Shown here: one piece after another, positions 1 through 64,000 of the stretch
Position numbering within the stretch: position 1 is the stretch's first letter
Layout: each line of letters starts with the position of its first letter
Assembly (NCBI RefSeq): GCF_003864255.1
Contig: NZ_QWEZ01000002.1
Location: 1,054,001-1,118,000, forward strand
From: Aestuariirhabdus litorea
Lineage (GTDB): Bacteria > Pseudomonadota > Gammaproteobacteria > Pseudomonadales > Aestuariirhabdaceae
Reading direction: 5' to 3'
DNA: 64,000 bases
The notes under the pieces: model-generated
Told to the model about the DNA's origin: nothing
The model's database searches: none
Seen by the model: only the letters and a program-made list of their open reading frames with translations
Translations under genes and position numbers: made by a program

Positions 1-1
1 G

Positions 2-3001
2 GTCGGCTCGATGGGCGACGATACCCCGATGGCGGTACTCTCCGGCCGGGTACGGCCGGTGTACGACTACTTCCGGCAGATGTTTGCCCAGGTCACCAAC
101 CCCCCCATCGATCCGCTGCGTGAAGCCATTGTTATGTCGCTCGAGACCTGCATTGGTGCAGAACAGAACGTGTTCGCGGAGACGCCTGGCCACGCGGCGC
201 GCATTATCCTGGGCTCGCCGGTGCTCTCGACCACCAAGTTCCTTAACATTACCAATGAGGACGAACTGGGCATCGGTGTGGCGCGGATCAGCCTCAATTA
301 CGATGAGTCTGAGCCGTTAGAGCAGGCGATCCAGCGTGTCTGCGCTGAGGCGGAAGCGGCGGTTCGGGCCGGCAAGGTGATCATGCACCTGACCGACCGT
401 GACCTGAAGCCCGGCAAGCTGCCAATCCATGCCGCTATGGCCACCGGTGCGGTGCACCACCACCTGATCAAGCAGGGGCTGCGTTGCGAGGCCAATATTC
501 TGGTGGAGACCGGCACTGCGCGCGACTCTCACCACTTTGCTGTGCTGATCGGCTTTGGCGCAACCGCTGTCTACCCCTACCTTAGCTATGAGGTGTTGGA
601 GGACCTGATCCACACCGGCGAGCTCCTGAGTGATCCGATCTCGGCTCACAAGGCCTACCGTAAGGGGATCAATAAGGGCCTGCTGAAGATCCTCTCCAAG
701 ATGGGGATCTCGACCATCGCCTCCTACCGGGGCTCGCAGCTGTTTGAAGCCATCGGCCTCAGCGACGAGATCGTGGATCTTTGCTTCTGTGGTGTTAGCA
801 GCCGCCTGCAGGGCGCTCGCTTCGAGGATCTGCACAAAGAGCAGGCGTTGCTGGCCAAGGAGGCCTGGACGCTGCGCAAGAAGATTCTCCAGGGTGGTCT
901 GCTCAAGTATGTCCACGACAGCGAATACCATGCCTTCAACCCGGATGTGGTAAGTACTATTCAAAAGGCGGTGCGCACCGGAGATTACAGTGCCTACCGT
1001 GATTATGCGGCATTGGTCAACGAACGTCCGGTAGCGACATTGCGGGACCTGCTGGGGATCCGCAAAGATCTCACGGCAGTCGATATTGATGAGGTGGAAC
1101 CGGCCGAGTCGATCCTGCGTCGCTTCGACAGCGCCGCCATGTCGCTGGGTGCGCTCTCTCCTGAGGCCCACGAGGCGCTGGCGCAGGCAATGAATCGCCT
1201 GGGCGGCCGTTCGAACTCCGGCGAGGGTGGCGAGGACCCGGCCCGCTTCGGTACCGATAAGGTGTCCAAGATCAAGCAGATCGCTTCCGGTCGCTTTGGG
1301 GTAACCCCCCATTACCTGGTCAATGCTGAAGTACTGCAGATCAAAGTGGCGCAGGGCGCCAAGCCCGGCGAGGGCGGACAGCTCCCCGGAGGAAAGGTGA
1401 ACGGCCTGATCGCCAGGCTGCGTTACTCGGTGCCGGGCGTAACCCTGATCTCTCCGCCTCCGCATCATGATATCTACTCCATTGAGGACCTGGCTCAGCT
1501 GATCTTCGATCTCAAGCAGGTGAACCCTCAGGCGCAGGTTTCTGTGAAACTGGTCTCCGAGCCCGGGGTGGGTACCATTGCCGCCGGTGTCGCCAAGGCC
1601 TATGCGGACCTGATCACCATCTCCGGCTACGACGGCGGTACTGCGGCGAGTCCGCTGACCTCGATTCGCTACGCGGGCTCTCCCTGGGAGCTGGGGTTGA
1701 GCGAGGCGCAACAGGCGCTGCGTGCCAATGACCTGCGCGGCAAGGTGCGCCTGCAGACCGACGGCGGACTCAAGACCGGACTGGATGTCGTCAAGGCGGC
1801 CATCCTGGGAGCCGAGAGCTTTGGCTTCGGTACCACGCCGATGGTGGCGATGGGCTGCAAGTATCTGCGTATCTGCCATCTCAACAACTGTGCGACCGGC
1901 GTGGCCACCCAGAACGACGAGCTGCGTGAAAAGTACTTCATCGGCGATGTGGAGATGGTGATGAACTTCTTCCGCTTCGTTGCTGCTGAGACCCGTGAAT
2001 GGTTGGCGAGGCTGGGTGTGCGCACCATGGAAGAGCTGGTGGGGCGCACTGACCTGTTGGAGTTGCTGCCGGGGTATACCCCCAAGCACGCAAACCTCGA
2101 TCTGTCCCCGCTCCTCTCTAACGACCATATCCCGGCGGAGAAGCCACAGGTTTGCCAGTCGGATCGCAATGACCCCTTCGACCGTGCCGAGATGGCCGAG
2201 CGGATGGTGCAGGCGATGTTGCCAGCGATCGAAACCAAAAGCGGCGGCGAATTCGAGTACAGCATCAGCAACTGCGATCGCTCGATCGGTGCCCGGCTCT
2301 CCGGCGAAATCGCCCGTCGTCACGGCAACCTGGAGATGGAGAGCAATCCCGTTGTGGTGCGCCTGAAGGGAACCGCCGGCCAGAGCTTTGGCGTCTGGAA
2401 CGCCGGCGGACTGCATATGTATCTCGAAGGTGATGCCAACGATTACGTGGGCAAGGGAATGGCCGGCGGTAAGCTGGTCATTACGCCACCGGCCGGTAGC
2501 CGCTTCGAGTCTCGCGAAACCTCCATTATCGGTAACACCTGCCTGTATGGCGCAACCGGGGGCAAGCTGTTTGCAGCGGGCCGGGCCGGGGAGCGCCTGG
2601 CTGTGCGTAACTCGGGTGCCCATGTGGTGACCGAGGGAGCTGGTGATCACTGTTGCGAGTACATGACCGGTGGCCTGGTTACGGTACTGGGTGAGGTGGG
2701 CCACAACTTCGGGGCGGGTATGACCGGTGGTTTTGCCTACGTGCTCGACCTTCAGCGCCAGTTCGTCGATCGCTACAACCATGAACTGGTGGATATTCAC
2801 CGCATTGATACCGAGTCGATGGAGCAGTACAGCAGCCATCTGACCCATATCATTGAGGAATACGTGGCCGAGACCGGCAGTGCCTGGGGTAAGGAGTTAC
2901 TTGAGGATATGTACGACTACATTGGCAAGTTCTGGCTGGTGAAGCCGAAGGCGGCCAACATGAGCAACCTGCTCAGCAGTATTCGTACCCGCCCGGAGTA
3001 A
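2..3001 (+). CDS. gltB: Glutamate synthase [NADPH] large subunit, 5' part missing
   Basis: Catalytic alpha subunit of bacterial glutamate synthase, which transfers the glutamine amide to 2-oxoglutarate. About 1000 codons are present; the family is near 1480-1500, so the N-terminal glutaminase domain lies upstream. The reading frame is open from the first base, and the Met at 11 is internal rather than a start. Visible are the FMN/synthase region with the [13 protein letters not shown] motif (about 1200-1240), the 3Fe-4S cysteines in [16 protein letters not shown] (about 1855-1900), and the C-terminal glycine-rich beta-helix domain rich in GG and GA repeats (about 2290-2730). The gene for the small subunit follows 76 bp downstream, the usual gltBD order. 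Identity is secure; only the missing 5' end is unknown. Confidence 0.97.
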
Positions 3002-3019
3002 AGGGATCCCGCACCGCAC

Positions 3020-4496
<1,477 letters not shown>

Positions 4497-4519
4497 TCCA
4501 GATCACCCCTGACGATATG

Positions 4520-4541
4520 GGCAGCGCACGGCGCTGCCTTT
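4520..4541 (+). terminator. Weak terminator-like hairpin after gltD
   Basis: GGCAGCGC and GCGCTGCC form an 8-bp stem around an ACG loop, followed by only three T residues. It lies between gltD and hemE and could partly separate their transcription. The short T-run makes this a weak call. Confidence 0.4.
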
Positions 4542-4601
4542 CAACGGGGTGTTTGCTATAGTACGCCACCTTTGATGTGTTCTATCAGGATAGAGAGTCC
4601 C

Positions 4602-5666
4602 ATGACTGAATTGAAAAATGATCGTTTCCTGCGTGCTCTGCTGCGCGAGCCTGTTGATGTAACGCCGGTATGGATGATGCGCCAGGCGGGCCGTTACCTT
4701 CCCGAGTACAAGGCTACCCGTGCACAGGCTGGCGATTTCATGTCCCTGTGCATGAACCCGGAGCTTGCGTGCGAGGTGACGATTCAGCCACTGGATCGGT
4801 TCGAGCTGGATGCGGCCATTCTGTTCTCCGACATTCTAACGATTCCTGATGCGATGGATCTGGGTCTTTACTTTGAAACCGGTGAAGGGCCGCGCTTCAA
4901 GAAGCCGGTGCGCACCGAGGCCGATGTCGAGGCGCTGCCGATCCCTGACCCGGCGGATCGCCTGGATTACGTGATCAAGGCGGTCAGCACCATTCGCCGG
5001 GAGCTCAACGGTCGCGTGCCCCTGATCGGCTTTTCCGGCAGTCCCTGGACGCTCGCCACCTATATGGTGGAGGGGGGCTCTACCAAGGATTTCCGCCATA
5101 TCAAGCAGATGATGTACAGCCAGCCCCAGGTAATGCACCAGCTGCTGGACAAGCTGGCGCAGTCGGTCACCAGTTACCTGAACGCCCAGATTGCAGCGGG
5201 TGCCCAGGCGGTACAGATCTTTGATACCTGGGGGGGCGTGCTGAGCCCTGCCTGCTATCGTGAGTTCTCCCTCAACTATATGGCCAAGATCGTGGCAGGA
5301 TTGACGCGTGAGAGCGAAGGTCGCAAGGTGCCGGTGATCCTGTTTACCAAAAACGGTGGCCAGTGGATCGAGCAGATCGCCGATGCCGGTGCCGACTGTG
5401 TCGGTCTCGACTGGACCATCGATATTGGCGAGGCGCGCCAGCGGATCGGTAACCGTGTGGCCCTGCAGGGCAATATGGACCCCTCCGTGCTCTATGCCTC
5501 ACCGGAGCGCATTCGTGAAGAGGTTGCTACCATTTTGCAGGGTTTTGGCAACGGTAACGGTCACGTATTCAATCTGGGCCACGGTATTCACCAGTTCGTT
5601 GACCCTGAAAGCGCACGCGTCTTTGTCGATGCCGTGCACGAGCTGTCGGCGAAGTACCATTCGTAA
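4602..5666 (+). CDS. hemE: Uroporphyrinogen decarboxylase
   Basis: Cytosolic heme-pathway enzyme that removes four acetate carboxyls from uroporphyrinogen III to give coproporphyrinogen III. The N-terminus has the family signature [15 protein letters not shown], and the substrate-site [13 protein letters not shown] is present near residue 145. The product is 354 residues, as usual. The start at 4602 ([10 protein letters not shown]) matches the family N-terminus; an upstream in-frame ATG at 4572 would add ten residues without family support. A strong terminator follows the gene. The neighbours gltBD are not functionally linked. Confidence 0.97.
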
Positions 5667-5682
5667 TTACCGGATACGGAAT

Positions 5683-5712
5683 AAAAAAAGGGCCGCATTG
5701 CGGCCCTTTTTT
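5683..5712. terminator. Bidirectional terminator between hemE and a convergent thioesterase gene
   Basis: An A7 run, GGGCCGCA, a one-base centre, TGCGGCCC, then T6. The A-run and T-run on either side allow it to end transcripts from both hemE (+) and the thioesterase gene (-). Confidence 0.9.
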
Positions 5713-5731
5713 GTGGTCGCTCGCCGGAGGT

Positions 5732-6181
5732 TCAGCTACCGATACGGCGCAGCTGGTAGGTGCCGCTGGCGCGGGCGACCCTGACCCCTTCGGTGTCGAC
5801 CAGCTCAGCCTCCAGCAGGTAGTCGACCTTGCCCTGCTTGTTGGCTGCCGCCTGCAGTGCCTCGATCTCGGCATCGGTCATGCGCAGCTCGCAACGGATG
5901 TCGGAGGTGGCCGGGCGCAGGAACTCAATCTTCAGCTCCTTGACGATGGGGTAGAAGTGGGCCACATCGAAGCTGGTCATAAACAGGGCGCCCCCGGGAA
6001 TCTCGGCGAGGGTGAAGAGGGCCCCCGCGTACATGGTGCCGATGTGGTTTTGGTTGCCCTCAATGGGGGCCAGCAGTTGCACATGGCCCCGTTCGAGGCA
6101 CTCGGCCTTGAGGCCCATGCGCTGGACAAAGGCGATCCGGTTTTCGACAAACTCACGTGCAATTTCCGGGCTGAAGGTCAT
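5732..6181 (-). CDS. Hot-dog fold thioesterase (PaaI/YiiD C-terminal-like)
   Basis: A 149-residue single-domain protein of the YiiD C-terminal / PaaI-like hot-dog thioesterase group. It presumably hydrolyses a cytosolic acyl-CoA whose identity cannot be read from sequence. The helix segment NHIGTMYAGALFTLAEIPGG is the family signature. I chose the ATG at 6181 because GGGAG lies 7 bases upstream; the longer frame adds 22 residues with no relation to the fold. It is the last gene of a minus-strand run (comF, chemoreceptor, srkA, metY, this gene), 81 bp downstream of metY. Whether they form one transcript is unclear. Confidence 0.8.
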   Translation of the reverse strand: MTFSPEIAREFVENRIAFVQRMGLKAECLERGHVQLLAPIEGNQNHIGTMYAGALFTLAEIPGGALFMTSFDVAHFYPIVKELKIEFLRPATSDIRCELRMTDAEIEALQAAANKQGKVDYLLEAELVDTEGVRVARASGTYQLRRIGS

Positions 6182-6262
6182 GGCAGGACTCCCTTTTTTA
6201 CCAGTGTCGCCACTTGGGGGGAGGCCGCCAATGACCAAAAGCACCAAAAGGGGTGTCGATAA

Positions 6263-7537
6263 CTACCCTGCGGCTGCCAGGGCCTGCTCGATATCCGCCA
6301 GCAGATCGTCGATGTGCTCAATCCCGATGGAGAGGCGAACCATGTCTTCAGAGACCCCGGCGGCGGCGAGCTCCTCGGCGTTAAGCTGGCGGTGGGTGGT
6401 GCTGGCCGGATGGCAGGCCAGGGATTTGGCATCCCCAATATTGACCAGCCGGGTAATCAGCTTGAGGGCATCGATGAAGCGGGCACCGGCCTCGGCCCCC
6501 CCTTTGATACCAAAACTGAGGATGCCGGATGCGCGCCCGCCCATCTCCCGATAGCAAAGTTCATGGTCGGGGTTGTTATCGAGCCCCGCGTAATTGACCC
6601 ACTCCACCATAGGGTGCTGCTGCAGGTGGGTGGCGACAGCGCGGGCGTTATCGCAGTGACGGTCCATTCGCAGTGGCAGGGTTTCAATGCCTTGCAGAAT
6701 CAGGAAGGCGTTCATCGGCGAGATAGCGGCGCCGGTGTTACGCAGGGGGACCACCCGGCAGCGGCCGATAAAGGCAGCGGCACCCAGTGCCTCAGCGTAG
6801 TTGACTCCGTGGTAGGAGGGGTCGGGCTGGTTCAGCAGCGGGAAGCGGTCGGCGTGCTCGGCCCAGGGGAACTTACCGGAGTCCACCACGATGCCGCCGA
6901 TGGAGTTGCCGTGGCCCCCCATGTATTTAGTGAGGGAGTGGATAACGATATCGGCGCCGAGTTCGATGGGGCGCAGCAGATAGGGGGTCGCCACCGTATT
7001 GTCGACGATCACAGGAACCCCCTTTGCGTGAGCTGCCTGAGCGAGGGCGCGGATATCCACGATGTTGCCCAAAGGGTTACCTATCGACTCGCAAAACACC
7101 GCTTTGGTGCGGTCATCGATCAGCGATACCAGGGCCTCGATATCGTTGTGGGGGGCCATGCGCACCTCGATCCCCTGTTTGGGTAGGGTGTGGGCAAACA
7201 GGTTGTAGGTGCCACCGTACAGCTTGTTGATACTGACGATGTTATCACCCGCCTCGGCAATGGTCTGGATGGAGTAGGTGATGGCGGCCATACCGGAAGC
7301 GGTGGCCAGGGCGCCTATGCCACCCTCCATTTCCGCCACCCGCTGCTCAAGCACGGCTGTGGTGGGGTTCATGATGCGGGTGTAGATATTGCCTTCGACC
7401 TTAAGGTCGAACAGGTCGGCACCGTGCTGGGTATTGTCGAACGCGTAGGAGGTGGTCTGGTAGATGGGAACCGCAACCGCCTTGGTGGTTGGGTCGGGCT
7501 GGTAGCCGCCGTGTACGGCAATGGTTTCGAGCTTCAT
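6263..7537 (-). CDS. metY: O-acetylhomoserine aminocarboxypropyltransferase (sulfhydrylase)
   Basis: A PLP enzyme that makes homocysteine (or cysteine) directly from O-acetyl-homoserine and sulfide, in methionine biosynthesis. The 424-residue protein begins METIAVHGG-like (MKLETIAVHGGYQPD) and has YQTTSYAF near the N-terminus. The PLP lysine lies in SLTKYMGGHG near residue 205, as in Cys/Met metabolism PLP enzymes of the MetY type, which are longer than MetB or MetZ. The start at 7537 has AGGGGG upstream. No SAM riboswitch is recognisable in the 100-bp upstream gap. Confidence 0.93.
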   Translation of the reverse strand: MKLETIAVHGGYQPDPTTKAVAVPIYQTTSYAFDNTQHGADLFDLKVEGNIYTRIMNPTTAVLEQRVAEMEGGIGALATASGMAAITYSIQTIAEAGDNIVSINKLYGGTYNLFAHTLPKQGIEVRMAPHNDIEALVSLIDDRTKAVFCESIGNPLGNIVDIRALAQAAHAKGVPVIVDNTVATPYLLRPIELGADIVIHSLTKYMGGHGNSIGGIVVDSGKFPWAEHADRFPLLNQPDPSYHGVNYAEALGAAAFIGRCRVVPLRNTGAAISPMNAFLILQGIETLPLRMDRHCDNARAVATHLQQHPMVEWVNYAGLDNNPDHELCYREMGGRASGILSFGIKGGAEAGARFIDALKLITRLVNIGDAKSLACHPASTTHRQLNAEELAAAGVSEDMVRLSIGIEHIDDLLADIEQALAAAG

Positions 7538-7639
7538 CGGTGATCCCCCTGGATGACATGGTAAAAGAGCAAGCATATCAGTGTAGCCCGGCTTTGCCAG
7601 AGGGATACCACTAAAGTGGAGTAATCTGTGCCTCGCGCC

Positions 7640-8650
7640 CTACCAGAGTTGCAATGGTGGTTCCTGCAACATCGCAAGCTGCTCGCGCAGTTCCAGGATA
7701 TGTTCGGCCCAGTAACGTTCCGTGTTGAACCAGGGAAAACTGTGGGGGAAGGCAGGGTCGGACCAGCGCCGGCCGAGCCAGGCGTTGTAGTGCAGCAGGC
7801 GCAGGGTGCGCAGCGGCTCGATCAGCCGCAGCTGGATCGCCGGGAAGTCGTTGAACTCGTTGTAGCCTTCCACCAGTTCGCTGCATTGCAGCTGCTGCTG
7901 GTTGCGGTCCCCGGATAGGAACATCCACAGATCCTGGATCGCGGGGCCGTTGCGACAATCATCAAAGTCAACGAAATGGGGGGCTTCGTCACGCCACAGG
8001 ATGTTGCCAATGTGGCAATCTCCGTGCAGGCGCAGCGGGGGTTGTTCGCCCACCTCGGCCCAGATGCGCCGAACCTGGGCCAGCAGGTCTTCACACAGGC
8101 TCCGGTAGGCGACCCGTAGCCCCTCGGGGATTAATTCGGAGGCCAGAAGAAAGGCGACCGACTCCTCGCCGTAGCTCTTGATGTCCACGCGGGGTCGCTG
8201 CTGGAAGGGGGCGCTTGCACCGCACTGGTGAATGCGCCCCATCATACGCCCGAGCACCAGTAGGTGGTCGAGGTTATCGAGCTCGGGGGCATGGCCACCC
8301 TGGCGGCGGAAGAGGGAAAAACGGAAGTTGTTAAAGCGATGCAGGCTGGTGCCATCCTCAAGCGCCATGGGGGGTACCACGGGTAACCCCAACGCCTCAA
8401 GCTCGAACAAAAACCGGTGCTCCTCGGCAATTTGCACATCACTCCAGCGATTAGGACGATAAAACTTCGCTATCAGCGGGTTCTGCTCCTCAATGCCGAC
8501 CTGGTAGACGCGGTTCTCGTAGCTGTTCAGTGCCAGTACCCGCGCATCACTCAGGTAGCCGATGCTTTCCACCGCATCGATGACGGTATCCGGGGTGAGG
8601 TTGTAATAGGGCTGGCTCGCCGGGGGATCGTCGTGAGTGTGAGTGGGCAT
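7640..8650 (-). CDS. srkA: Stress response kinase A (YihE family Ser/Thr kinase)
   Basis: A 336-residue aminoglycoside-phosphotransferase-fold kinase. In E. coli SrkA is cytosolic and counteracts programmed death under stress. The catalytic motif LHGDCHIGNILW and the metal-binding FVDFDDC follow in the expected order at about residues 195-225. The N-terminus contains the NSYENRVYQVG nucleotide-binding strand typical of YihE. The ATG at 8650 gives a normal length. In E. coli the gene precedes dsbA; that partner is absent here, and a chemoreceptor gene lies upstream with a 168-bp gap. Confidence 0.93.
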   Translation of the reverse strand: MPTHTHDDPPASQPYYNLTPDTVIDAVESIGYLSDARVLALNSYENRVYQVGIEEQNPLIAKFYRPNRWSDVQIAEEHRFLFELEALGLPVVPPMALEDGTSLHRFNNFRFSLFRRQGGHAPELDNLDHLLVLGRMMGRIHQCGASAPFQQRPRVDIKSYGEESVAFLLASELIPEGLRVAYRSLCEDLLAQVRRIWAEVGEQPPLRLHGDCHIGNILWRDEAPHFVDFDDCRNGPAIQDLWMFLSGDRNQQQLQCSELVEGYNEFNDFPAIQLRLIEPLRTLRLLHYNAWLGRRWSDPAFPHSFPWFNTERYWAEHILELREQLAMLQEPPLQLW

Positions 8651-8818
8651 GGGGGGCCTGCGAATGGGGCGGGGTGGATGGTCAGTGCACGGTGGCGGTT
8701 ACGGTGGCCGATGGGCCGGCCAGGGTTATCGCCACTGGAGAGGGATTGTACCTTGCTGCCCCCGCTGCCTGCACTGACTCATTTGTGTTGCTCGGGCTCG
8801 GTGTCCCGTGCCGCGGTC

Positions 8819-10843
8819 TTAGCCGGTGCTGAAGCGGCTGATGGTGGCTTGAAGTTCAACCGCCTTACGGCTGAGTTCGTCCGTAGCAATGGCGTTATCG
8901 CTGGTGCTCTCCGAGGCCTGTTGGATGATGAAGGAGATCTCCTCGATGGTGTTGGCCACTTCGCTGGAAACCGCCGACTGTTGCTCGGTTGCCGAAGCAA
9001 TGGATGCCACCATACCGGATACCCGGTTGACATTATCGATGACGCTGGACAAGGCACCGCCTGCCCCCTGGGCGGAATCCCGTCCCACCTCGACCAGCTT
9101 CATTCCTTTCGCCATCTTTTGCACGGCGCTTTGGGTCTCCTGTTGGATCGACTGGATCGATTGCGAGATCTCGGTGGTCGATTCGCTGGTACGCTGGGCC
9201 AGCTGGCGAACTTCGTCGGCGACCACGGCAAATCCGCGGCCCTGGTCACCGGCACGGGCCGCCTCGATGGCGGCATTCAGTGCCAGCAGGTTGGTCTGCT
9301 CGGCGATCCCCCGGATGACCTCGGTAATACGCCCGATCTCCTCTCCCTGGGCGCTGAGGGAGAGGACCGCCTGGTTGCTTTCGGTGACAGCGTGATGGAT
9401 GGCGTTGATGGTCTCGATGGTCTGCTCTACAACCGATCCACCGTGGCGGGCGATTTCAACGCAATCATTGGCACCGCCAGCCGCTTCAGCGGTGTTTTGG
9501 GCCACATCGTCCGCGGTGGCCGACATCTCCTCGATGGCGGTGGCAATGGAGGTGATTTTGCTGGTCTGCTCCAGCATGCCATCAGCAATCTTCTGGTTGG
9601 CTTCGTGGAGCTGCTCCGACCCGGCGCTGACCTGCCGGGCAGAAGCGGAGACGTCGGTCACCAGCTCCCGTAGCTGCGAAGACATCCTATTGATGGCACC
9701 GGTCAGCTCTCCCAGCTCATCGCGGCTGCGGATAGGCAGCGCCTTGCCGGACAGGTCGCCGTCGGCAATCTGCTGGGCCCGGTGGTTGATCGGGGTAAGG
9801 GAGGCGAGCAGCTGGCGGGCGAGCAGCAGCGCGATCAGGGCGCTGATGATGACGGCCAGCCCGGTAGCGACCTTCATCACCACACCCATGCGTGCATTGG
9901 CCTCTCGCAGGGCGGCCTGATCCTCAAGCATCAGGGCCTGCTGGTTGGCAATAATGGCTTCAACCTCGGCGGTGAGCTGTTGCGCCCTGGGCACCAGGTC
10001 GGCCCCCATCTTGTAGTTGGCAACGTTCCAGTCATCGGCGCTGCGGAGCTGGAAAATCTCCTGCGCCAGTGGGGCGAAGGACTCCCTCATATCCAGATAG
10101 AAGCTCCACAGACTCTTTTGGGTATCGTTAAACAGAAACGCCTGGCGATCGATCTCCCGGGTACGCTGGTCGTTGATGACCATGCTGGAGTTGTACTTTT
10201 CCCGGTCTTCATCGGAACCGGAAATCAGGTAGGAGCGGATAAAGGAGAAGGCGTTGGAGAAGCTACTCTGGCTGTCGGCAAAGAGCTTGAGCAGGTTTTT
10301 CCGCTCCTGGGTGGGCTCAAGGCCCGCCTCCTCCTTGACCAGCACATCGAGTTGGTCAAGCAGGGTTTGGGCAAAAGGCCCAGCGTCGTAGATCATCAAC
10401 GCATAGGAGGGGATGTTGTCATCGGTGTTGCTGATCTCCTCAATAGACTGCTGGGACTGCTTGAAACCCTCTAGCTGCAGCATCACGTTCGCCAGCCCCT
10501 GCCGGGTGTTATCGTCCTGCCACTGGCTGGAGAGTTGCTGCAGGCGCTCGAGGGCGTTATCGATACCGGCGAGGGACTGTTGGCGCAAACGCTTGTGTTC
10601 CTCTCCCTTATCGGCCTCACTGCCGAGCAGCATATAGCCTCGCAAAGCGGCGATGGAGCCATTGATGTGACTCAGCAGGTCCTTGCTGGCCAGTACCGTG
10701 GGGAAACGAACCGAGGTCAGTTGGAGTTCGCTGCGATTGATGCTGGAGATCGATTGCAGCACCACCACGGCGGTGATCAGCATCAGAAATATGATGGATG
10801 AGAAACCAAGACCCAGCTTGCGGGAGAGGGTTAGCGTTATCAT
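8819..10843 (-). CDS. Methyl-accepting chemotaxis protein
   Basis: A 674-residue inner-membrane chemoreceptor. A TM helix at about 10-30 leads into a helical periplasmic sensor of about 280 residues, then a second TM helix near 320-345 ([17 protein letters not shown]), a HAMP domain, and the signalling domain. The signalling hairpin tip [19 protein letters not shown] is intact, so CheA/CheW coupling is likely. The large all-helical sensor resembles helical bimodular (HBM) ligand domains, which bind small organic acids in McpS-type receptors; the ligand here is unknown. No other che genes are nearby. Confidence 0.93.
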
Positions 10844-10936
10844 GGAGCGGGCCCCGAGTGGTTAGTACAGGCGATAAACAACACCCGCTACTTTGGGTGT
10901 CAGCACTCCTTTGTATCGGAAAGTATAGGAGAAGCT

Positions 10937-11635
10937 TTAACCGGCAGTGGGGGAACCCGTCCGTGCCAGACAGCACACATCGACACGGTTGGCCCCCTTG
11001 CGAAGCAGCAGGCGCGTGATCTCATTGACGGTAGCGCCGCTGGTGACCACGTCGTCGACCAGCATCAGGTGGCGGGCCGGGAGAGGCGGCTCAAGGTGAA
11101 AAGCACCCTTGAGGTTGCGGTGGCGCTCTTTGAGTGAGAGGCCCTGCTGATGGGGTGTGTGGCGCTGCCGGTTAACTAGGGGGTGGAGCAGTGGAATACC
11201 GCTGCGCCGGGAGAGGAAGCGCGCCAGCTCCAGCGCCTGGTTGAACCCCCGCTCGCGCAAGCGTTGGGGGTGAAGCGGAACCGCTATCAGCGCCTCGGGT
11301 GGGGTGGCGAGGCTAAGCGCTTCGCTGAAACGGTGCCACAGTAGCTGCTGAAACAGGGGGCCAAAAAGCCACTGCTGCTGGTATTTGTAACGGCCAATCA
11401 GTTGTCGAAGCGGAAATTCGTAACCCAGCGCCGCGATACAATGCTGGAACAGCGGGGGCGAGCCAAGGCAGCGCCCGCATAGGCTGCCGGTGGGGCCTCT
11501 GTGTTCCAGGGCGCACCGGGGGCAGGGATTCTGCAGCCGAGGGAGGGCGGCCAGGCAGGGCTCGCAAAGGGGTAAACGGGCGCGGGCTCGAGCACCGCAG
11601 AGTAGGCAGGGGACATGAATGCGGTCAAATAACAT
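10937..11635 (-). CDS. comF: ComF family phosphoribosyltransferase-like protein
   Basis: A 232-residue ComF/GntX-type protein. An N-terminal zinc-finger region with CxxC pairs (CLLC, CEPC, CPRC, CGRC) precedes a type I phosphoribosyltransferase fold with the PRPP motif LMLVDDVVTSGATVNE near residue 200. ComF proteins take part in DNA uptake and transformation in several bacteria, and GntX in use of DNA as a nutrient. The gene is divergent from bioB, a pairing common in gammaproteobacteria. The bioB operator lies between them, only a few bases upstream of this start codon. Confidence 0.9.
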   Translation of the reverse strand: MLFDRIHVPCLLCGARARARLPLCEPCLAALPRLQNPCPRCALEHRGPTGSLCGRCLGSPPLFQHCIAALGYEFPLRQLIGRYKYQQQWLFGPLFQQLLWHRFSEALSLATPPEALIAVPLHPQRLRERGFNQALELARFLSRRSGIPLLHPLVNRQRHTPHQQGLSLKERHRNLKGAFHLEPPLPARHLMLVDDVVTSGATVNEITRLLLRKGANRVDVCCLARTGSPTAG

Positions 11636-11639
11636 ACAC

Positions 11640-11672
11640 TAGTAAACCTGCGCTATGGTGTTTGGTTGACAG
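11640..11672 (+). promoter_or_regulatory. BirA (biotin repressor) operator
   Basis: Half-sites TAGTAAACC and GGTTGACAG are separated by exactly 15 bases. Against the known bioO consensus TTGTAAACC-N15-GGTTTACAA they match 8/9 and 7/9. The site sits upstream of bioB, overlaps its -35, and lies 5 bp from the comF start codon. BirA loaded with biotinyl-AMP would therefore be expected to block the bio operon promoter. Confidence 0.85.
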
Positions 11673-11693
11673 GGGCGTTTCAGAAGATATGAT
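11666..11693 (+). promoter_or_regulatory. bioB promoter (sigma-70 type)
   Basis: TTGACA (11666-11671), a 16-bp spacer and TATGAT (11688-11693) make a near-consensus promoter pointing to bioB. The -35 lies inside the right half of the BirA box. The resulting leader is about 115 bases. Confidence 0.75.
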
Positions 11694-11815
11694 GCAGCGC
11701 TATGGAAATCCGTTTTGCAGGCTGAAACCAGCGTAGATGGCGCCCCCTGGCGTAGTCGCTGTCTGCAGTTTATGTGAGCCAATAACAGTAGCGCCTCAAC
11801 CCCAGGAATCGAATA

Positions 11816-12868
11816 ATGCCTACCACCCCTGCCAAGGTCCGCCACGACTGGACAGCTGACGAAGTCAAGGCGCTGTTTGCGCTCCCCTTTATGGACCTGC
11901 TGTTCCAGGCCCAGACGGTGCATCGCCAGCACTTTGACCCCAACCAGGTGCAGACCAGCACCCTGTTGTCGATCAAGACCGGGGCCTGCCCGGAGGATTG
12001 CAAATACTGTCCGCAAAGTGGCCATTACAATACCGGCCTCAAGAAAGAGAAGCTGATGGCGGTTGAGAAGGTGTTGGAAAAGGCACGCCAGGCTCGCGAG
12101 GGTGGAGCCAGTCGCTTCTGTATGGGGGCGGCCTGGAAGCACCCCAGCGAAAAGGATATGCCCTATGTACTGGAGATGGTGAAAGGGGTAAAAGCACTCG
12201 GTCTGGAGACCTGCATGACCCTGGGCATGCTGAACCCGTCGCAGTCGCAGCAGCTGGCGGAGGCGGGACTGGATTACTATAACCACAACCTCGATACCTC
12301 CCCCGAGTTTTACGACAAGATCATCACCACCCGCAGCTACCAGGATCGGCTGGATACCCTTGAGCACGTGCGCGAAGCCGGGATGAAGGTGTGCAGTGGC
12401 GGTATCCTGGGAATGGGTGAGACGGCCAACGACCGCATCGGGCTTTTGGTGCAGCTGGCCAACCTGCCCAAACACCCCGAAAGCGTGCCCATCAACAGGT
12501 TGGTACGGGTAGAGGGGACTCCCCTTGAGGCGGCCGAAGAGGTAGACCCGTTCGACTTTATCCGCAACCTCGCCGTGGCCCGCATCATGATGCCCCAGTC
12601 CTACGTTCGGCTTTCCGCCGGGCGTGAAACCATGAGCGATGAGATGCAGGCGCTGGCCTTTATGGCCGGTGCCAACTCCATCTTCTACGGAGAGTGCCTG
12701 CTGACCACCCCCAACCCGGAAAAAAATCGTGATCTGCAGCTCTTTGCCCGCCTTGGGCTGCGGCCCGAGCAGGCGATTGCCCAGGGCGATGAGGCGGCGG
12801 AGGCCGAGATTCGGCAGTCCTTGGTCAAACAGCAGCAGGATGCGCTCTTCTATGACGCATCGGCCTGA
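11816..12868 (+). CDS. bioB: Biotin synthase
   Basis: A radical-SAM enzyme that inserts sulfur into dethiobiotin. The 350-residue protein has the radical-SAM cluster motif [11 protein letters not shown] at about residues 60-70 and the downstream conserved regions GMGET and NLDTSPEFY typical of BioB. The ATG at 11816 has AGGA upstream. It is first gene of bioB-bioF-bioH-bioC-bioD, overlapping bioF by 17 bp, and lies behind a BirA-type operator. Confidence 0.98.
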
Positions 12869-14051
12869 TCGACGGGGCTTCGACAGCCTTGAACAGGAGC
12901 TGGTAGAAAGAGAGTCGCAACGCCTTTATCGCCGGCGCCGCCTGCTGCAATCTCCGCAGCAACCGGCCTTGCATTGCGATGGGCGTGAGCTTTTGGGCTT
13001 CTGCTCCAACGACTACCTGGGGTTGGCGAACCATCCACGGGTGGTTGAGAGCCTGCAGCGTGCGGCATCCCGCTACGGGGTGGGTGGCGGCGCATCCCAC
13101 CTGGTGATCGGCCACAGTGAGCCCCATCACGCCCTGGAGGAGGCTCTGGCCGCGTTCACGGGGCGCGAACGGGTGCTGCTGTTCAGCTCCGGCTATATGG
13201 CCAATACCGGTGTCATCACAGCGTTGCTGGATAAGCGCGACGCCGTGTTTGAGGACCGCCTGAACCACGCCTCATTGATTGATGGAGGGCTACTGTCCGG
13301 GGCCCGTTTCAAGCGCTACCTCCACAATGATGTCGATAGCCTCAGGCAGCGTCTTAATGCGTCTAGCGTTCAGCGTAAGTTGGTGGTTACTGACGGAGTT
13401 TTTAGCATGGATGGGGATCTGGCGCCCTTGCCGGAGCTGGCGCAGCTGTGCCAGCAGCAGGGTGCCTGGTTGATGGTGGATGACGCCCATGGCTTCGGAG
13501 TGTTGGGCGAGACCGGAGGCGGCTGTGCGGAGTACTTTGGGCTGGGAAGCGATCAGTTGCCGGTACTGGTGGGTACTCTGGGCAAGGGGTTCGGCACTGC
13601 CGGCGCTTTTGTCGCCGGCAGCGCTACCCTGATTGAAACCCTGATCCAGCAGGCCCGCAGCTACATCTACACCACCTCCATGCCACCGGCCGTCGCGGCC
13701 GCGACCCTCGAGAGTTTGCAGCTGCTGAAGGAGGAGGGGTGGCGCCGGACCCATTTGGCGCAGCTGATCGCCCGCTTCAGGGCAGGCGCCCTGGCACTCG
13801 GGCTGCGCCTGATGGACTCTACTACACCGATTCAGCCTATTTTGGTCGGTGACGCGGGGCAGGCGTTGGCTTTGAGCCAACGGCTGGAGACGGCGGGGGT
13901 TCTGGTGAGTGCGATCCGGCCACCGACCGTGCCCAGGGGTACCGCCCGGCTACGGGTCACCCTGAGTGCCAGCCATAGCGAGCAGGATGTGGACCGATTG
14001 CTTGAGGCGCTGGCCAAGGTGACTAAAGAGCAAGGGGTTGGTGGTGAGTAA
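12852..14051 (+). CDS. bioF: 8-amino-7-oxononanoate synthase
   Basis: A PLP enzyme that condenses pimeloyl-ACP (or -CoA) with alanine. Family features in its 399 residues are the N-terminal FCSNDYLGL, the glycine-rich [12 protein letters not shown], the [11 protein letters not shown] aspartate-histidine region, and the PLP lysine in [12 protein letters not shown] start at the ATG at 12852, which overlaps the end of bioB by 17 bp. Longer in-frame starts would lie deep inside bioB and have no family match. Overlap with bioB and bioH indicates translational coupling. Confidence 0.97.
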
Positions 14052-14808
14052 GTCCTTACCTGTGGCGGTTATGATCCCCGGCTGGTCGATGCCGACCACC
14101 GCATTTGAGCCGCTGCGGGCGGCGCTGGGGTGCGTGGAGTCCAGAGTGCTCTCGCTACCGGGCTATGAAGCACCGGTGGCCGATCCGACGCTGTGGCAGG
14201 CCCCTGAAGCCCTGGAGAATGCGCTGCTGGAGCAGATTCCCGACCGGCCTGTGGTCTTGGTGGGCTGGTCGTTGGGTGGCATTCTGGCGCTGATGCTGGC
14301 GGCTCGGGCTCCCCAGCGGGTCGCGGGGGTGATGCTGCTGACCTGTAACCCCTGTTTTGTCGCCCGTGACAATTGGCCCGGGATGGCGGTCGAGACCTTC
14401 GATCAATTTACCCATGGGGTGGCCGAGAGCCCCGCCCTTACCCTGCGTCGCTTTCAACAGCTGTGCTGCCAGGGAAGTCCCGAGGCGCGCCGCCAGGCCC
14501 GTTGGTTGAGGGAGGAGGTGGCCTTTACGGGGAGTCAGCAGGTGCTGCTGTCCAGCCTCGCCCTGCTGGGGGACGATTACCGTGGGCTGATGGATCGGGT
14601 ATCCCAGCCCCTGCTCGCACTGCTGGCGCAGGAGGATGGACTGGTGCCGGTTGCCCTCGCTGAACAGCTGGGCTGCGAAGTAAGCGTGATTGAGGACAGC
14701 GGCCACCTGCTGTTGGCCGACCAGGCCGATACCGTCGCTGAGCACCTGAAGTCCCTGCTGGAGCGCTGCGCGTGCGGTGCTGAAGGAGGCGACTATGGTG
14801 CCGCTTAA
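14044..14808 (+). CDS. bioH: Pimeloyl-ACP methyl ester esterase
   Basis: An alpha/beta hydrolase that removes the methyl group from pimeloyl-ACP methyl ester and so ends the BioC-BioH pimelate pathway. The nucleophile serine is in GWSLGG (as in E. coli BioH), the aspartate is probably in [10 protein letters not shown], and the histidine in DSGHLLLA. The N-terminus reads [13 protein letters not shown], the oxyanion region. I chose GTG at 14044 because AGGGG lies 6 bases upstream; TTG at 14038 and GTG at 14041 are also possible. It overlaps both bioF and bioC. Confidence 0.93.
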
Positions 14809-15580
14809 CAAGCAGGCGATCGCAGAAAGTTTTGGTCGGGCAGCCGCGAGTTACGACAGCGCCTCCCACCTGCAGCAGGCGGTGGCGGCTGAGGTCATGA
14901 CCCTGATTCCCGGACGCTGCCAGCCCGACAGGGTGCTCGATCTGGGCTGTGGAACCGGTGTGCATACCGACGAACTGCAGCGACGTTATCCCGACGCCTG
15001 GGTGCTGGGGTGCGACCTGGCGCAGGGGATGCTGGCGCACGCGCGCGCTGGTTATCCGGGACCGAGCTGGTGCGGCGGCGATGCGGAACGCCTGCCCCTG
15101 AAGGCCGATGCGCTGGATCTGGTGTTCTCCAGCCTGGCGATACAGTGGTGCGAGCGCTTCTTGACGGTGCTGGATGAGGTGTATCGAGCGCTGCGCCCGG
15201 GCGGGGTGTTTGTGTTTTCAACGTTGTGCGAGGGCACCCTGCAGGAGTTGAGGATGGCCTGGCAAGCCGTGGACCGCTTCAGCCACGTTAACGATTACCC
15301 GCCCCTGCACAGGCTGCAAAGCGATGCCGAGGCCAGCCGGTTTCGTGTCGAGCGGCTGCAGCAGGTACCCCACTGTGTGCATTATGGACGCGTCGTCCAG
15401 CTCAATCGTGAGCTGATTGCCCTGGGGGCCAACACCCTCACCGGAGAGCGGCGCAAGGGGCTGATGACACCGTCGCGCCTGAAGGCTTTGCAGGCCGGCT
15501 ATGAACCCTTCAGGGATGAGCAGCACCGCCTGCCGGCTACCTACCAGGTGGTGTTTGGTGTGCTAATTAAAGAGGCTTAG
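14795..15580 (+). CDS. bioC: Malonyl-ACP O-methyltransferase
   Basis: A SAM-dependent methyltransferase that caps malonyl-ACP so it can enter fatty-acid synthesis as a pimelate precursor. The SAM motif VLDLGCGTG lies near residue 46, and the N-terminal IAESFGRAAASYD is typical of BioC. Start at 14795 is set by GGAGG 7 bases upstream; it overlaps bioH by 14 bp. The product is 261 residues, close to E. coli BioC. Confidence 0.96.
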   Translation: MVPLNKQAIAESFGRAAASYDSASHLQQAVAAEVMTLIPGRCQPDRVLDLGCGTGVHTDELQRRYPDAWVLGCDLAQGMLAHARAGYPGPSWCGGDAERLPLKADALDLVFSSLAIQWCERFLTVLDEVYRALRPGGVFVFSTLCEGTLQELRMAWQAVDRFSHVNDYPPLHRLQSDAEASRFRVERLQQVPHCVHYGRVVQLNRELIALGANTLTGERRKGLMTPSRLKALQAGYEPFRDEQHRLPATYQVVFGVLIKEA

Positions 15581-15583
15581 TTC

Positions 15584-16267
15584 GTGCAACGAAGACAGTT
15601 TTTTATCGCCGGAACCGATACCGATACCGGTAAGACGCTGGTGGCCTGTGCGCTACTGGAGGCGGCCAAAAGCCAGGGCTTGAGTACACTGGCGCTAAAA
15701 CCGGTTGCCGCCGGCTGTGAAGAGACCGCAGAGGGGTTGCGTAACAGTGATGCCCTCTTGTTGCAGCAGCACATGACGCTTCCCCTGCCCTACGAGCAGA
15801 TTAATCCGGTGGCCCTGCGGTCGGCCATTGCGCCCCACATAGCGGCTCGCCAGGAGGAGCGCCGACTCTCGGTGGATCGGCTGGTGGGGCTGTGTCGCGG
15901 AGCCCTGATGCAACGTGCCGACCTGAAGCTGGTCGAGGGAGCCGGCGGATGGCGTGTCCCCCTCAACGAGCGGGAGACGCTCAGTGGGGTGCCGGTGGCC
16001 CTGAACCTGCCGGTTATCCTGGTGGTGGGCATGAAACTGGGGTGCCTCAACCATGCGCTGTTGACGGTGGAAGCGATCCGCCGCGATGGATTGCCGCTGG
16101 CGGGCTGGGTAGCCAATCAGGTGGATCCGCAGATGAGCTGTTTCGATGATAACCTGGAGAGTCTGCGTGTGCGTCTGGGTGCCCCGCTGCTCGGGGTGAT
16201 CCCTCATCTTAGCCAGCCCACTGCCGAGCTTGCGGCCCAGTATCTTGACCTGACCCCCGTTTTATAA
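15584..16267 (+). CDS. bioD: Dethiobiotin synthetase
   Basis: An ATP-dependent carboxylase that closes the ureido ring of dethiobiotin. The P-loop is GTDTDTGKT at residues 9-17, with the KPVAAGC and VEGAGGW motifs following in order. It uses a GTG start 3 bp after the bioC stop, with AGAGG upstream. At 227 residues it is normal, and it completes the bio operon. Its stop codon lies within a palindrome (see the repeat entry that follows). Confidence 0.96.
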   Translation: MQRRQFFIAGTDTDTGKTLVACALLEAAKSQGLSTLALKPVAAGCEETAEGLRNSDALLLQQHMTLPLPYEQINPVALRSAIAPHIAARQEERRLSVDRLVGLCRGALMQRADLKLVEGAGGWRVPLNERETLSGVPVALNLPVILVVGMKLGCLNHALLTVEAIRRDGLPLAGWVANQVDPQMSCFDDNLESLRVRLGAPLLGVIPHLSQPTAELAAQYLDLTPVL

Positions 16268-16300
16268 CTCGATAAGTTATATGCCCAACTTATTTAGTTG
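16263..16300. repeat. Tandem palindromes AACT-N5-AGTT after bioD
   Basis: TATAACT-CGATA-AGTTATA (16263-16281) is a perfect 7-bp inverted repeat. CAACT-TATTT-AGTTG (16286-16300) is a second, sharing the core AACT-N5-AGTT. Their centres are 21 bp apart, two helical turns. Neither is followed by a T-run, so they look more like protein-binding sites than terminators. The next gene starts at 16420. Confidence 0.5.
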
Positions 16301-16419
16301 CTGTGAGCACGTTTTACTGGTATCTGAATTTGGTTAAAATGTGAACATGGTGGGCGCTGTCCGGGAGGATAAGCGCTATACTGAGTGAGTTGATCCTGGG
16401 CGATCGGGAGCCATAAGCG

Positions 16420-16650
16420 ATGAAAGTTGACTCTGCGTTTAACAGTGGTTTGGCGGGCATACAGGCAGGCCAGAAGAGCCTGCGTGCGGCTGCCCAGAGT
16501 ATCGCTGAGGCGGGAACTGCCGCCCCCCAGGTTGATGTCGCCTCTTCTTTGGTAGAGCTTAAAACCAGTCAGCGGCAGGTTGAGGCTTCCGCCAAAACGG
16601 TGAAAGTGGCTGATGAGGTGCTGGGGACGTTGATCGATACCCTGGCATAA
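16420..16650 (+). CDS. Small hook/rod-like flagellar-type protein
   Basis: A 76-residue protein. The N-terminal FNSGLAGIQAGQKSLRAAAQSIAEAG resembles the first helix of flagellar rod/hook proteins. The C-terminal VDVASSLVELKTSQRQVEASAKTVKVADEVLGTLID resembles their C-terminal helix (the SLVELKxxQxxxxAxxxxVxxxDExLGTLID pattern). The central hook domains are missing, so it looks like the terminal coiled-coil domains joined directly. Similar short proteins in Pseudomonas-like genomes are often labelled FlgE-like. No flagellar operon is nearby and its partner is unknown. A TATACT -10-like box is at 16377. Confidence 0.65.
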   Translation: MKVDSAFNSGLAGIQAGQKSLRAAAQSIAEAGTAAPQVDVASSLVELKTSQRQVEASAKTVKVADEVLGTLIDTLA

Positions 16651-16683
16651 TAAAGGCCGCCTTGAGCGGGCGTGAGGAGAACC

Positions 16684-17580
16684 ATGCAGATTCCTCCTTT
16701 TAATCTGGCGCCAATAGTGACCCCCCCGGCGCCGGTCGGTAAACAACAGGAAGCGCAGACCGCTCCTGAAGAGGAGAGTCGTGTCTTCAGCCCGGTGGAA
16801 GAGACCGATGCGCTAGCGCCAAAGTCCGGCCCAAGGGAATCACCGGACAAGGCCAAGGAAAAGGCGCTGGACCTCCAGCAGCAGCTGGTGGCCTCCGATG
16901 AGGAGGGTTCTGCTCAGGAGGAGTCGCAAACCACCCCCTCTGCACCGGAAGGGGGGCAGGGGCGCCTTGCTGAAAACAGCGAGCGTGAGCGGTTGCAGAT
17001 CTCCGAACTCGTGGCTCGGGATCGCGAGGTGAGGAACCATGAACAGGCCCATGCTTCGGTGGGTGGCGCTTTGGCCGGCGCGGCCAGCTATCAATACACC
17101 ATTGGGCCGGATGGGCGTCGCTATGCGACTTCCGGCGAGGTCAGTATTGCGGTAGGGCGGGTTGAGGGTGACCCCAAGGCCACCATTGAGCGTGCAGAGC
17201 AGGTGCAGCGAGCAGCGTTGGCGCCGGCTAACCCTTCGGTGCAGGATCGCCGAGTCGCTGCCCAGGCTGCGCAGATCAAGTTGCAGGCATCCAGGGAGCT
17301 TGCTGCTGAGGCGGTAGAAGAGCGTAGGCAGGAGCAGACTCAGCGTGCAGAGGATCGGGCCGAGCGCGAAGCTGCACAGGAGTTGGAGGAGCAGCGGGAG
17401 CAGGAGAGGCTGTCCCGTGAAGAGCAGTTCGCTGCACAACGTGAGCGGCAGCGTGAGCAGGAGCGCCTGCAGCGGGACCGCCTGCTCAGAACCAACCAGG
17501 GACTGGCTGATACCTATAGCGTTTTGAGCCAAGTCAACCTGCTTTCCGATAGCAAAGGTTCAATCGACCTCTCGGCCTGA
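16684..17580 (+). CDS. SprA-related putative metalloprotease
   Basis: A 298-residue member of the SprA-related / CJM1_0395 putative metalloprotease family. The conserved block starts with RNHEQAH, which contains a zinc-protease-like HExxH (HEQAH). It continues with SYQYTIGPDGRRYATSGEV, followed by the usual alanine-rich helix. The first 110 residues are Pro/Glu/Ser-rich and low complexity, and residues about 195-280 form a Glu/Arg/Gln-rich coiled coil. No signal peptide is visible. The start at 16684 has GAGGAG upstream and leaves 33 bp after the preceding small ORF, so co-transcription is likely. Proteolytic activity is not established for the family. Confidence 0.8.
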   Translation: MQIPPFNLAPIVTPPAPVGKQQEAQTAPEEESRVFSPVEETDALAPKSGPRESPDKAKEKALDLQQQLVASDEEGSAQEESQTTPSAPEGGQGRLAENSERERLQISELVARDREVRNHEQAHASVGGALAGAASYQYTIGPDGRRYATSGEVSIAVGRVEGDPKATIERAEQVQRAALAPANPSVQDRRVAAQAAQIKLQASRELAAEAVEERRQEQTQRAEDRAEREAAQELEEQREQERLSREEQFAAQRERQREQERLQRDRLLRTNQGLADTYSVLSQVNLLSDSKGSIDLSA

Positions 17581-17673
17581 CCAGCCTTTTCCCTGTATTT
17601 CCTTCCTTTCTGAATCTCAAGCAGCAGCTTGAGGCGGTGGCTTGCTGTAATTGTTGGAGGCAACCAGAAATAG

Positions 17674-17702
17674 TTGACATTAATGCTCTGTAAACGTATG
17701 TT
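17674..17702 (+). promoter_or_regulatory. Promoter of the first acyl-CoA dehydrogenase gene
   Basis: TTGACA (17674-17679), a 17-bp spacer and TATGTT (17697-17702). The -35 is perfect and the -10 is 4/6. The -10 end overlaps the PsrA-like palindrome, so a bound repressor would occlude it. Confidence 0.55.
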
Positions 17703-17720
17703 TCAAACAGCTGTTTGAAA
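17701..17720. promoter_or_regulatory. PsrA/FadR-like fatty-acid operator
   Basis: TTTCAAACAGCTGTTTGAAA is a perfect 20-bp palindrome. Its core CAAAC-AGCT-GTTTG fits the Pseudomonas PsrA consensus [C/G]AAAC-N2-4-GTTT[G/C]. It lies about 107 bp before the acyl-CoA dehydrogenase start. PsrA releases DNA when it binds long-chain fatty acyl ligands, so derepression by fatty acids is the expected response. Confidence 0.75.
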
Positions 17721-17826
17721 GCTAACTATTACAATAGACATCCTCCGCACTTCGGAAAGGCTGTCGTTCAAGCGAGCGCTCAGGTCGTAGTGCTCGATGG
17801 TCACAACAAGAGTTCGAGGTTTCCCC

Positions 17827-19629
17827 ATGCCAGAATATAAGGCCCCCCTGCGAGATATTCGTTTTGTCCGTGATGAGCTGCTCGGTTTTGAGGAGCATTA
17901 CGCAACCTTACCCGGCTGCGAAGAGGCCACTCCGGATATGGTAAACGCCATTCTGGAAGAGGGTGCCAAGTTTTGTGAGCAGGTCATCGCCCCCCTCAAT
18001 CGTGTGGGCGATACCCAGGGCTGCACCTGGAGCGAAGAGGGGGTTAAGACTCCCGATGGTTTTAAAGAGGCCTATGAGCAGTTCGTAGAGAGCGGTTGGC
18101 CCTCACTGGCCCATGATCCCGAAGTGGGCGGACAGGGCCTGCCGGAGTCGTTGGGTCTGGTGATGAGCGAGATGGTGGGTGAGGCTAACTGGTCCTGGGG
18201 TATGTATCCTGGCCTTAGCCACGGCGCCATGAACACCATTCATGCCCACGGTACCGATGAGCAGAAGCAGACCTACCTGACCAAGCTTGTATCCGGTGAG
18301 TGGACCGGTACCATGTGCCTGACCGAGCCCCATTGCGGAACCGATCTCGGCCTGCTGCGGACTAAAGCCGAGCCCCAGGCGGACGGTACCTACAAGGTCA
18401 GCGGTACCAAAATCTTTATCTCTGCGGGTGAGCACGACATGGCCGATAACATCGTTCATATCGTACTGGCTCGCCTGCCCGATGCCCCTGAAGGTACCAA
18501 GGGTATCTCCCTCTTTATCGTTCCCAAGTTTCTGCCCGATGCCGATGGCAATGTGGCCGGGCGCAACGGCGTAAGCTGCGGGTCGATTGAGCACAAGATG
18601 GGTATCCACGGTAACTCTACCTGCGTCATGAACTTTGACGAGGCGACCGGGTTTTTGATCGGCCCTGAAAACAAGGGCCTCAATTGCATGTTCACCTTTA
18701 TGAACACGGCGCGTCTGGGTACCGCGTTGCAGGGGCTGGCGCACAGTGAAATCGCCATGCAGGGCGCACTGAGCTATGCCCGTGAGCGTCTTCAGATGCG
18801 CTCTTTGACCGGTCCCAAGGCTCCCGAAAAGGCGGCAGACCCCATTATTGTGCACCCTGATGTTCGTCGTATGCTGTTGACTATCAAGGCGTTTACCGAA
18901 GGTAACCGCGCCATGGCCTACTTTGCGTCCAAGCAGGTGGATATCACCCAGCACGGTACCGAGGAGGAGCGTAAGGAAGCGGACCAGATGCTGGCGTTCC
19001 TGACACCGATCGCCAAGGCATTTATGACCGAAACCGGATTTGAGGCCGCCAACCACGGTATCCAGGTTTATGGTGGTCATGGCTTTATCAGTGAGTGGGG
19101 TATGGAGCAGAACGTACGTGACTGCCGTATCTCCATGCTGTACGAAGGCACCACCGGGGTTCAGGCGCTCGACCTGTTGGGCCGCAAGGTACTGATGACC
19201 CAGGGTGAAGCCCTCAAGGGATTCACCAAGCTGGTTCACCTCTTCTGTAAGGAGAATGCCGAGGATGCTTCCCTGAAGGAGTTTGTTGAACCGCTGGCAG
19301 CGCTCAACAAGCAGTGGGGGGAGATGACCATGAAGATCGGTATGAGCGCCATGAGCAACCGTGAGGAGGTGGGCGCTGCTTCTGTCGACTACCTGATGTA
19401 CTCAGGCTATGCCGTTCTGGCTTACTTCTGGGCACAGATGGCCAAGATTGCCAAGGCCAAGCTTGAGGCCGGTTCCACCGAAGCCGACTTCTACGAAGCT
19501 AAGGTCCACACCGCTCGCTTCTATTTCCAGCGTATTTTGCCCCGTACCCTGGCCCATAAGGCCGCGATTGAGTCCGGTGCGGATAACCTGATGGAGATGG
19601 GTGTTGCACAATTTGGTCCTGAGCAGTAA
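17827..19629 (+). CDS. Acyl-CoA dehydrogenase with C-terminal extension domain
   Basis: A 600-residue FAD-dependent acyl-CoA dehydrogenase that introduces the trans-2 double bond in beta-oxidation. N-terminal helical, middle beta (CLTEPHCGTDLGLLRTKA) and C-terminal helical domains occur in order, plus the extra C-terminal domain that marks the ~600-residue group including PA0506/PA0508 and DmdC. The likely catalytic glutamate is in LYEGTTGVQALDLLG. The start MPEYKAPLRDIRF is shared with the paralogue at 20203. The PsrA-type operator upstream argues for long or medium fatty acyl-CoA as substrate; a methylmercaptopropionyl-CoA role cannot be excluded by sequence. Confidence 0.92.
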   Translation: MPEYKAPLRDIRFVRDELLGFEEHYATLPGCEEATPDMVNAILEEGAKFCEQVIAPLNRVGDTQGCTWSEEGVKTPDGFKEAYEQFVESGWPSLAHDPEVGGQGLPESLGLVMSEMVGEANWSWGMYPGLSHGAMNTIHAHGTDEQKQTYLTKLVSGEWTGTMCLTEPHCGTDLGLLRTKAEPQADGTYKVSGTKIFISAGEHDMADNIVHIVLARLPDAPEGTKGISLFIVPKFLPDADGNVAGRNGVSCGSIEHKMGIHGNSTCVMNFDEATGFLIGPENKGLNCMFTFMNTARLGTALQGLAHSEIAMQGALSYARERLQMRSLTGPKAPEKAADPIIVHPDVRRMLLTIKAFTEGNRAMAYFASKQVDITQHGTEEERKEADQMLAFLTPIAKAFMTETGFEAANHGIQVYGGHGFISEWGMEQNVRDCRISMLYEGTTGVQALDLLGRKVLMTQGEALKGFTKLVHLFCKENAEDASLKEFVEPLAALNKQWGEMTMKIGMSAMSNREEVGAASVDYLMYSGYAVLAYFWAQMAKIAKAKLEAGSTEADFYEAKVHTARFYFQRILPRTLAHKAAIESGADNLMEMGVAQFGPEQ

Positions 19630-19648
19630 GACAGGGTCCGGTGCTACT

Positions 19649-19678
19649 AAAAACCCGCTCCAGTGAGCGGGTTTTTTT
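19649..19678. terminator. Terminator after the first acyl-CoA dehydrogenase
   Basis: An A5 run, CCCGCTC, CAGT loop, GAGCGGG, then T7. It is placed between this gene and a convergent small ORF and can serve both strands. Confidence 0.92.
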
Positions 19679-19679
19679 A

Positions 19680-19928
19680 CTAACGGGTTTCGTCGAGGAT
19701 AACGAACCCTAGCAAGGTCATCGGGAGCCCGATCAGAATCACAAAGGGTAATACCGGGTTGCACAGCATGAGAAGTCCTGCGGCCAGCCAGAGGGTGCGC
19801 ACAATGCGCCGTTTGGCGCGGTAACGGGGAGTAAACGTGCGATGGTAAAAGTGTTTTTCATCAGGCTCTTCATGCCACATCCAGTGTGGCAGAACCGCCA
19901 TTCGTAGCATCAACATCAAGATCGGCAT
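19680..19928 (-). CDS. Small hypothetical membrane protein
   Basis: An 82-residue protein I do not recognise. A basic segment (RAKRRIVR, about residues 37-44) is followed by one long or two short hydrophobic stretches (LWLAAGLLMLCNPVLPFVILIG..), so the C-terminal half is probably membrane-inserted with a charged cytoplasmic N-terminus. It is convergent with one acyl-CoA dehydrogenase gene and divergent from the other. Its stop codon abuts the shared terminator. It has an ATG start, and the hydrophobic pattern supports a real gene. No function is inferred. Confidence 0.6.
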   Translation of the reverse strand: MPILMLMLRMAVLPHWMWHEEPDEKHFYHRTFTPRYRAKRRIVRTLWLAAGLLMLCNPVLPFVILIGLPMTLLGFVILDETR

Positions 19929-20064
19929 GGTTCCTATCCTCCGTCTGCTAAATCTAGAACAGCTTTGCGGGGATGTCAGGGGGTGTCATAGACAGGTTTG
20001 CCATATTGAGCACTTTCTGGGCGGGCAGGTGTCAGAAACAGGGCCGCTGCCAGGAAATAATATC

Positions 20065-20120
20065 GTGACCTATTGGTCACAAACAGACTAATTGAGTCTA
20101 TCTAGTTCTTTGATTATGAT
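20065..20120 (+). promoter_or_regulatory. Promoter and inverted repeats before the second acyl-CoA dehydrogenase
   Basis: GTGACC-TATT-GGTCAC (20065-20080) and AGACT-AATTG-AGTCT (20085-20099) are two different perfect-armed inverted repeats. A candidate promoter, TTGAGT (20092-20097), 17-bp spacer, TATGAT (20115-20120), overlaps the second. No PsrA-like CAAAC/GTTTG palindrome is seen here, so this paralogue may be controlled differently from the one at 17827. Confidence 0.5.
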
Positions 20121-20202
20121 CGGGTCCAAGTTACGGATCCGCTTATAAGCCCTACGGGATCGGGGCATCCATAGTAAGAAATTGAGCTAAGAGGTTTACA
20201 GC

Positions 20203-21984
20203 ATGGCTGAATACAAAGCACCGTTGCGGGATATCCGCTTCGTAATGAACGAAGTGTTTGAGGCAGACAAAATCTGGGCATCGCTGCCAGCACTGCAGGA
20301 AACGGTCGACCCTGAAACGGCCGATGCGATTCTGGAAGAGGCGGCCAAGATGATCGAAGGGATGGTTGCCCCGATCAACCGTAGCGGCGATGAAGAGGGT
20401 TGTCAGTGGAATGAGGGTGCCGTCACCACCCCGAGCGGCTTCAAGGAAGCCTACCAGACCTATGCCGACGGTGGCTGGGTGGGCCTGACCGGTAATCAGG
20501 AGATGGGTGCCATGGGGATGCCCAAGATGCTCTCCTCGCAGGTAGAAGAGATGACCATGGCCGCCAACTTCTCTTTCGGCCTCTATCCGATGCTGACAGT
20601 GGGCGCCTGTCTGTCGATCAATGCTCATGCCACTGAAGAGCTGAAGCAGGCCTACCTGCCCAATATGTATGCGGGTACCTGGGCCGGCTCCATGTGCCTG
20701 ACCGAGCCCCACAGTGGCACCGACTTGGGTATCATACGTACCCGTGCCGAGGACAATGGCGATGGCAGCTACAGTGTCACCGGAACCAAGATCTTTATCA
20801 CCGGCGGTGAGCATGACCTGACCGAAAACATCATTCACCTGGTGCTGGCCAAGTTGCCGGATGCCCCGGCAGGCCCTCGAGGCATCTCCCTGTTCCTGGT
20901 GCCCAAGATCAAGGTCAATGCCGATGGCTCCCTGGGCGAAGGTAATAATGTTAGCTGCGGCTCCATTGAACACAAGATGGGTATCAAGGGCTCCGCTACC
21001 TGCGTGATGAACTTTGATGGCTCCACCGGCTACCTGGTGGGTGAGCTCAACAAGGGGCTCGCCTGCATGTTTACCATGATGAACTACGAGCGCCTGGGGG
21101 TGGGTATCCAGGGACTGGGTGTGGGTGAGGCCTCCTACCAGAGCGCCATCGAGTACGCCCGTGATCGTATCCAGGGGCGGGCGGCTACCGGTCCGGTGCA
21201 ACCTGAAAAGGCAGCTGACCCGATCCTGGTACACGCTGATGTTCGCCGTATGCTACTGAACATGAAGTCCACCACAGAGGGAGGGCGGGCATTCTCCTCC
21301 TACGTTGCCAAGCAGCTCGATCTGGTGAAGTTCAGTGATGACAACGAGGTGGTGGCTCGTGCCGAAGCGATGGTGGCGCTGTTAACACCGGTCGCCAAGG
21401 CCTTTATGAGTGACATGGGTCTGAACAACACCATCGATGGCCAACAGGTGTTTGGTGGACACGGCTATATTCGCGAGTGGGGCCAGGAACAGCTGGTCCG
21501 TGATGCCCGCATTGCACAGATCTACGAAGGCACGAACGGGGTGCAGGCGCTCGACCTGATGGGGCGTAAAACCGTAGCCAACGGTGGCGAGTGGACCCGC
21601 ATGTTCCTGGACGAAGTCCGCGAGGCGGCCCCCGGTGCGCCGGAAGAGTTTCGTGCCCCCCTGCTCGACGCCTGTGACCGCCTGCAGTCTGTGACCGACT
21701 GGGTTCTGGATCGTGCAGCCAATGACCCCAACGAGATCGGAGCGGCATCGGTTGAGTACCTGCACCTGTTTGGCTACACCGCTTACGCCTATATGTGGGC
21801 GCTCATGGCGACCAAGGCCCAGCAGAAGCTGGATGAAGGCACCCAGGAGCCGGACTTCTATCAGGCCAAGCTGGTGACGGCGCGCTACTTCTACCAGCGC
21901 CTGTTGCCCCGCAACCTGAGCCTGGAAGCGAGTATCCAGTCGGGTGCGGCACCGCTGTACGCACTGGCGGACGAGCTGTTCTAA
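20203..21984 (+). CDS. Acyl-CoA dehydrogenase, second paralogue
   Basis: A 593-residue paralogue of the enzyme at 17827, with the same architecture: MAEYKAPLRDIRF start, MCLTEPHSGTDLG in the middle domain, and the probable catalytic glutamate in IYEGTNGVQALDLMG. The extra C-terminal domain is present. It belongs to the ~600-residue group that includes PA0506/PA0508 and DmdC. Substrate chain length cannot be read directly. Two copies close together suggest complementary chain-length ranges. Its promoter region has different palindromes. A strong terminator follows. Confidence 0.92.
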   Translation: MAEYKAPLRDIRFVMNEVFEADKIWASLPALQETVDPETADAILEEAAKMIEGMVAPINRSGDEEGCQWNEGAVTTPSGFKEAYQTYADGGWVGLTGNQEMGAMGMPKMLSSQVEEMTMAANFSFGLYPMLTVGACLSINAHATEELKQAYLPNMYAGTWAGSMCLTEPHSGTDLGIIRTRAEDNGDGSYSVTGTKIFITGGEHDLTENIIHLVLAKLPDAPAGPRGISLFLVPKIKVNADGSLGEGNNVSCGSIEHKMGIKGSATCVMNFDGSTGYLVGELNKGLACMFTMMNYERLGVGIQGLGVGEASYQSAIEYARDRIQGRAATGPVQPEKAADPILVHADVRRMLLNMKSTTEGGRAFSSYVAKQLDLVKFSDDNEVVARAEAMVALLTPVAKAFMSDMGLNNTIDGQQVFGGHGYIREWGQEQLVRDARIAQIYEGTNGVQALDLMGRKTVANGGEWTRMFLDEVREAAPGAPEEFRAPLLDACDRLQSVTDWVLDRAANDPNEIGAASVEYLHLFGYTAYAYMWALMATKAQQKLDEGTQEPDFYQAKLVTARYFYQRLLPRNLSLEASIQSGAAPLYALADELF

Positions 21985-22019
21985 GTCTGTCTCGGTGCGT
22001 GGGCTTGGCCTGCGCCAGC

Positions 22020-22057
22020 AAAAAGGGGATGCCCGCTCTGCGGGCATCCCCTTTTTT
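22020..22057. terminator. Strong terminator after the second acyl-CoA dehydrogenase
   Basis: An A5 run, GGGGATGCCCGC, TCT loop, GCGGGCATCCCC, then T6. The 12-bp perfect GC-rich stem sits between convergent genes and probably also ends the ompW transcript. Confidence 0.95.
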
Positions 22058-22083
22058 ATGTCTCTAGAGGAGTGGGTAGCCGG

Positions 22084-22806
22084 TTAGAATTTATAACCGA
22101 TACCGACCATATACACCCAGGGGTTGATATCCACATCCTTGGCTTTGACCCGTGTACCGGTGGTTTTGCCCTTGAACTCGGCTTCGGTCTGGATATTGAG
22201 CTTCCAGACGGAAGCGTTAACCGCGAGGTTGTCGGTGATAAAGTAATCGGCCCCGGCATGGAAGGCCATACCCCAGGAGTCATCCAGGTCCAGGTCATAC
22301 TTTTCATTGACCGTCGTGACGGCTGCTAAGCCGTTTTCCAGCTGGCTGCTGGCTTCTTCGTCAAAGAAGGTGGTGTAGTTGATGCCCGCCCCCAGATAGG
22401 GCTGGAACTTGGAGTCGGTGCCGCCCAAAGGGTGGTAGAGCGCGGTTAGGGTCGGTGGAAGGTGCTTGGTGCTACCCGCTTTGTTAATCCCCAAAGCCGC
22501 CATCGTGGGCCCTTCAACCTTAATGTCATGCTCAAAGGGGGTGGCGGCCAGCAGGCCCAGTCCCACCTGATCGGTCACCATCCAGGTGAGGGTCAGTCCC
22601 AGCTGGGTATTGCTATCGATGCTGCTAACCTGGTTTCCTGCTAGAGGGCTACCGTTGAGCAAAAGGTCATCGCTGTCCTCACCGCTTGGGTTTACGCTGG
22701 CGGCGCCGGCACGAACAATAATATCCCCCGCCTCCAGAGCCATCGCCTGTCCCGACAGGGTCGCGCTGGCCGCAAGAATCGCCGTAAGAAGAGTCAGTTT
22801 TTTCAT
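22084..22806 (-). CDS. ompW: OmpW family outer membrane protein
   Basis: A 240-residue eight-stranded outer-membrane beta-barrel of the OmpW family, which passes small hydrophobic molecules. A signal peptide (MKKLTLLTAILAASATLSGQAMA) is probably cut before LEAGD. The protein ends with the C-terminal phenylalanine expected for outer-membrane insertion (VGIGYKF). Conserved LPPTLTALYHP and YLGAGINYTTFF segments are typical. An FNR-like box lies in a class II position upstream, which agrees with the known FNR control of ompW in enterics. Confidence 0.93.
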   Translation of the reverse strand: MKKLTLLTAILAASATLSGQAMALEAGDIIVRAGAASVNPSGEDSDDLLLNGSPLAGNQVSSIDSNTQLGLTLTWMVTDQVGLGLLAATPFEHDIKVEGPTMAALGINKAGSTKHLPPTLTALYHPLGGTDSKFQPYLGAGINYTTFFDEEASSQLENGLAAVTTVNEKYDLDLDDSWGMAFHAGADYFITDNLAVNASVWKLNIQTEAEFKGKTTGTRVKAKDVDINPWVYMVGIGYKF

Positions 22807-22860
22807 AGTTCAGATCCCTGTGTTGATTTCAGTGTGTCCAAAAACAGTCCTGTGGTGGAT

Positions 22861-22901
22861 TCTATACTCCCCTAAAAAACGCTCGTATTGATATAACTCA
22901 A
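22861..22901 (-). promoter_or_regulatory. ompW promoter with FNR/ANR-like box
   Basis: On the minus strand, TTGAG-TTAT-ATCAA (22888-22901) matches the FNR consensus TTGAT-N4-ATCAA at 9 of 10 positions. A TATAGA -10 lies at 22861-22866. Taking +1 about 7 bases past the -10 puts the box centre near -41, the class II activator position. Confidence 0.6.
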
Positions 22902-23089
22902 CAAACGCTCTTTGTTGCGGGTGGCTATGGGGGGGTACTTGAATGGATTCGGTGATATATCTCATGCAGTGTTCGGCAAAGGCCATAAATGAATTTCATG
23001 ATAGACCATTTTTATGCGGATCCAAGGGATCAAGCCTCTTTTGCTGATACACTTTCGAACCCATTCTCGCCGTTGACACAGGAGTCCCC

Positions 23090-25657
23090 GTGATTACCGA
23101 CGCGTTTAGCCGTCTGCCTGTTGCGGCGCTGCTGCCAGAGGTGTTGCAGGAGTTAGAGCAGCGCCACAACCTTGTGTTACAGGCCCCCCCCGGCGCGGGT
23201 AAAACCACGGCCGTCCCCCTGGCGCTTTTGGATGCGCCCTGGTTGCAGGGGCGTAAAATCCTCCTGCTCGAGCCCCGGCGCCTTGCCGCTCGTGCCGCAG
23301 CGCAGCGGATGGCGTCCCTGCTGGGCGAGCAGGTGGGGGAGCGGGTTGGCTACCGGGTCTCGCTGGAGCGCCGGGTGGGACCCACTACCCGTATCGAGGT
23401 GGTGACCGAAGGGGTCTTGATTCGCCAGCTACAGAGCGATGCGGAGCTGGCGGACTATGGTGTCGTCCTCTTTGATGAATTTCATGAGCGCTCCCTGAAT
23501 GCCGACCTCGGTTTGGCGCTGTGCCGACAGGTCCAGCAGTTCTACCGGGACCAGGACCCGCTCAAGTTGGTGGTGATGTCCGCCACCCTCGATGGTGCTC
23601 GGATCAGCCAGAGCCTGGACGACGCCCGCTTGCTGACCAGCAGTGGAAGGGCGTTTCCGGTGGCGGTGCACTATCGGGATATTGGCTCACTGGCGCGGGA
23701 GGCGGCGCAGTGGTACCCGGCCCTGGTCAACCTGTTACGCCAGCTGCTGAATGAGGAACGGGGGGATATTTTGCTGTTCCTGCCCGGTAGTGGTGAGATC
23801 CAGCGCCTGTCAAAGCTGCTGCAGGAAAATCCCGATTTTTCCGGCCTCTCACTCTGCCCCCTCTACGGGGAGCTGACCCCTGAGGAACAGCAGCGGGCCA
23901 TCGCCCCCTCGGTGCCGGGCCAGCGCAAACTGGTGTTGGCCACGCCGATCGCAGAGACCAGCCTGACCATCGAAGGGGTGCGTATTGTGGTCGACAGCGG
24001 CCTGGTGCGACGCCCCTGCTTCGATCCGGTGTCGGGTATGACCCGCCTCGATACCCAGCGAATCTCTGCGGCCTCTGCCAGCCAGCGTGCGGGCAGGGCA
24101 GGTCGGGTGGAGGACGGCCTCTGCTACCGCTTATGGAGCGAGGGGGTGCGGCTGGAGAACCACTCCAAGCCGGAGATGCTGGAGGCCGATCTGGCCTCAC
24201 TGGCCCTCGAACTGGCAACCTGGGGCGAGTTGGAGCCCGATGATTACCTGTGGTTGGATAGCCCGCCACCGGTCCACTACCGGGCTGCCTGTGAACTGCT
24301 GGAGGGGCTGCAGGCCCTCCAGCGGGATGCGCGAGGACAGTGGCAGGTCAGTGCCCACGGGAGGGCGATGGCGGAGCTGGGTATGCATCCGCGACTGGCG
24401 CATATGGTGATCCGTGCCAAGCGAGAGGGAATAGGTTACGCAGCCTGCCAACTGGCGGGCTTATTGAGTGAGCGGGACCTGCTGATCGCTCACTCCGGCT
24501 ACCCCGATGCCGACATTATGCTTCGACTTTCCGTGATGGAGGGGGAGGCGGCACCTATGAAAATGAGTGTTCGTCATGGTGCGTTGCAGCGAGCGAGGCA
24601 GCTTTCCCGGCAGTGGCAACGCCAGTTCAGGGTTAAGTCTTCCCGTTATGATCGTTCACAGGTTGCCTGCCTGCTGGGGTGGGCCTATCCCGACCGGATC
24701 GCGCAGCGCCGTGGTGCCGAACCGGGTCGCTACCGGCTAGCTAATGGTAAAGGTGCCTCGCTGCCGGTCGATGATGCCATGGCCCATCACTCCTGGCTTG
24801 TCGTGGCCGAGCTGGGAGGAATGAAAAACAGGATTGATGCTCGTATTTTTCTGGCCTGCGAGCTGGACCCCGCGTTGTTACGTGAGCAGTTTGTTGACCA
24901 GATTATCAGCGTCAGGGAGGTGTGCTGGGACCCGCGCCAGCAACAGGTAGTCGCTCAGAAGCGAGAAACCCTGGGTGCTTTGACGGTTCAGCAGCGCCGC
25001 TTGCAGGAGCCCTCGGCAGCAGAGATACAAAGGGCGTTGTTGCAGGGGGTGAGGGAGCGGGGTATCGAGGCGCTGCCCTGGAGCGATGAAAGCCTTGCCC
25101 TGCGCCAGCGTTTTGCCTTTGCCGCCCGTTTTGACACGTCGATTCCCATCCTTGACGATAACTGGTTGCAGGCGAACCTGGAGCAGTGGTTGCTCCCTTA
25201 CCTGGAGCGGCAGACCCGACTGGAGCAGCTAAAGGGGCTCGATTTCAGTCGCATGCTAATGGCTCTGCTGGATTGGGAGGGCCAACAGCGGCTGCAACAG
25301 CTGGCCCCCGAGCGCTGGACCGTTGCCTCGGGGTCTCGCCTGCGGATCGATTACAGTGACCCTGAGGCACCGGTGCTTAATGTCCGCCTGCAGGAGCTGT
25401 TCGGTTGCGCTACACACCCCTCTCTAGCCGGGGGGCAGCAGCCTTTGACCCTCAGTTTGCTTTCGCCTGCCCAGCGCCCCGTCCAGGTCACCCAGGATCT
25501 TGAGAGGTTCTGGCGTGGCAGCTATGCCGAGATAAAGAAGGAGATGAAGGGGCGTTACCCCAAGCATTACTGGCCCGATGACCCCCTGCAGGCAGAGCCC
25601 ACCACGCGCACCAAGAAGCATATCAAGGGCGCCGGAGGGAACGCCGGCGCAGATTAA
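23090..25657 (+). CDS. hrpB: ATP-dependent helicase HrpB
   Basis: An 855-residue DExH-box helicase of the HrpB family; its cellular RNA target is poorly defined. Walker A is APPGAGKTT near residue 38, motif II is the HrpB-specific DEFHERS, motif III is SATLD, and the C-terminal RecA motif VI includes SQRAGRAGR. HrpB-specific C-terminal domains follow, ending KGRYPKHYWPDDP, a family hallmark. It uses a GTG start with CAGGAG upstream. It stands alone between ompW (divergent) and an SDR gene. Confidence 0.95.
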   Translation: MITDAFSRLPVAALLPEVLQELEQRHNLVLQAPPGAGKTTAVPLALLDAPWLQGRKILLLEPRRLAARAAAQRMASLLGEQVGERVGYRVSLERRVGPTTRIEVVTEGVLIRQLQSDAELADYGVVLFDEFHERSLNADLGLALCRQVQQFYRDQDPLKLVVMSATLDGARISQSLDDARLLTSSGRAFPVAVHYRDIGSLAREAAQWYPALVNLLRQLLNEERGDILLFLPGSGEIQRLSKLLQENPDFSGLSLCPLYGELTPEEQQRAIAPSVPGQRKLVLATPIAETSLTIEGVRIVVDSGLVRRPCFDPVSGMTRLDTQRISAASASQRAGRAGRVEDGLCYRLWSEGVRLENHSKPEMLEADLASLALELATWGELEPDDYLWLDSPPPVHYRAACELLEGLQALQRDARGQWQVSAHGRAMAELGMHPRLAHMVIRAKREGIGYAACQLAGLLSERDLLIAHSGYPDADIMLRLSVMEGEAAPMKMSVRHGALQRARQLSRQWQRQFRVKSSRYDRSQVACLLGWAYPDRIAQRRGAEPGRYRLANGKGASLPVDDAMAHHSWLVVAELGGMKNRIDARIFLACELDPALLREQFVDQIISVREVCWDPRQQQVVAQKRETLGALTVQQRRLQEPSAAEIQRALLQGVRERGIEALPWSDESLALRQRFAFAARFDTSIPILDDNWLQANLEQWLLPYLERQTRLEQLKGLDFSRMLMALLDWEGQQRLQQLAPERWTVASGSRLRIDYSDPEAPVLNVRLQELFGCATHPSLAGGQQPLTLSLLSPAQRPVQVTQDLERFWRGSYAEIKKEMKGRYPKHYWPDDPLQAEPTTRTKKHIKGAGGNAGAD

Positions 25658-25751
25658 GCTTGCCCCGGCAGGAGCAGTGCTGGAAAGCAATCGCCGGCTG
25701 GGTAATACTTGATCGCAGGTCACCTCTATTGATGACGTAGAACGGAGCTCC

Positions 25752-26570
25752 ATGAAAACGCGTTTCAGGAACAGGGTAGTGGTTGTAACCGGTGCAGCCG
25801 CGGGCATCGGTCGCCAGCTGTGCCTGCGCTTCGCCCAGGCCGGCGCCTGGATTGTGATGCTCGACCTGAAGCAGGAGCCCCTCGACGCGCTGGGTAACCA
25901 GCTGATGGTCAAACACAACACCAAAGCCCTGGGGCTGGTGTGCGATATCAGCGATCCCGACGCCGTGGCCCAGGCCTTTGATCGAATTCTCGACCAGTTT
26001 GGCGGTATCGACCTGCTGATCAATAACGCCGGTATTGTTCACCGCAGTGCCTTTGTGGACACCGAGCTTGAGGTGTTTCGACGGGTCATGGAGGTGAACT
26101 ACTTCGGCTCTCTCTACTGCACCAAGTCGGCACTGCCGTCGCTGCTGGAGCGTAAGGGGATGATCATCGCCATGAGCAGTATGTCCGGGTTTGCCCCCCT
26201 CTGGCATCGCAGTGGCTACAGTGCCAGCAAGCATGCCCTGCACGGTCTGTTCGATTGCCTGCGTGTGGAGCTGGCGGAATCGGGTGTTCAGGTGATGATG
26301 GTTTGCCCCGGTTTCACCGCCACCGATATTCGCAAGAACGCCCTGCGCGCGGATGGCTCCATCCGTGGTGAGCCCTTCCCCTGGATCGGCGATGTGGCTT
26401 CGGCGGTGGATGTCGCCGAGGACGTTTTCCAGGGGGCCTTGAAAGGCAAGCGACTGCTGGTGCTCTCCAATGTGGGGCGCGGTTCGCGTTTACTCTATCG
26501 CTTCTTTCCCCAGCTGTTTGAGCGCCTGGTCTCAGCCCGTCTCAGCGGTGTGGGGGATCAAAAATCCTGA
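25752..26570 (+). CDS. SDR family NAD(P)-dependent oxidoreductase
   Basis: A 272-residue classical short-chain dehydrogenase. The cofactor loop is TGAAAGIG (residues 14-21), then NNAG near 95, and the catalytic Ser and YSASK near residues 142-160. An acidic residue after beta-2 (LDLKQEP) hints at NAD preference. The C-terminal tail (LLYRFFPQLFERLV) is amphipathic and hydrophobic, possibly membrane-associating. Substrate is unknown. It lies 95 bp after hrpB and 82 bp before a GST gene on the same strand. Confidence 0.88.
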   Translation: MKTRFRNRVVVVTGAAAGIGRQLCLRFAQAGAWIVMLDLKQEPLDALGNQLMVKHNTKALGLVCDISDPDAVAQAFDRILDQFGGIDLLINNAGIVHRSAFVDTELEVFRRVMEVNYFGSLYCTKSALPSLLERKGMIIAMSSMSGFAPLWHRSGYSASKHALHGLFDCLRVELAESGVQVMMVCPGFTATDIRKNALRADGSIRGEPFPWIGDVASAVDVAEDVFQGALKGKRLLVLSNVGRGSRLLYRFFPQLFERLVSARLSGVGDQKS

Positions 26571-26652
26571 AGAGCCTGCTCAAAAGCTTTCGCTAACAAT
26601 TCCCCGTCAGCCCCCTATAGTGTAAACACGGAATGACAGAGGAGGTTGGATT

Positions 26653-27642
26653 GTGGGATTACTGGTAGATGGCAAGTGGCAGGATCAGTGGTACGACACC
26701 GGTGAAAGCAATGGCGCCTTTGTGCGAGAGGGCGCCCAGTTTCGTAACTGGATCACAGCCGATGGCGCTCCCGGCCCCTCCGGAGAGGGGGGGTTCAAGG
26801 CGGAGGAGGGACGTTATCACCTCTATGTTTCCCTGGCCTGCCCCTGGGCCCACCGCACCTTGATCTTTCGTCAGCTGAAGGGGCTGGAATCACTCATTAG
26901 TATCAGCGTTGTGCATCCCGACATGCTTGAAAACGGCTGGGCGTTTGGCCGTGATATGGCAGGCACGACCGGCGATACCCTGTTTGGTCACGATTACCTG
27001 CATCAGCTCTATACCCGGGATACCCCGCAGTACAGTGGTCGTGTAACCGTCCCGCTACTCTGGGACAAGGAGCGCGAACGCATCGTCAGCAACGAGTCCT
27101 CGGAGATCATCCGTATGCTCAACAGTGCGTTTGACGATCTCACTGGCAATCGACTCGACCTCTACCCGACCGACCTGCGAGAGACCATCGACCGCCTTAA
27201 CCGGCGCATCTATGAAGAGGTCAACAACGGTGTCTACCGGGCGGGGTTTGCGACCACCCAGCGGGCCTATGAGGAGGCGGTGGTTGCCCTGTTTGGTGCG
27301 CTGGACTGGCTGGAGCTGCATCTGGCCGATCACCGCTATCTGGCGGGGGAGCGGATCACCGAAGCGGATTGGCGTCTATTTACCACCCTGGTGCGGTTTG
27401 ATGCGGTCTATGTCGGTCACTTCAAGTGCAACCTGCGGCGTATTGCCGACTATACTCACCTGAGTCACTACCTGAGGGAGCTTTACCAGTGGCCCGGGGT
27501 CTCCGTTACGGTGGATATGCAACATATAAAAAGGCACTACTACTACAGTCACGGCCAGATCAACCCCACCCGAGTGATACCGGTCGGTCCTTTGTTTGAC
27601 CTGAGTGCCCCTCATGATCGCGGTCGGCTTGAGAGCCTGTAG
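26653..27642 (+). CDS. Glutathionyl-hydroquinone reductase (Xi-class GST, YqjG/ECM4 family)
   Basis: A 329-residue Xi-class glutathione transferase that reduces glutathionyl-hydroquinones through a cysteine nucleophile. The active-site motif SLACPWAHR lies at residues 59-67, and the C-terminal domain has the family YAGHFKCN-like segment (VYVGHFKCNLRRI) and DMQHIKRHYYYSH. A GTG start at 26653 is supported by a strong GGAGG 7 bases upstream. It is probably cytosolic and detoxifies quinones. The symbol yqjG would fit but is not needed. Confidence 0.9.
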   Translation: MGLLVDGKWQDQWYDTGESNGAFVREGAQFRNWITADGAPGPSGEGGFKAEEGRYHLYVSLACPWAHRTLIFRQLKGLESLISISVVHPDMLENGWAFGRDMAGTTGDTLFGHDYLHQLYTRDTPQYSGRVTVPLLWDKERERIVSNESSEIIRMLNSAFDDLTGNRLDLYPTDLRETIDRLNRRIYEEVNNGVYRAGFATTQRAYEEAVVALFGALDWLELHLADHRYLAGERITEADWRLFTTLVRFDAVYVGHFKCNLRRIADYTHLSHYLRELYQWPGVSVTVDMQHIKRHYYYSHGQINPTRVIPVGPLFDLSAPHDRGRLESL

Positions 27643-27745
27643 CTAAAGAAAAACGCACTGTTGCCGATCTTGTAGCATGGCGCGCCGTTTCCTGCTGGCC
27701 AGGGTGATGGCGGCTTATTCACGTCTTTGTTATGAGGAAGGTGCT

Positions 27746-29893
27746 ATGGGCTCCTGGTCAATTCAATGGAAGATAACGATTGCCACCGGGCTTTGCCTGC
27801 TGGTGACCACCGCAGCGGTGATGGGGTACTCCATTCATGCGGCGAACCAGTCCCGCGAGTTTGTCTATCAGGAGTCCAGGGCTGTCAGCGATGAGATGGT
27901 GCAGTCCCAGTTACGCGCCACCCTCAGCAACCAGGCCCGGGCGGTCAAGGAGAGCTTCGAAGAGGCCTATTACCGCGCCGATATGCTGGCCTCGAACCTC
28001 CTCTCCTTCCGCAAGACCGCCGAAGATACCTTCATGGACAGCACCGACCTGCGCGAAGGGATCAACCTGGTGTTGCAAAGGGCCCTCACCCAGTACACCA
28101 ACTTCCTGGGCATCTACCTGGTGTTTGAGAAGGATGCCCTCGATGGACAGGACAGCAGTTTTATCGAAGATGCTGAGCGGGGGGCCAACGAAACAGGGCG
28201 GATCTCGGTCTACTGGGCTCGGGATCCGGAAAAAGGGGTTATCTCCGAGGCGATGGACGAGGAGATGCTGGCGGATAACTCCATTGATGACCAGGGCAAT
28301 GCCCAGAATGAGTGGTACGAATGCTCCCGTCGCACCCAGACGGTTTGTGTGATGGAGCCTTATGAGGACGAGGTGGACGGCAAATCGCTCTTTATGACCT
28401 CCCTCTCCGTTCCCCTTCTGCAGGATGGGAAACTGTTGGGGGTGCTGGGTATCGATATTGCGTTGACCGAGGTGGCGCAGCTGGTCAAGGCGCTGGACCA
28501 GGAGCTGTTTGATGGCCAGGGTCGCATCATTATTGTGGGCAGTCGCGGCATTCTGGCGGGTTATGATGAGCAACCGGAGTTGGCAGGGATAAAGATCGAA
28601 AACGCCCTCGAGCCCGCCCTCGCTGCGCGAATCTCCGGCTTGCAGTCTGCCGGCAGGGTGGAGATCCGCCTGTCGGAGGATGGTACTTCGGTGGAGGCCT
28701 TCAGCCCGGTTTCGGTGGGGCATACCGACAAGAATTGGGGGGTCTTTATTGAGGTGCCCCAGACGGCGGTCTATGCCAGTGCCAATGCCCTGGAGACCAA
28801 ACTGGTGGAGCGGGGCAAGAACAGCACTTTGGTGGGCGTGCTGGTGGCGTTGGTGATCGCAGCACTGGCTCTGCTGCTGATCTGGCTGGCCGCCCGTCAG
28901 CTGGTTCGCCCCCTGCAGGGGGTCGCGCGGCGACTGCAAGATATCGCCAGTGGGGAGGGGGATCTCACCCGCCGCCTCGACGTGGCCAGCCAGGACGAGG
29001 TGGGGGAGCTGTCGCGCAACTTCAACCTCTTTATGGATAAGCTCCAGGGTATCATTGGTGATGTGGTGACGTCGGTGGAGCAGGTTCGCGGGACCGCGGA
29101 CCGGGCGGCGAGGGTGTCGGATCACACCAGCCAGGGGGTTATGGGGCAACTTGGAGAGGTGGACCTGGTCGCCACCGCCTCGGAGGAGATGACCGCCACC
29201 GCCCATGATGTGGCGGAAAACGCGGCCCGTGGAGCAGAATCGGCGCGCGAAGCGGATGAAGCCGCGGCCGAGGGTAAGCACGTGGTGGCCCAGACCACCG
29301 AGACCATCGAGAAGCTGGCGCAGGAGCTGGAACAGTCGATGGCGGTGGTCGAGCGACTCGCCGCGGATAGCGACAATATCAACAAGATTTTGGGGGTGAT
29401 CCAGGGGATTGCTGAACAGACCAACCTGTTGGCCCTCAACGCGGCCATCGAAGCGGCCCGGGCGGGCGAACAGGGGCGAGGTTTTGCGGTGGTGGCCGAT
29501 GAGGTTCGCAGCCTCGCCCGGCGCACCCATGACTCCACAGAAGAGATTCAGGCGTTGATCAGCCAGCTGCAGGCCGGCACCCGCGAGGTGGTGGAGGCCA
29601 TCACTGCGGGTAACGCCAGTGCCGGCGTCAGCGTCAAGCAGGTTCAGCAGGCGGTTTCATCGCTGGAACGGATCACCCAGTCGGTCTCCATCATCAACGA
29701 CATGAACCTGCAGATTGCCAGCGCCGCCGAGCAGCAGAGTGCGGTCGCGGAGGAGATCAATCGCAACATGGCCTCGATTCGCATGGCTTCCCAGGATGTG
29801 AGTGAGCAGGCGAGCGAGTCGGCGCGCATCAGCGGTGAACTCACCGGGCTGGCGGACCAGCAGCAGGCCCTGGTGGGGCAGTTTCGTATCTAG
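27746..29893 (+). CDS. Methyl-accepting chemotaxis protein with Cache-type sensor
   Basis: A 715-residue chemoreceptor. TM1 is at about residues 7-27. A periplasmic sensor of about 330 residues resembles double Cache (dCache_1), with [11 protein letters not shown] and [26 protein letters not shown] as its membrane-proximal strand pattern. TM2 follows near 370-395, then HAMP, then the signalling domain with the tip [19 protein letters not shown]. Start at 27746 has AGGAAG upstream; the longer frame lacks support. dCache receptors commonly sense amino acids or organic acids; the ligand is unknown. No C-terminal CheR-tether pentapeptide is present (ends GQFRI). Confidence 0.93.
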
Positions 29894-29899
29894 TGGCGT

Positions 29900-30829
29900 T
29901 TAGCCCTCTGGGTTTCCGCTTATAAAGCCACGGATGGCGTTGTCTTTGCGTAGAGCACGAATAAACCATTTGAGGGCGCGGCCTTCGCTGCCGCTGCGCC
30001 AGGCGGCGACGGTTTCTATCTGGCTGGGACGTTGGGCATCCCGGGTGTTGAGTTCGACCAGTGCTCCACTGGCCAGCTCCTTGCGGATCGCGGCCCGGGG
30101 CAGGTAGCCCACCCCCAGCCCCTCCTTCTGGGCCAGTATCTTGCTGCGGATATCGGGAACTGTCAGTCGCTGTTGGCGGTCGAGGATGCCGTGGGTGCGC
30201 GGTGGCAGGTGTCGGGAGCTGTCGCGAACCACCACCGATGTGTACTCCCGGATGGTCTCCGGTGCCAGGGGTTGCGAGGCCTCGGTCAGGGGGTGGTCGG
30301 GATGGGTCACAAAGATAAACTCATGGGTGCCCAGTGGAAGGGTGTTGAAGCTCTTGCCGGGACGCGCGCTGGCGCTGGCTCCGATCGCCAGGTCGGCACG
30401 CTTGCAGGTGAGCGCATCCCAGCACCCCATCAGCACTTCGTGGTGCAGCTGTATCTCGACCCCGCTCTGGTGCTGGTTAAAGGCTTGAATTAAAGGGAAT
30501 ACCCGATCAAGGGGAATAATGGAGTCTACCGCGATGGAGAGCCGGGTTTCCCAGCCAGTGGCGGCCTGGCGAGTGGCATCTGCCAGCTCGGCGGTGGCCT
30601 CCAGAATCTGCCGGCCACGCTCCAGCAGCAGCTCGCCGGCCGGCGTCAGGACGGCACGGTGACCCGCTCGGTTGAAGAGGGTGACATCCAGATCCTGCTC
30701 CAGCTTCTGTACGGTGTAGGAGATGGCGGAGGGAACCTTGAACAACTCGTCGGCCGCGGCGGCGAAAGAACCACGACGATTAATGGCGTCGATCACCTGC
30801 AAGGCTTCAATGGTAATGGGGTTGGCCAT
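29900..30829 (-). CDS. LysR family transcriptional regulator
   Basis: A 309-residue LysR-type regulator. The N-terminal helix-turn-helix is at about residues 5-65 (GSFAAAADELFKVPSAISYTVQKLE), followed by a substrate-binding effector domain. The sequence RGSFAAAADELFKVPSAISYT resembles the YhaJ subgroup. It sits 9 bp downstream of a periplasmic-binding-protein gene on the same strand and has AGGAG before its ATG, so the two form an operon. This suggests that the binding protein and regulator respond to a related ligand. Target genes are not evident. Confidence 0.9.
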   Translation of the reverse strand: MANPITIEALQVIDAINRRGSFAAAADELFKVPSAISYTVQKLEQDLDVTLFNRAGHRAVLTPAGELLLERGRQILEATAELADATRQAATGWETRLSIAVDSIIPLDRVFPLIQAFNQHQSGVEIQLHHEVLMGCWDALTCKRADLAIGASASARPGKSFNTLPLGTHEFIFVTHPDHPLTEASQPLAPETIREYTSVVVRDSSRHLPPRTHGILDRQQRLTVPDIRSKILAQKEGLGVGYLPRAAIRKELASGALVELNTRDAQRPSQIETVAAWRSGSEGRALKWFIRALRKDNAIRGFISGNPEG

Positions 30830-30838
30830 GACCGGCTC

Positions 30839-31609
30839 CTAGCGGGGTGAGGTCTGGTTAGCCTGGATTCTGAGGGGTAGCCAGCGCCGCAGCAGGGGCT
30901 CAAGCTCGCCGTTGCCCTGAATCTGCTCGAGAAAGCCGTTGAGCTTTGCCAGCAGCGGCCGGGATGCGGGGGAGACTGCCCAGGCGATCGCCTCCTTGGT
31001 CAGTGGCTGGTTGAGGCTGATCAGTTCATTGAAGGCGCTGTCCTGGGTAATCATCCAACTGGTCTGGGCATCGTGGATCACATAATCAATCTCGCCGGCG
31101 GCCAGCACCGCCAGCGCCTGATCAATGGTATCGAAGGAGAGCATAATGGCCGATGGGTATTCGTTGGTGACCAGCTGCTCGCCGGTGGTTCCGCGCTTGA
31201 CGCCAATCCGGCGCCCGCTGCGGGTCAGCTGCCAAGGCTCCCCCAGCAGCGCGATATTGCGCTGGTGGATAATGGCCATCTGTCCCGTGTGGGTGACCGG
31301 AGCGCTGAAGAGAACGCGCGCAGAGCGTTCGGGGGTAATGCTGATACCGGACATGGCCAGGTCGATGCTGCCACTTTCCAGTGCGGGTATCAGGTCGGGG
31401 AAGGGCATCACCCGGAACTCAACCGGCTGTCCGAGGAAGTGACCCAGTTGGTGGGCCAGGTCGATCTCGAGTCCGCTCAGCTTCCCCTCCTGCTGGAGAC
31501 TGAAGGGGGGGTATTGGCCCGAGGTGCCCACCCTCAAGCCGGCCGCCTGAAGGGTGATCGGAAGCAGGAAAGTCAGCAGCAGCAGGTAACGGAGGTAGGG
31601 GCGTCTCAA
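30839..31609 (-). CDS. Periplasmic amino-acid-type solute-binding protein (PBPb)
   Basis: A 256-residue family-3 solute-binding protein with an N-terminal signal peptide (LRYLLLLTFLLPITLQAAG). The mature start LRVGTSGQYPPFS, SGLEIDLAHQLG, and the ligand-loop DLAMSGISITPERS are typical of polar amino-acid binders. A TTG start at 31609 is required, since an in-frame stop is only 22 bases upstream and no ATG follows nearby. GGAG lies 9 bases upstream. No permease or ATPase genes adjoin it, so it is an orphan binding protein or a sensor partner. Confidence 0.85.
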   Translation of the reverse strand: MRRPYLRYLLLLTFLLPITLQAAGLRVGTSGQYPPFSLQQEGKLSGLEIDLAHQLGHFLGQPVEFRVMPFPDLIPALESGSIDLAMSGISITPERSARVLFSAPVTHTGQMAIIHQRNIALLGEPWQLTRSGRRIGVKRGTTGEQLVTNEYPSAIMLSFDTIDQALAVLAAGEIDYVIHDAQTSWMITQDSAFNELISLNQPLTKEAIAWAVSPASRPLLAKLNGFLEQIQGNGELEPLLRRWLPLRIQANQTSPR

Positions 31610-31911
31610 AAGGGGGACTCCATGGGATGATCATTGATTAGATAATACCTATCCTTCAACCAGTTACCAGCGCCTGGCGTGGAATTCGGCGGATGTGAGT
31701 CGTACAATGGCGCCCCTGTATCCGGGTGGTGTTCGGTCGACTGAGCGGGAAGGGCCTATACTTGACGAGCCCTCTGCGGTAGTTATGTGGGTCCCCGAAA
31801 CGACCGGTGCCCGGATGCGCCGCAGCTTGCTGCGGTAGCCATCCATGGGGGAGGTGCGAGCAGCGGCCGCCAGAGCCGCCCCGTGCACACATGCCTAGAG
31901 CGGAGAGATTG
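31610..31911. other. 302-bp divergent intergenic region
   Basis: This gap separates the minus-strand binding-protein/LysR pair from tesB. A weak candidate promoter toward tesB reads TTGACG, 16-bp spacer, TATGTG near 31759-31786. ORFs through it have no family-like sequence. I see no terminator or clear operator. Confidence 0.4.
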
Positions 31912-32775
31912 ATGAGCCAGCAGCTGAATGAATTGCTTGAACTTCTCAAGCTGGAAAAGATAGAGGAAAACCTGTTTCGGGGACAAAGCCAGGATCTTGG
32001 GTTCCCCAATGTGTTTGGCGGGCAGGTAATGGGGCAGGCCTTGTCGGCTGCCAAGCAGACGGTGGACGAAAGCCGTTCGGTCCACTCCTTCCACAGTTAT
32101 TTTCTGCGCCCGGGTAATACCCATAAGCCGATTGTGTATGAGGTGGACTGCATCCGCGATGGTAAGAGCTTTACGACCCGGCGGGTGGTGGCGATCCAGA
32201 ACGGGAACCCCATCTTTTTCATGTCGGCTTCCTTTCAGGTGGATGAGCCGGGCTTCGACCACCAGGCGGCGATGCCCGATGTGGAGGGTCCCGACAACCT
32301 GCAGACCAAAACCGACCTGTACCGGCAGTATGAGCACCTGATTCCGGAACCGGTGCGTGAAAAGCTGGTGTGCGAGCGGCCCATTGAGGCTCGCCCCCTG
32401 AACCCGCAAAATATGGTGGACCCCAAGGTAATGGAGGCCAAGAGCTTTATCTGGTGTCGAGCCGTGGGGGCGATGCCCGATGACCTGCGTATTCACAAAT
32501 ACCTGCTGGCCTACGCCTCGGATTTCGATTTTCTCCCGGTTGCGCTCAACCCCCACGGTGAGAGCTTCTGGCGACCCCATATGCAGGTGGCCACCATCGA
32601 CCATGCCATGTGGTTCCATCGCCCTTTCCGCTTCGACGACTGGCTGCTCTACGTGGTCGATAGTCCCAGCGCCTGTGGTGCCCGAGGGTTGGTGCGTGGC
32701 CAGTATTTCAACCAGCAGGGAGAGCTGGTCGCCTCGACCATCCAGGAGGGGCTGATTCGGAACCGAAAGGGGTAG
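31912..32775 (+). CDS. tesB: Acyl-CoA thioesterase II
   Basis: A 287-residue TesB-type double hot-dog thioesterase that hydrolyses medium and long acyl-CoA in the cytosol. Family segments are the N-terminal LLELLKLEKIEENLFRG, FGGQVMGQAL, HSFHSYFLRPG, the catalytic-region DFDFLPVAL, and SLDHAMWFHRPFR-like ATIDHAMWFHRPFRFDDW. I start at the ATG at 31912, with GGAGAG just upstream; the longer frame adds 35 residues with no match. The HAD gene follows after 2 bp, so the two are co-translated. Confidence 0.95.
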   Translation: MSQQLNELLELLKLEKIEENLFRGQSQDLGFPNVFGGQVMGQALSAAKQTVDESRSVHSFHSYFLRPGNTHKPIVYEVDCIRDGKSFTTRRVVAIQNGNPIFFMSASFQVDEPGFDHQAAMPDVEGPDNLQTKTDLYRQYEHLIPEPVREKLVCERPIEARPLNPQNMVDPKVMEAKSFIWCRAVGAMPDDLRIHKYLLAYASDFDFLPVALNPHGESFWRPHMQVATIDHAMWFHRPFRFDDWLLYVVDSPSACGARGLVRGQYFNQQGELVASTIQEGLIRNRKG

Positions 32776-32777
32776 CC

Positions 32778-33395
32778 ATGTCCCCAGACCACCTCTCCCG
32801 CAAGCGCCTGTGGGTGTTTGACCTCGACGGTACCCTGACTCGCCCTGTCCATGATTTTGCGGCGATCCGACGGGTATTGGGGGTGCCCCCCCAGGAGGAT
32901 ATCATCGCTTACCTCGACCAGCTGCCGGCGGAGGAGTCCCGCCGGCGCCACCGCCAGCTGCAGCAGATTGAGTACGAGCTGGCCTGTCAGAGCGAGGCTG
33001 CGCCCGGTGTTGTGGAGTGCCTTCGGTGGCTGGCGCGTAACGCCGAGCTGGGGGTCCTGACCCGCAACACCCGCGACCATGCCCTTCTCTCACTTGAGGC
33101 GATCGGTGTGGGTGAGCTGTTTGCCGCAGACGCGGTACTGGGTCGGGAGTGTGCTCCCCCCAAGCCCGCTCCCGATGGAATCTGTCAACTGATGGCGCGG
33201 GTGGGAGCGACCCCGGTGCAGTCGGTCATGGTGGGGGATTTTGTGCATGACCTGAGGGCCGGGCGCTCAGCGGGGGTCACCACTGTACACGTCGATTTCA
33301 GGGGGCTGTTTGAGTGGGCGGAGCTGGCGGACCACCGCTTTGATGACTTCTCGCAGCTGCATGCATTCCTGCTGGGTGGGGTCCCTGAGCCCTGA
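32778..33395 (+). CDS. HAD-superfamily hydrolase
   Basis: A 205-residue HAD phosphatase with nucleophile motif VFDLDGTLT (residues 13-21), motif II threonine in LGVLTRNTRD, a lysine in PPKPAPDG, and motif IV VGDFVHDLRAG. The small helical cap between motifs I and II fits the subfamily IA phosphoglycolate-phosphatase-like group. Substrate is unknown. It begins 2 bp after tesB, indicating a two-gene operon. Confidence 0.88.
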   Translation: MSPDHLSRKRLWVFDLDGTLTRPVHDFAAIRRVLGVPPQEDIIAYLDQLPAEESRRRHRQLQQIEYELACQSEAAPGVVECLRWLARNAELGVLTRNTRDHALLSLEAIGVGELFAADAVLGRECAPPKPAPDGICQLMARVGATPVQSVMVGDFVHDLRAGRSAGVTTVHVDFRGLFEWAELADHRFDDFSQLHAFLLGGVPEP

Positions 33396-33407
33396 GGCGC
33401 GTGCCTA

Positions 33408-33420
33408 TCAAATTATTTGA
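33408..33420. promoter_or_regulatory. Palindrome upstream of azoR
   Basis: TCAAAT-T-ATTTGA is a perfect 13-bp palindrome about 92 bp upstream of the azoR start. It is AT-rich in a GC-rich background. It could be a MarR- or LysR-type operator; no regulator gene is adjacent. Confidence 0.35.
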
Positions 33421-33511
33421 ATAAGTTGCTCGTTTCTTTCCGCTATCGCTTTTTCTGTGTGCTCTTAGAATAGCGCCATGATCCATTCCACCGGATAACA
33501 GAGAGGGTGAT

Positions 33512-34114
33512 ATGTCCAACCTATTGGTAATCAACAGCAGCCTGCGCAGTCAGGGTGCCAACTCAACCGCACTGACCGAAAACTTCCTGCAGCAGTGGCG
33601 CCTGCAACATCCCCGGGACCAGATTGTCCAGCGCGATATGGCCACCGACCCCATCCCCCATCTGGATGAGGCGATGGTGGGTGCCTTCTTCACTCCCGCC
33701 GACCAGCGCACCGATGCCCAGCAGGCACTGGTCAAGCGCTCCGACGACCTGGTGCGGGAGCTGCAGGAGGCGGATGTGCTGGTGTTGGGGGTACCGATGT
33801 ACAACTTCGGGATTCCCTCCACCCTCAAGGCCTGGATCGACCACGTGGCCCGCGCCGGTTTGACATTTACCTACACCGAACAGGGTCCCAAAGGGTTGCT
33901 GGAAGGTAAAACCGCCTACATCCTGGCGGCCCGCGGTGGACGCTACCAGGGCACCCCTATGGATACCCAGAGCGCTTATCTGCGGGATGTGTTGGGCTTT
34001 ATCGGCATAACCGATGTGCACTTTGTCTACGCCGAAGGACTCAATATGGGGGAGGAGAGCTTCTCGGAGGGGGTCTCTGGAGCCGATTCCCAGATCAACG
34101 CGCTGCTGGCCTGA
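33512..34114 (+). CDS. azoR: FMN-dependent NADH-azoreductase
   Basis: A 200-residue flavodoxin-fold quinone/azo reductase. The FMN phosphate loop NSSLRSQGANST is at residues 8-19. The conserved VPMYNFGIPSTLKAWIDHVARAG is intact near residues 94-115, and the ARGG motif (LAARGGRYQG) near 142. It reduces quinones and azo compounds with NADH in the cytosol. RBS AGAGGG lies 7 bases before the ATG. A terminator follows. Confidence 0.94.
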   Translation: MSNLLVINSSLRSQGANSTALTENFLQQWRLQHPRDQIVQRDMATDPIPHLDEAMVGAFFTPADQRTDAQQALVKRSDDLVRELQEADVLVLGVPMYNFGIPSTLKAWIDHVARAGLTFTYTEQGPKGLLEGKTAYILAARGGRYQGTPMDTQSAYLRDVLGFIGITDVHFVYAEGLNMGEESFSEGVSGADSQINALLA

Positions 34115-34134
34115 TTCAAGCGGTGCCCGCCGTT

Positions 34135-34163
34135 AAAAGGCCACCTCCGGGTGGCCTTTTTTT
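34135..34163. terminator. Bidirectional terminator between azoR and the tetraheme cytochrome gene
   Basis: An A4 run, GGCCACC, TCCG loop, GGTGGCC, then T7. It lies between two convergent genes. Confidence 0.92.
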
Positions 34164-34217
34164 GTGATGGATTACTGGCTGGCTGTGTTTGGCTAGCCAG
34201 CCGCGGGAGGACCCCTT

Positions 34218-35528
34218 TCAGGGTTGCGTAGGCTCCTTGCCGTGCAGGATTTTGGGCCAGTAGGTGGAGAAGTTAAACTCCGGGCTGTGGGAGGCGTTGT
34301 GGCACTGGCGGCAGGTGGACTCATCCGGTTTGGGGGTGGCCAGCGCCACTTTGCCGGCGGATTCGGCGTGCTCGCGCCCGGCACCGTGGCAGTTCTCGCA
34401 CTGCACATTGGCCAGCTGCGGGGTAGTGAACTGGTCGAGGTAGCCCCCCTCAACCCCCAACCCGACCGTATGGCACTGCAGGCACTCCGGGTCGTAGGAT
34501 TTTCCCACCGCCTGCAGGTCGGCGATTGCCTTGGCGTGTTCGCTGCCCTGCCAGGTCTTGCCGCTTTGGGGGTGACAGAGAGCGCACTGCTGATTGCCAA
34601 CGAAGGGGCTGGTGCCCTCCATGCGCGCTTTCCGCTGTTCGACCCGCTGCTGGTAGAACTGCTTGATCTCTTCGTTGTAGTCGCTGTACCACTGGGCCAG
34701 CTCGGGGGCGTCGGGGACGCTGGGCGGCAGGGTGATCACCTGGTGCTGCCACTGCTGAATGCGCCCCTCGGGGCTGATCTCCAGACTCAGCCTGCCGAGG
34801 CGCATACCTCGCGAGCCCGGTTGGACCACCAGGGTCTGCCCCAGCTGCTGGGGCTCACCCACCTGTTCGTAGAGGGGTTCGATCAGCAGCAGGTCGATCA
34901 GCGCCAGGGGAAGGGTCTGCTGCGCTTGCTGCCTGCTCAGGGTGGTGCCCACCACTGTGGTTTCGCCCCGCTCGCGGGCCGCCTTCAGTGCCTCGGCCAG
35001 TGCAGTGGGGACGGTCTCGACCTTGCGGTTGGTTTCGCCCATCTGGCGGTAGGGAGAGGTGAGGGGGTCGAGCCACTGGAAATAGCGAAAGCGGGCCTGG
35101 GATCGCTGGATGAGCACTGAGGGGGCAAACTCATCCCCTTCCCAGTTACTGGCCACCCAGGGGAGTTGGGCACTTTTGAGGGCATCGAAGCCATAGGCCA
35201 GGTCGGTCCACTGTAACCCCACTGCATCGTACTTGAGCTGTTCGATGGCGGCGAGAATATAGCGGTTCTTGATCTTGTTGCTGGTCATCTGTGCCGACAG
35301 CAGGCCGCCGGCCGTAATAGCGACCAGCTCGCTGTCCTGTTGGCGCAGTTCGCCCAGGGCGGTGGCCCGGCGTTTTAATCCACCCATATCGCCCGCCTCG
35401 GAACAGCCGCAGGGCTCCAGCTCGCCGTCCATATTGCCGGAGTAAACCAGCGTGATCGATGCTGCCAGGCTGCTGCTTGCGATCAAGGTGAGGAGCAGGG
35501 TAAGGGCAAGGCGAAGTGTCTGCGTCAT
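34218..35528 (-). CDS. Secreted tetraheme c-type cytochrome fused to a UshA-like domain
   Basis: A 436-residue exported protein: signal peptide to about residue 23, then a 5'-nucleotidase/UshA-like domain to about 290, then a cytochrome c554-like region with CxxCH motifs at about 315 (CALCH), 349 (CLQCH), 377 (CENCH) and 406 (CRQCH). The N-terminal domain keeps the outline of metallophosphoesterases, but their metal ligands look replaced: the usual TND-H block reads SGNMDG, the GD block reads AGG, and the GNHE block reads LQWTD. A conserved ELEPCGC motif (Cys40, Cys42) is present instead. Related UshA-like proteins exist, some with selenocysteine at the CGC. It presumably transfers electrons in the periplasm; substrate is unknown. 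Confidence 0.8.
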   Translation of the reverse strand: MTQTLRLALTLLLTLIASSSLAASITLVYSGNMDGELEPCGCSEAGDMGGLKRRATALGELRQQDSELVAITAGGLLSAQMTSNKIKNRYILAAIEQLKYDAVGLQWTDLAYGFDALKSAQLPWVASNWEGDEFAPSVLIQRSQARFRYFQWLDPLTSPYRQMGETNRKVETVPTALAEALKAARERGETTVVGTTLSRQQAQQTLPLALIDLLLIEPLYEQVGEPQQLGQTLVVQPGSRGMRLGRLSLEISPEGRIQQWQHQVITLPPSVPDAPELAQWYSDYNEEIKQFYQQRVEQRKARMEGTSPFVGNQQCALCHPQSGKTWQGSEHAKAIADLQAVGKSYDPECLQCHTVGLGVEGGYLDQFTTPQLANVQCENCHGAGREHAESAGKVALATPKPDESTCRQCHNASHSPEFNFSTYWPKILHGKEPTQP

Positions 35529-35659
35529 GGGGGGATCGATCCGTCATCTGTATTGCGCGCAGTGTAGTCCTGGCCTTAGGGGTTGTCATCCGTTGATAGG
35601 GGCATCAGCCGGGAGGCTGTGGTAGATTTAGGTGACAATGATCGAATCAGAGGTGATAA

Positions 35660-36739
35660 ATGGAGTGGATCACCCGCTGGGCCATGACAGTGGTGGTGGG
35701 GCTGGTGGCGTCGGCTGTTGCGGCCGCACAGGAGCCCGTGCACGGGGTGGTGCTGCAGTATCACCACGTCGACGACAACACCCCCTATGTGACCTCGACG
35801 CGACTCAAGGATTTCCGCGCACAACTCGATTACATCGACCGGCACGGTTTTAGTGTCTGGTCGTTGCCACGGCTGGTGGCGGCCCTGCAGCAAGGGGACG
35901 CTGTTCCCGACCGGGTGGTGGCGATCACCTTTGATGATGCTTACCTGTCGATCTACGAGAATGCTTTTCCGCTGCTGAAGCAGCGTAATTGGCCCTTCAC
36001 GGTGTTCGTCAGCACCGATTTTGTCGATGCCGGAGCGCGTCTCAGCCTCTCCTGGCCACAGCTGCGCGAGATGGTGGCGGCGGGCGCCACGGTGGGCAAC
36101 CATACCCGCACTCATCTCCACATTCCCAGGCTGGAGGCGGGGGAGAGCGACCCGCAAAGACTGCAGCGGGTGCGTGACGAGGTGGTGGGTGCCCAGCAGC
36201 GTATCGATCAGGAGTTGGGGGAGCAGCCCAGGCTGCTGGCTTACCCCTACGGAGAGGTCGATAGCGCGGCCAGAGAACTGGTTGAGGCGTTGGGCTACGT
36301 CGCTTTTGGCCAGCAGTCGGGTGCCATGGGGACGCAGTCGGATTTTGCCTTCCTGCCACGCTTTCCCGCCTCGGGTGCCTACGCCGGGGTGGATGACCTG
36401 GCGGTCAAACTCTGGTCTCTGCCTCTGCCTGTGGTGGCGGAAACCCCGGCCTCCATGGTGTTGCCGGAGGCGGAACTGCGCCCCCGGCTGGAACTGCAGC
36501 TGGCCCCGGGCGCCTACCGTGACCACCAGCTTGCCTGTTTTGCCAGTGGCCAGGGGCGCATGCCGGTTCAGGTGGATCGGATCAGTGTCGGGGGCGAGGA
36601 ACGTATACGGGTCACTGTGCGGGCAGAGCAAGGCCTGGAGCCCGGGCGCAGTCGCTATAACTGTACCGCCCCGGATCTGCGCGGCCAGCGCTACTACTGG
36701 TACTCCAAGCCCTGGCTGCGTACCGGGTACTGGGATTAG
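35660..36739 (+). CDS. Secreted polysaccharide deacetylase family protein
   Basis: A 359-residue protein with an N-terminal signal peptide (about residues 1-23, cut after AVAA). The NodB-type carbohydrate esterase 4 domain has motif 1 TFDDAY, motif 2 HTRTHLHI (metal histidines), and motif 3 LAYPYGEVD. The PgaB-like block VLQYHHVDDNTP precedes motif 1. It probably removes N-acetyl groups from an envelope or exopolysaccharide amino sugar in the periplasm. The last 120 residues form an unassigned beta-rich domain. No pga or other polysaccharide genes are adjacent, so the substrate is unclear. Confidence 0.87.
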   Translation: MEWITRWAMTVVVGLVASAVAAAQEPVHGVVLQYHHVDDNTPYVTSTRLKDFRAQLDYIDRHGFSVWSLPRLVAALQQGDAVPDRVVAITFDDAYLSIYENAFPLLKQRNWPFTVFVSTDFVDAGARLSLSWPQLREMVAAGATVGNHTRTHLHIPRLEAGESDPQRLQRVRDEVVGAQQRIDQELGEQPRLLAYPYGEVDSAARELVEALGYVAFGQQSGAMGTQSDFAFLPRFPASGAYAGVDDLAVKLWSLPLPVVAETPASMVLPEAELRPRLELQLAPGAYRDHQLACFASGQGRMPVQVDRISVGGEERIRVTVRAEQGLEPGRSRYNCTAPDLRGQRYYWYSKPWLRTGYWD

Positions 36740-36839
36740 GCCGGATCTCTCCTCCACTTTCGGCTAAGGGAGGGTTGCTCGTGTTCCGTGGTTGTGTGAG
36801 TCTGTTTCTTTTCTAATCGGATTCGGCTGGGTTTCTCCT

Positions 36840-37718
36840 ATGGTTTTTGAGCGTGTACTGCTAACGGTTGCGCCGCTGGTCATTATTGTCGCGGCGGGCT
36901 ATCTCTACGGGCGTTTCCAGAAGCCCGATATCAGTGCTGCCAACAAAATGAACATGGATCTCTTTTGCCCGGCGCTGATCCTGTCGGTGATGTCGGCCAA
37001 AAGCTTTGAGCCGGCGGCCTATGGCAACCTGATGCTCGGTTGTGTGATTGTGGTGCTGGGGTCCGGTTTGCTGTTGTGGCCGATTGCTCGTCTGGCCGGC
37101 TTCAACCCCCGCGCCTTTCTCCCCCCCATGATGTTCAACAACTCAGGCAACATGGGAATCCCACTGATTGTGCTGGCCTTTGGCGAAGAGGCGATGGCAG
37201 TAGGGGTGGTGCTGTTTATCGTGGAGATGGTGCTGCACTTTACGGTCGGGCTCTATGTGATCGATCACCGTACCCGGCTGATCAATATTCTGCGCATTCC
37301 CATGATTCTGGCGACCATTGCGGGCCTGGCCCTCAGCCTGTTGGATCTCAGTATCCCTCAGTGGTTCTCGGTGCCGGTCGATATGCTGGGGCAGATCTGT
37401 ATCCCCCTGATGATGTTTTCCCTGGGGGTGCGACTGTGCTCGGTGGACCTCACCGATTGGCGGATTGGTCTGGCCGGAGCCATCGCTTGCCCCCTGAGTG
37501 GCGTCATCTGCGCGGCCTTCGCGCTGGTCTGGTTGCCCCTGAGCCCGCTGGAAAGTGCCGCCTTGATGGTGTTCGGGGCGCTGCCGCCGGCGGTGCTCAA
37601 CTACATGGTGGCTGAGCAGTACAAGCTGGAGCCGGCGCGGGTGGCCTCAATCGTCATGCTGGGTAACCTGGCCAGCCTGGTCACCATTCCATTGGTGCTG
37701 ACCTACGTGCTGAGTTGA
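36840..37718 (+). CDS. AEC family (auxin efflux carrier-like) transporter
   Basis: A 292-residue inner-membrane protein with about ten hydrophobic segments. Conserved FNNSGNMGIPL sits in the fourth segment, and a second half-repeat ends with ALPPAVLNYMVAEQY, both AEC hallmarks. Bacterial members carry organic acids such as malonate or malate. I start at the ATG at 36840, which gives the usual MVFERVLLTVAPL N-terminal helix; the ORF could extend 16 residues further. No strong Shine-Dalgarno sequence is seen. Confidence 0.88.
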   Translation: MVFERVLLTVAPLVIIVAAGYLYGRFQKPDISAANKMNMDLFCPALILSVMSAKSFEPAAYGNLMLGCVIVVLGSGLLLWPIARLAGFNPRAFLPPMMFNNSGNMGIPLIVLAFGEEAMAVGVVLFIVEMVLHFTVGLYVIDHRTRLINILRIPMILATIAGLALSLLDLSIPQWFSVPVDMLGQICIPLMMFSLGVRLCSVDLTDWRIGLAGAIACPLSGVICAAFALVWLPLSPLESAALMVFGALPPAVLNYMVAEQYKLEPARVASIVMLGNLASLVTIPLVLTYVLS

Positions 37719-37886
37719 CGCCCCCCATGGGCTGGACGCTGGAGCGAATATTGATCTGTATCGATCTTTTATGCTCTATTGGCTGCTATGCTCAGTGACT
37801 GGTGAGTCATACCCGCTGTCAGTTCAGGACACTAAGCGCCCCAGCCCCACATCGCAGGGGCCGAGGCCGTAACAGGAGAATGGAAT

Positions 37887-38366
37887 ATGTTGCCCGAAGT
37901 CAAAACCATCATCTACGCCACCTCGCTGGGTAAGCACACTCGTCCGGTGTTTCGCCAGGCGATCAAAATGGCGCAGGCCTATAACGCCCGTATCATCATG
38001 ATCCATGCCCTGGAGCCGGTGAGTGACTTTGTGCACGCCATGGTGAGCTCCTACCTGCCGGAAGGTAAGGCCGCTGAGCTGCGCAAAGAGGGTGAGGAGC
38101 GCATTCTCCAGCAGATGAAGCAGCGGGTTGAGAAGTTTTATGAGGAGGAGATGAGTGACCTGCCCGACGTCGGTAACCTGGTCTCCCACCGGGTGGTGGC
38201 GGAAAGTAACCTGGTGGACCTCGTGATGCGTACCATCGAGAAGTTTGATGGCGATATGGTGGTGTTGGGTTGCCAGAACAGTTTTGGCCACCACAGCCAG
38301 ACGGCAGCCCAGCTGGTTCGCCACAGCCCGGTGCCGGTATTGGTGGTGCCCAATAACCCCACCTGA
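37887..38366 (+). CDS. Universal stress protein (UspA family)
   Basis: A 159-residue single-domain UspA-fold protein. The N-terminal IIYATSLGKHT and C-terminal VVLGCQNSFGHHSQTAAQLVRHSPVPVLVV fit the family. The usual ATP-binding G2xG9xGS/T pattern is altered: GCQNS-FGHHSQTA lacks the GxxGRG loop, so nucleotide binding is doubtful. RBS AGGAG lies upstream. It stands alone between the AEC transporter and the liv operon and ends in a hairpin terminator. Confidence 0.9.
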   Translation: MLPEVKTIIYATSLGKHTRPVFRQAIKMAQAYNARIIMIHALEPVSDFVHAMVSSYLPEGKAAELRKEGEERILQQMKQRVEKFYEEEMSDLPDVGNLVSHRVVAESNLVDLVMRTIEKFDGDMVVLGCQNSFGHHSQTAAQLVRHSPVPVLVVPNNPT

Positions 38367-38391
38367 TCACTGTCGCTACAATAGACAGTGA
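38367..38391. other. Hairpin at the usp 3' end
   Basis: TCACTGTC and GACAGTGA make a perfect 8-bp inverted repeat with a 9-base loop, directly at the usp stop codon. No T-run follows. It may protect the mRNA end together with the terminator downstream. Confidence 0.45.
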
Positions 38392-38396
38392 ATAAC

Positions 38397-38431
38397 ACGC
38401 CAGCGTCCTCCGGGTCGCTGGCGTTCTGTTT
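38397..38431 (+). terminator. Terminator after usp
   Basis: ACGCCAGCG and CGCTGGCGT form a 9-bp stem with a 10-base loop, followed by a broken T-run (TCTGTTTT). The 311-bp usp-livJ gap also holds, near 38610, an ACTATACAG -10-like box before livJ and otherwise nothing I can assign. Confidence 0.7.
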
Positions 38432-38677
38432 TAAGCGCCGGCGAACAGAATGCCGGGCGGCTCCCTCCCCTTGGCTGGCTTGGCGCTGATCGCCTTGAAT
38501 CGAGCCCATAAATCAGGCTATATAGGCTCAGGTTATAGATGCGCCGCCTACCCTTTTTAAAATCTATTAAAAAGATGGGGCAGCGGACTGCTATTGGGTG
38601 CTAAATCCCTTACTATACAGTCCGTTATGCATTGACCTCGAACAAAACCAATTAGATCGATAACGAGAACGAAGACA

Positions 38678-39784
38678 ATGATCAAAACACTAAGCAAAAC
38701 TCTGTTAGGAGTGGCTGTTAGCGCGGCCGTTATGGGGGCCTCTGTCGCACAGGCGGAAATCAAGGTGGCTCTGGCGGGTCCTGTTACCGGACCCGTTGCC
38801 CAGTACGGTGACATGCAGTTCACCGGAGCCAAGATGGCGATCGAGATGATCAACAAGGCCGGCGGCGTGAACGGCGAGATGCTTGAAGCGGTTGTCTATG
38901 ATGACGCCTGCGACCCCAAGCAAGCGGTGGCGGTAGCCAACAAGATCGTCAATGACGGTGTCCAGTTTGTAGTGGGCCACCTCTGCTCCAGCTCCACCCA
39001 GCCGGCTTCCGATATCTACGAGGATGAAGGCATCCTGATGATCACCGCTGCCTCCACCAACCCCGATATCACCACCCGTGGTTACCAGCTGGTGTTCCGC
39101 ACCATCGGTCTGGACAGTGACCAGGGCCCGACTGCGGCCAAGTACATCGCCGGTCAGGTGAAGCCCTCCCGCGTTGCCGTTATCCATGACAAGCAGCAGT
39201 ACGGTGAAGGTATCGCAACCAGCGTCAAGAACGGCCTGGAGCAAGCGGGCGTTGCCGTTGTCGCCTTCGAGGGTGTGACTCCCGGTGACAAGGACTTCTC
39301 CGCCCTGATCGCCAAGCTGAAGAAAGAGAACGTCGATTTCGTCTACTACGGTGGTTACCACCCCGAGCTGGGCCTGATTCTGCGCCAGTCTGCCGAGAAG
39401 GGCCTGAACGCCAAGTTCATGGGGCCTGAGGGCGTGGGCAACAAGGACATCAGCGCCATCGCCGGTGCGGCCTCTGAAGGCCTGCTGGTGACCCTGCCCA
39501 AGAAGTACGACCTGGATCCGGCCAACAAGCCGATCGTGGATGCGATCAACGCCAAGGGTGAAGATCCCACCGGTCCCTTCGTATGGACGGCCTATGCTGC
39601 GGTTCAGGCAATGGTCCAGGGTATGGGCAGCGCCTCTGATGCTACTGGCGTAGCCGACTACCTGCGTAGCAACAAGGTTGATACGGTAATGGGTCCCCTG
39701 GAGTGGGACACCAAGGGTGATTTGAAAGGATTCGACTTTGGTGTCTTCGAGTGGCATGCCGATGGCACTTCCAGCTCGCTCTAA
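38678..39784 (+). CDS. livJ: Branched-chain amino acid ABC transporter, substrate-binding protein
   Basis: A 368-residue periplasmic receptor of the Leu/Ile/Val-binding family (LivJ/BraC). The signal peptide ends AQA before [12 protein letters not shown]. The ligand pocket motifs [18 protein letters not shown] and [19 protein letters not shown] match LivJ, and the protein ends with the usual [13 protein letters not shown]-like tail. First gene of livJHMGF; a terminator-like hairpin between it and livH would let the receptor be made in excess. Confidence 0.95.
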
Positions 39785-39800
39785 GCCTTAGCAAGTAAGG

Positions 39801-39835
39801 AAAGCGCCCTTTACCAACCGGTGGGGCGCTTTTTT
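39801..39835 (+). terminator. Intra-operon terminator between livJ and livH
   Basis: AGCGCCC (39803-39809) and GGGCGCT (39824-39830) flank a 14-base loop with an inner ACC/GGT pair, then T6. Partial read-through would give more receptor than membrane subunits, as is normal in binding-protein operons. Confidence 0.8.
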
Positions 39836-39852
39836 GATATTCGAGAGTATAT

Positions 39853-40779
39853 ATGTCTGAGTCCTTTCTCTATTTTGTGCAGCAGCTGCTTAATGGCCTC
39901 ACCATTGGCAGTACCTATGCACTGATCGCCATCGGCTACACCATGGTCTATGGCATCATCGGTATGATCAACTTCGCCCACGGCGAGGTGTATATGATCG
40001 GCAGTTACGTCGCTTTCATTGTCTTGGCTGCCCTGGCCATGTTGGGTATCGAAAGCCTGCCCCTGTTGCTCTGTGCTGCGTTCCTGATCAGCATGATCGT
40101 GACCAGTAGCTATGGCTACAGTATCGAGCGTATCGCCTACCGTCCCCTGCGCGGCGGTAATCGCTTGATCCCCCTGATTTCGGCCATCGGTATGTCGATC
40201 TTCCTGCAGAACCTGGTGCGTATGGCGCAGGGCTCCCGCGATGTGGCCATGCCCAGCCTGATCACCGGCGGCTGGGAGATTGGTTCTGCGGAGGGCTTCC
40301 AGGCCACCCTCTCCTATATGCAGGTGGTTATTTTTGCCGTTACCTTCGTCAGTATGACGGCCCTCACCCTGTTTATCTCCCGCTCCCGCATGGGGCGTGC
40401 CTGTCGGGCCTGTGCCGAAGATCTCGGCATGGCCAACCTGCTGGGTATCGACACCAACCGCATCATCGCCCTCACCTTCGTGATCGGCGCCGCGCTGGCC
40501 GCTGTCGCCGGTGTATTGCTGGGCACCTACTACGGCGTGATTAACCCCTATCTGGGCTTCATGGCGGGGCTGAAGGCCTTTACCGCCGCGGTACTCGGTG
40601 GCATCGGCAGCATCCCGGGTGCGGTGCTGGGTGGGCTCCTGCTGGGTCTCTCTGAGGCCTTTACTGCGGGCTATTTCAGCACCGAGTACAAGGATGTGGT
40701 CTCCTTCCTGTTGCTGGTCTTTGTGCTGTTGTTCCTCCCCTCGGGCATTCTCGGTAAGCCGGAGGTAGAAAAGGTATGA
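39853..40779 (+). CDS. livH: Branched-chain amino acid ABC transporter permease LivH
   Basis: A 308-residue inner-membrane permease with about eight TM segments. Hallmarks are [36 protein letters not shown] at the start and the cytoplasmic coupling loop [20 protein letters not shown] near residue 180. It pairs with LivM. Its stop overlaps the livM start (ATGA). Confidence 0.96.
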
Positions 40780-42044
40780 TCCAGAAACATAACCTCTTTA
40801 ATGCCGTTGTCGCGACGGTTGTCCTGCTGATCCTCTCCGGCTTCCTGATGGGGCTGAACCTGGTCAACGAAGGCACCGGCCTGGTGGTCAAGGTTGCTAA
40901 CCCTGACACCCTGTGGGCGGTGGTCAGCGCGGCCATCATCGTGTTCCTGTTCCAGCTGTTCCGCCAGCCCATCATGGCGGGTGCCAAGGTCGCCACCGGC
41001 TCTCTGCCGAGCCTGCCCGCGATGCCGGACCTGCGTTCCAACCCCAAGCTGAAGAACCTGCTGATGGCCTTTGGCCTGGCAGCGCTGATGATCTGGCCCT
41101 TCTACGCCAGCCGGGGCTCCATCGACCTGGCCACCCTGACCCTCATCTACGTGATGCTGGGGCTGGGGTTGAATATCGTTGTGGGGCTGGCAGGGCTGCT
41201 CGACCTGGGCTATGTCGGCTTCTACGCGGTCGGTGCCTACACCTACGCACTGCTCTCCACCTATTTCGGCCTCTCCTTTTGGGTTTGCCTGCCGATCGCG
41301 GGGCTGATGGCCGCCTTTTTCGGCTTTATTCTCGGCTTCCCGGTGCTGCGTTTGCGGGGTGACTATCTGGCGATCGTGACATTGGGCTTCGGCGAGATCA
41401 TCCGTATCCTGCTCAACAACATGACCGACCTGACCGGTGGCCCTAACGGCATCAGCCAGATTCCCAAACCCACCCTGTTCGGGCTCGAGTTCAACCGCAC
41501 CCTCAAAGATGGCGGTAGCGGTCTCTTTCATGACTTCTTCGGGCTCAGCTACAACGGCAGCTACAAGGTAATCTTCCTCTACCTGCTGGCGGTGGTGTTG
41601 GTATTGATCACCCTGTTTGTGATCAACCGCCTGTTGCGGATGCCGATCGGTCGTGCCTGGGAGGCGCTGCGCGAAGATGAGATCGCCTGTCGTTCGCTGG
41701 GGCTTAACCCCACCGTGATCAAGCTGACCGCCTTTACCATTGGTGCGGCCTTTGCCGGGTTTGCAGGCTCCTTCTTTGCCGCACGCCAGGGCTTTATCAG
41801 CCCCGAGTCCTTTATCTTTATCGAGTCAGCGATCATTCTCGCCATCGTTGTACTGGGTGGAATGGGCTCCCAGATGGGGGTGATTCTGGCGGCGATTGTA
41901 ATGACCGTGTTGCCCGAGCTGGCGCGCGAGTTCCAGGAGTACCGGATGCTGATGTTCGGTCTCATGATGGTGTTTATGATGGTGTGGCGTCCCCAGGGGC
42001 TGCTGCCGATGAAACGACCCCACTTGGAGCTGCGTAGCCGATGA
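40776..42044 (+). CDS. livM: Branched-chain amino acid ABC transporter permease LivM
   Basis: A 422-residue inner-membrane permease. The N-terminal ~100 residues are the extension seen in gamma-proteobacterial LivM. The core has [32 protein letters not shown] and the coupling loop [20 protein letters not shown]. It overlaps livH and livG by 4 bp each, implying coupled translation and fixed stoichiometry. Confidence 0.96.
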
Positions 42045-42808
42045 GTAATGTATTGTTGAAAGCCACCGGCCTGAGTATGCGCTTCGGTGGCCTGCTGGCG
42101 GTTGATGGTGTTGGCTTGACCGTCAATGAACGTGAGATAGTGTCGGTGATTGGCCCCAACGGGGCTGGTAAGACCACCGTTTTCAACTGCCTGACCGGGT
42201 TTTACAAGCCAACCGCTGGAGAGATCCTCTACAAGGGCAACCCGATTCAGGGATTGCCTGGCCACAAGATCTCCCAGCTGGGGGTGATTCGAACCTTCCA
42301 GCATGTACGCCTGTTCAAGGAGATGACGGTGATCGAAAACCTGCTGGTCGCCCAGCATCGTCACCTGAAAACGGGGTTGCTCGCCGGACTCTTCAAGACC
42401 CCGGCTTTCCGGCGTTCCGAATCGGAAGCGATGGATCGTGCGGCCCATTGGCTGGATCGGGTCAAACTCACCGAGTTTGCTAACCGTGAAGCGGGTAACC
42501 TGGCGTACGGACAGCAGCGTCGGCTGGAGATTGCTCGTTGCATGGTGGCCTCTCCTGATTTGCTCATGCTGGATGAGCCGGCCGCTGGCCTCAACCCCAA
42601 TGAAACCAAGGAACTGGATGAGCTGATCGTTAGCCTGCGTGATGACGATGGCATCTCCATTTTGCTGATTGAACACGATATGAAGCTGGTGATGGGTATC
42701 TCCGACAATATCGTGGTGGTCAACCAGGGACGCCCCCTGGCGACTGGCACTCCGCAGGAGATCCTGCAGAATCCTGATGTGATCAAAGCGTACCTGGGCG
42801 AGGAGTAA
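42041..42808 (+). CDS. livG: Branched-chain amino acid ABC transporter ATPase LivG
   Basis: A 255-residue ABC ATPase. Walker A is GPNGAGKTT (near residue 38), the Q-loop lies in RTFQHVRLF, the signature appears as [13 protein letters not shown] (YGQQ in place of SGGQ, normal for LivG), and Walker B is [12 protein letters not shown]. It acts as a heterodimer with LivF on the cytoplasmic face. Confidence 0.97.
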
Positions 42809-42812
42809 GCTG

Positions 42813-43514
42813 ATGTTGACGCTAAAGAATGTATCGACCCATTACGGCAAGATTCAGGCGCTGCACGATGTCTCGGTTCAGGTTAATGAAGGTGAGATCG
42901 TTTCTCTTATCGGTGCAAACGGCGCTGGCAAGAGCACGCTTTTGATGACGGTATGCGGTGATCCGCGCCTTAGCTCTGGTTCTGTGGAGTTTATGGGGCA
43001 GGATATTTCGCAGAAAAAAACCTCCGATATTATGCGCAGCGGGATTGCTGTTGTGCCCGAAGGGCGTCGGGTGTTTTCCCGCCTGACGGTGGAAGAGAAC
43101 CTGCACATGGGAGGTTTTTTTACCGACAAGGGTGAGTTCGACAGCACACTAGAGCATGTCTATCAGCTCTTTCCCCGCCTCAAGGAGCGCCAGAACCAGC
43201 GTAGCGGCACCATGTCCGGTGGTGAGCAGCAGATGCTGGCGATAGGCCGCGCCATGATGAGCCGTCCCAAACTACTGTTTCTCGATGAGCCCTCCCTCGG
43301 GCTGGCGCCGCTGATTATTCAGCAGATTTTCGACATCATCGAGCAGCTGCGCAGCGAGGGAATGACCATCTTCCTGGTGGAGCAGAACGCGAACCAGGCC
43401 CTGCGCCTGGCCGATCGGGGCTACGTGCTGGAGAACGGTCGTATCGTGCTGGAAGACAGTGGCGATGCCCTGTTGACTAACGAGGAGGTTCGTAAGGCCT
43501 ATCTGGGGGGCTGA
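42813..43514 (+). CDS. livF: Branched-chain amino acid ABC transporter ATPase LivF
   Basis: A 233-residue ABC ATPase with Walker A GANGAGKST, signature MSGGEQQMLAIGRA and Walker B LLFLDEPSLGLAPLI. The C-terminal VLENGRIVLEDSG and RKAYLGG end are typical. It lies 4 bp after livG and completes the transporter. Confidence 0.97.
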   Translation: MLTLKNVSTHYGKIQALHDVSVQVNEGEIVSLIGANGAGKSTLLMTVCGDPRLSSGSVEFMGQDISQKKTSDIMRSGIAVVPEGRRVFSRLTVEENLHMGGFFTDKGEFDSTLEHVYQLFPRLKERQNQRSGTMSGGEQQMLAIGRAMMSRPKLLFLDEPSLGLAPLIIQQIFDIIEQLRSEGMTIFLVEQNANQALRLADRGYVLENGRIVLEDSGDALLTNEEVRKAYLGG

Positions 43515-43527
43515 TCCGGCTCCCCTG

Positions 43528-43568
43528 TCAGTCCGCCTCCCCAAGGGGGCGGATGACCGGCCCTTTTT
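43528..43568 (+). terminator. Probable terminator after livF
   Basis: TCCGCCTCC (43532-43540) pairs with GGGGGCGGA (43545-43553) around a CCAA loop, with one G-U pair. Outer GTCA/TGAC bases extend the stem past a bulge. A T5 run follows 10 bases later, so efficiency is uncertain. Confidence 0.4.
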
Positions 43569-43652
43569 CCTCCCCCGGCCCTGTGCACGCGAGGCTTTGA
43601 CCCGCTGGACTTCTTACTGGTAGATGTTTCTATACTGCTCTAGGATCAATCC

Positions 43653-45596
43653 ATGACTCCCGGTAGCTTTTTCTCGACCCTTTCGCTGCGCACCCGCCTG
43701 TTGCTGATCATCAGCCTTGCGCTCGCTATCCTGCTGCCTCTCTCCTATATACTGGCCTACCAGCTTATCTTTCCCCGCTTTGTCGACCTGGAGACGCAGC
43801 GCCTGGATTCCGACCGCAGTGCGCTGGAAACAGCGCTGATGCTGCGGGTCAAGAGCGTCAGGTCGGTGGCCCGGGACTGGGCACAGTGGGATGACAGCTA
43901 TGAGTTCGTTGCCGGCAATAACAGTGAGTACGTCGCTGATAACCTGGACATTGAGTCGATCGTTAACCTGGATGTTAATCTGCTGGTTTTTTTCGACCTC
44001 AGCGGGCGAGTAGTGCGCAGTGTTAATGTCGACCTGGACCGCTTGACCCGGCGGCCGATACCGGCAGGCCTGACCCAGCTCCTGCTGCAGCCTGAGCGCA
44101 TTTTGGATCAAGCCCCCCCCCGCCCCCGCAGTGGCTTGCTGGCCGTTGACGGGCTTTTGGTGGCACTGGCGATCGAACCGATCACCGACTCCAACCGCGA
44201 GCAGGCGAGTAACGGGTGGTTGATGGCGGTGCGATACCTGGATGGCTCGCTGGAACAGGATACTGAGCACCTGGTGGGAACCTCGTTCGACCTGCGTTGG
44301 GCCACTCACCCGGCATTCAATGATGCTGATCGGGCGGTACTGGCAAGCCTGGCCGCAGGCGAGCAGACACTGAGCCTGGATGGAGAGCAGCAGGGTACGC
44401 TGGAGTATCGAGTAGACGATATCCTCGGCCAGCCGATTCTGGTACGGATCCAAAGTGCGCTCTCCATTATGGAGGAGGGGAGGGTGGCGCTGGCCCGCTA
44501 CCAGTGGATCTTGCTGCTGGTGCTTTCGGTGGTGATGCTGATGCTGACCTGGGCCATCAATTGGGGCGTACTGTCGCGCCTGCGTCGGTTGCAGGAGAGT
44601 GTCCATAATGTCGGGATAGACGCCGCTGCTGAAGTGGTGGAGTTGTCGGGACGAGATGAGCTGGCGCAGCTTTCCAGTGATATTGCATGGACCCTAGAGC
44701 GTTTGCGTACCGGAAAAGAGCGCCAGAAACTGCTGATGGACCAGCTGCTTGATGGCTTTATCGAGTTTGACCTGCTTGGCTATGTGAGGGTGGCTAACCT
44801 TTCGATGGCGCGTATGCTGGGGGTAGAGCGTAACGATCTTCTTAATAGCCATTACAACCGCCTGGTTCCGCCCGAAGCGGCGGCGTCGATCGGTGAATTT
44901 TTACAGTGGGTGACCCAAGAGCCGGCCACCACCAGCCGGGAGGTTCTGGAGGTCACTCGCCCGAGTGGTGAATCTCTGTTTGTGGAGGTCAGTGCCTCGG
45001 CGATCCTCTCAATCAAAGGGGAGGTCAAGGGGGTTCGCAGCCTGGTGCGGGATGTCACCCACCGTCAGCAGGAGCACCTCGAGCTCTCCCACCGGGCTTA
45101 TCACGACCCCCTGACCGGGCTCTATAACCGGGCAGCGCTAACCAACGAAATTGATGAGCTGCTGCGCCAGCGTCACTACCGGAAACTCACCATGGGGGTG
45201 CTCTATCTCGATATCGACCATTTCAAGCGGGTCAACGATACGCTGGGGCACCAGTGTGGCGACCTGTTGCTGAAGCAGATTGCCAGCCGCCTGCGGGACT
45301 GTTTGCGAGAGAGCGATATTGTGGCCCGCATTGGAGGGGACGAGTTCGTGGTGCTGTTGCAGCACGGAGACAGTCAACACTTCGAAGTGGTCGCCGACAA
45401 GTTGATCCGCTCCATCCGTGAGCCTTTTATGGTACAGGGACATCGAATCGATTATCTCGGGGTCAGCGTGGGGATCAGCCTGTGCCCCCAACACAGCGAG
45501 CTGCCCGATGAGCTGATCCACCTGGCTGATCGAGCCATGTACATGGCCAAACAGCGTGGTTCCAGCTACGCCTTCTATCGTCATAGCCTGGGCTAG
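43653..45596 (+). CDS. Diguanylate cyclase with CHASE4-like sensor and PAS domain
   Basis: A 647-residue inner-membrane c-di-GMP synthase. TM1 is at about 16-38. A CHASE4-like periplasmic domain (ARDWAQWDDSYEFVAG pattern) runs to about 285, then TM2, a HAMP-like linker, a PAS domain near 365-480, and a GGDEF domain. The active site GGDEF is at 561-565, and the product-inhibition I-site RESD at 552-555 is intact with the standard 5-residue spacing. No EAL domain is present. The sensed signal is unknown. It is a single gene, 138 bp after livF. Confidence 0.92.
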   Translation: MTPGSFFSTLSLRTRLLLIISLALAILLPLSYILAYQLIFPRFVDLETQRLDSDRSALETALMLRVKSVRSVARDWAQWDDSYEFVAGNNSEYVADNLDIESIVNLDVNLLVFFDLSGRVVRSVNVDLDRLTRRPIPAGLTQLLLQPERILDQAPPRPRSGLLAVDGLLVALAIEPITDSNREQASNGWLMAVRYLDGSLEQDTEHLVGTSFDLRWATHPAFNDADRAVLASLAAGEQTLSLDGEQQGTLEYRVDDILGQPILVRIQSALSIMEEGRVALARYQWILLLVLSVVMLMLTWAINWGVLSRLRRLQESVHNVGIDAAAEVVELSGRDELAQLSSDIAWTLERLRTGKERQKLLMDQLLDGFIEFDLLGYVRVANLSMARMLGVERNDLLNSHYNRLVPPEAAASIGEFLQWVTQEPATTSREVLEVTRPSGESLFVEVSASAILSIKGEVKGVRSLVRDVTHRQQEHLELSHRAYHDPLTGLYNRAALTNEIDELLRQRHYRKLTMGVLYLDIDHFKRVNDTLGHQCGDLLLKQIASRLRDCLRESDIVARIGGDEFVVLLQHGDSQHFEVVADKLIRSIREPFMVQGHRIDYLGVSVGISLCPQHSELPDELIHLADRAMYMAKQRGSSYAFYRHSLG

Positions 45597-45695
45597 CGGC
45601 AAAGGGAGCGCTGGTGCGTGGGGCAGGCACCCTTGCAGATAAAAGCGTATTTGGTTTTCATCTTACCCGTCATCAGTTTACAGGAGTCCGTCAAA

Positions 45696-46415
45696 ATGAG
45701 CCCAGCGTTACAAGCCGCCTTCTACGATAATCCCATGGCGAAAAGCCTTGAGTCCCGCGTCCTGGCTGTGGAAGGAGACCGGGTGATGCTTGAACGCACC
45801 CTGTTTTATCCGGAAGGGGGCGGCCAGCCCGGTGACCAGGGTAGCTGGCTTACGGCCACGGGCACCTCGCTTAAGGTGACTGATACTCGCAAGGGAGAAC
45901 TGCCGGGGGAGATCTGGCACCAGCTTGAAACCGATGCCCACGGGCTGGCGGTGGGAGACCTGCTGCAGCAGACGCTGGACTGGGAGCGGCGCTATCGCCT
46001 GATGCGGATGCACAGCGCGTTGCACCTGCTCTGTTCGTTGGTTCCACGGGGGGTAACCGGCGGCTCGGTGGGGCTCGAGCGCAGCCGCCTGGACTTTGAC
46101 CTGGGGGATGCCGCAGTGGATAAACTGGAGCTGACCGAACGTCTTAATCGACTGGTCGAGGCGGGGCTGGAGGTTACCAGCGAATGGATTAGCGACACCG
46201 AGCTCGATGCCAATCCGGAGCTGGTGCGGACCATGTCGGTGCAACCGCCGCGGGGATCTGGAAGCGTCCGCATGGTGCGCATGGGCGGAGTGGATTACCA
46301 GCCCTGTGGCGGAACCCACGTACTCAACACGTCAGAGATCGGAGCGGTCACCATCAGCAAGATCGAAAATAAGGGTAAGCTCAACCGCCGCATACACCTG
46401 CAACTCAACGACTGA
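45696..46415 (+). CDS. AlaX-type alanyl-tRNA editing protein
   Basis: A 239-residue free-standing editing domain that deacylates Ser-tRNA(Ala) or Gly-tRNA(Ala). Zinc ligands are visible: HSALH (HxxxH) near residue 105 and CGGTHV near residue 206. The N-terminal glycine-rich FYPEGGGQPGDQG also matches the AlaRS editing fold. Start at 45696 is supported by CAGGAG 9 bases upstream; the longer frame adds 26 residues without a match. It is convergent with a LysR gene 4 bp away, with no terminator between. Confidence 0.93.
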   Translation: MSPALQAAFYDNPMAKSLESRVLAVEGDRVMLERTLFYPEGGGQPGDQGSWLTATGTSLKVTDTRKGELPGEIWHQLETDAHGLAVGDLLQQTLDWERRYRLMRMHSALHLLCSLVPRGVTGGSVGLERSRLDFDLGDAAVDKLELTERLNRLVEAGLEVTSEWISDTELDANPELVRTMSVQPPRGSGSVRMVRMGGVDYQPCGGTHVLNTSEIGAVTISKIENKGKLNRRIHLQLND

Positions 46416-46419
46416 AGAC

Positions 46420-47343
46420 TCAGGCCTCAGCCGTCTCCAGCTGCCCGGCTACTTGTTGCAGGGTGGTGCGCAGCCACTGCTGTGCCGGGTGATGTTCCAT
46501 GCGCGCGGTCCACACCAGGTGCACGCGCACCGGGTCGGCGATAAAGGGCAGCGGCAGGACCTGTAACCCGAAGCTCTCCTGATACTGCCTGGCCATGGCC
46601 ACGGAGGTGACGCCGATGGCGTTGCTGCGCCCTACGGTCGCCAGCATGCCAATCAGGGAACCGTGTTCGCAGTAGATGCGGCGGGGTCTTAACCGTTCGC
46701 GGATAAGCAGGTCGGCCAGGGTGATGTTCTGGCGCCTGAGGTTAAAGATCACATGCTCCTCCCGGTAGTACCCCTCGCGGTCCAGTGTGCCCTCTATGCG
46801 CGGGTGGCCACGCCGGGCGATACAGCAGATCGGTTGCTGTTGCAGGGCAAGGCTGCGCAACGAGGCCTGCTGGGGCTCGATGAAGTCGATCAGCAGGTCC
46901 ACCTTGCCGCCAATCAGGTGGTCGTAGATCAGTGACTCCTGACTGGGCATGTCGCGGAAGACGATGCGGGAGGCTGCCCCCTTGAGCCGCTGGTCCAGCA
47001 GTGGCTGCAGCTGGTGAATCGCCGGCTCCATGGCATAGACCTGAAAGGTGCGTGCACTCTGGAGGGGGTCAAAGCGCTCAAAGCTGTGCAACGCACTCTC
47101 GATCTGCAACAACGGTGACTCCAGCTGCTCATGCAGCTGATGGGCGGCGCTGGTGGGTTGGATGCCGCGCCCGGAACGCACAAACAGCTCCTCACCGATC
47201 GCCTGCCTGAGGCGGGCAATGGCGTTGCTGACCGACGACTGGGTCAGGTCGAGCTCGGCGGCGGCCTGGGTAAAGGAGCCGGTGCGGTAGACCACGCTGA
47301 AACAGCGCAGCAGGTTGAGGTCGAAGTGGCGCTGCTGAGGCAT
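46420..47343 (-). CDS. LysR family regulator divergent from an alkyl sulfatase
   Basis: A 307-residue LysR-type regulator; helix-turn-helix at about residues 10-65 (GSFTQAAAELDLTQSSVSNAIARLR). The FDLNLLRCF start and the effector domain resemble the NodD/LeuO/YbdO-like branch. It is divergent from the alkyl sulfatase gene with 123 bp between. The gap holds a nested AT-rich palindrome starting 4 bases from this start codon, so control of the sulfatase and of itself is likely. Confidence 0.9.
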   Translation of the reverse strand: MPQQRHFDLNLLRCFSVVYRTGSFTQAAAELDLTQSSVSNAIARLRQAIGEELFVRSGRGIQPTSAAHQLHEQLESPLLQIESALHSFERFDPLQSARTFQVYAMEPAIHQLQPLLDQRLKGAASRIVFRDMPSQESLIYDHLIGGKVDLLIDFIEPQQASLRSLALQQQPICCIARRGHPRIEGTLDREGYYREEHVIFNLRRQNITLADLLIRERLRPRRIYCEHGSLIGMLATVGRSNAIGVTSVAMARQYQESFGLQVLPLPFIADPVRVHLVWTARMEHHPAQQWLRTTLQQVAGQLETAEA

Positions 47344-47347
47344 AATC

Positions 47348-47377
47348 TATTTATATTATGAATAATTAAAATAAATA
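47348..47377. promoter_or_regulatory. Nested AT-rich palindrome between LysR and alkyl sulfatase genes
   Basis: Outer arms TATTTAT (47348-47354) and ATAAATA (47371-47377) enclose a second inverted repeat, ATTAT-GA-ATAAT (47355-47366). Such T/A-rich dyads match the general T-N11-A style of LysR sites. It is the most AT-rich short stretch in this part of the window. Confidence 0.55.
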
Positions 47378-47466
47378 TAGCCTAGGTTATCTTTGGGTGA
47401 CAGCCCCTTACCCTGCGGTGAGATCCATAACAACATCACCCACCAGAATGGGTGCAGGAGACCACC

Positions 47467-49449
47467 ATGAACCTTAGCAGGACACTGTGCGCTGCCGCGC
47501 TGGCGGCGCTGGTCAGCGGCCCCACCGGCGCCCATACCGATATCGCCCTGGATTACCGCGGCAAGCCGGCCTCCCAGGCCACCCGCGCCGCTAACCAGTC
47601 GTTGGCAGAGCGCCTCAACTGGAACGATACCCAGGCCTTTGCCGATGCCCAACGAGGGCTGGTGGCCCCCTTTGATGCGGCCACCGAAGCGGTGTTGCGC
47701 AAGCAGTTTGAGTTTATCGGCGATGCCATTCCCGCTACGGTGAATCCCTCCCTCTACCGCCAGGCTCAGCTCAACCAGACAGCGGGCGGACTTTACCGCG
47801 TCAGCGAGGGGATCTACCAGGTGCGGGGAACGGACCTGGCCAATATGACCCTGATCCGTGGCGAGAGCGGCTGGATTCTCTATGATGTGCTGCTGACCCG
47901 GGAGGCGGCGGACCAGTCCCTGCAGTTTGCCCTGGCTAACCTGCCCGAGGGGGGAGAATTGCCGGTGGTGGCTCTGATCATCTCCCACTCCCACGCCGAC
48001 CATTTCGGTGGGGCGGGGGCGATTGTCGACCGTTATCCCGGGATTCCGGTCTATGGCCCCAACCAGATCACCCGCGAGGTGCTGGATGAGAATGTGCTGG
48101 CGGGCAATGCCATGTCGCGCCGGGCCGCCTACCAGTACGGTGCCACCCTCGGGGCGAGCGAGCGCGGAATCGTGGATGCGGCCCTCGGCAAGGGGCTGTC
48201 CAAAGGGGAGATCAGCTACGTTGCCCCTACCTACGAGCTCAACCGGGCCGGACGCCTGGAACGGCTGATGCTCGACGGCGTGGAGATGCTGTTTCTCGAT
48301 GTGCCTGGCGCCGAGGCGCCCGCGGAGGTGGTGACCTACCTGCCGGCGCAGAAGGTGCTGTGGGGGGCGGAGCTGGTCTACCACGGCATGCACAATATCT
48401 ACACCCTGCGCGGGGCCAAGGTGCGCGATGCCCTGGCCTGGTCAAAGTACATCAACGAGATGCTGGTGTATTGGGGGGATGAGGTGGAGGTGCTGCTGGC
48501 GGCCCACTCGGCGCCGGTGTGGGGCAACGAATCGATCAGGGCGTTCCTGCGTTTGCAGCGGGACAACTACGGTTTGGTCCACAACCAGACCCTGCGCCTG
48601 GCCAACAACGGGGTGCCCCTGCAGGATATTGGCGAAGCGCTGGAGGCGGCGATTCCGGAGTCGGTCTCCAGGGCCTGGCACACCAAGGGGTACCACGGTA
48701 CCTACAGTCACAACGCCAAGGCGGTCTATAACCGCTACCTAGGTTACTTCGATATGAACCCCGCCAACCTCAACCCGCTGCCGGTGGTGGCCGAAGCGAA
48801 AAAATACCTGCTCTACCTGGGGGGCGCCGACCGGGTGGTGGAGCGGGCCCGTGGCGACTTCGAGCGCGGTGAGTACCGCTTCGTGGCGACGGTACTGAAC
48901 AAGGTGGTGACCGCCGAGCCGGGGCACCGGGGGGCGCGCGAGCTGTTGGCGGATACCTACGAGCAGCTGGGCTACCAGGCGGAGGGGGCCGGCTGGCGTA
49001 ATATCTACCTGACCGGTGCGCAGGAGTTGCGGGTGGGTATCTTGCCCGGCGCGCCCAAGGCCGCCTCCCAGGATGTGGTCAGGCAGATGAGCCTGGCGCA
49101 ACTGTTCGATTACCTGGCGGTGCGGGTGGACAGCCTCAAGGCCGATTCGCTGGGCTCCCTTAGTCTTAATGTGGTGAATGCCGACACCCGGGAGGTGCTG
49201 TTCGTGGAGCTCGACCATGGCAACCTCAATAATCTTGCGGTGGAGAGCCCGCGCCCGGCCGATACCAGCCTCACCATTGCGCCCGGCGACCTGATGGGCG
49301 TGCTCATGGGGCAGGTCCAGCTGGGGGCACTGCTGAAAGCAGGGCGCGCACAGCTGGAGGGTGATGCCGGCACCCTGGGGAAACTCTTCTCCACCCTGGT
49401 CAGTTTCGATCCCGGCTTCGAGATCGTGCCCCTGCCGCCGACCCCCTAG
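47467..49449 (+). CDS. Secreted alkyl sulfatase (SdsA/YjcS family)
   Basis: A 660-residue metallo-beta-lactamase-fold alkyl sulfatase that cleaves sulfate from alkyl sulfates such as SDS. The signal peptide ends near residue 22 (PTGA). The zinc motif SHSHADHFGG is near residue 175. Dimerisation (GTYSHNAKAVYNRYLGYF) and C-terminal SCP2-like lipid-binding domains follow. It is placed in the periplasm or outside. The start at 47467 gives a proper signal peptide. The divergent LysR gene is its probable regulator. Confidence 0.93.
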   Translation: MNLSRTLCAAALAALVSGPTGAHTDIALDYRGKPASQATRAANQSLAERLNWNDTQAFADAQRGLVAPFDAATEAVLRKQFEFIGDAIPATVNPSLYRQAQLNQTAGGLYRVSEGIYQVRGTDLANMTLIRGESGWILYDVLLTREAADQSLQFALANLPEGGELPVVALIISHSHADHFGGAGAIVDRYPGIPVYGPNQITREVLDENVLAGNAMSRRAAYQYGATLGASERGIVDAALGKGLSKGEISYVAPTYELNRAGRLERLMLDGVEMLFLDVPGAEAPAEVVTYLPAQKVLWGAELVYHGMHNIYTLRGAKVRDALAWSKYINEMLVYWGDEVEVLLAAHSAPVWGNESIRAFLRLQRDNYGLVHNQTLRLANNGVPLQDIGEALEAAIPESVSRAWHTKGYHGTYSHNAKAVYNRYLGYFDMNPANLNPLPVVAEAKKYLLYLGGADRVVERARGDFERGEYRFVATVLNKVVTAEPGHRGARELLADTYEQLGYQAEGAGWRNIYLTGAQELRVGILPGAPKAASQDVVRQMSLAQLFDYLAVRVDSLKADSLGSLSLNVVNADTREVLFVELDHGNLNNLAVESPRPADTSLTIAPGDLMGVLMGQVQLGALLKAGRAQLEGDAGTLGKLFSTLVSFDPGFEIVPLPPTP

Positions 49450-49514
49450 GCGACAGCCGGGGCCTGGCTGGGGTAGGCTGTGATCCCGGAGTGATCCACA
49501 CAGGAGCGTTACGA

Positions 49515-50210
49515 ATGAAGCGGTTAGGCATCATTGGCGGCATGAGCTGGGAGTCAACCCAGAGCTATTACCGGCTACTCAACGAGGGAGTCAAGGCCCG
49601 CCTCGGGGGGCTGCATTCGGCGGACCTTCTACTCCACAGCCTCGACTTTGCCCCCATCGCCGCGCTCCAGGCCGAAGGCGACTGGGACCGGCTCGGTGAC
49701 CAGCTGGTGGACAGTGCTCGCAGGCTGGAGGGGGCCGGCGCCGAGGCGGTGCTGATCGCCACTAACACCATGCACCGGGTGGCGGAGGCGGTGGAGCAGG
49801 CGCTTGCGGTGCCCCTGCTGCACATCGCCGACGCCACCGGTGAGGCGCTGGCTGGGGCCGGGATCGAACGGGCCGGCCTGTTGGGGACCGCCTTTACCAT
49901 GGAGCAGTCTTTCTATCGGGGACGCCTCGAGGAGCGCTTCGGGCTCGAGGTGGTGACCCCCGTTCCCGAGGATCGGGCGCGGGTACACCGCATCATCTAC
50001 GAGGAGCTGTGCCGGGGTCAGGTGCTGGAGCCGTCGCGGGATCTGTTCGCGCAGATCAGCGAGCGCTTGCGGGCACAGGGCGCTGAAGCAGTGATTCTGG
50101 GCTGTACCGAGATCGGCCTGCTGCTGACGCCGGGGTCGGTAACGCTGCCGCTCTACGATACCACCGCCCTGCATTGTGAGCAGGCCCTGGCCTATATGCT
50201 GGACGATTGA
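49515..50210 (+). CDS. Aspartate/glutamate racemase family protein
   Basis: A 231-residue PLP-independent racemase of the YgeA type. The N-terminus reads LGIIGGMSWEST. The first acid/base site is TNTMH (threonine in place of cysteine) and the second is LGCTEI with cysteine near residue 195, the pair known from E. coli YgeA, a broad-specificity racemase. Start at 49515 has CAGGAG upstream. Substrate is uncertain. Its 3' end lies just before a terminator shared with pyrBI. Confidence 0.9.
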   Translation: MKRLGIIGGMSWESTQSYYRLLNEGVKARLGGLHSADLLLHSLDFAPIAALQAEGDWDRLGDQLVDSARRLEGAGAEAVLIATNTMHRVAEAVEQALAVPLLHIADATGEALAGAGIERAGLLGTAFTMEQSFYRGRLEERFGLEVVTPVPEDRARVHRIIYEELCRGQVLEPSRDLFAQISERLRAQGAEAVILGCTEIGLLLTPGSVTLPLYDTTALHCEQALAYMLDD

Positions 50211-50215
50211 GCGCG

Positions 50216-50255
50216 TTAAAAACAACAGAGGCCGGCAATGGCCGGCCTCTGTTGT
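50216..50255. terminator. Shared terminator of pyrBI and the racemase gene
   Basis: A perfect 15-bp stem, ACAACAGAGGCCGGC and its complement, closes on an AATG loop. On the minus strand a T5 run follows at once, making it an efficient end for pyrBI. On the plus strand only TTGT follows. Confidence 0.92.
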
Positions 50256-50270
50256 CGGGCGTTGCAGGTA

Positions 50271-50726
50271 TCAGATACCGGCCACGATATCCTTGCTGAA
50301 ACTTTTCTCGCAGTACTTGCACTTCATCTGCACGTCGTTGGCTTTCTGCTTGACGGTGAAGTAGCTGTTCACCGGCTCGGTGTGGGAGATGCAGTTGGAG
50401 TTGGGGCAGTCGAACACCGCCTCTACCACCTCGGGGATCGACATGTTGAATTTGCTCTTCACCACGTAGTTCTCGATCACGTTGATGGTGGCGCTGGGGG
50501 CGAACAGCGACAACTGGTTGGCTTCCGCCTCGGTGAACAGGCGATTTTCCACCTTGATCAGGTCCTTTAGCTCAAGGTCCTTGCTGGGCAGGTTAAAGCC
50601 CACGGTGATCTTCTCCTTCAGGTCCACGAGGTGCAGCTGCTTGAGAATCTTGATGCCCTGGCCGGCGGGAATGTGGTCGATTACGGTGCCGGTCTTGATC
50701 GCTTCTACCTGTAATTTATTTGCCAT
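50271..50726 (-). CDS. pyrI: Aspartate carbamoyltransferase regulatory subunit
   Basis: A 151-residue allosteric subunit that binds CTP/ATP and joins PyrB trimers. The N-terminal allosteric domain includes KTGTVIDHIPAGQG, and the C-terminal zinc domain has CPNSNC and CKYC, the four zinc cysteines. It starts 12 bp after the pyrB stop. Confidence 0.97.
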   Translation of the reverse strand: MANKLQVEAIKTGTVIDHIPAGQGIKILKQLHLVDLKEKITVGFNLPSKDLELKDLIKVENRLFTEAEANQLSLFAPSATINVIENYVVKSKFNMSIPEVVEAVFDCPNSNCISHTEPVNSYFTVKQKANDVQMKCKYCEKSFSKDIVAGI

Positions 50727-50738
50727 GATGCCTTTCCC

Positions 50739-51662
50739 CTAGATCTCTTCGTTCAGTACCAGTGCCAGCAGTGCTTCGCGGGCATAAACCCCATTTTCCG
50801 CCTGTTCGAAATAGTAGGCGTAGGGGGTGCGATCCACCTCCACGGCGATCTCATCGACACGGGGCAGGGGGTGAAGGATCTTGAGGTTATCCTTGGCGCC
50901 CTTGAGCGTGTCGAGGGTGAGGATGTACTTGGCCGCCATGTGCTTGAATTCGGTCTCGTCGAATCGCTCTTTTTGCACGCGGGTCATGTAGATAATATCG
51001 GCGCTGTCCACCACCTCTTCAATGCTGTCGCAACAACGATAACTGATCCCCTTTTCGTCCAGCTCGTCGGTCAGGTACTCGGGCATGCCGAGGGCCTCGG
51101 GGGAGATGAAGGAGAAGGTGGAGCCAAACTCTGACAGCGCCTGGGTAAGGGAGTGTACGGTGCGGCCATATTTGAGGTCACCGACAAAAGCGATGTGCAG
51201 GTTATCCAGGGTCCCCTGGCACTCGTAGATACTGAACAGGTCGAGCAGGGTCTGGGTCGGGTGCTGGTTGGAGCCGTCACCGCCGTTGATCACCGGTACC
51301 GACGAGAACTCGGACGCCAGGCGGGCGGCTCCCTCCTGCGGGTGGCGCATCACCAGGGCGTCGGCGTAGGAGGTGATCACCTTGACGGAGTCGGCCAGGG
51401 TTTCCCCTTTTTTGGCCAGGGAGGTGTTACCGCCGTTATCGAAGCCGATAAAGGAGCCTCCCAGGCGCTGGATCGCGGTCTCGAAAGAGAGCCTTGTGCG
51501 GGTGGAGGCTTCGAAGAAGCAGCTGGCAATAACGCGATTGCGCAGCAGGCTGGTATCGGGTTCGCGCTTCAGTTTGGAGGCGGTCTCGACAATCAGCTCC
51601 ATCTCCCCACGGCTGAGATCGGGGATGGAGATGATGTGTTTCTGGTAGAGGGGGTTGGCCAT
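50739..51662 (-). CDS. pyrB: Aspartate carbamoyltransferase catalytic subunit
   Basis: A 307-residue catalytic subunit that makes N-carbamoyl-aspartate in pyrimidine synthesis. The carbamoyl-phosphate site [15 protein letters not shown] and the [14 protein letters not shown] motif are intact. It is the enteric-type PyrB that works with PyrI. A transcription attenuator and leader peptide lie directly upstream, so expression should follow UTP level. Confidence 0.98.
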
Positions 51663-51699
51663 GGTTCTAACTCACTCTCGCGGGTGGTGACTAAAAAGC

Positions 51700-51727
51700 A
51701 AAAAAAAGCCCCTGGGTAAGGGGCTTT
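51700..51727 (-). terminator. pyrBI attenuator
   Basis: On the minus strand AAAGCCCC, a 7-base loop and GGGGCTTT are followed by a run of eight T. It lies 38 bp before pyrB. The leader-peptide stop codon overlaps the first bases of the stem, the arrangement needed for ribosome-dependent antitermination. Confidence 0.9.
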
Positions 51728-51812
51728 ACAGAATAGGCTTACTACGGAAAACAGTGACAGTGTGCGCGAGGGTGTCGCGTTGACGGCATCGGGTGTTGTG
51801 ATGTCGAGTCAT
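51726..51812 (-). CDS. pyrL: pyrBI leader peptide
   Basis: A 28-codon ORF beginning MTRHHNTRCRQRD and ending SKPIL, with AGGAA 6 bases before the ATG. The stop codon falls on the first bases of the attenuator stem. A T-rich stretch (GTTTTC) lies within its last codons. In E. coli, RNA polymerase pauses in such U-rich leader sequence when UTP is low, and the coupled ribosome then prevents the terminator from forming. The sequence does not resemble E. coli PyrL; the call rests on position. Confidence 0.7.
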   Translation of the reverse strand: MTRHHNTRCRQRDTLAHTVTVFRSKPIL

Positions 51813-51867
51813 TGAGTTCCTGTTTACTTAGGGGTGTGCGCTGGGGTAAGTACACAAAATTTGGCGC

Positions 51868-51895
51868 ATTGTACCCAGCTACCGGCAAACTTCAA
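51868..51895 (-). promoter_or_regulatory. pyrBI promoter
   Basis: TTGAAG, 16-bp spacer, TACAAT on the minus strand. The -10 is 5/6 and the -35 is 4/6. Transcription would start near 51861, about 50 bases before the leader peptide. Confidence 0.6.
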
Positions 51896-51958
51896 GTCAA
51901 ATTGTGAACCAGCATAGTGCATGGCGGGGGTATCAGCCAGCGATTCCCCCGCCGTCAC

Positions 51959-52513
51959 TCAGGAAACCAGTACGTAGATTCCCATGGCGGCAAAGAGGCT
52001 GGCGGCGACCACACGAATCAGCCCCAGGGGCAGGCGATCGGCGGCGAAATGGCCCAGTACCACCACCGGCACGTTGGCCAGCAGCATGCCGATGGTGGTG
52101 CCGATCACTACCATCAGGGTGTCGCTGTACTGGGCAGCCAGGGCCACCGTGGCGACCTGGGTCTTGTCGCCGATCTCGGCCAGGAAAAACAGCACCAGGG
52201 TGGCACCGAAGGCACCGTAGCGGTAGAAGCCCGACTCCTCCTCATCCATCTTGTCGGGCACCAGGGTCCAGGCAGCAATGGCCAGGAAGGAGAGACCGAG
52301 GATCCAGCGCATCAGATCCGGAGAGATCTGGGCGCTGACCCAGGCACCGACGGCGGCCGCCAGAGCGTGGTTGGCGACGGTGGCGATCAGGATACCGGCG
52401 ATAATCGGCCAGGGTTGGCGAAAGCGGGCGGCCAGTAGCAGGGCAAGCAGCTGGGTTTTATCGCCGATCTCGGCCAGCGCCACGATCAGGGTGGAGAGGG
52501 ATAGAGCTTCCAT
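51959..52513 (-). CDS. GDT1/UPF0016 family manganese exporter
   Basis: A 184-residue, six-TM protein of the TMEM165/GDT1 family. Two inverted halves each carry the ion-binding motif E-x-G-D-K-T: EIGDKTQLLAL in helix 1 and EIGDKTQVATV in helix 4. Bacterial members (MneA in Vibrio) export Mn2+. I start at the ATG at 52513; the longer frame runs back through the riboswitch. The yybP-ykoY element upstream is Mn2+-sensing and supports this function. Confidence 0.93.
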   Translation of the reverse strand: MEALSLSTLIVALAEIGDKTQLLALLLAARFRQPWPIIAGILIATVANHALAAAVGAWVSAQISPDLMRWILGLSFLAIAAWTLVPDKMDEEESGFYRYGAFGATLVLFFLAEIGDKTQVATVALAAQYSDTLMVVIGTTIGMLLANVPVVVLGHFAADRLPLGLIRVVAASLFAAMGIYVLVS

Positions 52514-52690
52514 AGGGTGTCCTGTAGGCGGGAGTCTTAACCATGTGACACCACAACCCTCCCGCCGGTGGGTTGCAGTATCACAGGTCTCGTCAAATGC
52601 GTAGGATCGCAACGACCATGGTGCATTGAGGCACCAACTGTGTTGACCGTTACCTCGGCGTTGCCGAGCGACTACTCCCCTGAGATGGCG
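52514..52690 (-). ncRNA. yybP-ykoY manganese riboswitch
   Basis: The minus-strand leader shows the conserved elements of this class: GGGGAGTAG (from 52680), GGTCAACA (about 52640) and GACGAGACC (52594-52586). Downstream, CAACCC/GGGTTG plus TGTGA/TCACA form one hairpin, and GGCGGGAG/CTCCCGCC a competing one that ends next to the AGGA ribosome site. These could be the switching states. A candidate promoter is GGGACA, 17-bp spacer, TAGAAT with the -10 at 52694-52699. Confidence 0.88.
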
Positions 52691-52769
52691 GCGATTCTAA
52701 CAGCCCTTTAAAGGAATGTCCCCTGTCGGTTGGCATTTGTAGCGGTGGGTGGGGCGCTGCCCTGGGACA

Positions 52770-54542
52770 TCAGGGTTGGGCGTCGGCCAGGGTATAGACG
52801 CGTACGGGCTGTTGCTTGCCCCGTATGGCAATCTCACCGATTTCACGGAAGCGTTCACCGGGCAGCAGCTCCACCGTGCTGGCGGAGAGCAGCAGGCGGG
52901 TGCCGTACTCCTTGTTGAGAGTTTCAAGGCGTGACGCCAGGTTAACCGCATCTCCGTGCACCGTGTAGTTCTGGCGCTTGGGGGCTCCCACATTACCGGC
53001 GATCACCTCGCCGCTATTGAGGCCGATACGGCACGACAGGTGCTGGTGGTTGAACTGCTCTGACCGGGTCCTGAGCAGGATGCGACGGCTGGCGTTGAGT
53101 GCGCGCCGGGCATGGTCCGGCTGGGGATTGGGGATATTGAAGATCGCCAGCACCGCATCCCCCTGGAATTGGGTGATGATCCCCCCCTGGGCCTCCAACT
53201 CTTCGGCCACCATGGAAAAAAAGGCGTTGAGGGTGGTGAGCAACTGCTCCGGTGAAAGCCGTTCGGAGAGACTGGTGAAACCTTCGAGGTCGATGAAAAA
53301 AATGGTGGCATAGGCGTGCTGGGGGGCCAGTTGTCCTCCGTCACGCAGCAGCTGAAGGGCGATATCCTTGGGCACATACTGGCCGAACAGGTCGCGCATC
53401 TGCTGGTTTTGTTTCAGCCCCTCGGTCATGCGGTTGTAGGCCTGGGAGACCTGGTCAAACTCGATGATGCGGCTCGGGGGCATGGGGGTTAACTGTCCCA
53501 GGTTGGATTCGCGGATCGCCTCGAAGCCCTGGGCGATGCGGCTGAAGCGGCTGCCGAGGCGGCGGCTGAAGAGCCAGCAGAGGGCGACGAACAGCAGCAG
53601 CATCAGGACACTGAACAGTACCTGCAGGTAAAGGGCATTGCGCTCCTCGCTCAACTGTTCGCCGGAGACCACCATGCCCAACAGGATCGGTACCTCGGAG
53701 TAGTTGCGGGTTTCGGTGTAGATGTAGATCCAGCTCTGCTCACCCTGGTGGACGGTATGGCTGAGCATCCCCTCCGGCATCTGCATGTCGTTGTCCTGTG
53801 CCTGCTCTGACCAGATCAGGCGCAGGGGGTTGCCAGCAAGGGATTCGATATCCGCCAGCGGCTGGTCCCCCAGTGGTTCGCTGAGGGGCAGGCTGAAGGA
53901 GGAGGCGAGCAGCTTCTGGCGGCCCAGCAGCATGAAGGTATTGCTGTGCTTTCCGGATAGTTGTGAAATATGCTCATTAAGTAAAGCGACATCAATGGCT
54001 GTCAGCAGCATCCCCTTGCGCCCATCCGGCAGATAGACCATGCGAGTAACCGGAATCACGCGGGCCCCACCGGGAAGGGCTTCAGGGTCACCCCAAATGG
54101 CCTTTTCGATGCGGCTCGGAGAGGAGAAATAGGGCTCTATTCTGTGGGGCTTATTCATGTTTCGAGTAAAGCGGACAGCGTCATCGCGGTGCAGTGCCTG
54201 CATCTCATACTGATCGTTGATGTAGGCCATGCCGTAGACCTGGGGCAGGGCGGAAAGCGATCCGGAGAGGGTGGCTTTCAGCGCCTCAGGTGCCTGTGGA
54301 GACACCTGCCCTTTTTGCATCAGCGTGGCGATGTAGTCGAGCTGGCTGTTGACCGGCTGCATATAGTCATGCATCTGGGCCTGCAGGCTGGTGAGTGCAA
54401 GGGTGCCCAGCTGGCTCATCATGTTGACCATGTTCTTGCGGGTCGAACTGACCCCGATCAGGGAGACGGTGATCACTGCGATCATCATCAGCAGGCCGAA
54501 GCCGACACTGAGCAGGGTGGTTATGGAGAGTCTGGAGGACAT
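52770..54542 (-). CDS. Membrane-bound class III adenylate/guanylate cyclase-like protein
   Basis: A 590-residue protein: TM1 (about 10-32), a periplasmic Cache-like sensor to about 300, TM2 (YLQVLFSVLMLLLFVALCWLF), a HAMP-like linker, and a C-terminal class III cyclase domain. Metal aspartates are in FFIDLEGFTSL and QFQGDAVLAIF, and the transition-state Asn/Arg in GDAVNLASRLE. The purine-selecting lysine position before the second Asp (usually K-x-x-GD) reads TQFQGD, a glutamine. Substrate preference is therefore open. ATG at 54542 is chosen because AGG lies 5 bases upstream; a GTG two codons earlier is possible. Confidence 0.85.
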   Translation of the reverse strand: MSSRLSITTLLSVGFGLLMMIAVITVSLIGVSSTRKNMVNMMSQLGTLALTSLQAQMHDYMQPVNSQLDYIATLMQKGQVSPQAPEALKATLSGSLSALPQVYGMAYINDQYEMQALHRDDAVRFTRNMNKPHRIEPYFSSPSRIEKAIWGDPEALPGGARVIPVTRMVYLPDGRKGMLLTAIDVALLNEHISQLSGKHSNTFMLLGRQKLLASSFSLPLSEPLGDQPLADIESLAGNPLRLIWSEQAQDNDMQMPEGMLSHTVHQGEQSWIYIYTETRNYSEVPILLGMVVSGEQLSEERNALYLQVLFSVLMLLLFVALCWLFSRRLGSRFSRIAQGFEAIRESNLGQLTPMPPSRIIEFDQVSQAYNRMTEGLKQNQQMRDLFGQYVPKDIALQLLRDGGQLAPQHAYATIFFIDLEGFTSLSERLSPEQLLTTLNAFFSMVAEELEAQGGIITQFQGDAVLAIFNIPNPQPDHARRALNASRRILLRTRSEQFNHQHLSCRIGLNSGEVIAGNVGAPKRQNYTVHGDAVNLASRLETLNKEYGTRLLLSASTVELLPGERFREIGEIAIRGKQQPVRVYTLADAQP

Positions 54543-54600
54543 GCTCACCTGTGATCTCTACTGGGTTCTGCGCCCAGTATAGGCGCAGAACCCGTTTGAA

Positions 54601-57465
54601 TCACCGGCTGGGTTCGGCGGCAAGGGGGCGGCTGACCCGGTCCAGCAGGTAGACCACCGAGTGGTAAGGAATGCCGCTGTGGTGGGAGAGGCCGATTTCA
54701 CAGGTGCGGCTGGTAGAGACCCCCTCTCGGCAGTCGCCCGGCAGCTGCTGTCTGAGCGATCCCAGTGCGGCCGCGTTCAGCTCCGGCAACGAGAACCCCT
54801 TGTCGCCGGCAAAGCCGCAGCAGGTGATCTCTTCCGGCACAAATACGCGCCTGGCACAGCGTTTTACCAGCCCGGTAAGCAGGGCGCTGTGGCCCAATCG
54901 CTGGGTGCTGCAGGTGATGTGTACGGCAATGGTTTCATCGACCGGGTCGATCTGCAGCCTGGGCAGCAGGTACTGGTCGATGAAAGCCAGTGGTTCGAAC
55001 AGCTGGAGTCGTGGATCGAGGGCTCCATTTTTTGCCCGCAGCACACAGGGGCTGGTATCACAGTAGATGGGGTACGCGCCGTTATCGCTGGCCTTGAGCA
55101 TTGCCTGCTGCCACTCATCCAGCTTCTGGTTGGCCTGCGCGGGCATCCCCTTGCTGGCGAAGGGCTGGCCGCAGCACAGGGATGAGAGTTGCTCGGGTAT
55201 AACGACATAAAATCCCGCCTTGTTGAGCAGGGCGATGGTTTTCTGGGTCAGGGGGGTGCTGTCACTTTCACCCCGAGCCGGCCCCATCACCTGGCTGGCG
55301 CAGCTGGGCAGGTAGACCACCCGGGGGGCATCATTCCCCAGCCCCCGGTTGTACTCGGGCTGCCTGGAGAGAGCGGGGGCAGCGGTGGGCATGCTGGGGG
55401 TCCATTGCTGCACCGCACCGCCACTGAGCTTGCGGGCGGCGCCGGTTATCTTGCCCATCAGCTGACTGCCCAGCAATCCATGGGTGGTGTCGGCCACCTT
55501 AAGGGTGGTGCGTGTCACCCTGCTGGCACCGGCAAAGTGATCGGCCAGCCACTGCGCTTTGCCTTCATGCTTTTGGTTGCGCTGCTGGCGCAGCTGCAGG
55601 GTCAGCTCGCCGGTGTTGATACCGACCGGGCAGCGCAGCGAGCAGAGTCCGTCCACGGCGCAACTGTCGATACCAAAATACTGGTAATCCTTCTGTAATT
55701 GAGCGAGTCGCTGGGGGTCGCTGCCCTCGCGCTGCAAATGCTGGATCTCGCGCCACAGCACGATGCGCTGGCGCGGGGTGATGCTGAGCTGGGCGGAGGG
55801 GCAGACCGCCTCACAGAAACCGCATTCGATACACTTGTCGATCAGCTCGTTAGCGGCGGGCAGCTGTTTCAGGTCTTCAAGGTGGGCGTGGGGATTGTCG
55901 TTGATGATCACCCCGGGGTTGAGCAGTCCGGCGGGGTCCAGCAGCTGCTTGAGGCGCTGCATCAGCCGGTAGGCGTCACTGCCCCACTCCAGCTCGACGT
56001 AGGGCGCCATGTTGCGACCGGTGCCATGCTCCGCCTTGAGGGAACCGCCGTACTCCACGGCCACCAGCTGAGCCACCTCGTCCATAAACCCGCTATAACG
56101 AGAGACTTCCTCGCTTGTCGAAAAGTCCTGGGTAAAGACGAAGTGGAGGTTGCCCTCCAGGGCATGGCCAAAGATGATCGCTTCGTTGTAGTGGTATTTG
56201 ACAAACAGGGCTTCCAGTTTGCGAACCCCCTCGGCCAGGTGCTCCACCGGGAAAGCCACGTCCTCGATGATTACGGTGGTACCGGTTTCGCGTACCGCCC
56301 CCACCGCCGGGAAAAGCCCCTTGCGGATTGCCCACAGCTGGGCGTACTGCTCGGGGTCACTGGTGAAGGCGATCGATGGCAGCTGCTCAAAGGGAGAGAG
56401 CGCCTGGGTAATGGCCTCAATCTGCTCCTGCAGTAGCGCCGCTGTCTCGGCACCGGCCTCGATCAGCAGGGCGGCCGCCTCGGCGCCGAGCTGGGCAATA
56501 AAGGGGGGCATGCCGGGCTTGTCCTCAACGCTGGCCAGGGCACGCCGGTCCATCAGCTCCACCGCCGACACCGGCGTTGCCTTCACCGCCGCTACCGCCT
56601 GGCAGGCGACCTCGACAGTGGGGAAGAGCACCAAAGAGGAGGCCTTATGGGCCGGTTCCGGCACCGTATGGTAGCTGACCTCGGTAATGCAGCCGAGGGT
56701 TCCCTCCGAGCCGATCATCAGGTGCTGCAGGATATCGATCGGGTCGTCGAAATCGAGCAGCGCGTTGAGGCTGTAACCGGTGGTGTTCTTGAGCCGGTAT
56801 TTGTGGCGAATGCGCTCGGCCAGCTCTGGTTGGGCGGCGGTCTCCCGTGCCAGTTGTGCCAGCGCTGCCAGCAGGGGCCCCTGCTGCTGGCGGAAGGCAT
56901 CACGCCCCAGCTCGCTACGGCTATCGAGCAGGGTACCGTCCGCCAGGATCAGGCGCATCCCGGCGAGGGTGTGGTAGCTGTTGTGGGCGGTACCGCAGCA
57001 CATGCCACTGGCGTTGTTGGCGGCGATGCCGCCGATCTTGCAGCTGTTGATGGAGGCCGGGTCGGGGCCGATCTTGCGACCAAAGGGGGCCAGCCAGGCG
57101 TTGGCCTGGGCGCCGATCACCCCGGGTTGCAGGTGGATCAGGTGACCCTCCTGCTCGATGCGGTGGTTCTGCCAGCCGCGGCCGAGACGGATCAGGATCG
57201 AATCGCTGATCGCCTGTCCGGAGAGGCTGGTGCCGGCGGCGCGGAAGGTGACCGGCAGCTGGTAACGGTGGGCCTGCTCCAGTAGCAGCTGGATCTCCGC
57301 CTCGCTCTCGGCCTCCACCACGATGCGGGGAATCAGGCGATAGAAGCTGGCGTCGGTGCCGAAGGCCAGGGTGCGCAACGGATCGGTGATCAGGCGTGCA
57401 GGCTCAATGGTCTGGCTGACGTCGTGATAAAAGCCCTGGTAGGCCGCAGGCAAGGAATCGTGCAT
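54601..57465 (-). CDS. dld: FAD/Fe-S D-lactate dehydrogenase-type oxidoreductase
   Basis: A 954-residue fusion of an FAD-linked oxidase (PCMH domain, TFRAAGTSLSGQA near residue 75, GIAANNASGM) with a ferredoxin-like part. The 4Fe-4S motifs are CIECGFCEAVCP and CAVDGLCSLRCPVG, followed by CCG domains with SLCCGQPFASKG and TCCGFAGDKGF. This architecture is that of the quinone-linked D-lactate dehydrogenase (Dld-II) of Pseudomonas and of E. coli YdiJ, which acts on D-2-hydroxyglutarate. It is last in the lutABC operon, 3 bp after lutC, which favours D-lactate as substrate. Confidence 0.9.
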   Translation of the reverse strand: MHDSLPAAYQGFYHDVSQTIEPARLITDPLRTLAFGTDASFYRLIPRIVVEAESEAEIQLLLEQAHRYQLPVTFRAAGTSLSGQAISDSILIRLGRGWQNHRIEQEGHLIHLQPGVIGAQANAWLAPFGRKIGPDPASINSCKIGGIAANNASGMCCGTAHNSYHTLAGMRLILADGTLLDSRSELGRDAFRQQQGPLLAALAQLARETAAQPELAERIRHKYRLKNTTGYSLNALLDFDDPIDILQHLMIGSEGTLGCITEVSYHTVPEPAHKASSLVLFPTVEVACQAVAAVKATPVSAVELMDRRALASVEDKPGMPPFIAQLGAEAAALLIEAGAETAALLQEQIEAITQALSPFEQLPSIAFTSDPEQYAQLWAIRKGLFPAVGAVRETGTTVIIEDVAFPVEHLAEGVRKLEALFVKYHYNEAIIFGHALEGNLHFVFTQDFSTSEEVSRYSGFMDEVAQLVAVEYGGSLKAEHGTGRNMAPYVELEWGSDAYRLMQRLKQLLDPAGLLNPGVIINDNPHAHLEDLKQLPAANELIDKCIECGFCEAVCPSAQLSITPRQRIVLWREIQHLQREGSDPQRLAQLQKDYQYFGIDSCAVDGLCSLRCPVGINTGELTLQLRQQRNQKHEGKAQWLADHFAGASRVTRTTLKVADTTHGLLGSQLMGKITGAARKLSGGAVQQWTPSMPTAAPALSRQPEYNRGLGNDAPRVVYLPSCASQVMGPARGESDSTPLTQKTIALLNKAGFYVVIPEQLSSLCCGQPFASKGMPAQANQKLDEWQQAMLKASDNGAYPIYCDTSPCVLRAKNGALDPRLQLFEPLAFIDQYLLPRLQIDPVDETIAVHITCSTQRLGHSALLTGLVKRCARRVFVPEEITCCGFAGDKGFSLPELNAAALGSLRQQLPGDCREGVSTSRTCEIGLSHHSGIPYHSVVYLLDRVSRPLAAEPSR

Positions 57466-57468
57466 GGC

Positions 57469-58158
57469 TTATGGGGTATCCAGATCGTTGATCAGCAGCA
57501 CCACCAGCTCCTTGGGTCCGTGGGCTCCATAGGCAAGGGTCTGTTGTATATCGGCGGTCTTGGAGGGACCGGAGATGAGCAGCGCATTGGTGGGCAGTGC
57601 CGTTTTCCACTGCTCCTGCTCCATCACCTCGGCAAAGCTGTTGTGGATGGTGGAGGCGCGCAGCAGCACAAAGTGAACCGGCGGCACCAGCGAGATCAGG
57701 CGCGGCTCCTCGGGGGTGGGCCAGACAATGATCGAGCCGGTGGCGGCGATGCCGCCGCGAGAGCCAGTCAGGGCCGCGTCGGTACGATGGAACAGGGCCT
57801 CCTTGAGCGCCTCGATCGGGCGTTGGGCATCCTCCAGCTGCGGCGTCGAGTCGTTGCCCTGCCAGGCGCTACTGAGCTGCTGGCCGTGGGGCGTCGCCAG
57901 TCCCAGCAGCAGGTTGGTGAGCCCTTTCTCCTGCATCAACTCCAGTAGCCGTTGCGGCCAGCTGTGTTCGTCGGTGGAATGGACCTCGGTGTGCACCGCC
58001 TGCATCATCTCGGTGAGGCGCCTTACCCGCTCCTGGGGGTCGTACTGGTAACGCTGGGTAACCACCCGGCGGTCCTCATGTTCGCGGTGCAGGGGTTCGG
58101 CGCCGCTGGCGGCCAGCTCGGAGCTGAGTCGGTTTAGGATACGGTCACGATGGCTCAT
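57469..58158 (-). CDS. lutC: L-lactate utilisation protein LutC
   Basis: A 229-residue LUD-domain protein (YkgG family), part of the LutABC complex that oxidises L-lactate to pyruvate. The family segments DAALTGSRGGIAATGSIIVW and SLVPPVHFVLL are present. The ATG at 58158 overlaps the lutB stop as ATGA. Confidence 0.93.
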   Translation of the reverse strand: MSHRDRILNRLSSELAASGAEPLHREHEDRRVVTQRYQYDPQERVRRLTEMMQAVHTEVHSTDEHSWPQRLLELMQEKGLTNLLLGLATPHGQQLSSAWQGNDSTPQLEDAQRPIEALKEALFHRTDAALTGSRGGIAATGSIIVWPTPEEPRLISLVPPVHFVLLRASTIHNSFAEVMEQEQWKTALPTNALLISGPSKTADIQQTLAYGAHGPKELVVLLINDLDTP

Positions 58159-59582
58159 GATGCCTGGCGCTCCTTGACGCGCTGGTGGAGGGATTTGGGC
58201 GCCGGTTGCGGCAGGGTGCGGGCCTTGCCCCAGGGGGTAATACGGCGGGGCAGCAGGCGGCCGAAGGTGGTCGCCAGCCGAGAGAAAACACGATAGAGGC
58301 CGGGACGGCTGTAGATCATGGCCCAACCACTCCAGAGGGAACGCTCAAAGCGGCTGAACTTGGCCCCCTGGCCCCGCAGGCCGGGGTGGTCCGCGGTCGG
58401 TGGGTGGACCGATTCCTGGCGCAACCTGAGCAGGATATCGGGGATCGGAATCTTGACCGGGCACACCTCGCCGCAGGCCCCGCACAGCGAGGAGGCGCTG
58501 GGCAGGTCGCGGGTCTCTTCCAGACCCAGCAGGTGAGGGGAGATGATTTTGCCAATCGGGCCGGGGTAAACGGTACCGTAGGCGTGGCCGCCGACACGGG
58601 TGTAGACCGGGCAGTGGTTGATGCAGGCGCCGCAGCGGATGCAGTTGAGGGTATCGCGCAGCGAGCTGTCGGCGTAGGCCTGGGAGCGGCCGTTATCCAG
58701 CAGTACCAGGTGCACCTCGCGGGGGCCATCCATCTCACCGGCCTTGCGGGGCGAGCTGATCATATTGAAGTAGGTGGTGATCGCCTGGCCGGTGGCGGAG
58801 CGGGTCAGCAGGCTCAACAGGGGCGGGACATCCTCCAGCAGTTCGACCACCTTCTCGATGCCGGTGATGGCAATGTGCACATCGGGCACCGTGGTGCTCA
58901 TGCGCCCGTTGCCCTCATTCTCAACCAGGCACAGGGTGCCGGTTTCGGCCACCGCGAAGTTGACCCCGGAGACCCCCACATCGGCCTCGTAAAAGACCTG
59001 GCGCAGCGCCTTACGGCCGGTCTGGATGAGGAAGTCCACATCCTCGTTGTACTCGGTGCCGGGAATGTGCTGCTCGAACAGTTTGGCGACATCCTGCGCG
59101 CTCTTGTGGATGGCGGGCATGATGATGTGTGATGGTTTTTCATTATCGAGCTGGATGATGTACTCGCCCATGTCCGACTCGATGCAGTCGATACCGCGAT
59201 CGGCGAGGTAGTGGTTCATCTCCACCTCTTCGCTCACCATCGACTTGCCCTTCACCACCTTGCGGGCGCTGTGGGCGGCCATCAACTCGTGAATGACGCG
59301 GTTAGCCTCCTCGGCGGTCTCCGCCCAGTGCACCTGAATGCCGTTGGCGGTGAGGTTGGTCTCCAGCTGTGCCAGCAGGCTGGGGAGCTTGGAGAGCGCA
59401 CGAGTGCGGATGCGGTTGCCGAGGCGGCGAAGCTGCTGCAGTTCCTCCTCGTCGTCGAACACGCTTTTGCGCTTGTCGATCAGAAAATCCATGGCGCCGC
59501 GGAAGTTTTTGCGCAGCACAGGGTCATTGACCGCCGCCTCAGTGCGTTCACGGAAACTGCTGGTGGCGATGATCTCGCTCAT
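58155..59582 (-). CDS. lutB: L-lactate utilisation Fe-S protein LutB
   Basis: A 475-residue Fe-S subunit of LutABC. The LUD domain (KGKSMVSEEVEMN, TETGTLCLVENEGN-like region) is followed by two 4Fe-4S motifs, CIRCGACINHCPVY and SLCGACGEVCPVKIP, then a C-terminal extension. I start at the ATG at 59582, which overlaps the lutA stop as ATGA. The longer frame of 549 codons is lutA antiparallel-frame sequence. Confidence 0.94.
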   Translation of the reverse strand: MSEIIATSSFRERTEAAVNDPVLRKNFRGAMDFLIDKRKSVFDDEEELQQLRRLGNRIRTRALSKLPSLLAQLETNLTANGIQVHWAETAEEANRVIHELMAAHSARKVVKGKSMVSEEVEMNHYLADRGIDCIESDMGEYIIQLDNEKPSHIIMPAIHKSAQDVAKLFEQHIPGTEYNEDVDFLIQTGRKALRQVFYEADVGVSGVNFAVAETGTLCLVENEGNGRMSTTVPDVHIAITGIEKVVELLEDVPPLLSLLTRSATGQAITTYFNMISSPRKAGEMDGPREVHLVLLDNGRSQAYADSSLRDTLNCIRCGACINHCPVYTRVGGHAYGTVYPGPIGKIISPHLLGLEETRDLPSASSLCGACGEVCPVKIPIPDILLRLRQESVHPPTADHPGLRGQGAKFSRFERSLWSGWAMIYSRPGLYRVFSRLATTFGRLLPRRITPWGKARTLPQPAPKSLHQRVKERQAS

Positions 59583-60391
59583 GACAGACCTCCACAGCGT
59601 TGCTTCAGGTAGCTGGCCAGGTGGATGCCCCTCAAGGAGCTCTGCTTGGCCTCCAGCTTGCCGTTGATGTTCATCAGGCAACCAAAGTCGGCACTCACCA
59701 GCCGGGTGGCGCCTGTATTTTCGAGGGATTGTGCCTTGTCCTCCACCATGGCACCGGAGATCTGCGGGTGGCGTATGGAAAAGGTACCACCGAAGCCACA
59801 GCACTCGGCTTCGTGATCCTGCTCGGCGATCTCCACCCCGGTCAGCTGCTCCAGCAGCGCACGGCCGCTGAGGTGGGTGTTCATTTCACGCCGGGCCGTG
59901 CAGGAGGTGTGCAGCACCACCCGTTCCGGGGCTCCCTGGTCGTTGAGTTGCAGCTTGAGCACGTGCAGAAGGAACTCACTGAACTCGAAGGTTCGCTCTG
60001 CCAGTGCCAGCGCTTCGGCGGCCTCGGGCTGGTCGGCGAACAGGCTGGGGTAGTGGTGGCGAATCATGCCGCCGCAGGAGCCCGACAGCACCACCAGGGG
60101 CCAGGGTTCGTTGAACAGTTGCAGCTGGCTGCGGGCCACCTCGCGCGCCTGCTCGGTATAACCCGAGGTGTAGGCCGGCTGGCCGCAGCAGCTCTGCTGC
60201 TCGTGAAAGATCACCTCGATACCCTGGGACTCGATCAACTCAATGGCGTCGATCCCCGCCTGGGGAGCCAGCAGGTCCACCAGGCAGGTGCCATAGAGGT
60301 AGATCTTCTCGGGTTTGGCCGGGTAGGTCCGCTCCGGGGGGGTGGCGGGAGAGTTTCCCATGGCGTTATGGAACTGGGGGGCAGGGCTCAT
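59579..60391 (-). CDS. lutA: L-lactate utilisation protein LutA
   Basis: A 270-residue protein with two CCG domains that bind a cofactor cluster: YLYGTCLVDLL with SCCGQPAYTSGY, then HTSCTARRE with ECCGFGGTFSIRHP. It is first gene of lutA-lutB-lutC-dld. The initial about 28 residues are family-unlike, so the start might instead be the ATG at 60361. LldR-type operators lie upstream. Confidence 0.93.
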   Translation of the reverse strand: MSPAPQFHNAMGNSPATPPERTYPAKPEKIYLYGTCLVDLLAPQAGIDAIELIESQGIEVIFHEQQSCCGQPAYTSGYTEQAREVARSQLQLFNEPWPLVVLSGSCGGMIRHHYPSLFADQPEAAEALALAERTFEFSEFLLHVLKLQLNDQGAPERVVLHTSCTARREMNTHLSGRALLEQLTGVEIAEQDHEAECCGFGGTFSIRHPQISGAMVEDKAQSLENTGATRLVSADFGCLMNINGKLEAKQSSLRGIHLASYLKQRCGGLS

Positions 60392-60450
60392 GGTGTAACG
60401 GCCTCAAATTATTGTGATCGGGGCAGGGTGCCTGTGTTGCCAAAGGCTAA

Positions 60451-60461
60451 TGGTAATACCA
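60451..60461. promoter_or_regulatory. LldR/PdhR-like operator near lutA
   Basis: TGGT-AAT-ACCA is a perfect palindrome within AATGGTAATACCAGTT, close to the PdhR/LldR consensus AATTGGT-N3-ACCAATT. It lies about 60 bp upstream of the lutA start. Confidence 0.7.
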
Positions 60462-60808
60462 GTTGACCCTGCTTGTTGGTCCACTCTACGCCTGAGTCCA
60501 AAAAACTGTCAATAAGACCTCGGTCTTCTGCCGCATCGGAGATGCCGCCCCGACATGGCTCGCAACTGGCGCGTGCGGGTGAAACTCAGACTATCGTTGC
60601 GCTGCAGCAGGGGGCGGCGGGGGGGAGGTCTGTGAGTGGAGGGACCCTAACCGCCCCCGGATGCCGGTCCTGTGGGCGAGGCGGGTGGTTTTGGTCAGAC
60701 CAGACCCGCCGGGGATGGGGCAGCGATGACGCAGTAATCCATGATCAGGGGGTATGGCGCACTGCGGCAGGGAGGCGTTGCGGTGCCCTTTTCGCCTTTA
60801 GGGGAGGG
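60462..60808. other. Long spacer between lutA and lldR
   Basis: The lutA-lldR gap is 566 bp. Apart from three operator-like sites near its edges I see nothing assignable in the middle. The only ORF (123 codons from 60473, plus strand) has no family-like features and a skewed composition. It may simply be spacing for operator looping. Confidence 0.4.
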
Positions 60809-60819
60809 TGGTATTACCA
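60809..60819. promoter_or_regulatory. LldR/PdhR-like operator, middle site
   Basis: TGGT-ATT-ACCA, exactly the reverse complement of the 60451 site, in GGGTGGTATTACCAATGG. It lies 358 bp from that site and about 140 bp upstream of lldR. Confidence 0.65.
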
Positions 60820-60917
60820 ATGGAGTGGGGCACTTTGTCGGTAAATTGCTATAACTGATTCTATTTTAAAAGATAAATTAGATTTTGCGGTATATTGATC
60901 TGAAGGGATACTCTGCT

Positions 60918-60934
60918 TTAAGGTATGACCAATT
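60918..60934. promoter_or_regulatory. LldR/PdhR-like operator next to lldR
   Basis: TTAAGGT-ATG-ACCAATT. The right half is perfect to consensus, and the left half differs at two to three bases. It lies 24 bp upstream of the lldR start codon, where a bound protein could block its own gene. Confidence 0.5.
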
Positions 60935-60957
60935 GTACCCCTGTTCCGGAGTCCCCC

Positions 60958-61710
60958 ATGGAATCGTCCATCAAACGCCCCAAACTGTCCGACAAGATCG
61001 TCGAGAAGCTGGAAACCCTGATCCTGCAGGGCTCGATCAAGGCGGGGGAGCGCCTGCCGCCGGAGCGGGAGCTGGCCAGGGAGTTCGGTGTGTCGCGCCC
61101 CTCCCTGCGTGAGGCGATCCAGAAGCTGGGCGCGCGGGGCCTGGTGCGCAGTCGCCAGGGGGGAGGCACCTACGTGGTGGACAACATCGGTACCTCCTTC
61201 AGTGACCCGCTGCTGGCGCTGCTCGACTCTCACCCCGAGGTGCACTTCGATCTGGTGGAGTACCGCCACACCATCGAGGGGGACTGCGCCTACTACGCCG
61301 CCATGCGCGCCACCGATGAGGACAAGGCGCGTATCCGCGAAGCCTACGAGGAGCTGCAACGCTCCTACGAGGAGCAGGCGCTGGAGCGGGAGGCCGCCGC
61401 CGATGCCCGTTTCCACCTCAGCATCGCTGAGGCCAGTCACAACATGGTGCTGTTCCACACCGTCAAGGGGTTGTTCGACCTGCTCAAACACAATGTGATC
61501 ACCAACATCGGCGGCATGTACGGGCGGCGCGAGACCCGCTACAACCTCAAGAAGCAACACGATGCGATCTTTGAGGCGGTGATGGCCAGTGACCCGGACC
61601 GCGCGCGGGAGGCGATCCAGATCCACCTCAGTTACGTCGAGCGCACCCTCGCTGACCTCAAACGGGAGGAGGCGCGTCTTAATCGGGGCGGGGCGGCGCT
61701 GGCGCTCTAG
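60958..61710 (+). CDS. lldR: GntR/FadR-subfamily lactate regulator (LldR/PdhR-like)
   Basis: A 250-residue GntR-family regulator. The winged helix is at about residues 8-75 (PPERELAREFGVSRPSLREAIQKLGARGLV), followed by an all-helical FCD effector domain. Metal-site histidines are suggested by RFHLSIAEASHN and QIHLSYVE. It is closest to LldR/PdhR. Divergence from lutABC-dld and the flanking operators support lactate control. I start at the ATG at 60958, with GGAG 7 bases upstream; ATG at 60925 has poor spacing. Confidence 0.88.
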   Translation: MESSIKRPKLSDKIVEKLETLILQGSIKAGERLPPERELAREFGVSRPSLREAIQKLGARGLVRSRQGGGTYVVDNIGTSFSDPLLALLDSHPEVHFDLVEYRHTIEGDCAYYAAMRATDEDKARIREAYEELQRSYEEQALEREAAADARFHLSIAEASHNMVLFHTVKGLFDLLKHNVITNIGGMYGRRETRYNLKKQHDAIFEAVMASDPDRAREAIQIHLSYVERTLADLKREEARLNRGGAALAL

Positions 61711-62095
61711 GGAGCCAGCGAACAAGTCTCTGCGGCTTCTGCAAACGCCTGAAAAGGCCAGATACCAGGCGCAGACGGCAGCTAATGGCCGTAGCCCTTA
61801 GCAAAGGATGCAACCACGAAACTGGCCTTTCCAGGCTTTGCCCTACAGGGCTTTCAGCTTGATCCGCACTCTTCGCTGTGACTTTTTGCAAGGACCGGAC
61901 ATTGCTGTGACCACCATGGAGGGTGGGAATGCCGTTTTTGCAGGAGCAAAAAACGGCCAAATAACGCCTTGATTGCGAACCAAGCGGAAAGCCAAAAGTT
62001 CGCAAGGACTTATGCGTAGGCTTCTTAATCCGGCTGGCTCTGGGGGCGGCGATTGATTAGAATTTGCAGCCCTCCCACTTCCCTATGATCCCGCC
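61711..62095. repeat. Structured 385-bp spacer before the exoribonuclease gene
   Basis: No gene fits here. There are several inverted repeats: GCTAA...TTAGC (about 61780-61802), GCCGTTTTT (61931-61939) with AAAAACGGC (61949-61957), and CCCTACAGGG near 61841. A 108-codon minus-strand ORF across it has no recognisable domain. The look is of a dispersed intergenic repeat, but no second copy is in the window. Confidence 0.4.
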
Positions 62096-64000
62096 ATGCT
62101 CGATAAAAGCGCCCTGCAACAGCTGCAGCAGCTAAAAAACCAGATTCACTCCAGCAAGGAGACCTTCGACGGCACCGTGCTCGGTAGCCACGGGCGCTTC
62201 GGCTTTGTGGCCCTCGACAATGGCGAACGCCTGTTTCTCTCACCGGAGGAGATGGCGCGGGTATTCCCCGGCGACCGGGTGCGGGTCAGCCGCGAACCCT
62301 CCGCGAAAAAGCAGGACAACGCCCTGCTGGAGGAGCTGCTGGGCTCCGAGCTCAAGGAGTTCTGCGGACTTTATGTGATCAAGGGGGATACCCACTTTGT
62401 GCAGCCCGACCTGGCCCACTTCAGCAATCGGCTGCTCTTTATCCCCCCCAAGGAGCGGGGAGAGCTGAAGGCCGGTGACCTGGTGCGCTGTCGCATCTCC
62501 CGCCACCCCTTCAAGAACGGCAAGGCCCAGGCCGCAGTGGTACGGCGCATCGGTGCGCCCGGCGACATCGGGGTGGAGGAGCGCTTTATCCTCGACAAGT
62601 ATAACTACCAGCCCGAGTGGCCCGCGGCGGTGCAGGCGCAGATGGAATCGATCAGCGCCGAGCGCATCGGCGAGCTGGCGGCGACCCGCCTGGACCTGAG
62701 CGCCACCCCCTTCGTCACCATCGACTCCGCTTTTACCCAGGATATGGACGATGCCCTCTGGGCCGAGGCCAGCGAGGAGGGGTGGAACCTGTGGGTGGCG
62801 ATCGCCGACCCCGATGCATTGATCGAGCCCGGCTCGCCCATCGATAAAGAGGCCTGCCAGCGGGCCACCTCGGTCTACCTGCCGGGGTTTGGTATCCCCA
62901 TGTTGCCGCCCTTGCTGTCGCGGGAGCTGTGCTCCCTGCGTGAAGGGGTGGACCGCCTCGCGCTGCTGTGCCAGATGCAGGTGGGCCGCGACGGTGCGAT
63001 CCGGGGTCACCGCTTCGAATCGGTGCGGGTACGCTCCCACGCCAAACTCAGCTATGAGCGGGTCAGCGAGCTGTTCAGCGAGGGCAACGAGTCGGGGCTG
63101 GCTGAGGAGGTAGTGGCCTCCCTGAACGCCTTGCGCGAGGTGACCGGGGCACTTAACCAGCACCGGCGGCAGCACGCGGTGCTGTTTGAGGATAAGCCCG
63201 ACTACCACCTGCAGCTCGATGAGGAGAAGCGTTGCATCGCCATTCGCCGGGTCGAGCGCAGCCTCGCCCACCAGCTGGTGGAGGAGGCGATGGTGGCCGC
63301 CAACCGCTGTGCGGCGGCTTTTATCGCCGAAGCCGGGGTCGATGGTATCTTTGTGGCCCATCCCGGTTTTCGCGCCGACCGTCACGAGGTGTTGCAGCAG
63401 CTGCTGGCCCAGGCCCTGCCAGAGCCGGGGGCGATCGACCTCGGTGCGCCCGACGCCTTCAAGACCCTGGTGGCCGCCGTGCCGCTCAACGGCACACCGT
63501 TGCGCGCGCTGGTGACCCGCATGCTCGAACGCTCGGTTCTGGTGCGGCGCGAGGCGCCCCACGCCGGCATGGGGCTCGAGCGTTACACCACCTTCACCTC
63601 ACCGATCCGTAAGTACAACGACCTGGTGGTACACCGCCAGATCAAGGCGTTACTGGCCGGCGAGCAGGCCGCGGAGCTGAGCGACGAGCGCCTGCAGGCC
63701 TGGCAGCAGCAGCACCTGCGGGCTCGCAACGCCAGCAATGAGCTGGAGCACTGGTACATGTGCCTGTTCATGAGCCAGCAGGCGGCGGACAGCGAGTATG
63801 AGGCGACGGTGGTGCAGGCCCACTCCGGCGGCCTCAACCTGCGACTGGAAGCGTTCGGCGTCGAGGGGCAGGTGGACCTGCGCAAGGCCAAGCAGAAGTA
63901 CAGTTTTGACCCGGTGCTGCAGGTGCTGAGGGGCGGCCAGCAGCGCTATCAGGCCGGTGACCGGCTGCGGGTGCGGGTCAAGCGCTGTGCGCTGGAGGAG
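62096..64000 (+). CDS. rnb: RNase II-family exoribonuclease, 3' end missing
   Basis: 635 codons are open to the window edge, close to the full E. coli RNase II length (644). An N-terminal cold-shock domain (FDGTVLGSHGRFGFVALD) is followed by a second OB domain and the RNB catalytic domain. The catalytic block TIDSAFTQDMDDALWAE near residue 205 contains the four metal aspartates, and TSPIRKYNDLVVHRQ is near residue 502. An S1 domain begins near residue 560. It degrades RNA 3' to 5'. No clear Shine-Dalgarno is seen before the ATG at 62096. It could also be named VacB/RNB family. Confidence 0.92.
   Translation, partial: MLDKSALQQLQQLKNQIHSSKETFDGTVLGSHGRFGFVALDNGERLFLSPEEMARVFPGDRVRVSREPSAKKQDNALLEELLGSELKEFCGLYVIKGDTHFVQPDLAHFSNRLLFIPPKERGELKAGDLVRCRISRHPFKNGKAQAAVVRRIGAPGDIGVEERFILDKYNYQPEWPAAVQAQMESISAERIGELAATRLDLSATPFVTIDSAFTQDMDDALWAEASEEGWNLWVAIADPDALIEPGSPIDKEACQRATSVYLPGFGIPMLPPLLSRELCSLREGVDRLALLCQMQVGRDGAIRGHRFESVRVRSHAKLSYERVSELFSEGNESGLAEEVVASLNALREVTGALNQHRRQHAVLFEDKPDYHLQLDEEKRCIAIRRVERSLAHQLVEEAMVAANRCAAAFIAEAGVDGIFVAHPGFRADRHEVLQQLLAQALPEPGAIDLGAPDAFKTLVAAVPLNGTPLRALVTRMLERSVLVRREAPHAGMGLERYTTFTSPIRKYNDLVVHRQIKALLAGEQAAELSDERLQAWQQQHLRARNASNELEHWYMCLFMSQQAADSEYEATVVQAHSGGLNLRLEAFGVEGQVDLRKAKQKYSFDPVLQVLRGGQQRYQAGDRLRVRVKRCALEE

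Follow-up and report, generated by a model that had tools for sequence, protein, structure and literature searches.

What might an apparently exported protein do that has the fold of a 5′-nucleotidase, none of its metal ligands and four heme-binding motifs? The gene that raises this question lies in a 64,000-nucleotide stretch of Aestuariirhabdus litorea DNA, referred to here as the window, and occurs as a single copy in the 3.66-Mb genome (G000; completeness 98.7%). Its open reading frame starts with ATG and encodes 436 amino acids. Export is suggested by the N-terminal sequence, and a structural model of the protein places a helix at residues 2–16, inside the putative signal peptide. The gene and the main parts of its product are:

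34218..35528, minus strand: coding sequence of the 436-residue UshA-fold/tetraheme cytochrome protein, from the ORF list and profile matches
35463..35528, minus strand: probable Sec signal peptide, residues 1–22, MTQTLRLALTLLLTLIASSSLA, with a basic start, a hydrophobic stretch and small residues at its end
34647..35462, minus strand: degenerate UshA/SoxB-type metallophosphoesterase domain, residues ~23–294, with Z ~27 to UshA, CD73 and SoxB structures and six metal ligands replaced
35403..35411, minus strand: Cys40-Gly41-Cys42, an invariant CxC whose second cysteine is selenocysteine (Sec; UGA) in the relatives L108, L110, L113 and L119
34239..34616, minus strand: tetraheme cytochrome c554-type domain, residues ~305–430, from PF13435 and a separate model

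An antisense open frame of 298 codons within the gene (window positions 34224–35120, plus strand) appears to be an unsupported shadow ORF.

A catalogued two-domain family

The protein matches the NCBIfam profile NF041198, 'UshA-like (seleno)protein' (UshA_like_PCGU), with 247.1 bits (E = 3.2e-73), which does not reach the curated cut-off of 275; an orthologue from the same genus scores 200 bits. The match falls in two stretches, profile positions 6–275 and 347–519 of 519, and so spans both domains. The PCG-C/U motif of the profile is present, with Sec forms among the relatives. Full-length relatives sharing the two-domain layout occur across many bacterial lineages, and on this sequence evidence the union of a UshA fold with a tetraheme domain is a real, widespread family rather than a chance fusion.

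The domain combination is not new to this protein. It is already catalogued, together with the CxU motif, as NF041198 covers both domains and the UshA-like CxU family appears in published selenoproteome surveys (PMC2398784, PMC9312934, PMC13188914). In the available portions of that literature, the 2008 ocean survey lists the UshA-like proteins as an exception to the conserved Cys-based redox motifs of other families, and hemes are not mentioned for the CxU family. The variant encoded in the window has Cys rather than Sec, lacks the metal ligands and scores under the NF041198 cut-off, whereas the Sec members that pass it keep several metal ligands. A literature search of limited coverage returned no paper linking the UshA-fold/tetraheme architecture to DsbA or naming PCGU. 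What appears to be new is the DsbA operon described below, the way in which metal loss differs between clades, and the assignment of the hemes to the c554 type.

The metal site, the CGC pair and the hemes

An AlphaFold model of the 436-residue protein, computed with 70 family members as input, has a mean pLDDT of 90.8. Residues ~22–290 superpose on bacterial and human 5′-nucleotidases and on SoxB with Z scores of 25–27 and rmsd values of 2.6–2.9 Å over ~265 residues; in a PDB sequence search, nucleotidases match the protein weakly. The likeness to Escherichia coli UshA and CD73 covers the fold of their N-terminal domain and extends to a glycine and an arginine that are conserved beyond loop 1. 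Unlike these enzymes, the window protein has neither metal ligands nor a nucleotide-binding C-terminal domain, and carries a CGC pair and hemes. The thiosulfohydrolase SoxB is similar in fold (Z ~27; 2wdc, 4uwq) and weakly so in sequence, but the window protein scores 31.8 bits on TIGR04486 against a cut-off of 550, and the dimetal site is lost.

The motifs SGNMDG, AGG (as TAGG), LQWTD, ELEPCGC and SGNMDGELEPCGC are all found in the translation. In a joint alignment that included eight UshA-type proteins, the ligand columns D, H, D, N, H and H of UshA read N, D, G, W, T and P in the window protein. The catalytic GNHE block is likewise replaced, here and in nearly all of the clade. Across the 51 members of that clade, a ligand is never the common residue at any of the six positions (N stands in 48 and W in 44, for example). 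The same alignment showed no ligand retained as the common residue in Nitrospirota-type members, the first Asp alone in SAR324-type members (9/10), and the first Asp, the second Asp and each of the last two His in three of the four Sec forms. Conserved in every clade are C-G-C/U, the GG and Arg that follow it, and the hemes. As these are constant while the metal ligands depend on the clade, the family is defined by its CGC pair and its hemes, and a metal site is not required.

The initial description of four CxxCH motifs behind a nucleotidase-like domain, with the metal-ligand blocks replaced and ELEPCGC kept, thus stands, and comparison with UshA and SoxB recovers the UshA fold with no intact set of metallophosphoesterase ligands. 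The accompanying idea that the CxC pair was gained as the metals were lost is probably wrong. CGC or CGU occurs in every clade seen and the Sec relatives still have several ligands, so the CxC pair probably predates full metal loss, which looks like the later event in these alignments.

Eighty relatives were retrieved from genomes, and the gene was readable in 74 of these. In four of them (L108, L110, L113 and L119), TGA occupies the codon exactly at Cys42 with the frame open on both sides, which bears out the suspected alignment of CGC with Sec, a correspondence already on record. These four score 276–287 bits on NF041198, above its cut-off, and each host genome has a SelB over the cut-off; a SelB profile search of the window genome gave no match over the cut-off. 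Hairpins form when the sequence after the UGA is folded as a SECIS, but their z-scores of 0.4 to −1.8 are too weak to decide the matter, and the Sec assignment leaned on the presence of SelB instead.

No variation is seen among the 70 aligned members, at identities down to ~27%, in residues C40, G41, C42 and R53, in the four CxxCH motifs or in His331 and His387. Sites where Cys and Sec replace one another are typically those of catalytic redox residues. In active UshA, the first metal ligands come from the loop that follows strand 1. The CGC pair occupies this loop and would therefore be expected at the entrance to the former active-site pocket; the loop is modelled less confidently than the rest, with pLDDT values of 88 (residues 31–40) and 77 (residues 41–50). 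The UshA fold, the degenerate metal site and the alignment of CxC with CxU make the predicted redox role, rather than a phosphatase role, the best reading, as had been proposed from the window alone.

The C-terminal nucleotide-binding domain of UshA is absent, and residues ~305–430 form a c554-type heme domain instead. This region matches PF13435 (Cytochrome_C554) with E = 1e-14 and 55.5 bits against a gathering threshold of 20.8, and a PDB sequence search matches it to cytochrome c554 at E = 7.5e-12. Folded alone (pLDDT 92.3), the domain aligns with cytochrome c554 at Z 11.2 over 131 of 141 residues with 29% identity, and cytochrome c554 outranks OcwA, c552 and MccA as a structural match. The nucleotide-binding half of UshA has therefore been replaced by a c554 module. 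Like cytochrome c554 of Nitrosomonas europaea (PDB 1ft6/1bvb), this module has a PF13435 domain and four hemes, and its heme 2 is predicted to be open as well; it differs in being fused to a UshA-fold domain, and the protein does not reach the cut-off of the c554 equivalog NF043010 (52 versus 400 bits). The heme motifs and candidate ligands are:

34572..34586, minus strand: heme 1, CALCH, residues 315–319; expected distal ligand His387, by analogy with c554
34470..34484, minus strand: heme 2, CLQCH, residues 349–353; no near-invariant distal His left for it, and probably open as in c554
34386..34400, minus strand: heme 3, CENCH, residues 377–381; expected distal ligand His331, by analogy
34299..34313, minus strand: heme 4, CRQCH, residues 406–410; expected distal ligand His429 or His414, by analogy
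34536..34538, minus strand: His331, candidate distal heme ligand (70/70)
34368..34370, minus strand: His387, candidate distal heme ligand (70/70)
34242..34244, minus strand: His429, candidate distal heme ligand (69/70)

By analogy with c554, His331 would ligate heme 3, His387 heme 1 and His429 (or His414) heme 4, a pairing that draws on sequence alignment with c554 and partly on the known structure of that protein. With three near-invariant distal histidines for four hemes, the distal site of heme 2 is probably open, His414 (present in 53 of the 70 aligned members) leaving some ambiguity. Since hemes are absent from the model, both of these assignments are to be read as predictions. Heme 2 is the described active site in c554, OcwA and MccA (PMC6703420).

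Gene neighbourhoods and a DsbA-type gene

In the window the gene stands alone, with flavodoxin-fold azoreductase-like and HAD genes downstream on the other strand and a divergent polysaccharide deacetylase gene upstream. Among gammaproteobacterial relatives, the neighbourhoods revealed no partner conserved throughout the clade; the Rsd-like, Sel1-like and MiaB-region neighbours, considered as candidates there, look like ordinary synteny. The earlier statement that no dedicated partner gene is adjacent is thus right for the window locus, but fails for a Nitrospirota-centred clade. There, the gene is directly followed by a DsbA-type gene in the same orientation in 17 of 20 members (14 of 16 loci, and 3 of 4 from a second search).

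In the 14 loci measured, the first plausible ATG of the DsbA gene lies 12–23 nt past the stop codon, mostly after an AGGAGG-like site. The encoded oxidoreductase belongs to PF01323 (DSBA), retains its CxxC and has DsbA proteins as its best PDB matches. In a quick tree, the Nitrospirota-centred clade forms one branch with a support of 100; the linkage may therefore have arisen once, and the 17 loci are not 17 independent events.

Two other neighbours were recorded. At three loci of one gammaproteobacterial subgroup (L046, L048 and L058), a small single-heme cytochrome c-like gene is next on the same strand, ~900 nt downstream of the gene centre, and is a possible electron partner there. Nine loci (L091, L093, L095, L096, L101, L103, L105, L114 and L116) have a P-type ATPase-like gene on their upstream side, in most cases transcribed divergently; they usually also carry DsbA, and the ATPase gene was seen in the DsbA clade only.

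Replacement of DsbB or VKOR by the tetraheme protein finds no support in the phylogenetic profile. Both are absent from 8 of the 14 genomes with the DsbA operon, but this absence is uninformative because most background genomes of the phylum lack both as well (among 148, DsbB is over the cut-off in 6 and VKOR in 20). The window genome has an ordinary DsbB, so DsbA could be reoxidised there without the tetraheme protein, and a link to DsbA would be redundant.

Proposed thiol/disulfide chemistry and its rivals

The position of the CGC/CGU loop beside a vestigial pocket, the hemes on the same chain, the interchange of Cys and Sec and the DsbA neighbour make thiol/disulfide-to-heme transfer the best reading. 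It is proposed, with a confidence slightly above even, that the UshA/tetraheme protein works in the periplasm as a thiol(selenol)/disulfide:cytochrome c oxidoreductase, with its UshA fold retained as a scaffold. Cys-Gly-Cys (Cys-Gly-Sec in some relatives) would undergo disulfide exchange with a partner, for which the product of the adjoining DsbA-type gene is the most likely candidate in one clade. Electrons would then pass singly along the four c554-type hemes and on to other c-type cytochromes of the periplasm. DsbA normally acts as an oxidant and has to be reoxidised, so the likelier direction would be thiol oxidation, from reduced DsbA through the CGC pair to the hemes; the opposite direction, in which the hemes would reduce a disulfide, is also possible. 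Redox activity, contact between the CxC pair and a heme, the direction of flow and a partner in the window organism are all features that we infer. Against this reading, the DsbA association is limited to one clade, and DsbA could instead help to fold or mature the cytochrome.

The likeness to SoxB, among the nearest folds at Z 27 and detectable in sequence (4.5e-8 for the window protein and up to 4e-24 for Sec relatives), would also suit a SoxB cousin turned oxidoreductase. CGC/CGU would then hold a small sulfur species (sulfane sulfur, thiosulfate or polythionate) as a persulfide or mixed disulfide, with the redox chemistry done at heme 2, which would be open as in c554 and MccA. The shortage of near-invariant distal histidines fits such an open heme, as in c554, and heme 2 is the active site of the MccA sulfite reductase (PMC6703420). 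However, the SoxY carrier was not found in 15 of the 20 host genomes tested, one of which is the 98.7% complete window genome, and this argues against a general Sox role; sulfur-metabolism genes were also never a conserved neighbour in the survey. A sulfur-compound enzyme seems unlikely, and a role in the Sox pathway was rejected.

CxC motifs are able to bind soft metals, and the P-type ATPase-like gene upstream at nine loci of the DsbA clade would agree with a metal-binding or structural CxC in a domain that serves as scaffold, or as binder of a soft metal such as copper, on an ordinary electron-transfer cytochrome. DsbA would then be a folding or maturation helper only, and a review on cytochrome c biogenesis reportedly discusses it. 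Sec at the second Cys speaks instead for a residue with a role in redox catalysis. Nor would one expect a general folding helper next to one particular cytochrome in 17 of the 20 genomes of the clade, and the ATPase was seen in that clade only; a metal-binding or structural CxC seems unlikely. A metal-dependent phosphoesterase or nucleotidase to which electron transfer was added would account for the retained UshA fold and for the ligands kept in Sec relatives. It is very hard to reconcile with the replacement of all six ligand positions and GNHE in the window protein and nearly all its clade, and with a heme domain standing where UshA has its C-terminal nucleotide-binding half.

The proposed thiol/disulfide exchange with the hemes has a functional parallel in mitochondria, where electrons from the CPC motif of Mia40 reach cytochrome c by way of Erv1 (PMC4019985). 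In both cases, as proposed for the window family, a CxC dithiol exchanges disulfides and the electrons end in cytochrome c; with DsbA/DsbB, the family shares DsbA as a likely partner in one clade. These likenesses concern predicted function, for the window family differs from both systems in having no flavin or quinone, in its unrelated folds and in its covalently attached hemes. The family might be a flavin- and quinone-free disulfide-generating enzyme that oxidises DsbA or other periplasmic thiols via CGC/CGU and delivers electrons straight into c-type hemes, a suggestion that we regard as possible but doubtful. If true, bacteria would have a counterpart of the Mia40–Erv1–cytochrome c relay, and DsbB/VKOR an alternative that works with hemes.

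More broadly, a direct extracytoplasmic path from thiols to cytochromes would, if real, add a new way of forming disulfides or of running sulfur redox reactions. UshA-like selenoproteins have, in the portions of the literature available, been listed without a function since the 2008 ocean survey, and this unexplained family now has a concrete and testable hypothesis, built on its four hemes, its lost metal site and the DsbA gene beside it in one clade.

The two halves of the architecture are also encountered apart. Stand-alone tetraheme c554-like cytochromes of 146–225 residues, with a match to the heme domain only, occur at L133, L135, L139, L141, L142 and L143, all of them from hosts in the Nitrospirota-type phylum. 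In that sample, two genomes (G338 and G359) encode a stand-alone c554-like cytochrome and a separate UshA-only protein of 514–522 residues, and another (G102) has a 251-residue protein in three identically scoring copies that match only the heme half of NF041198.
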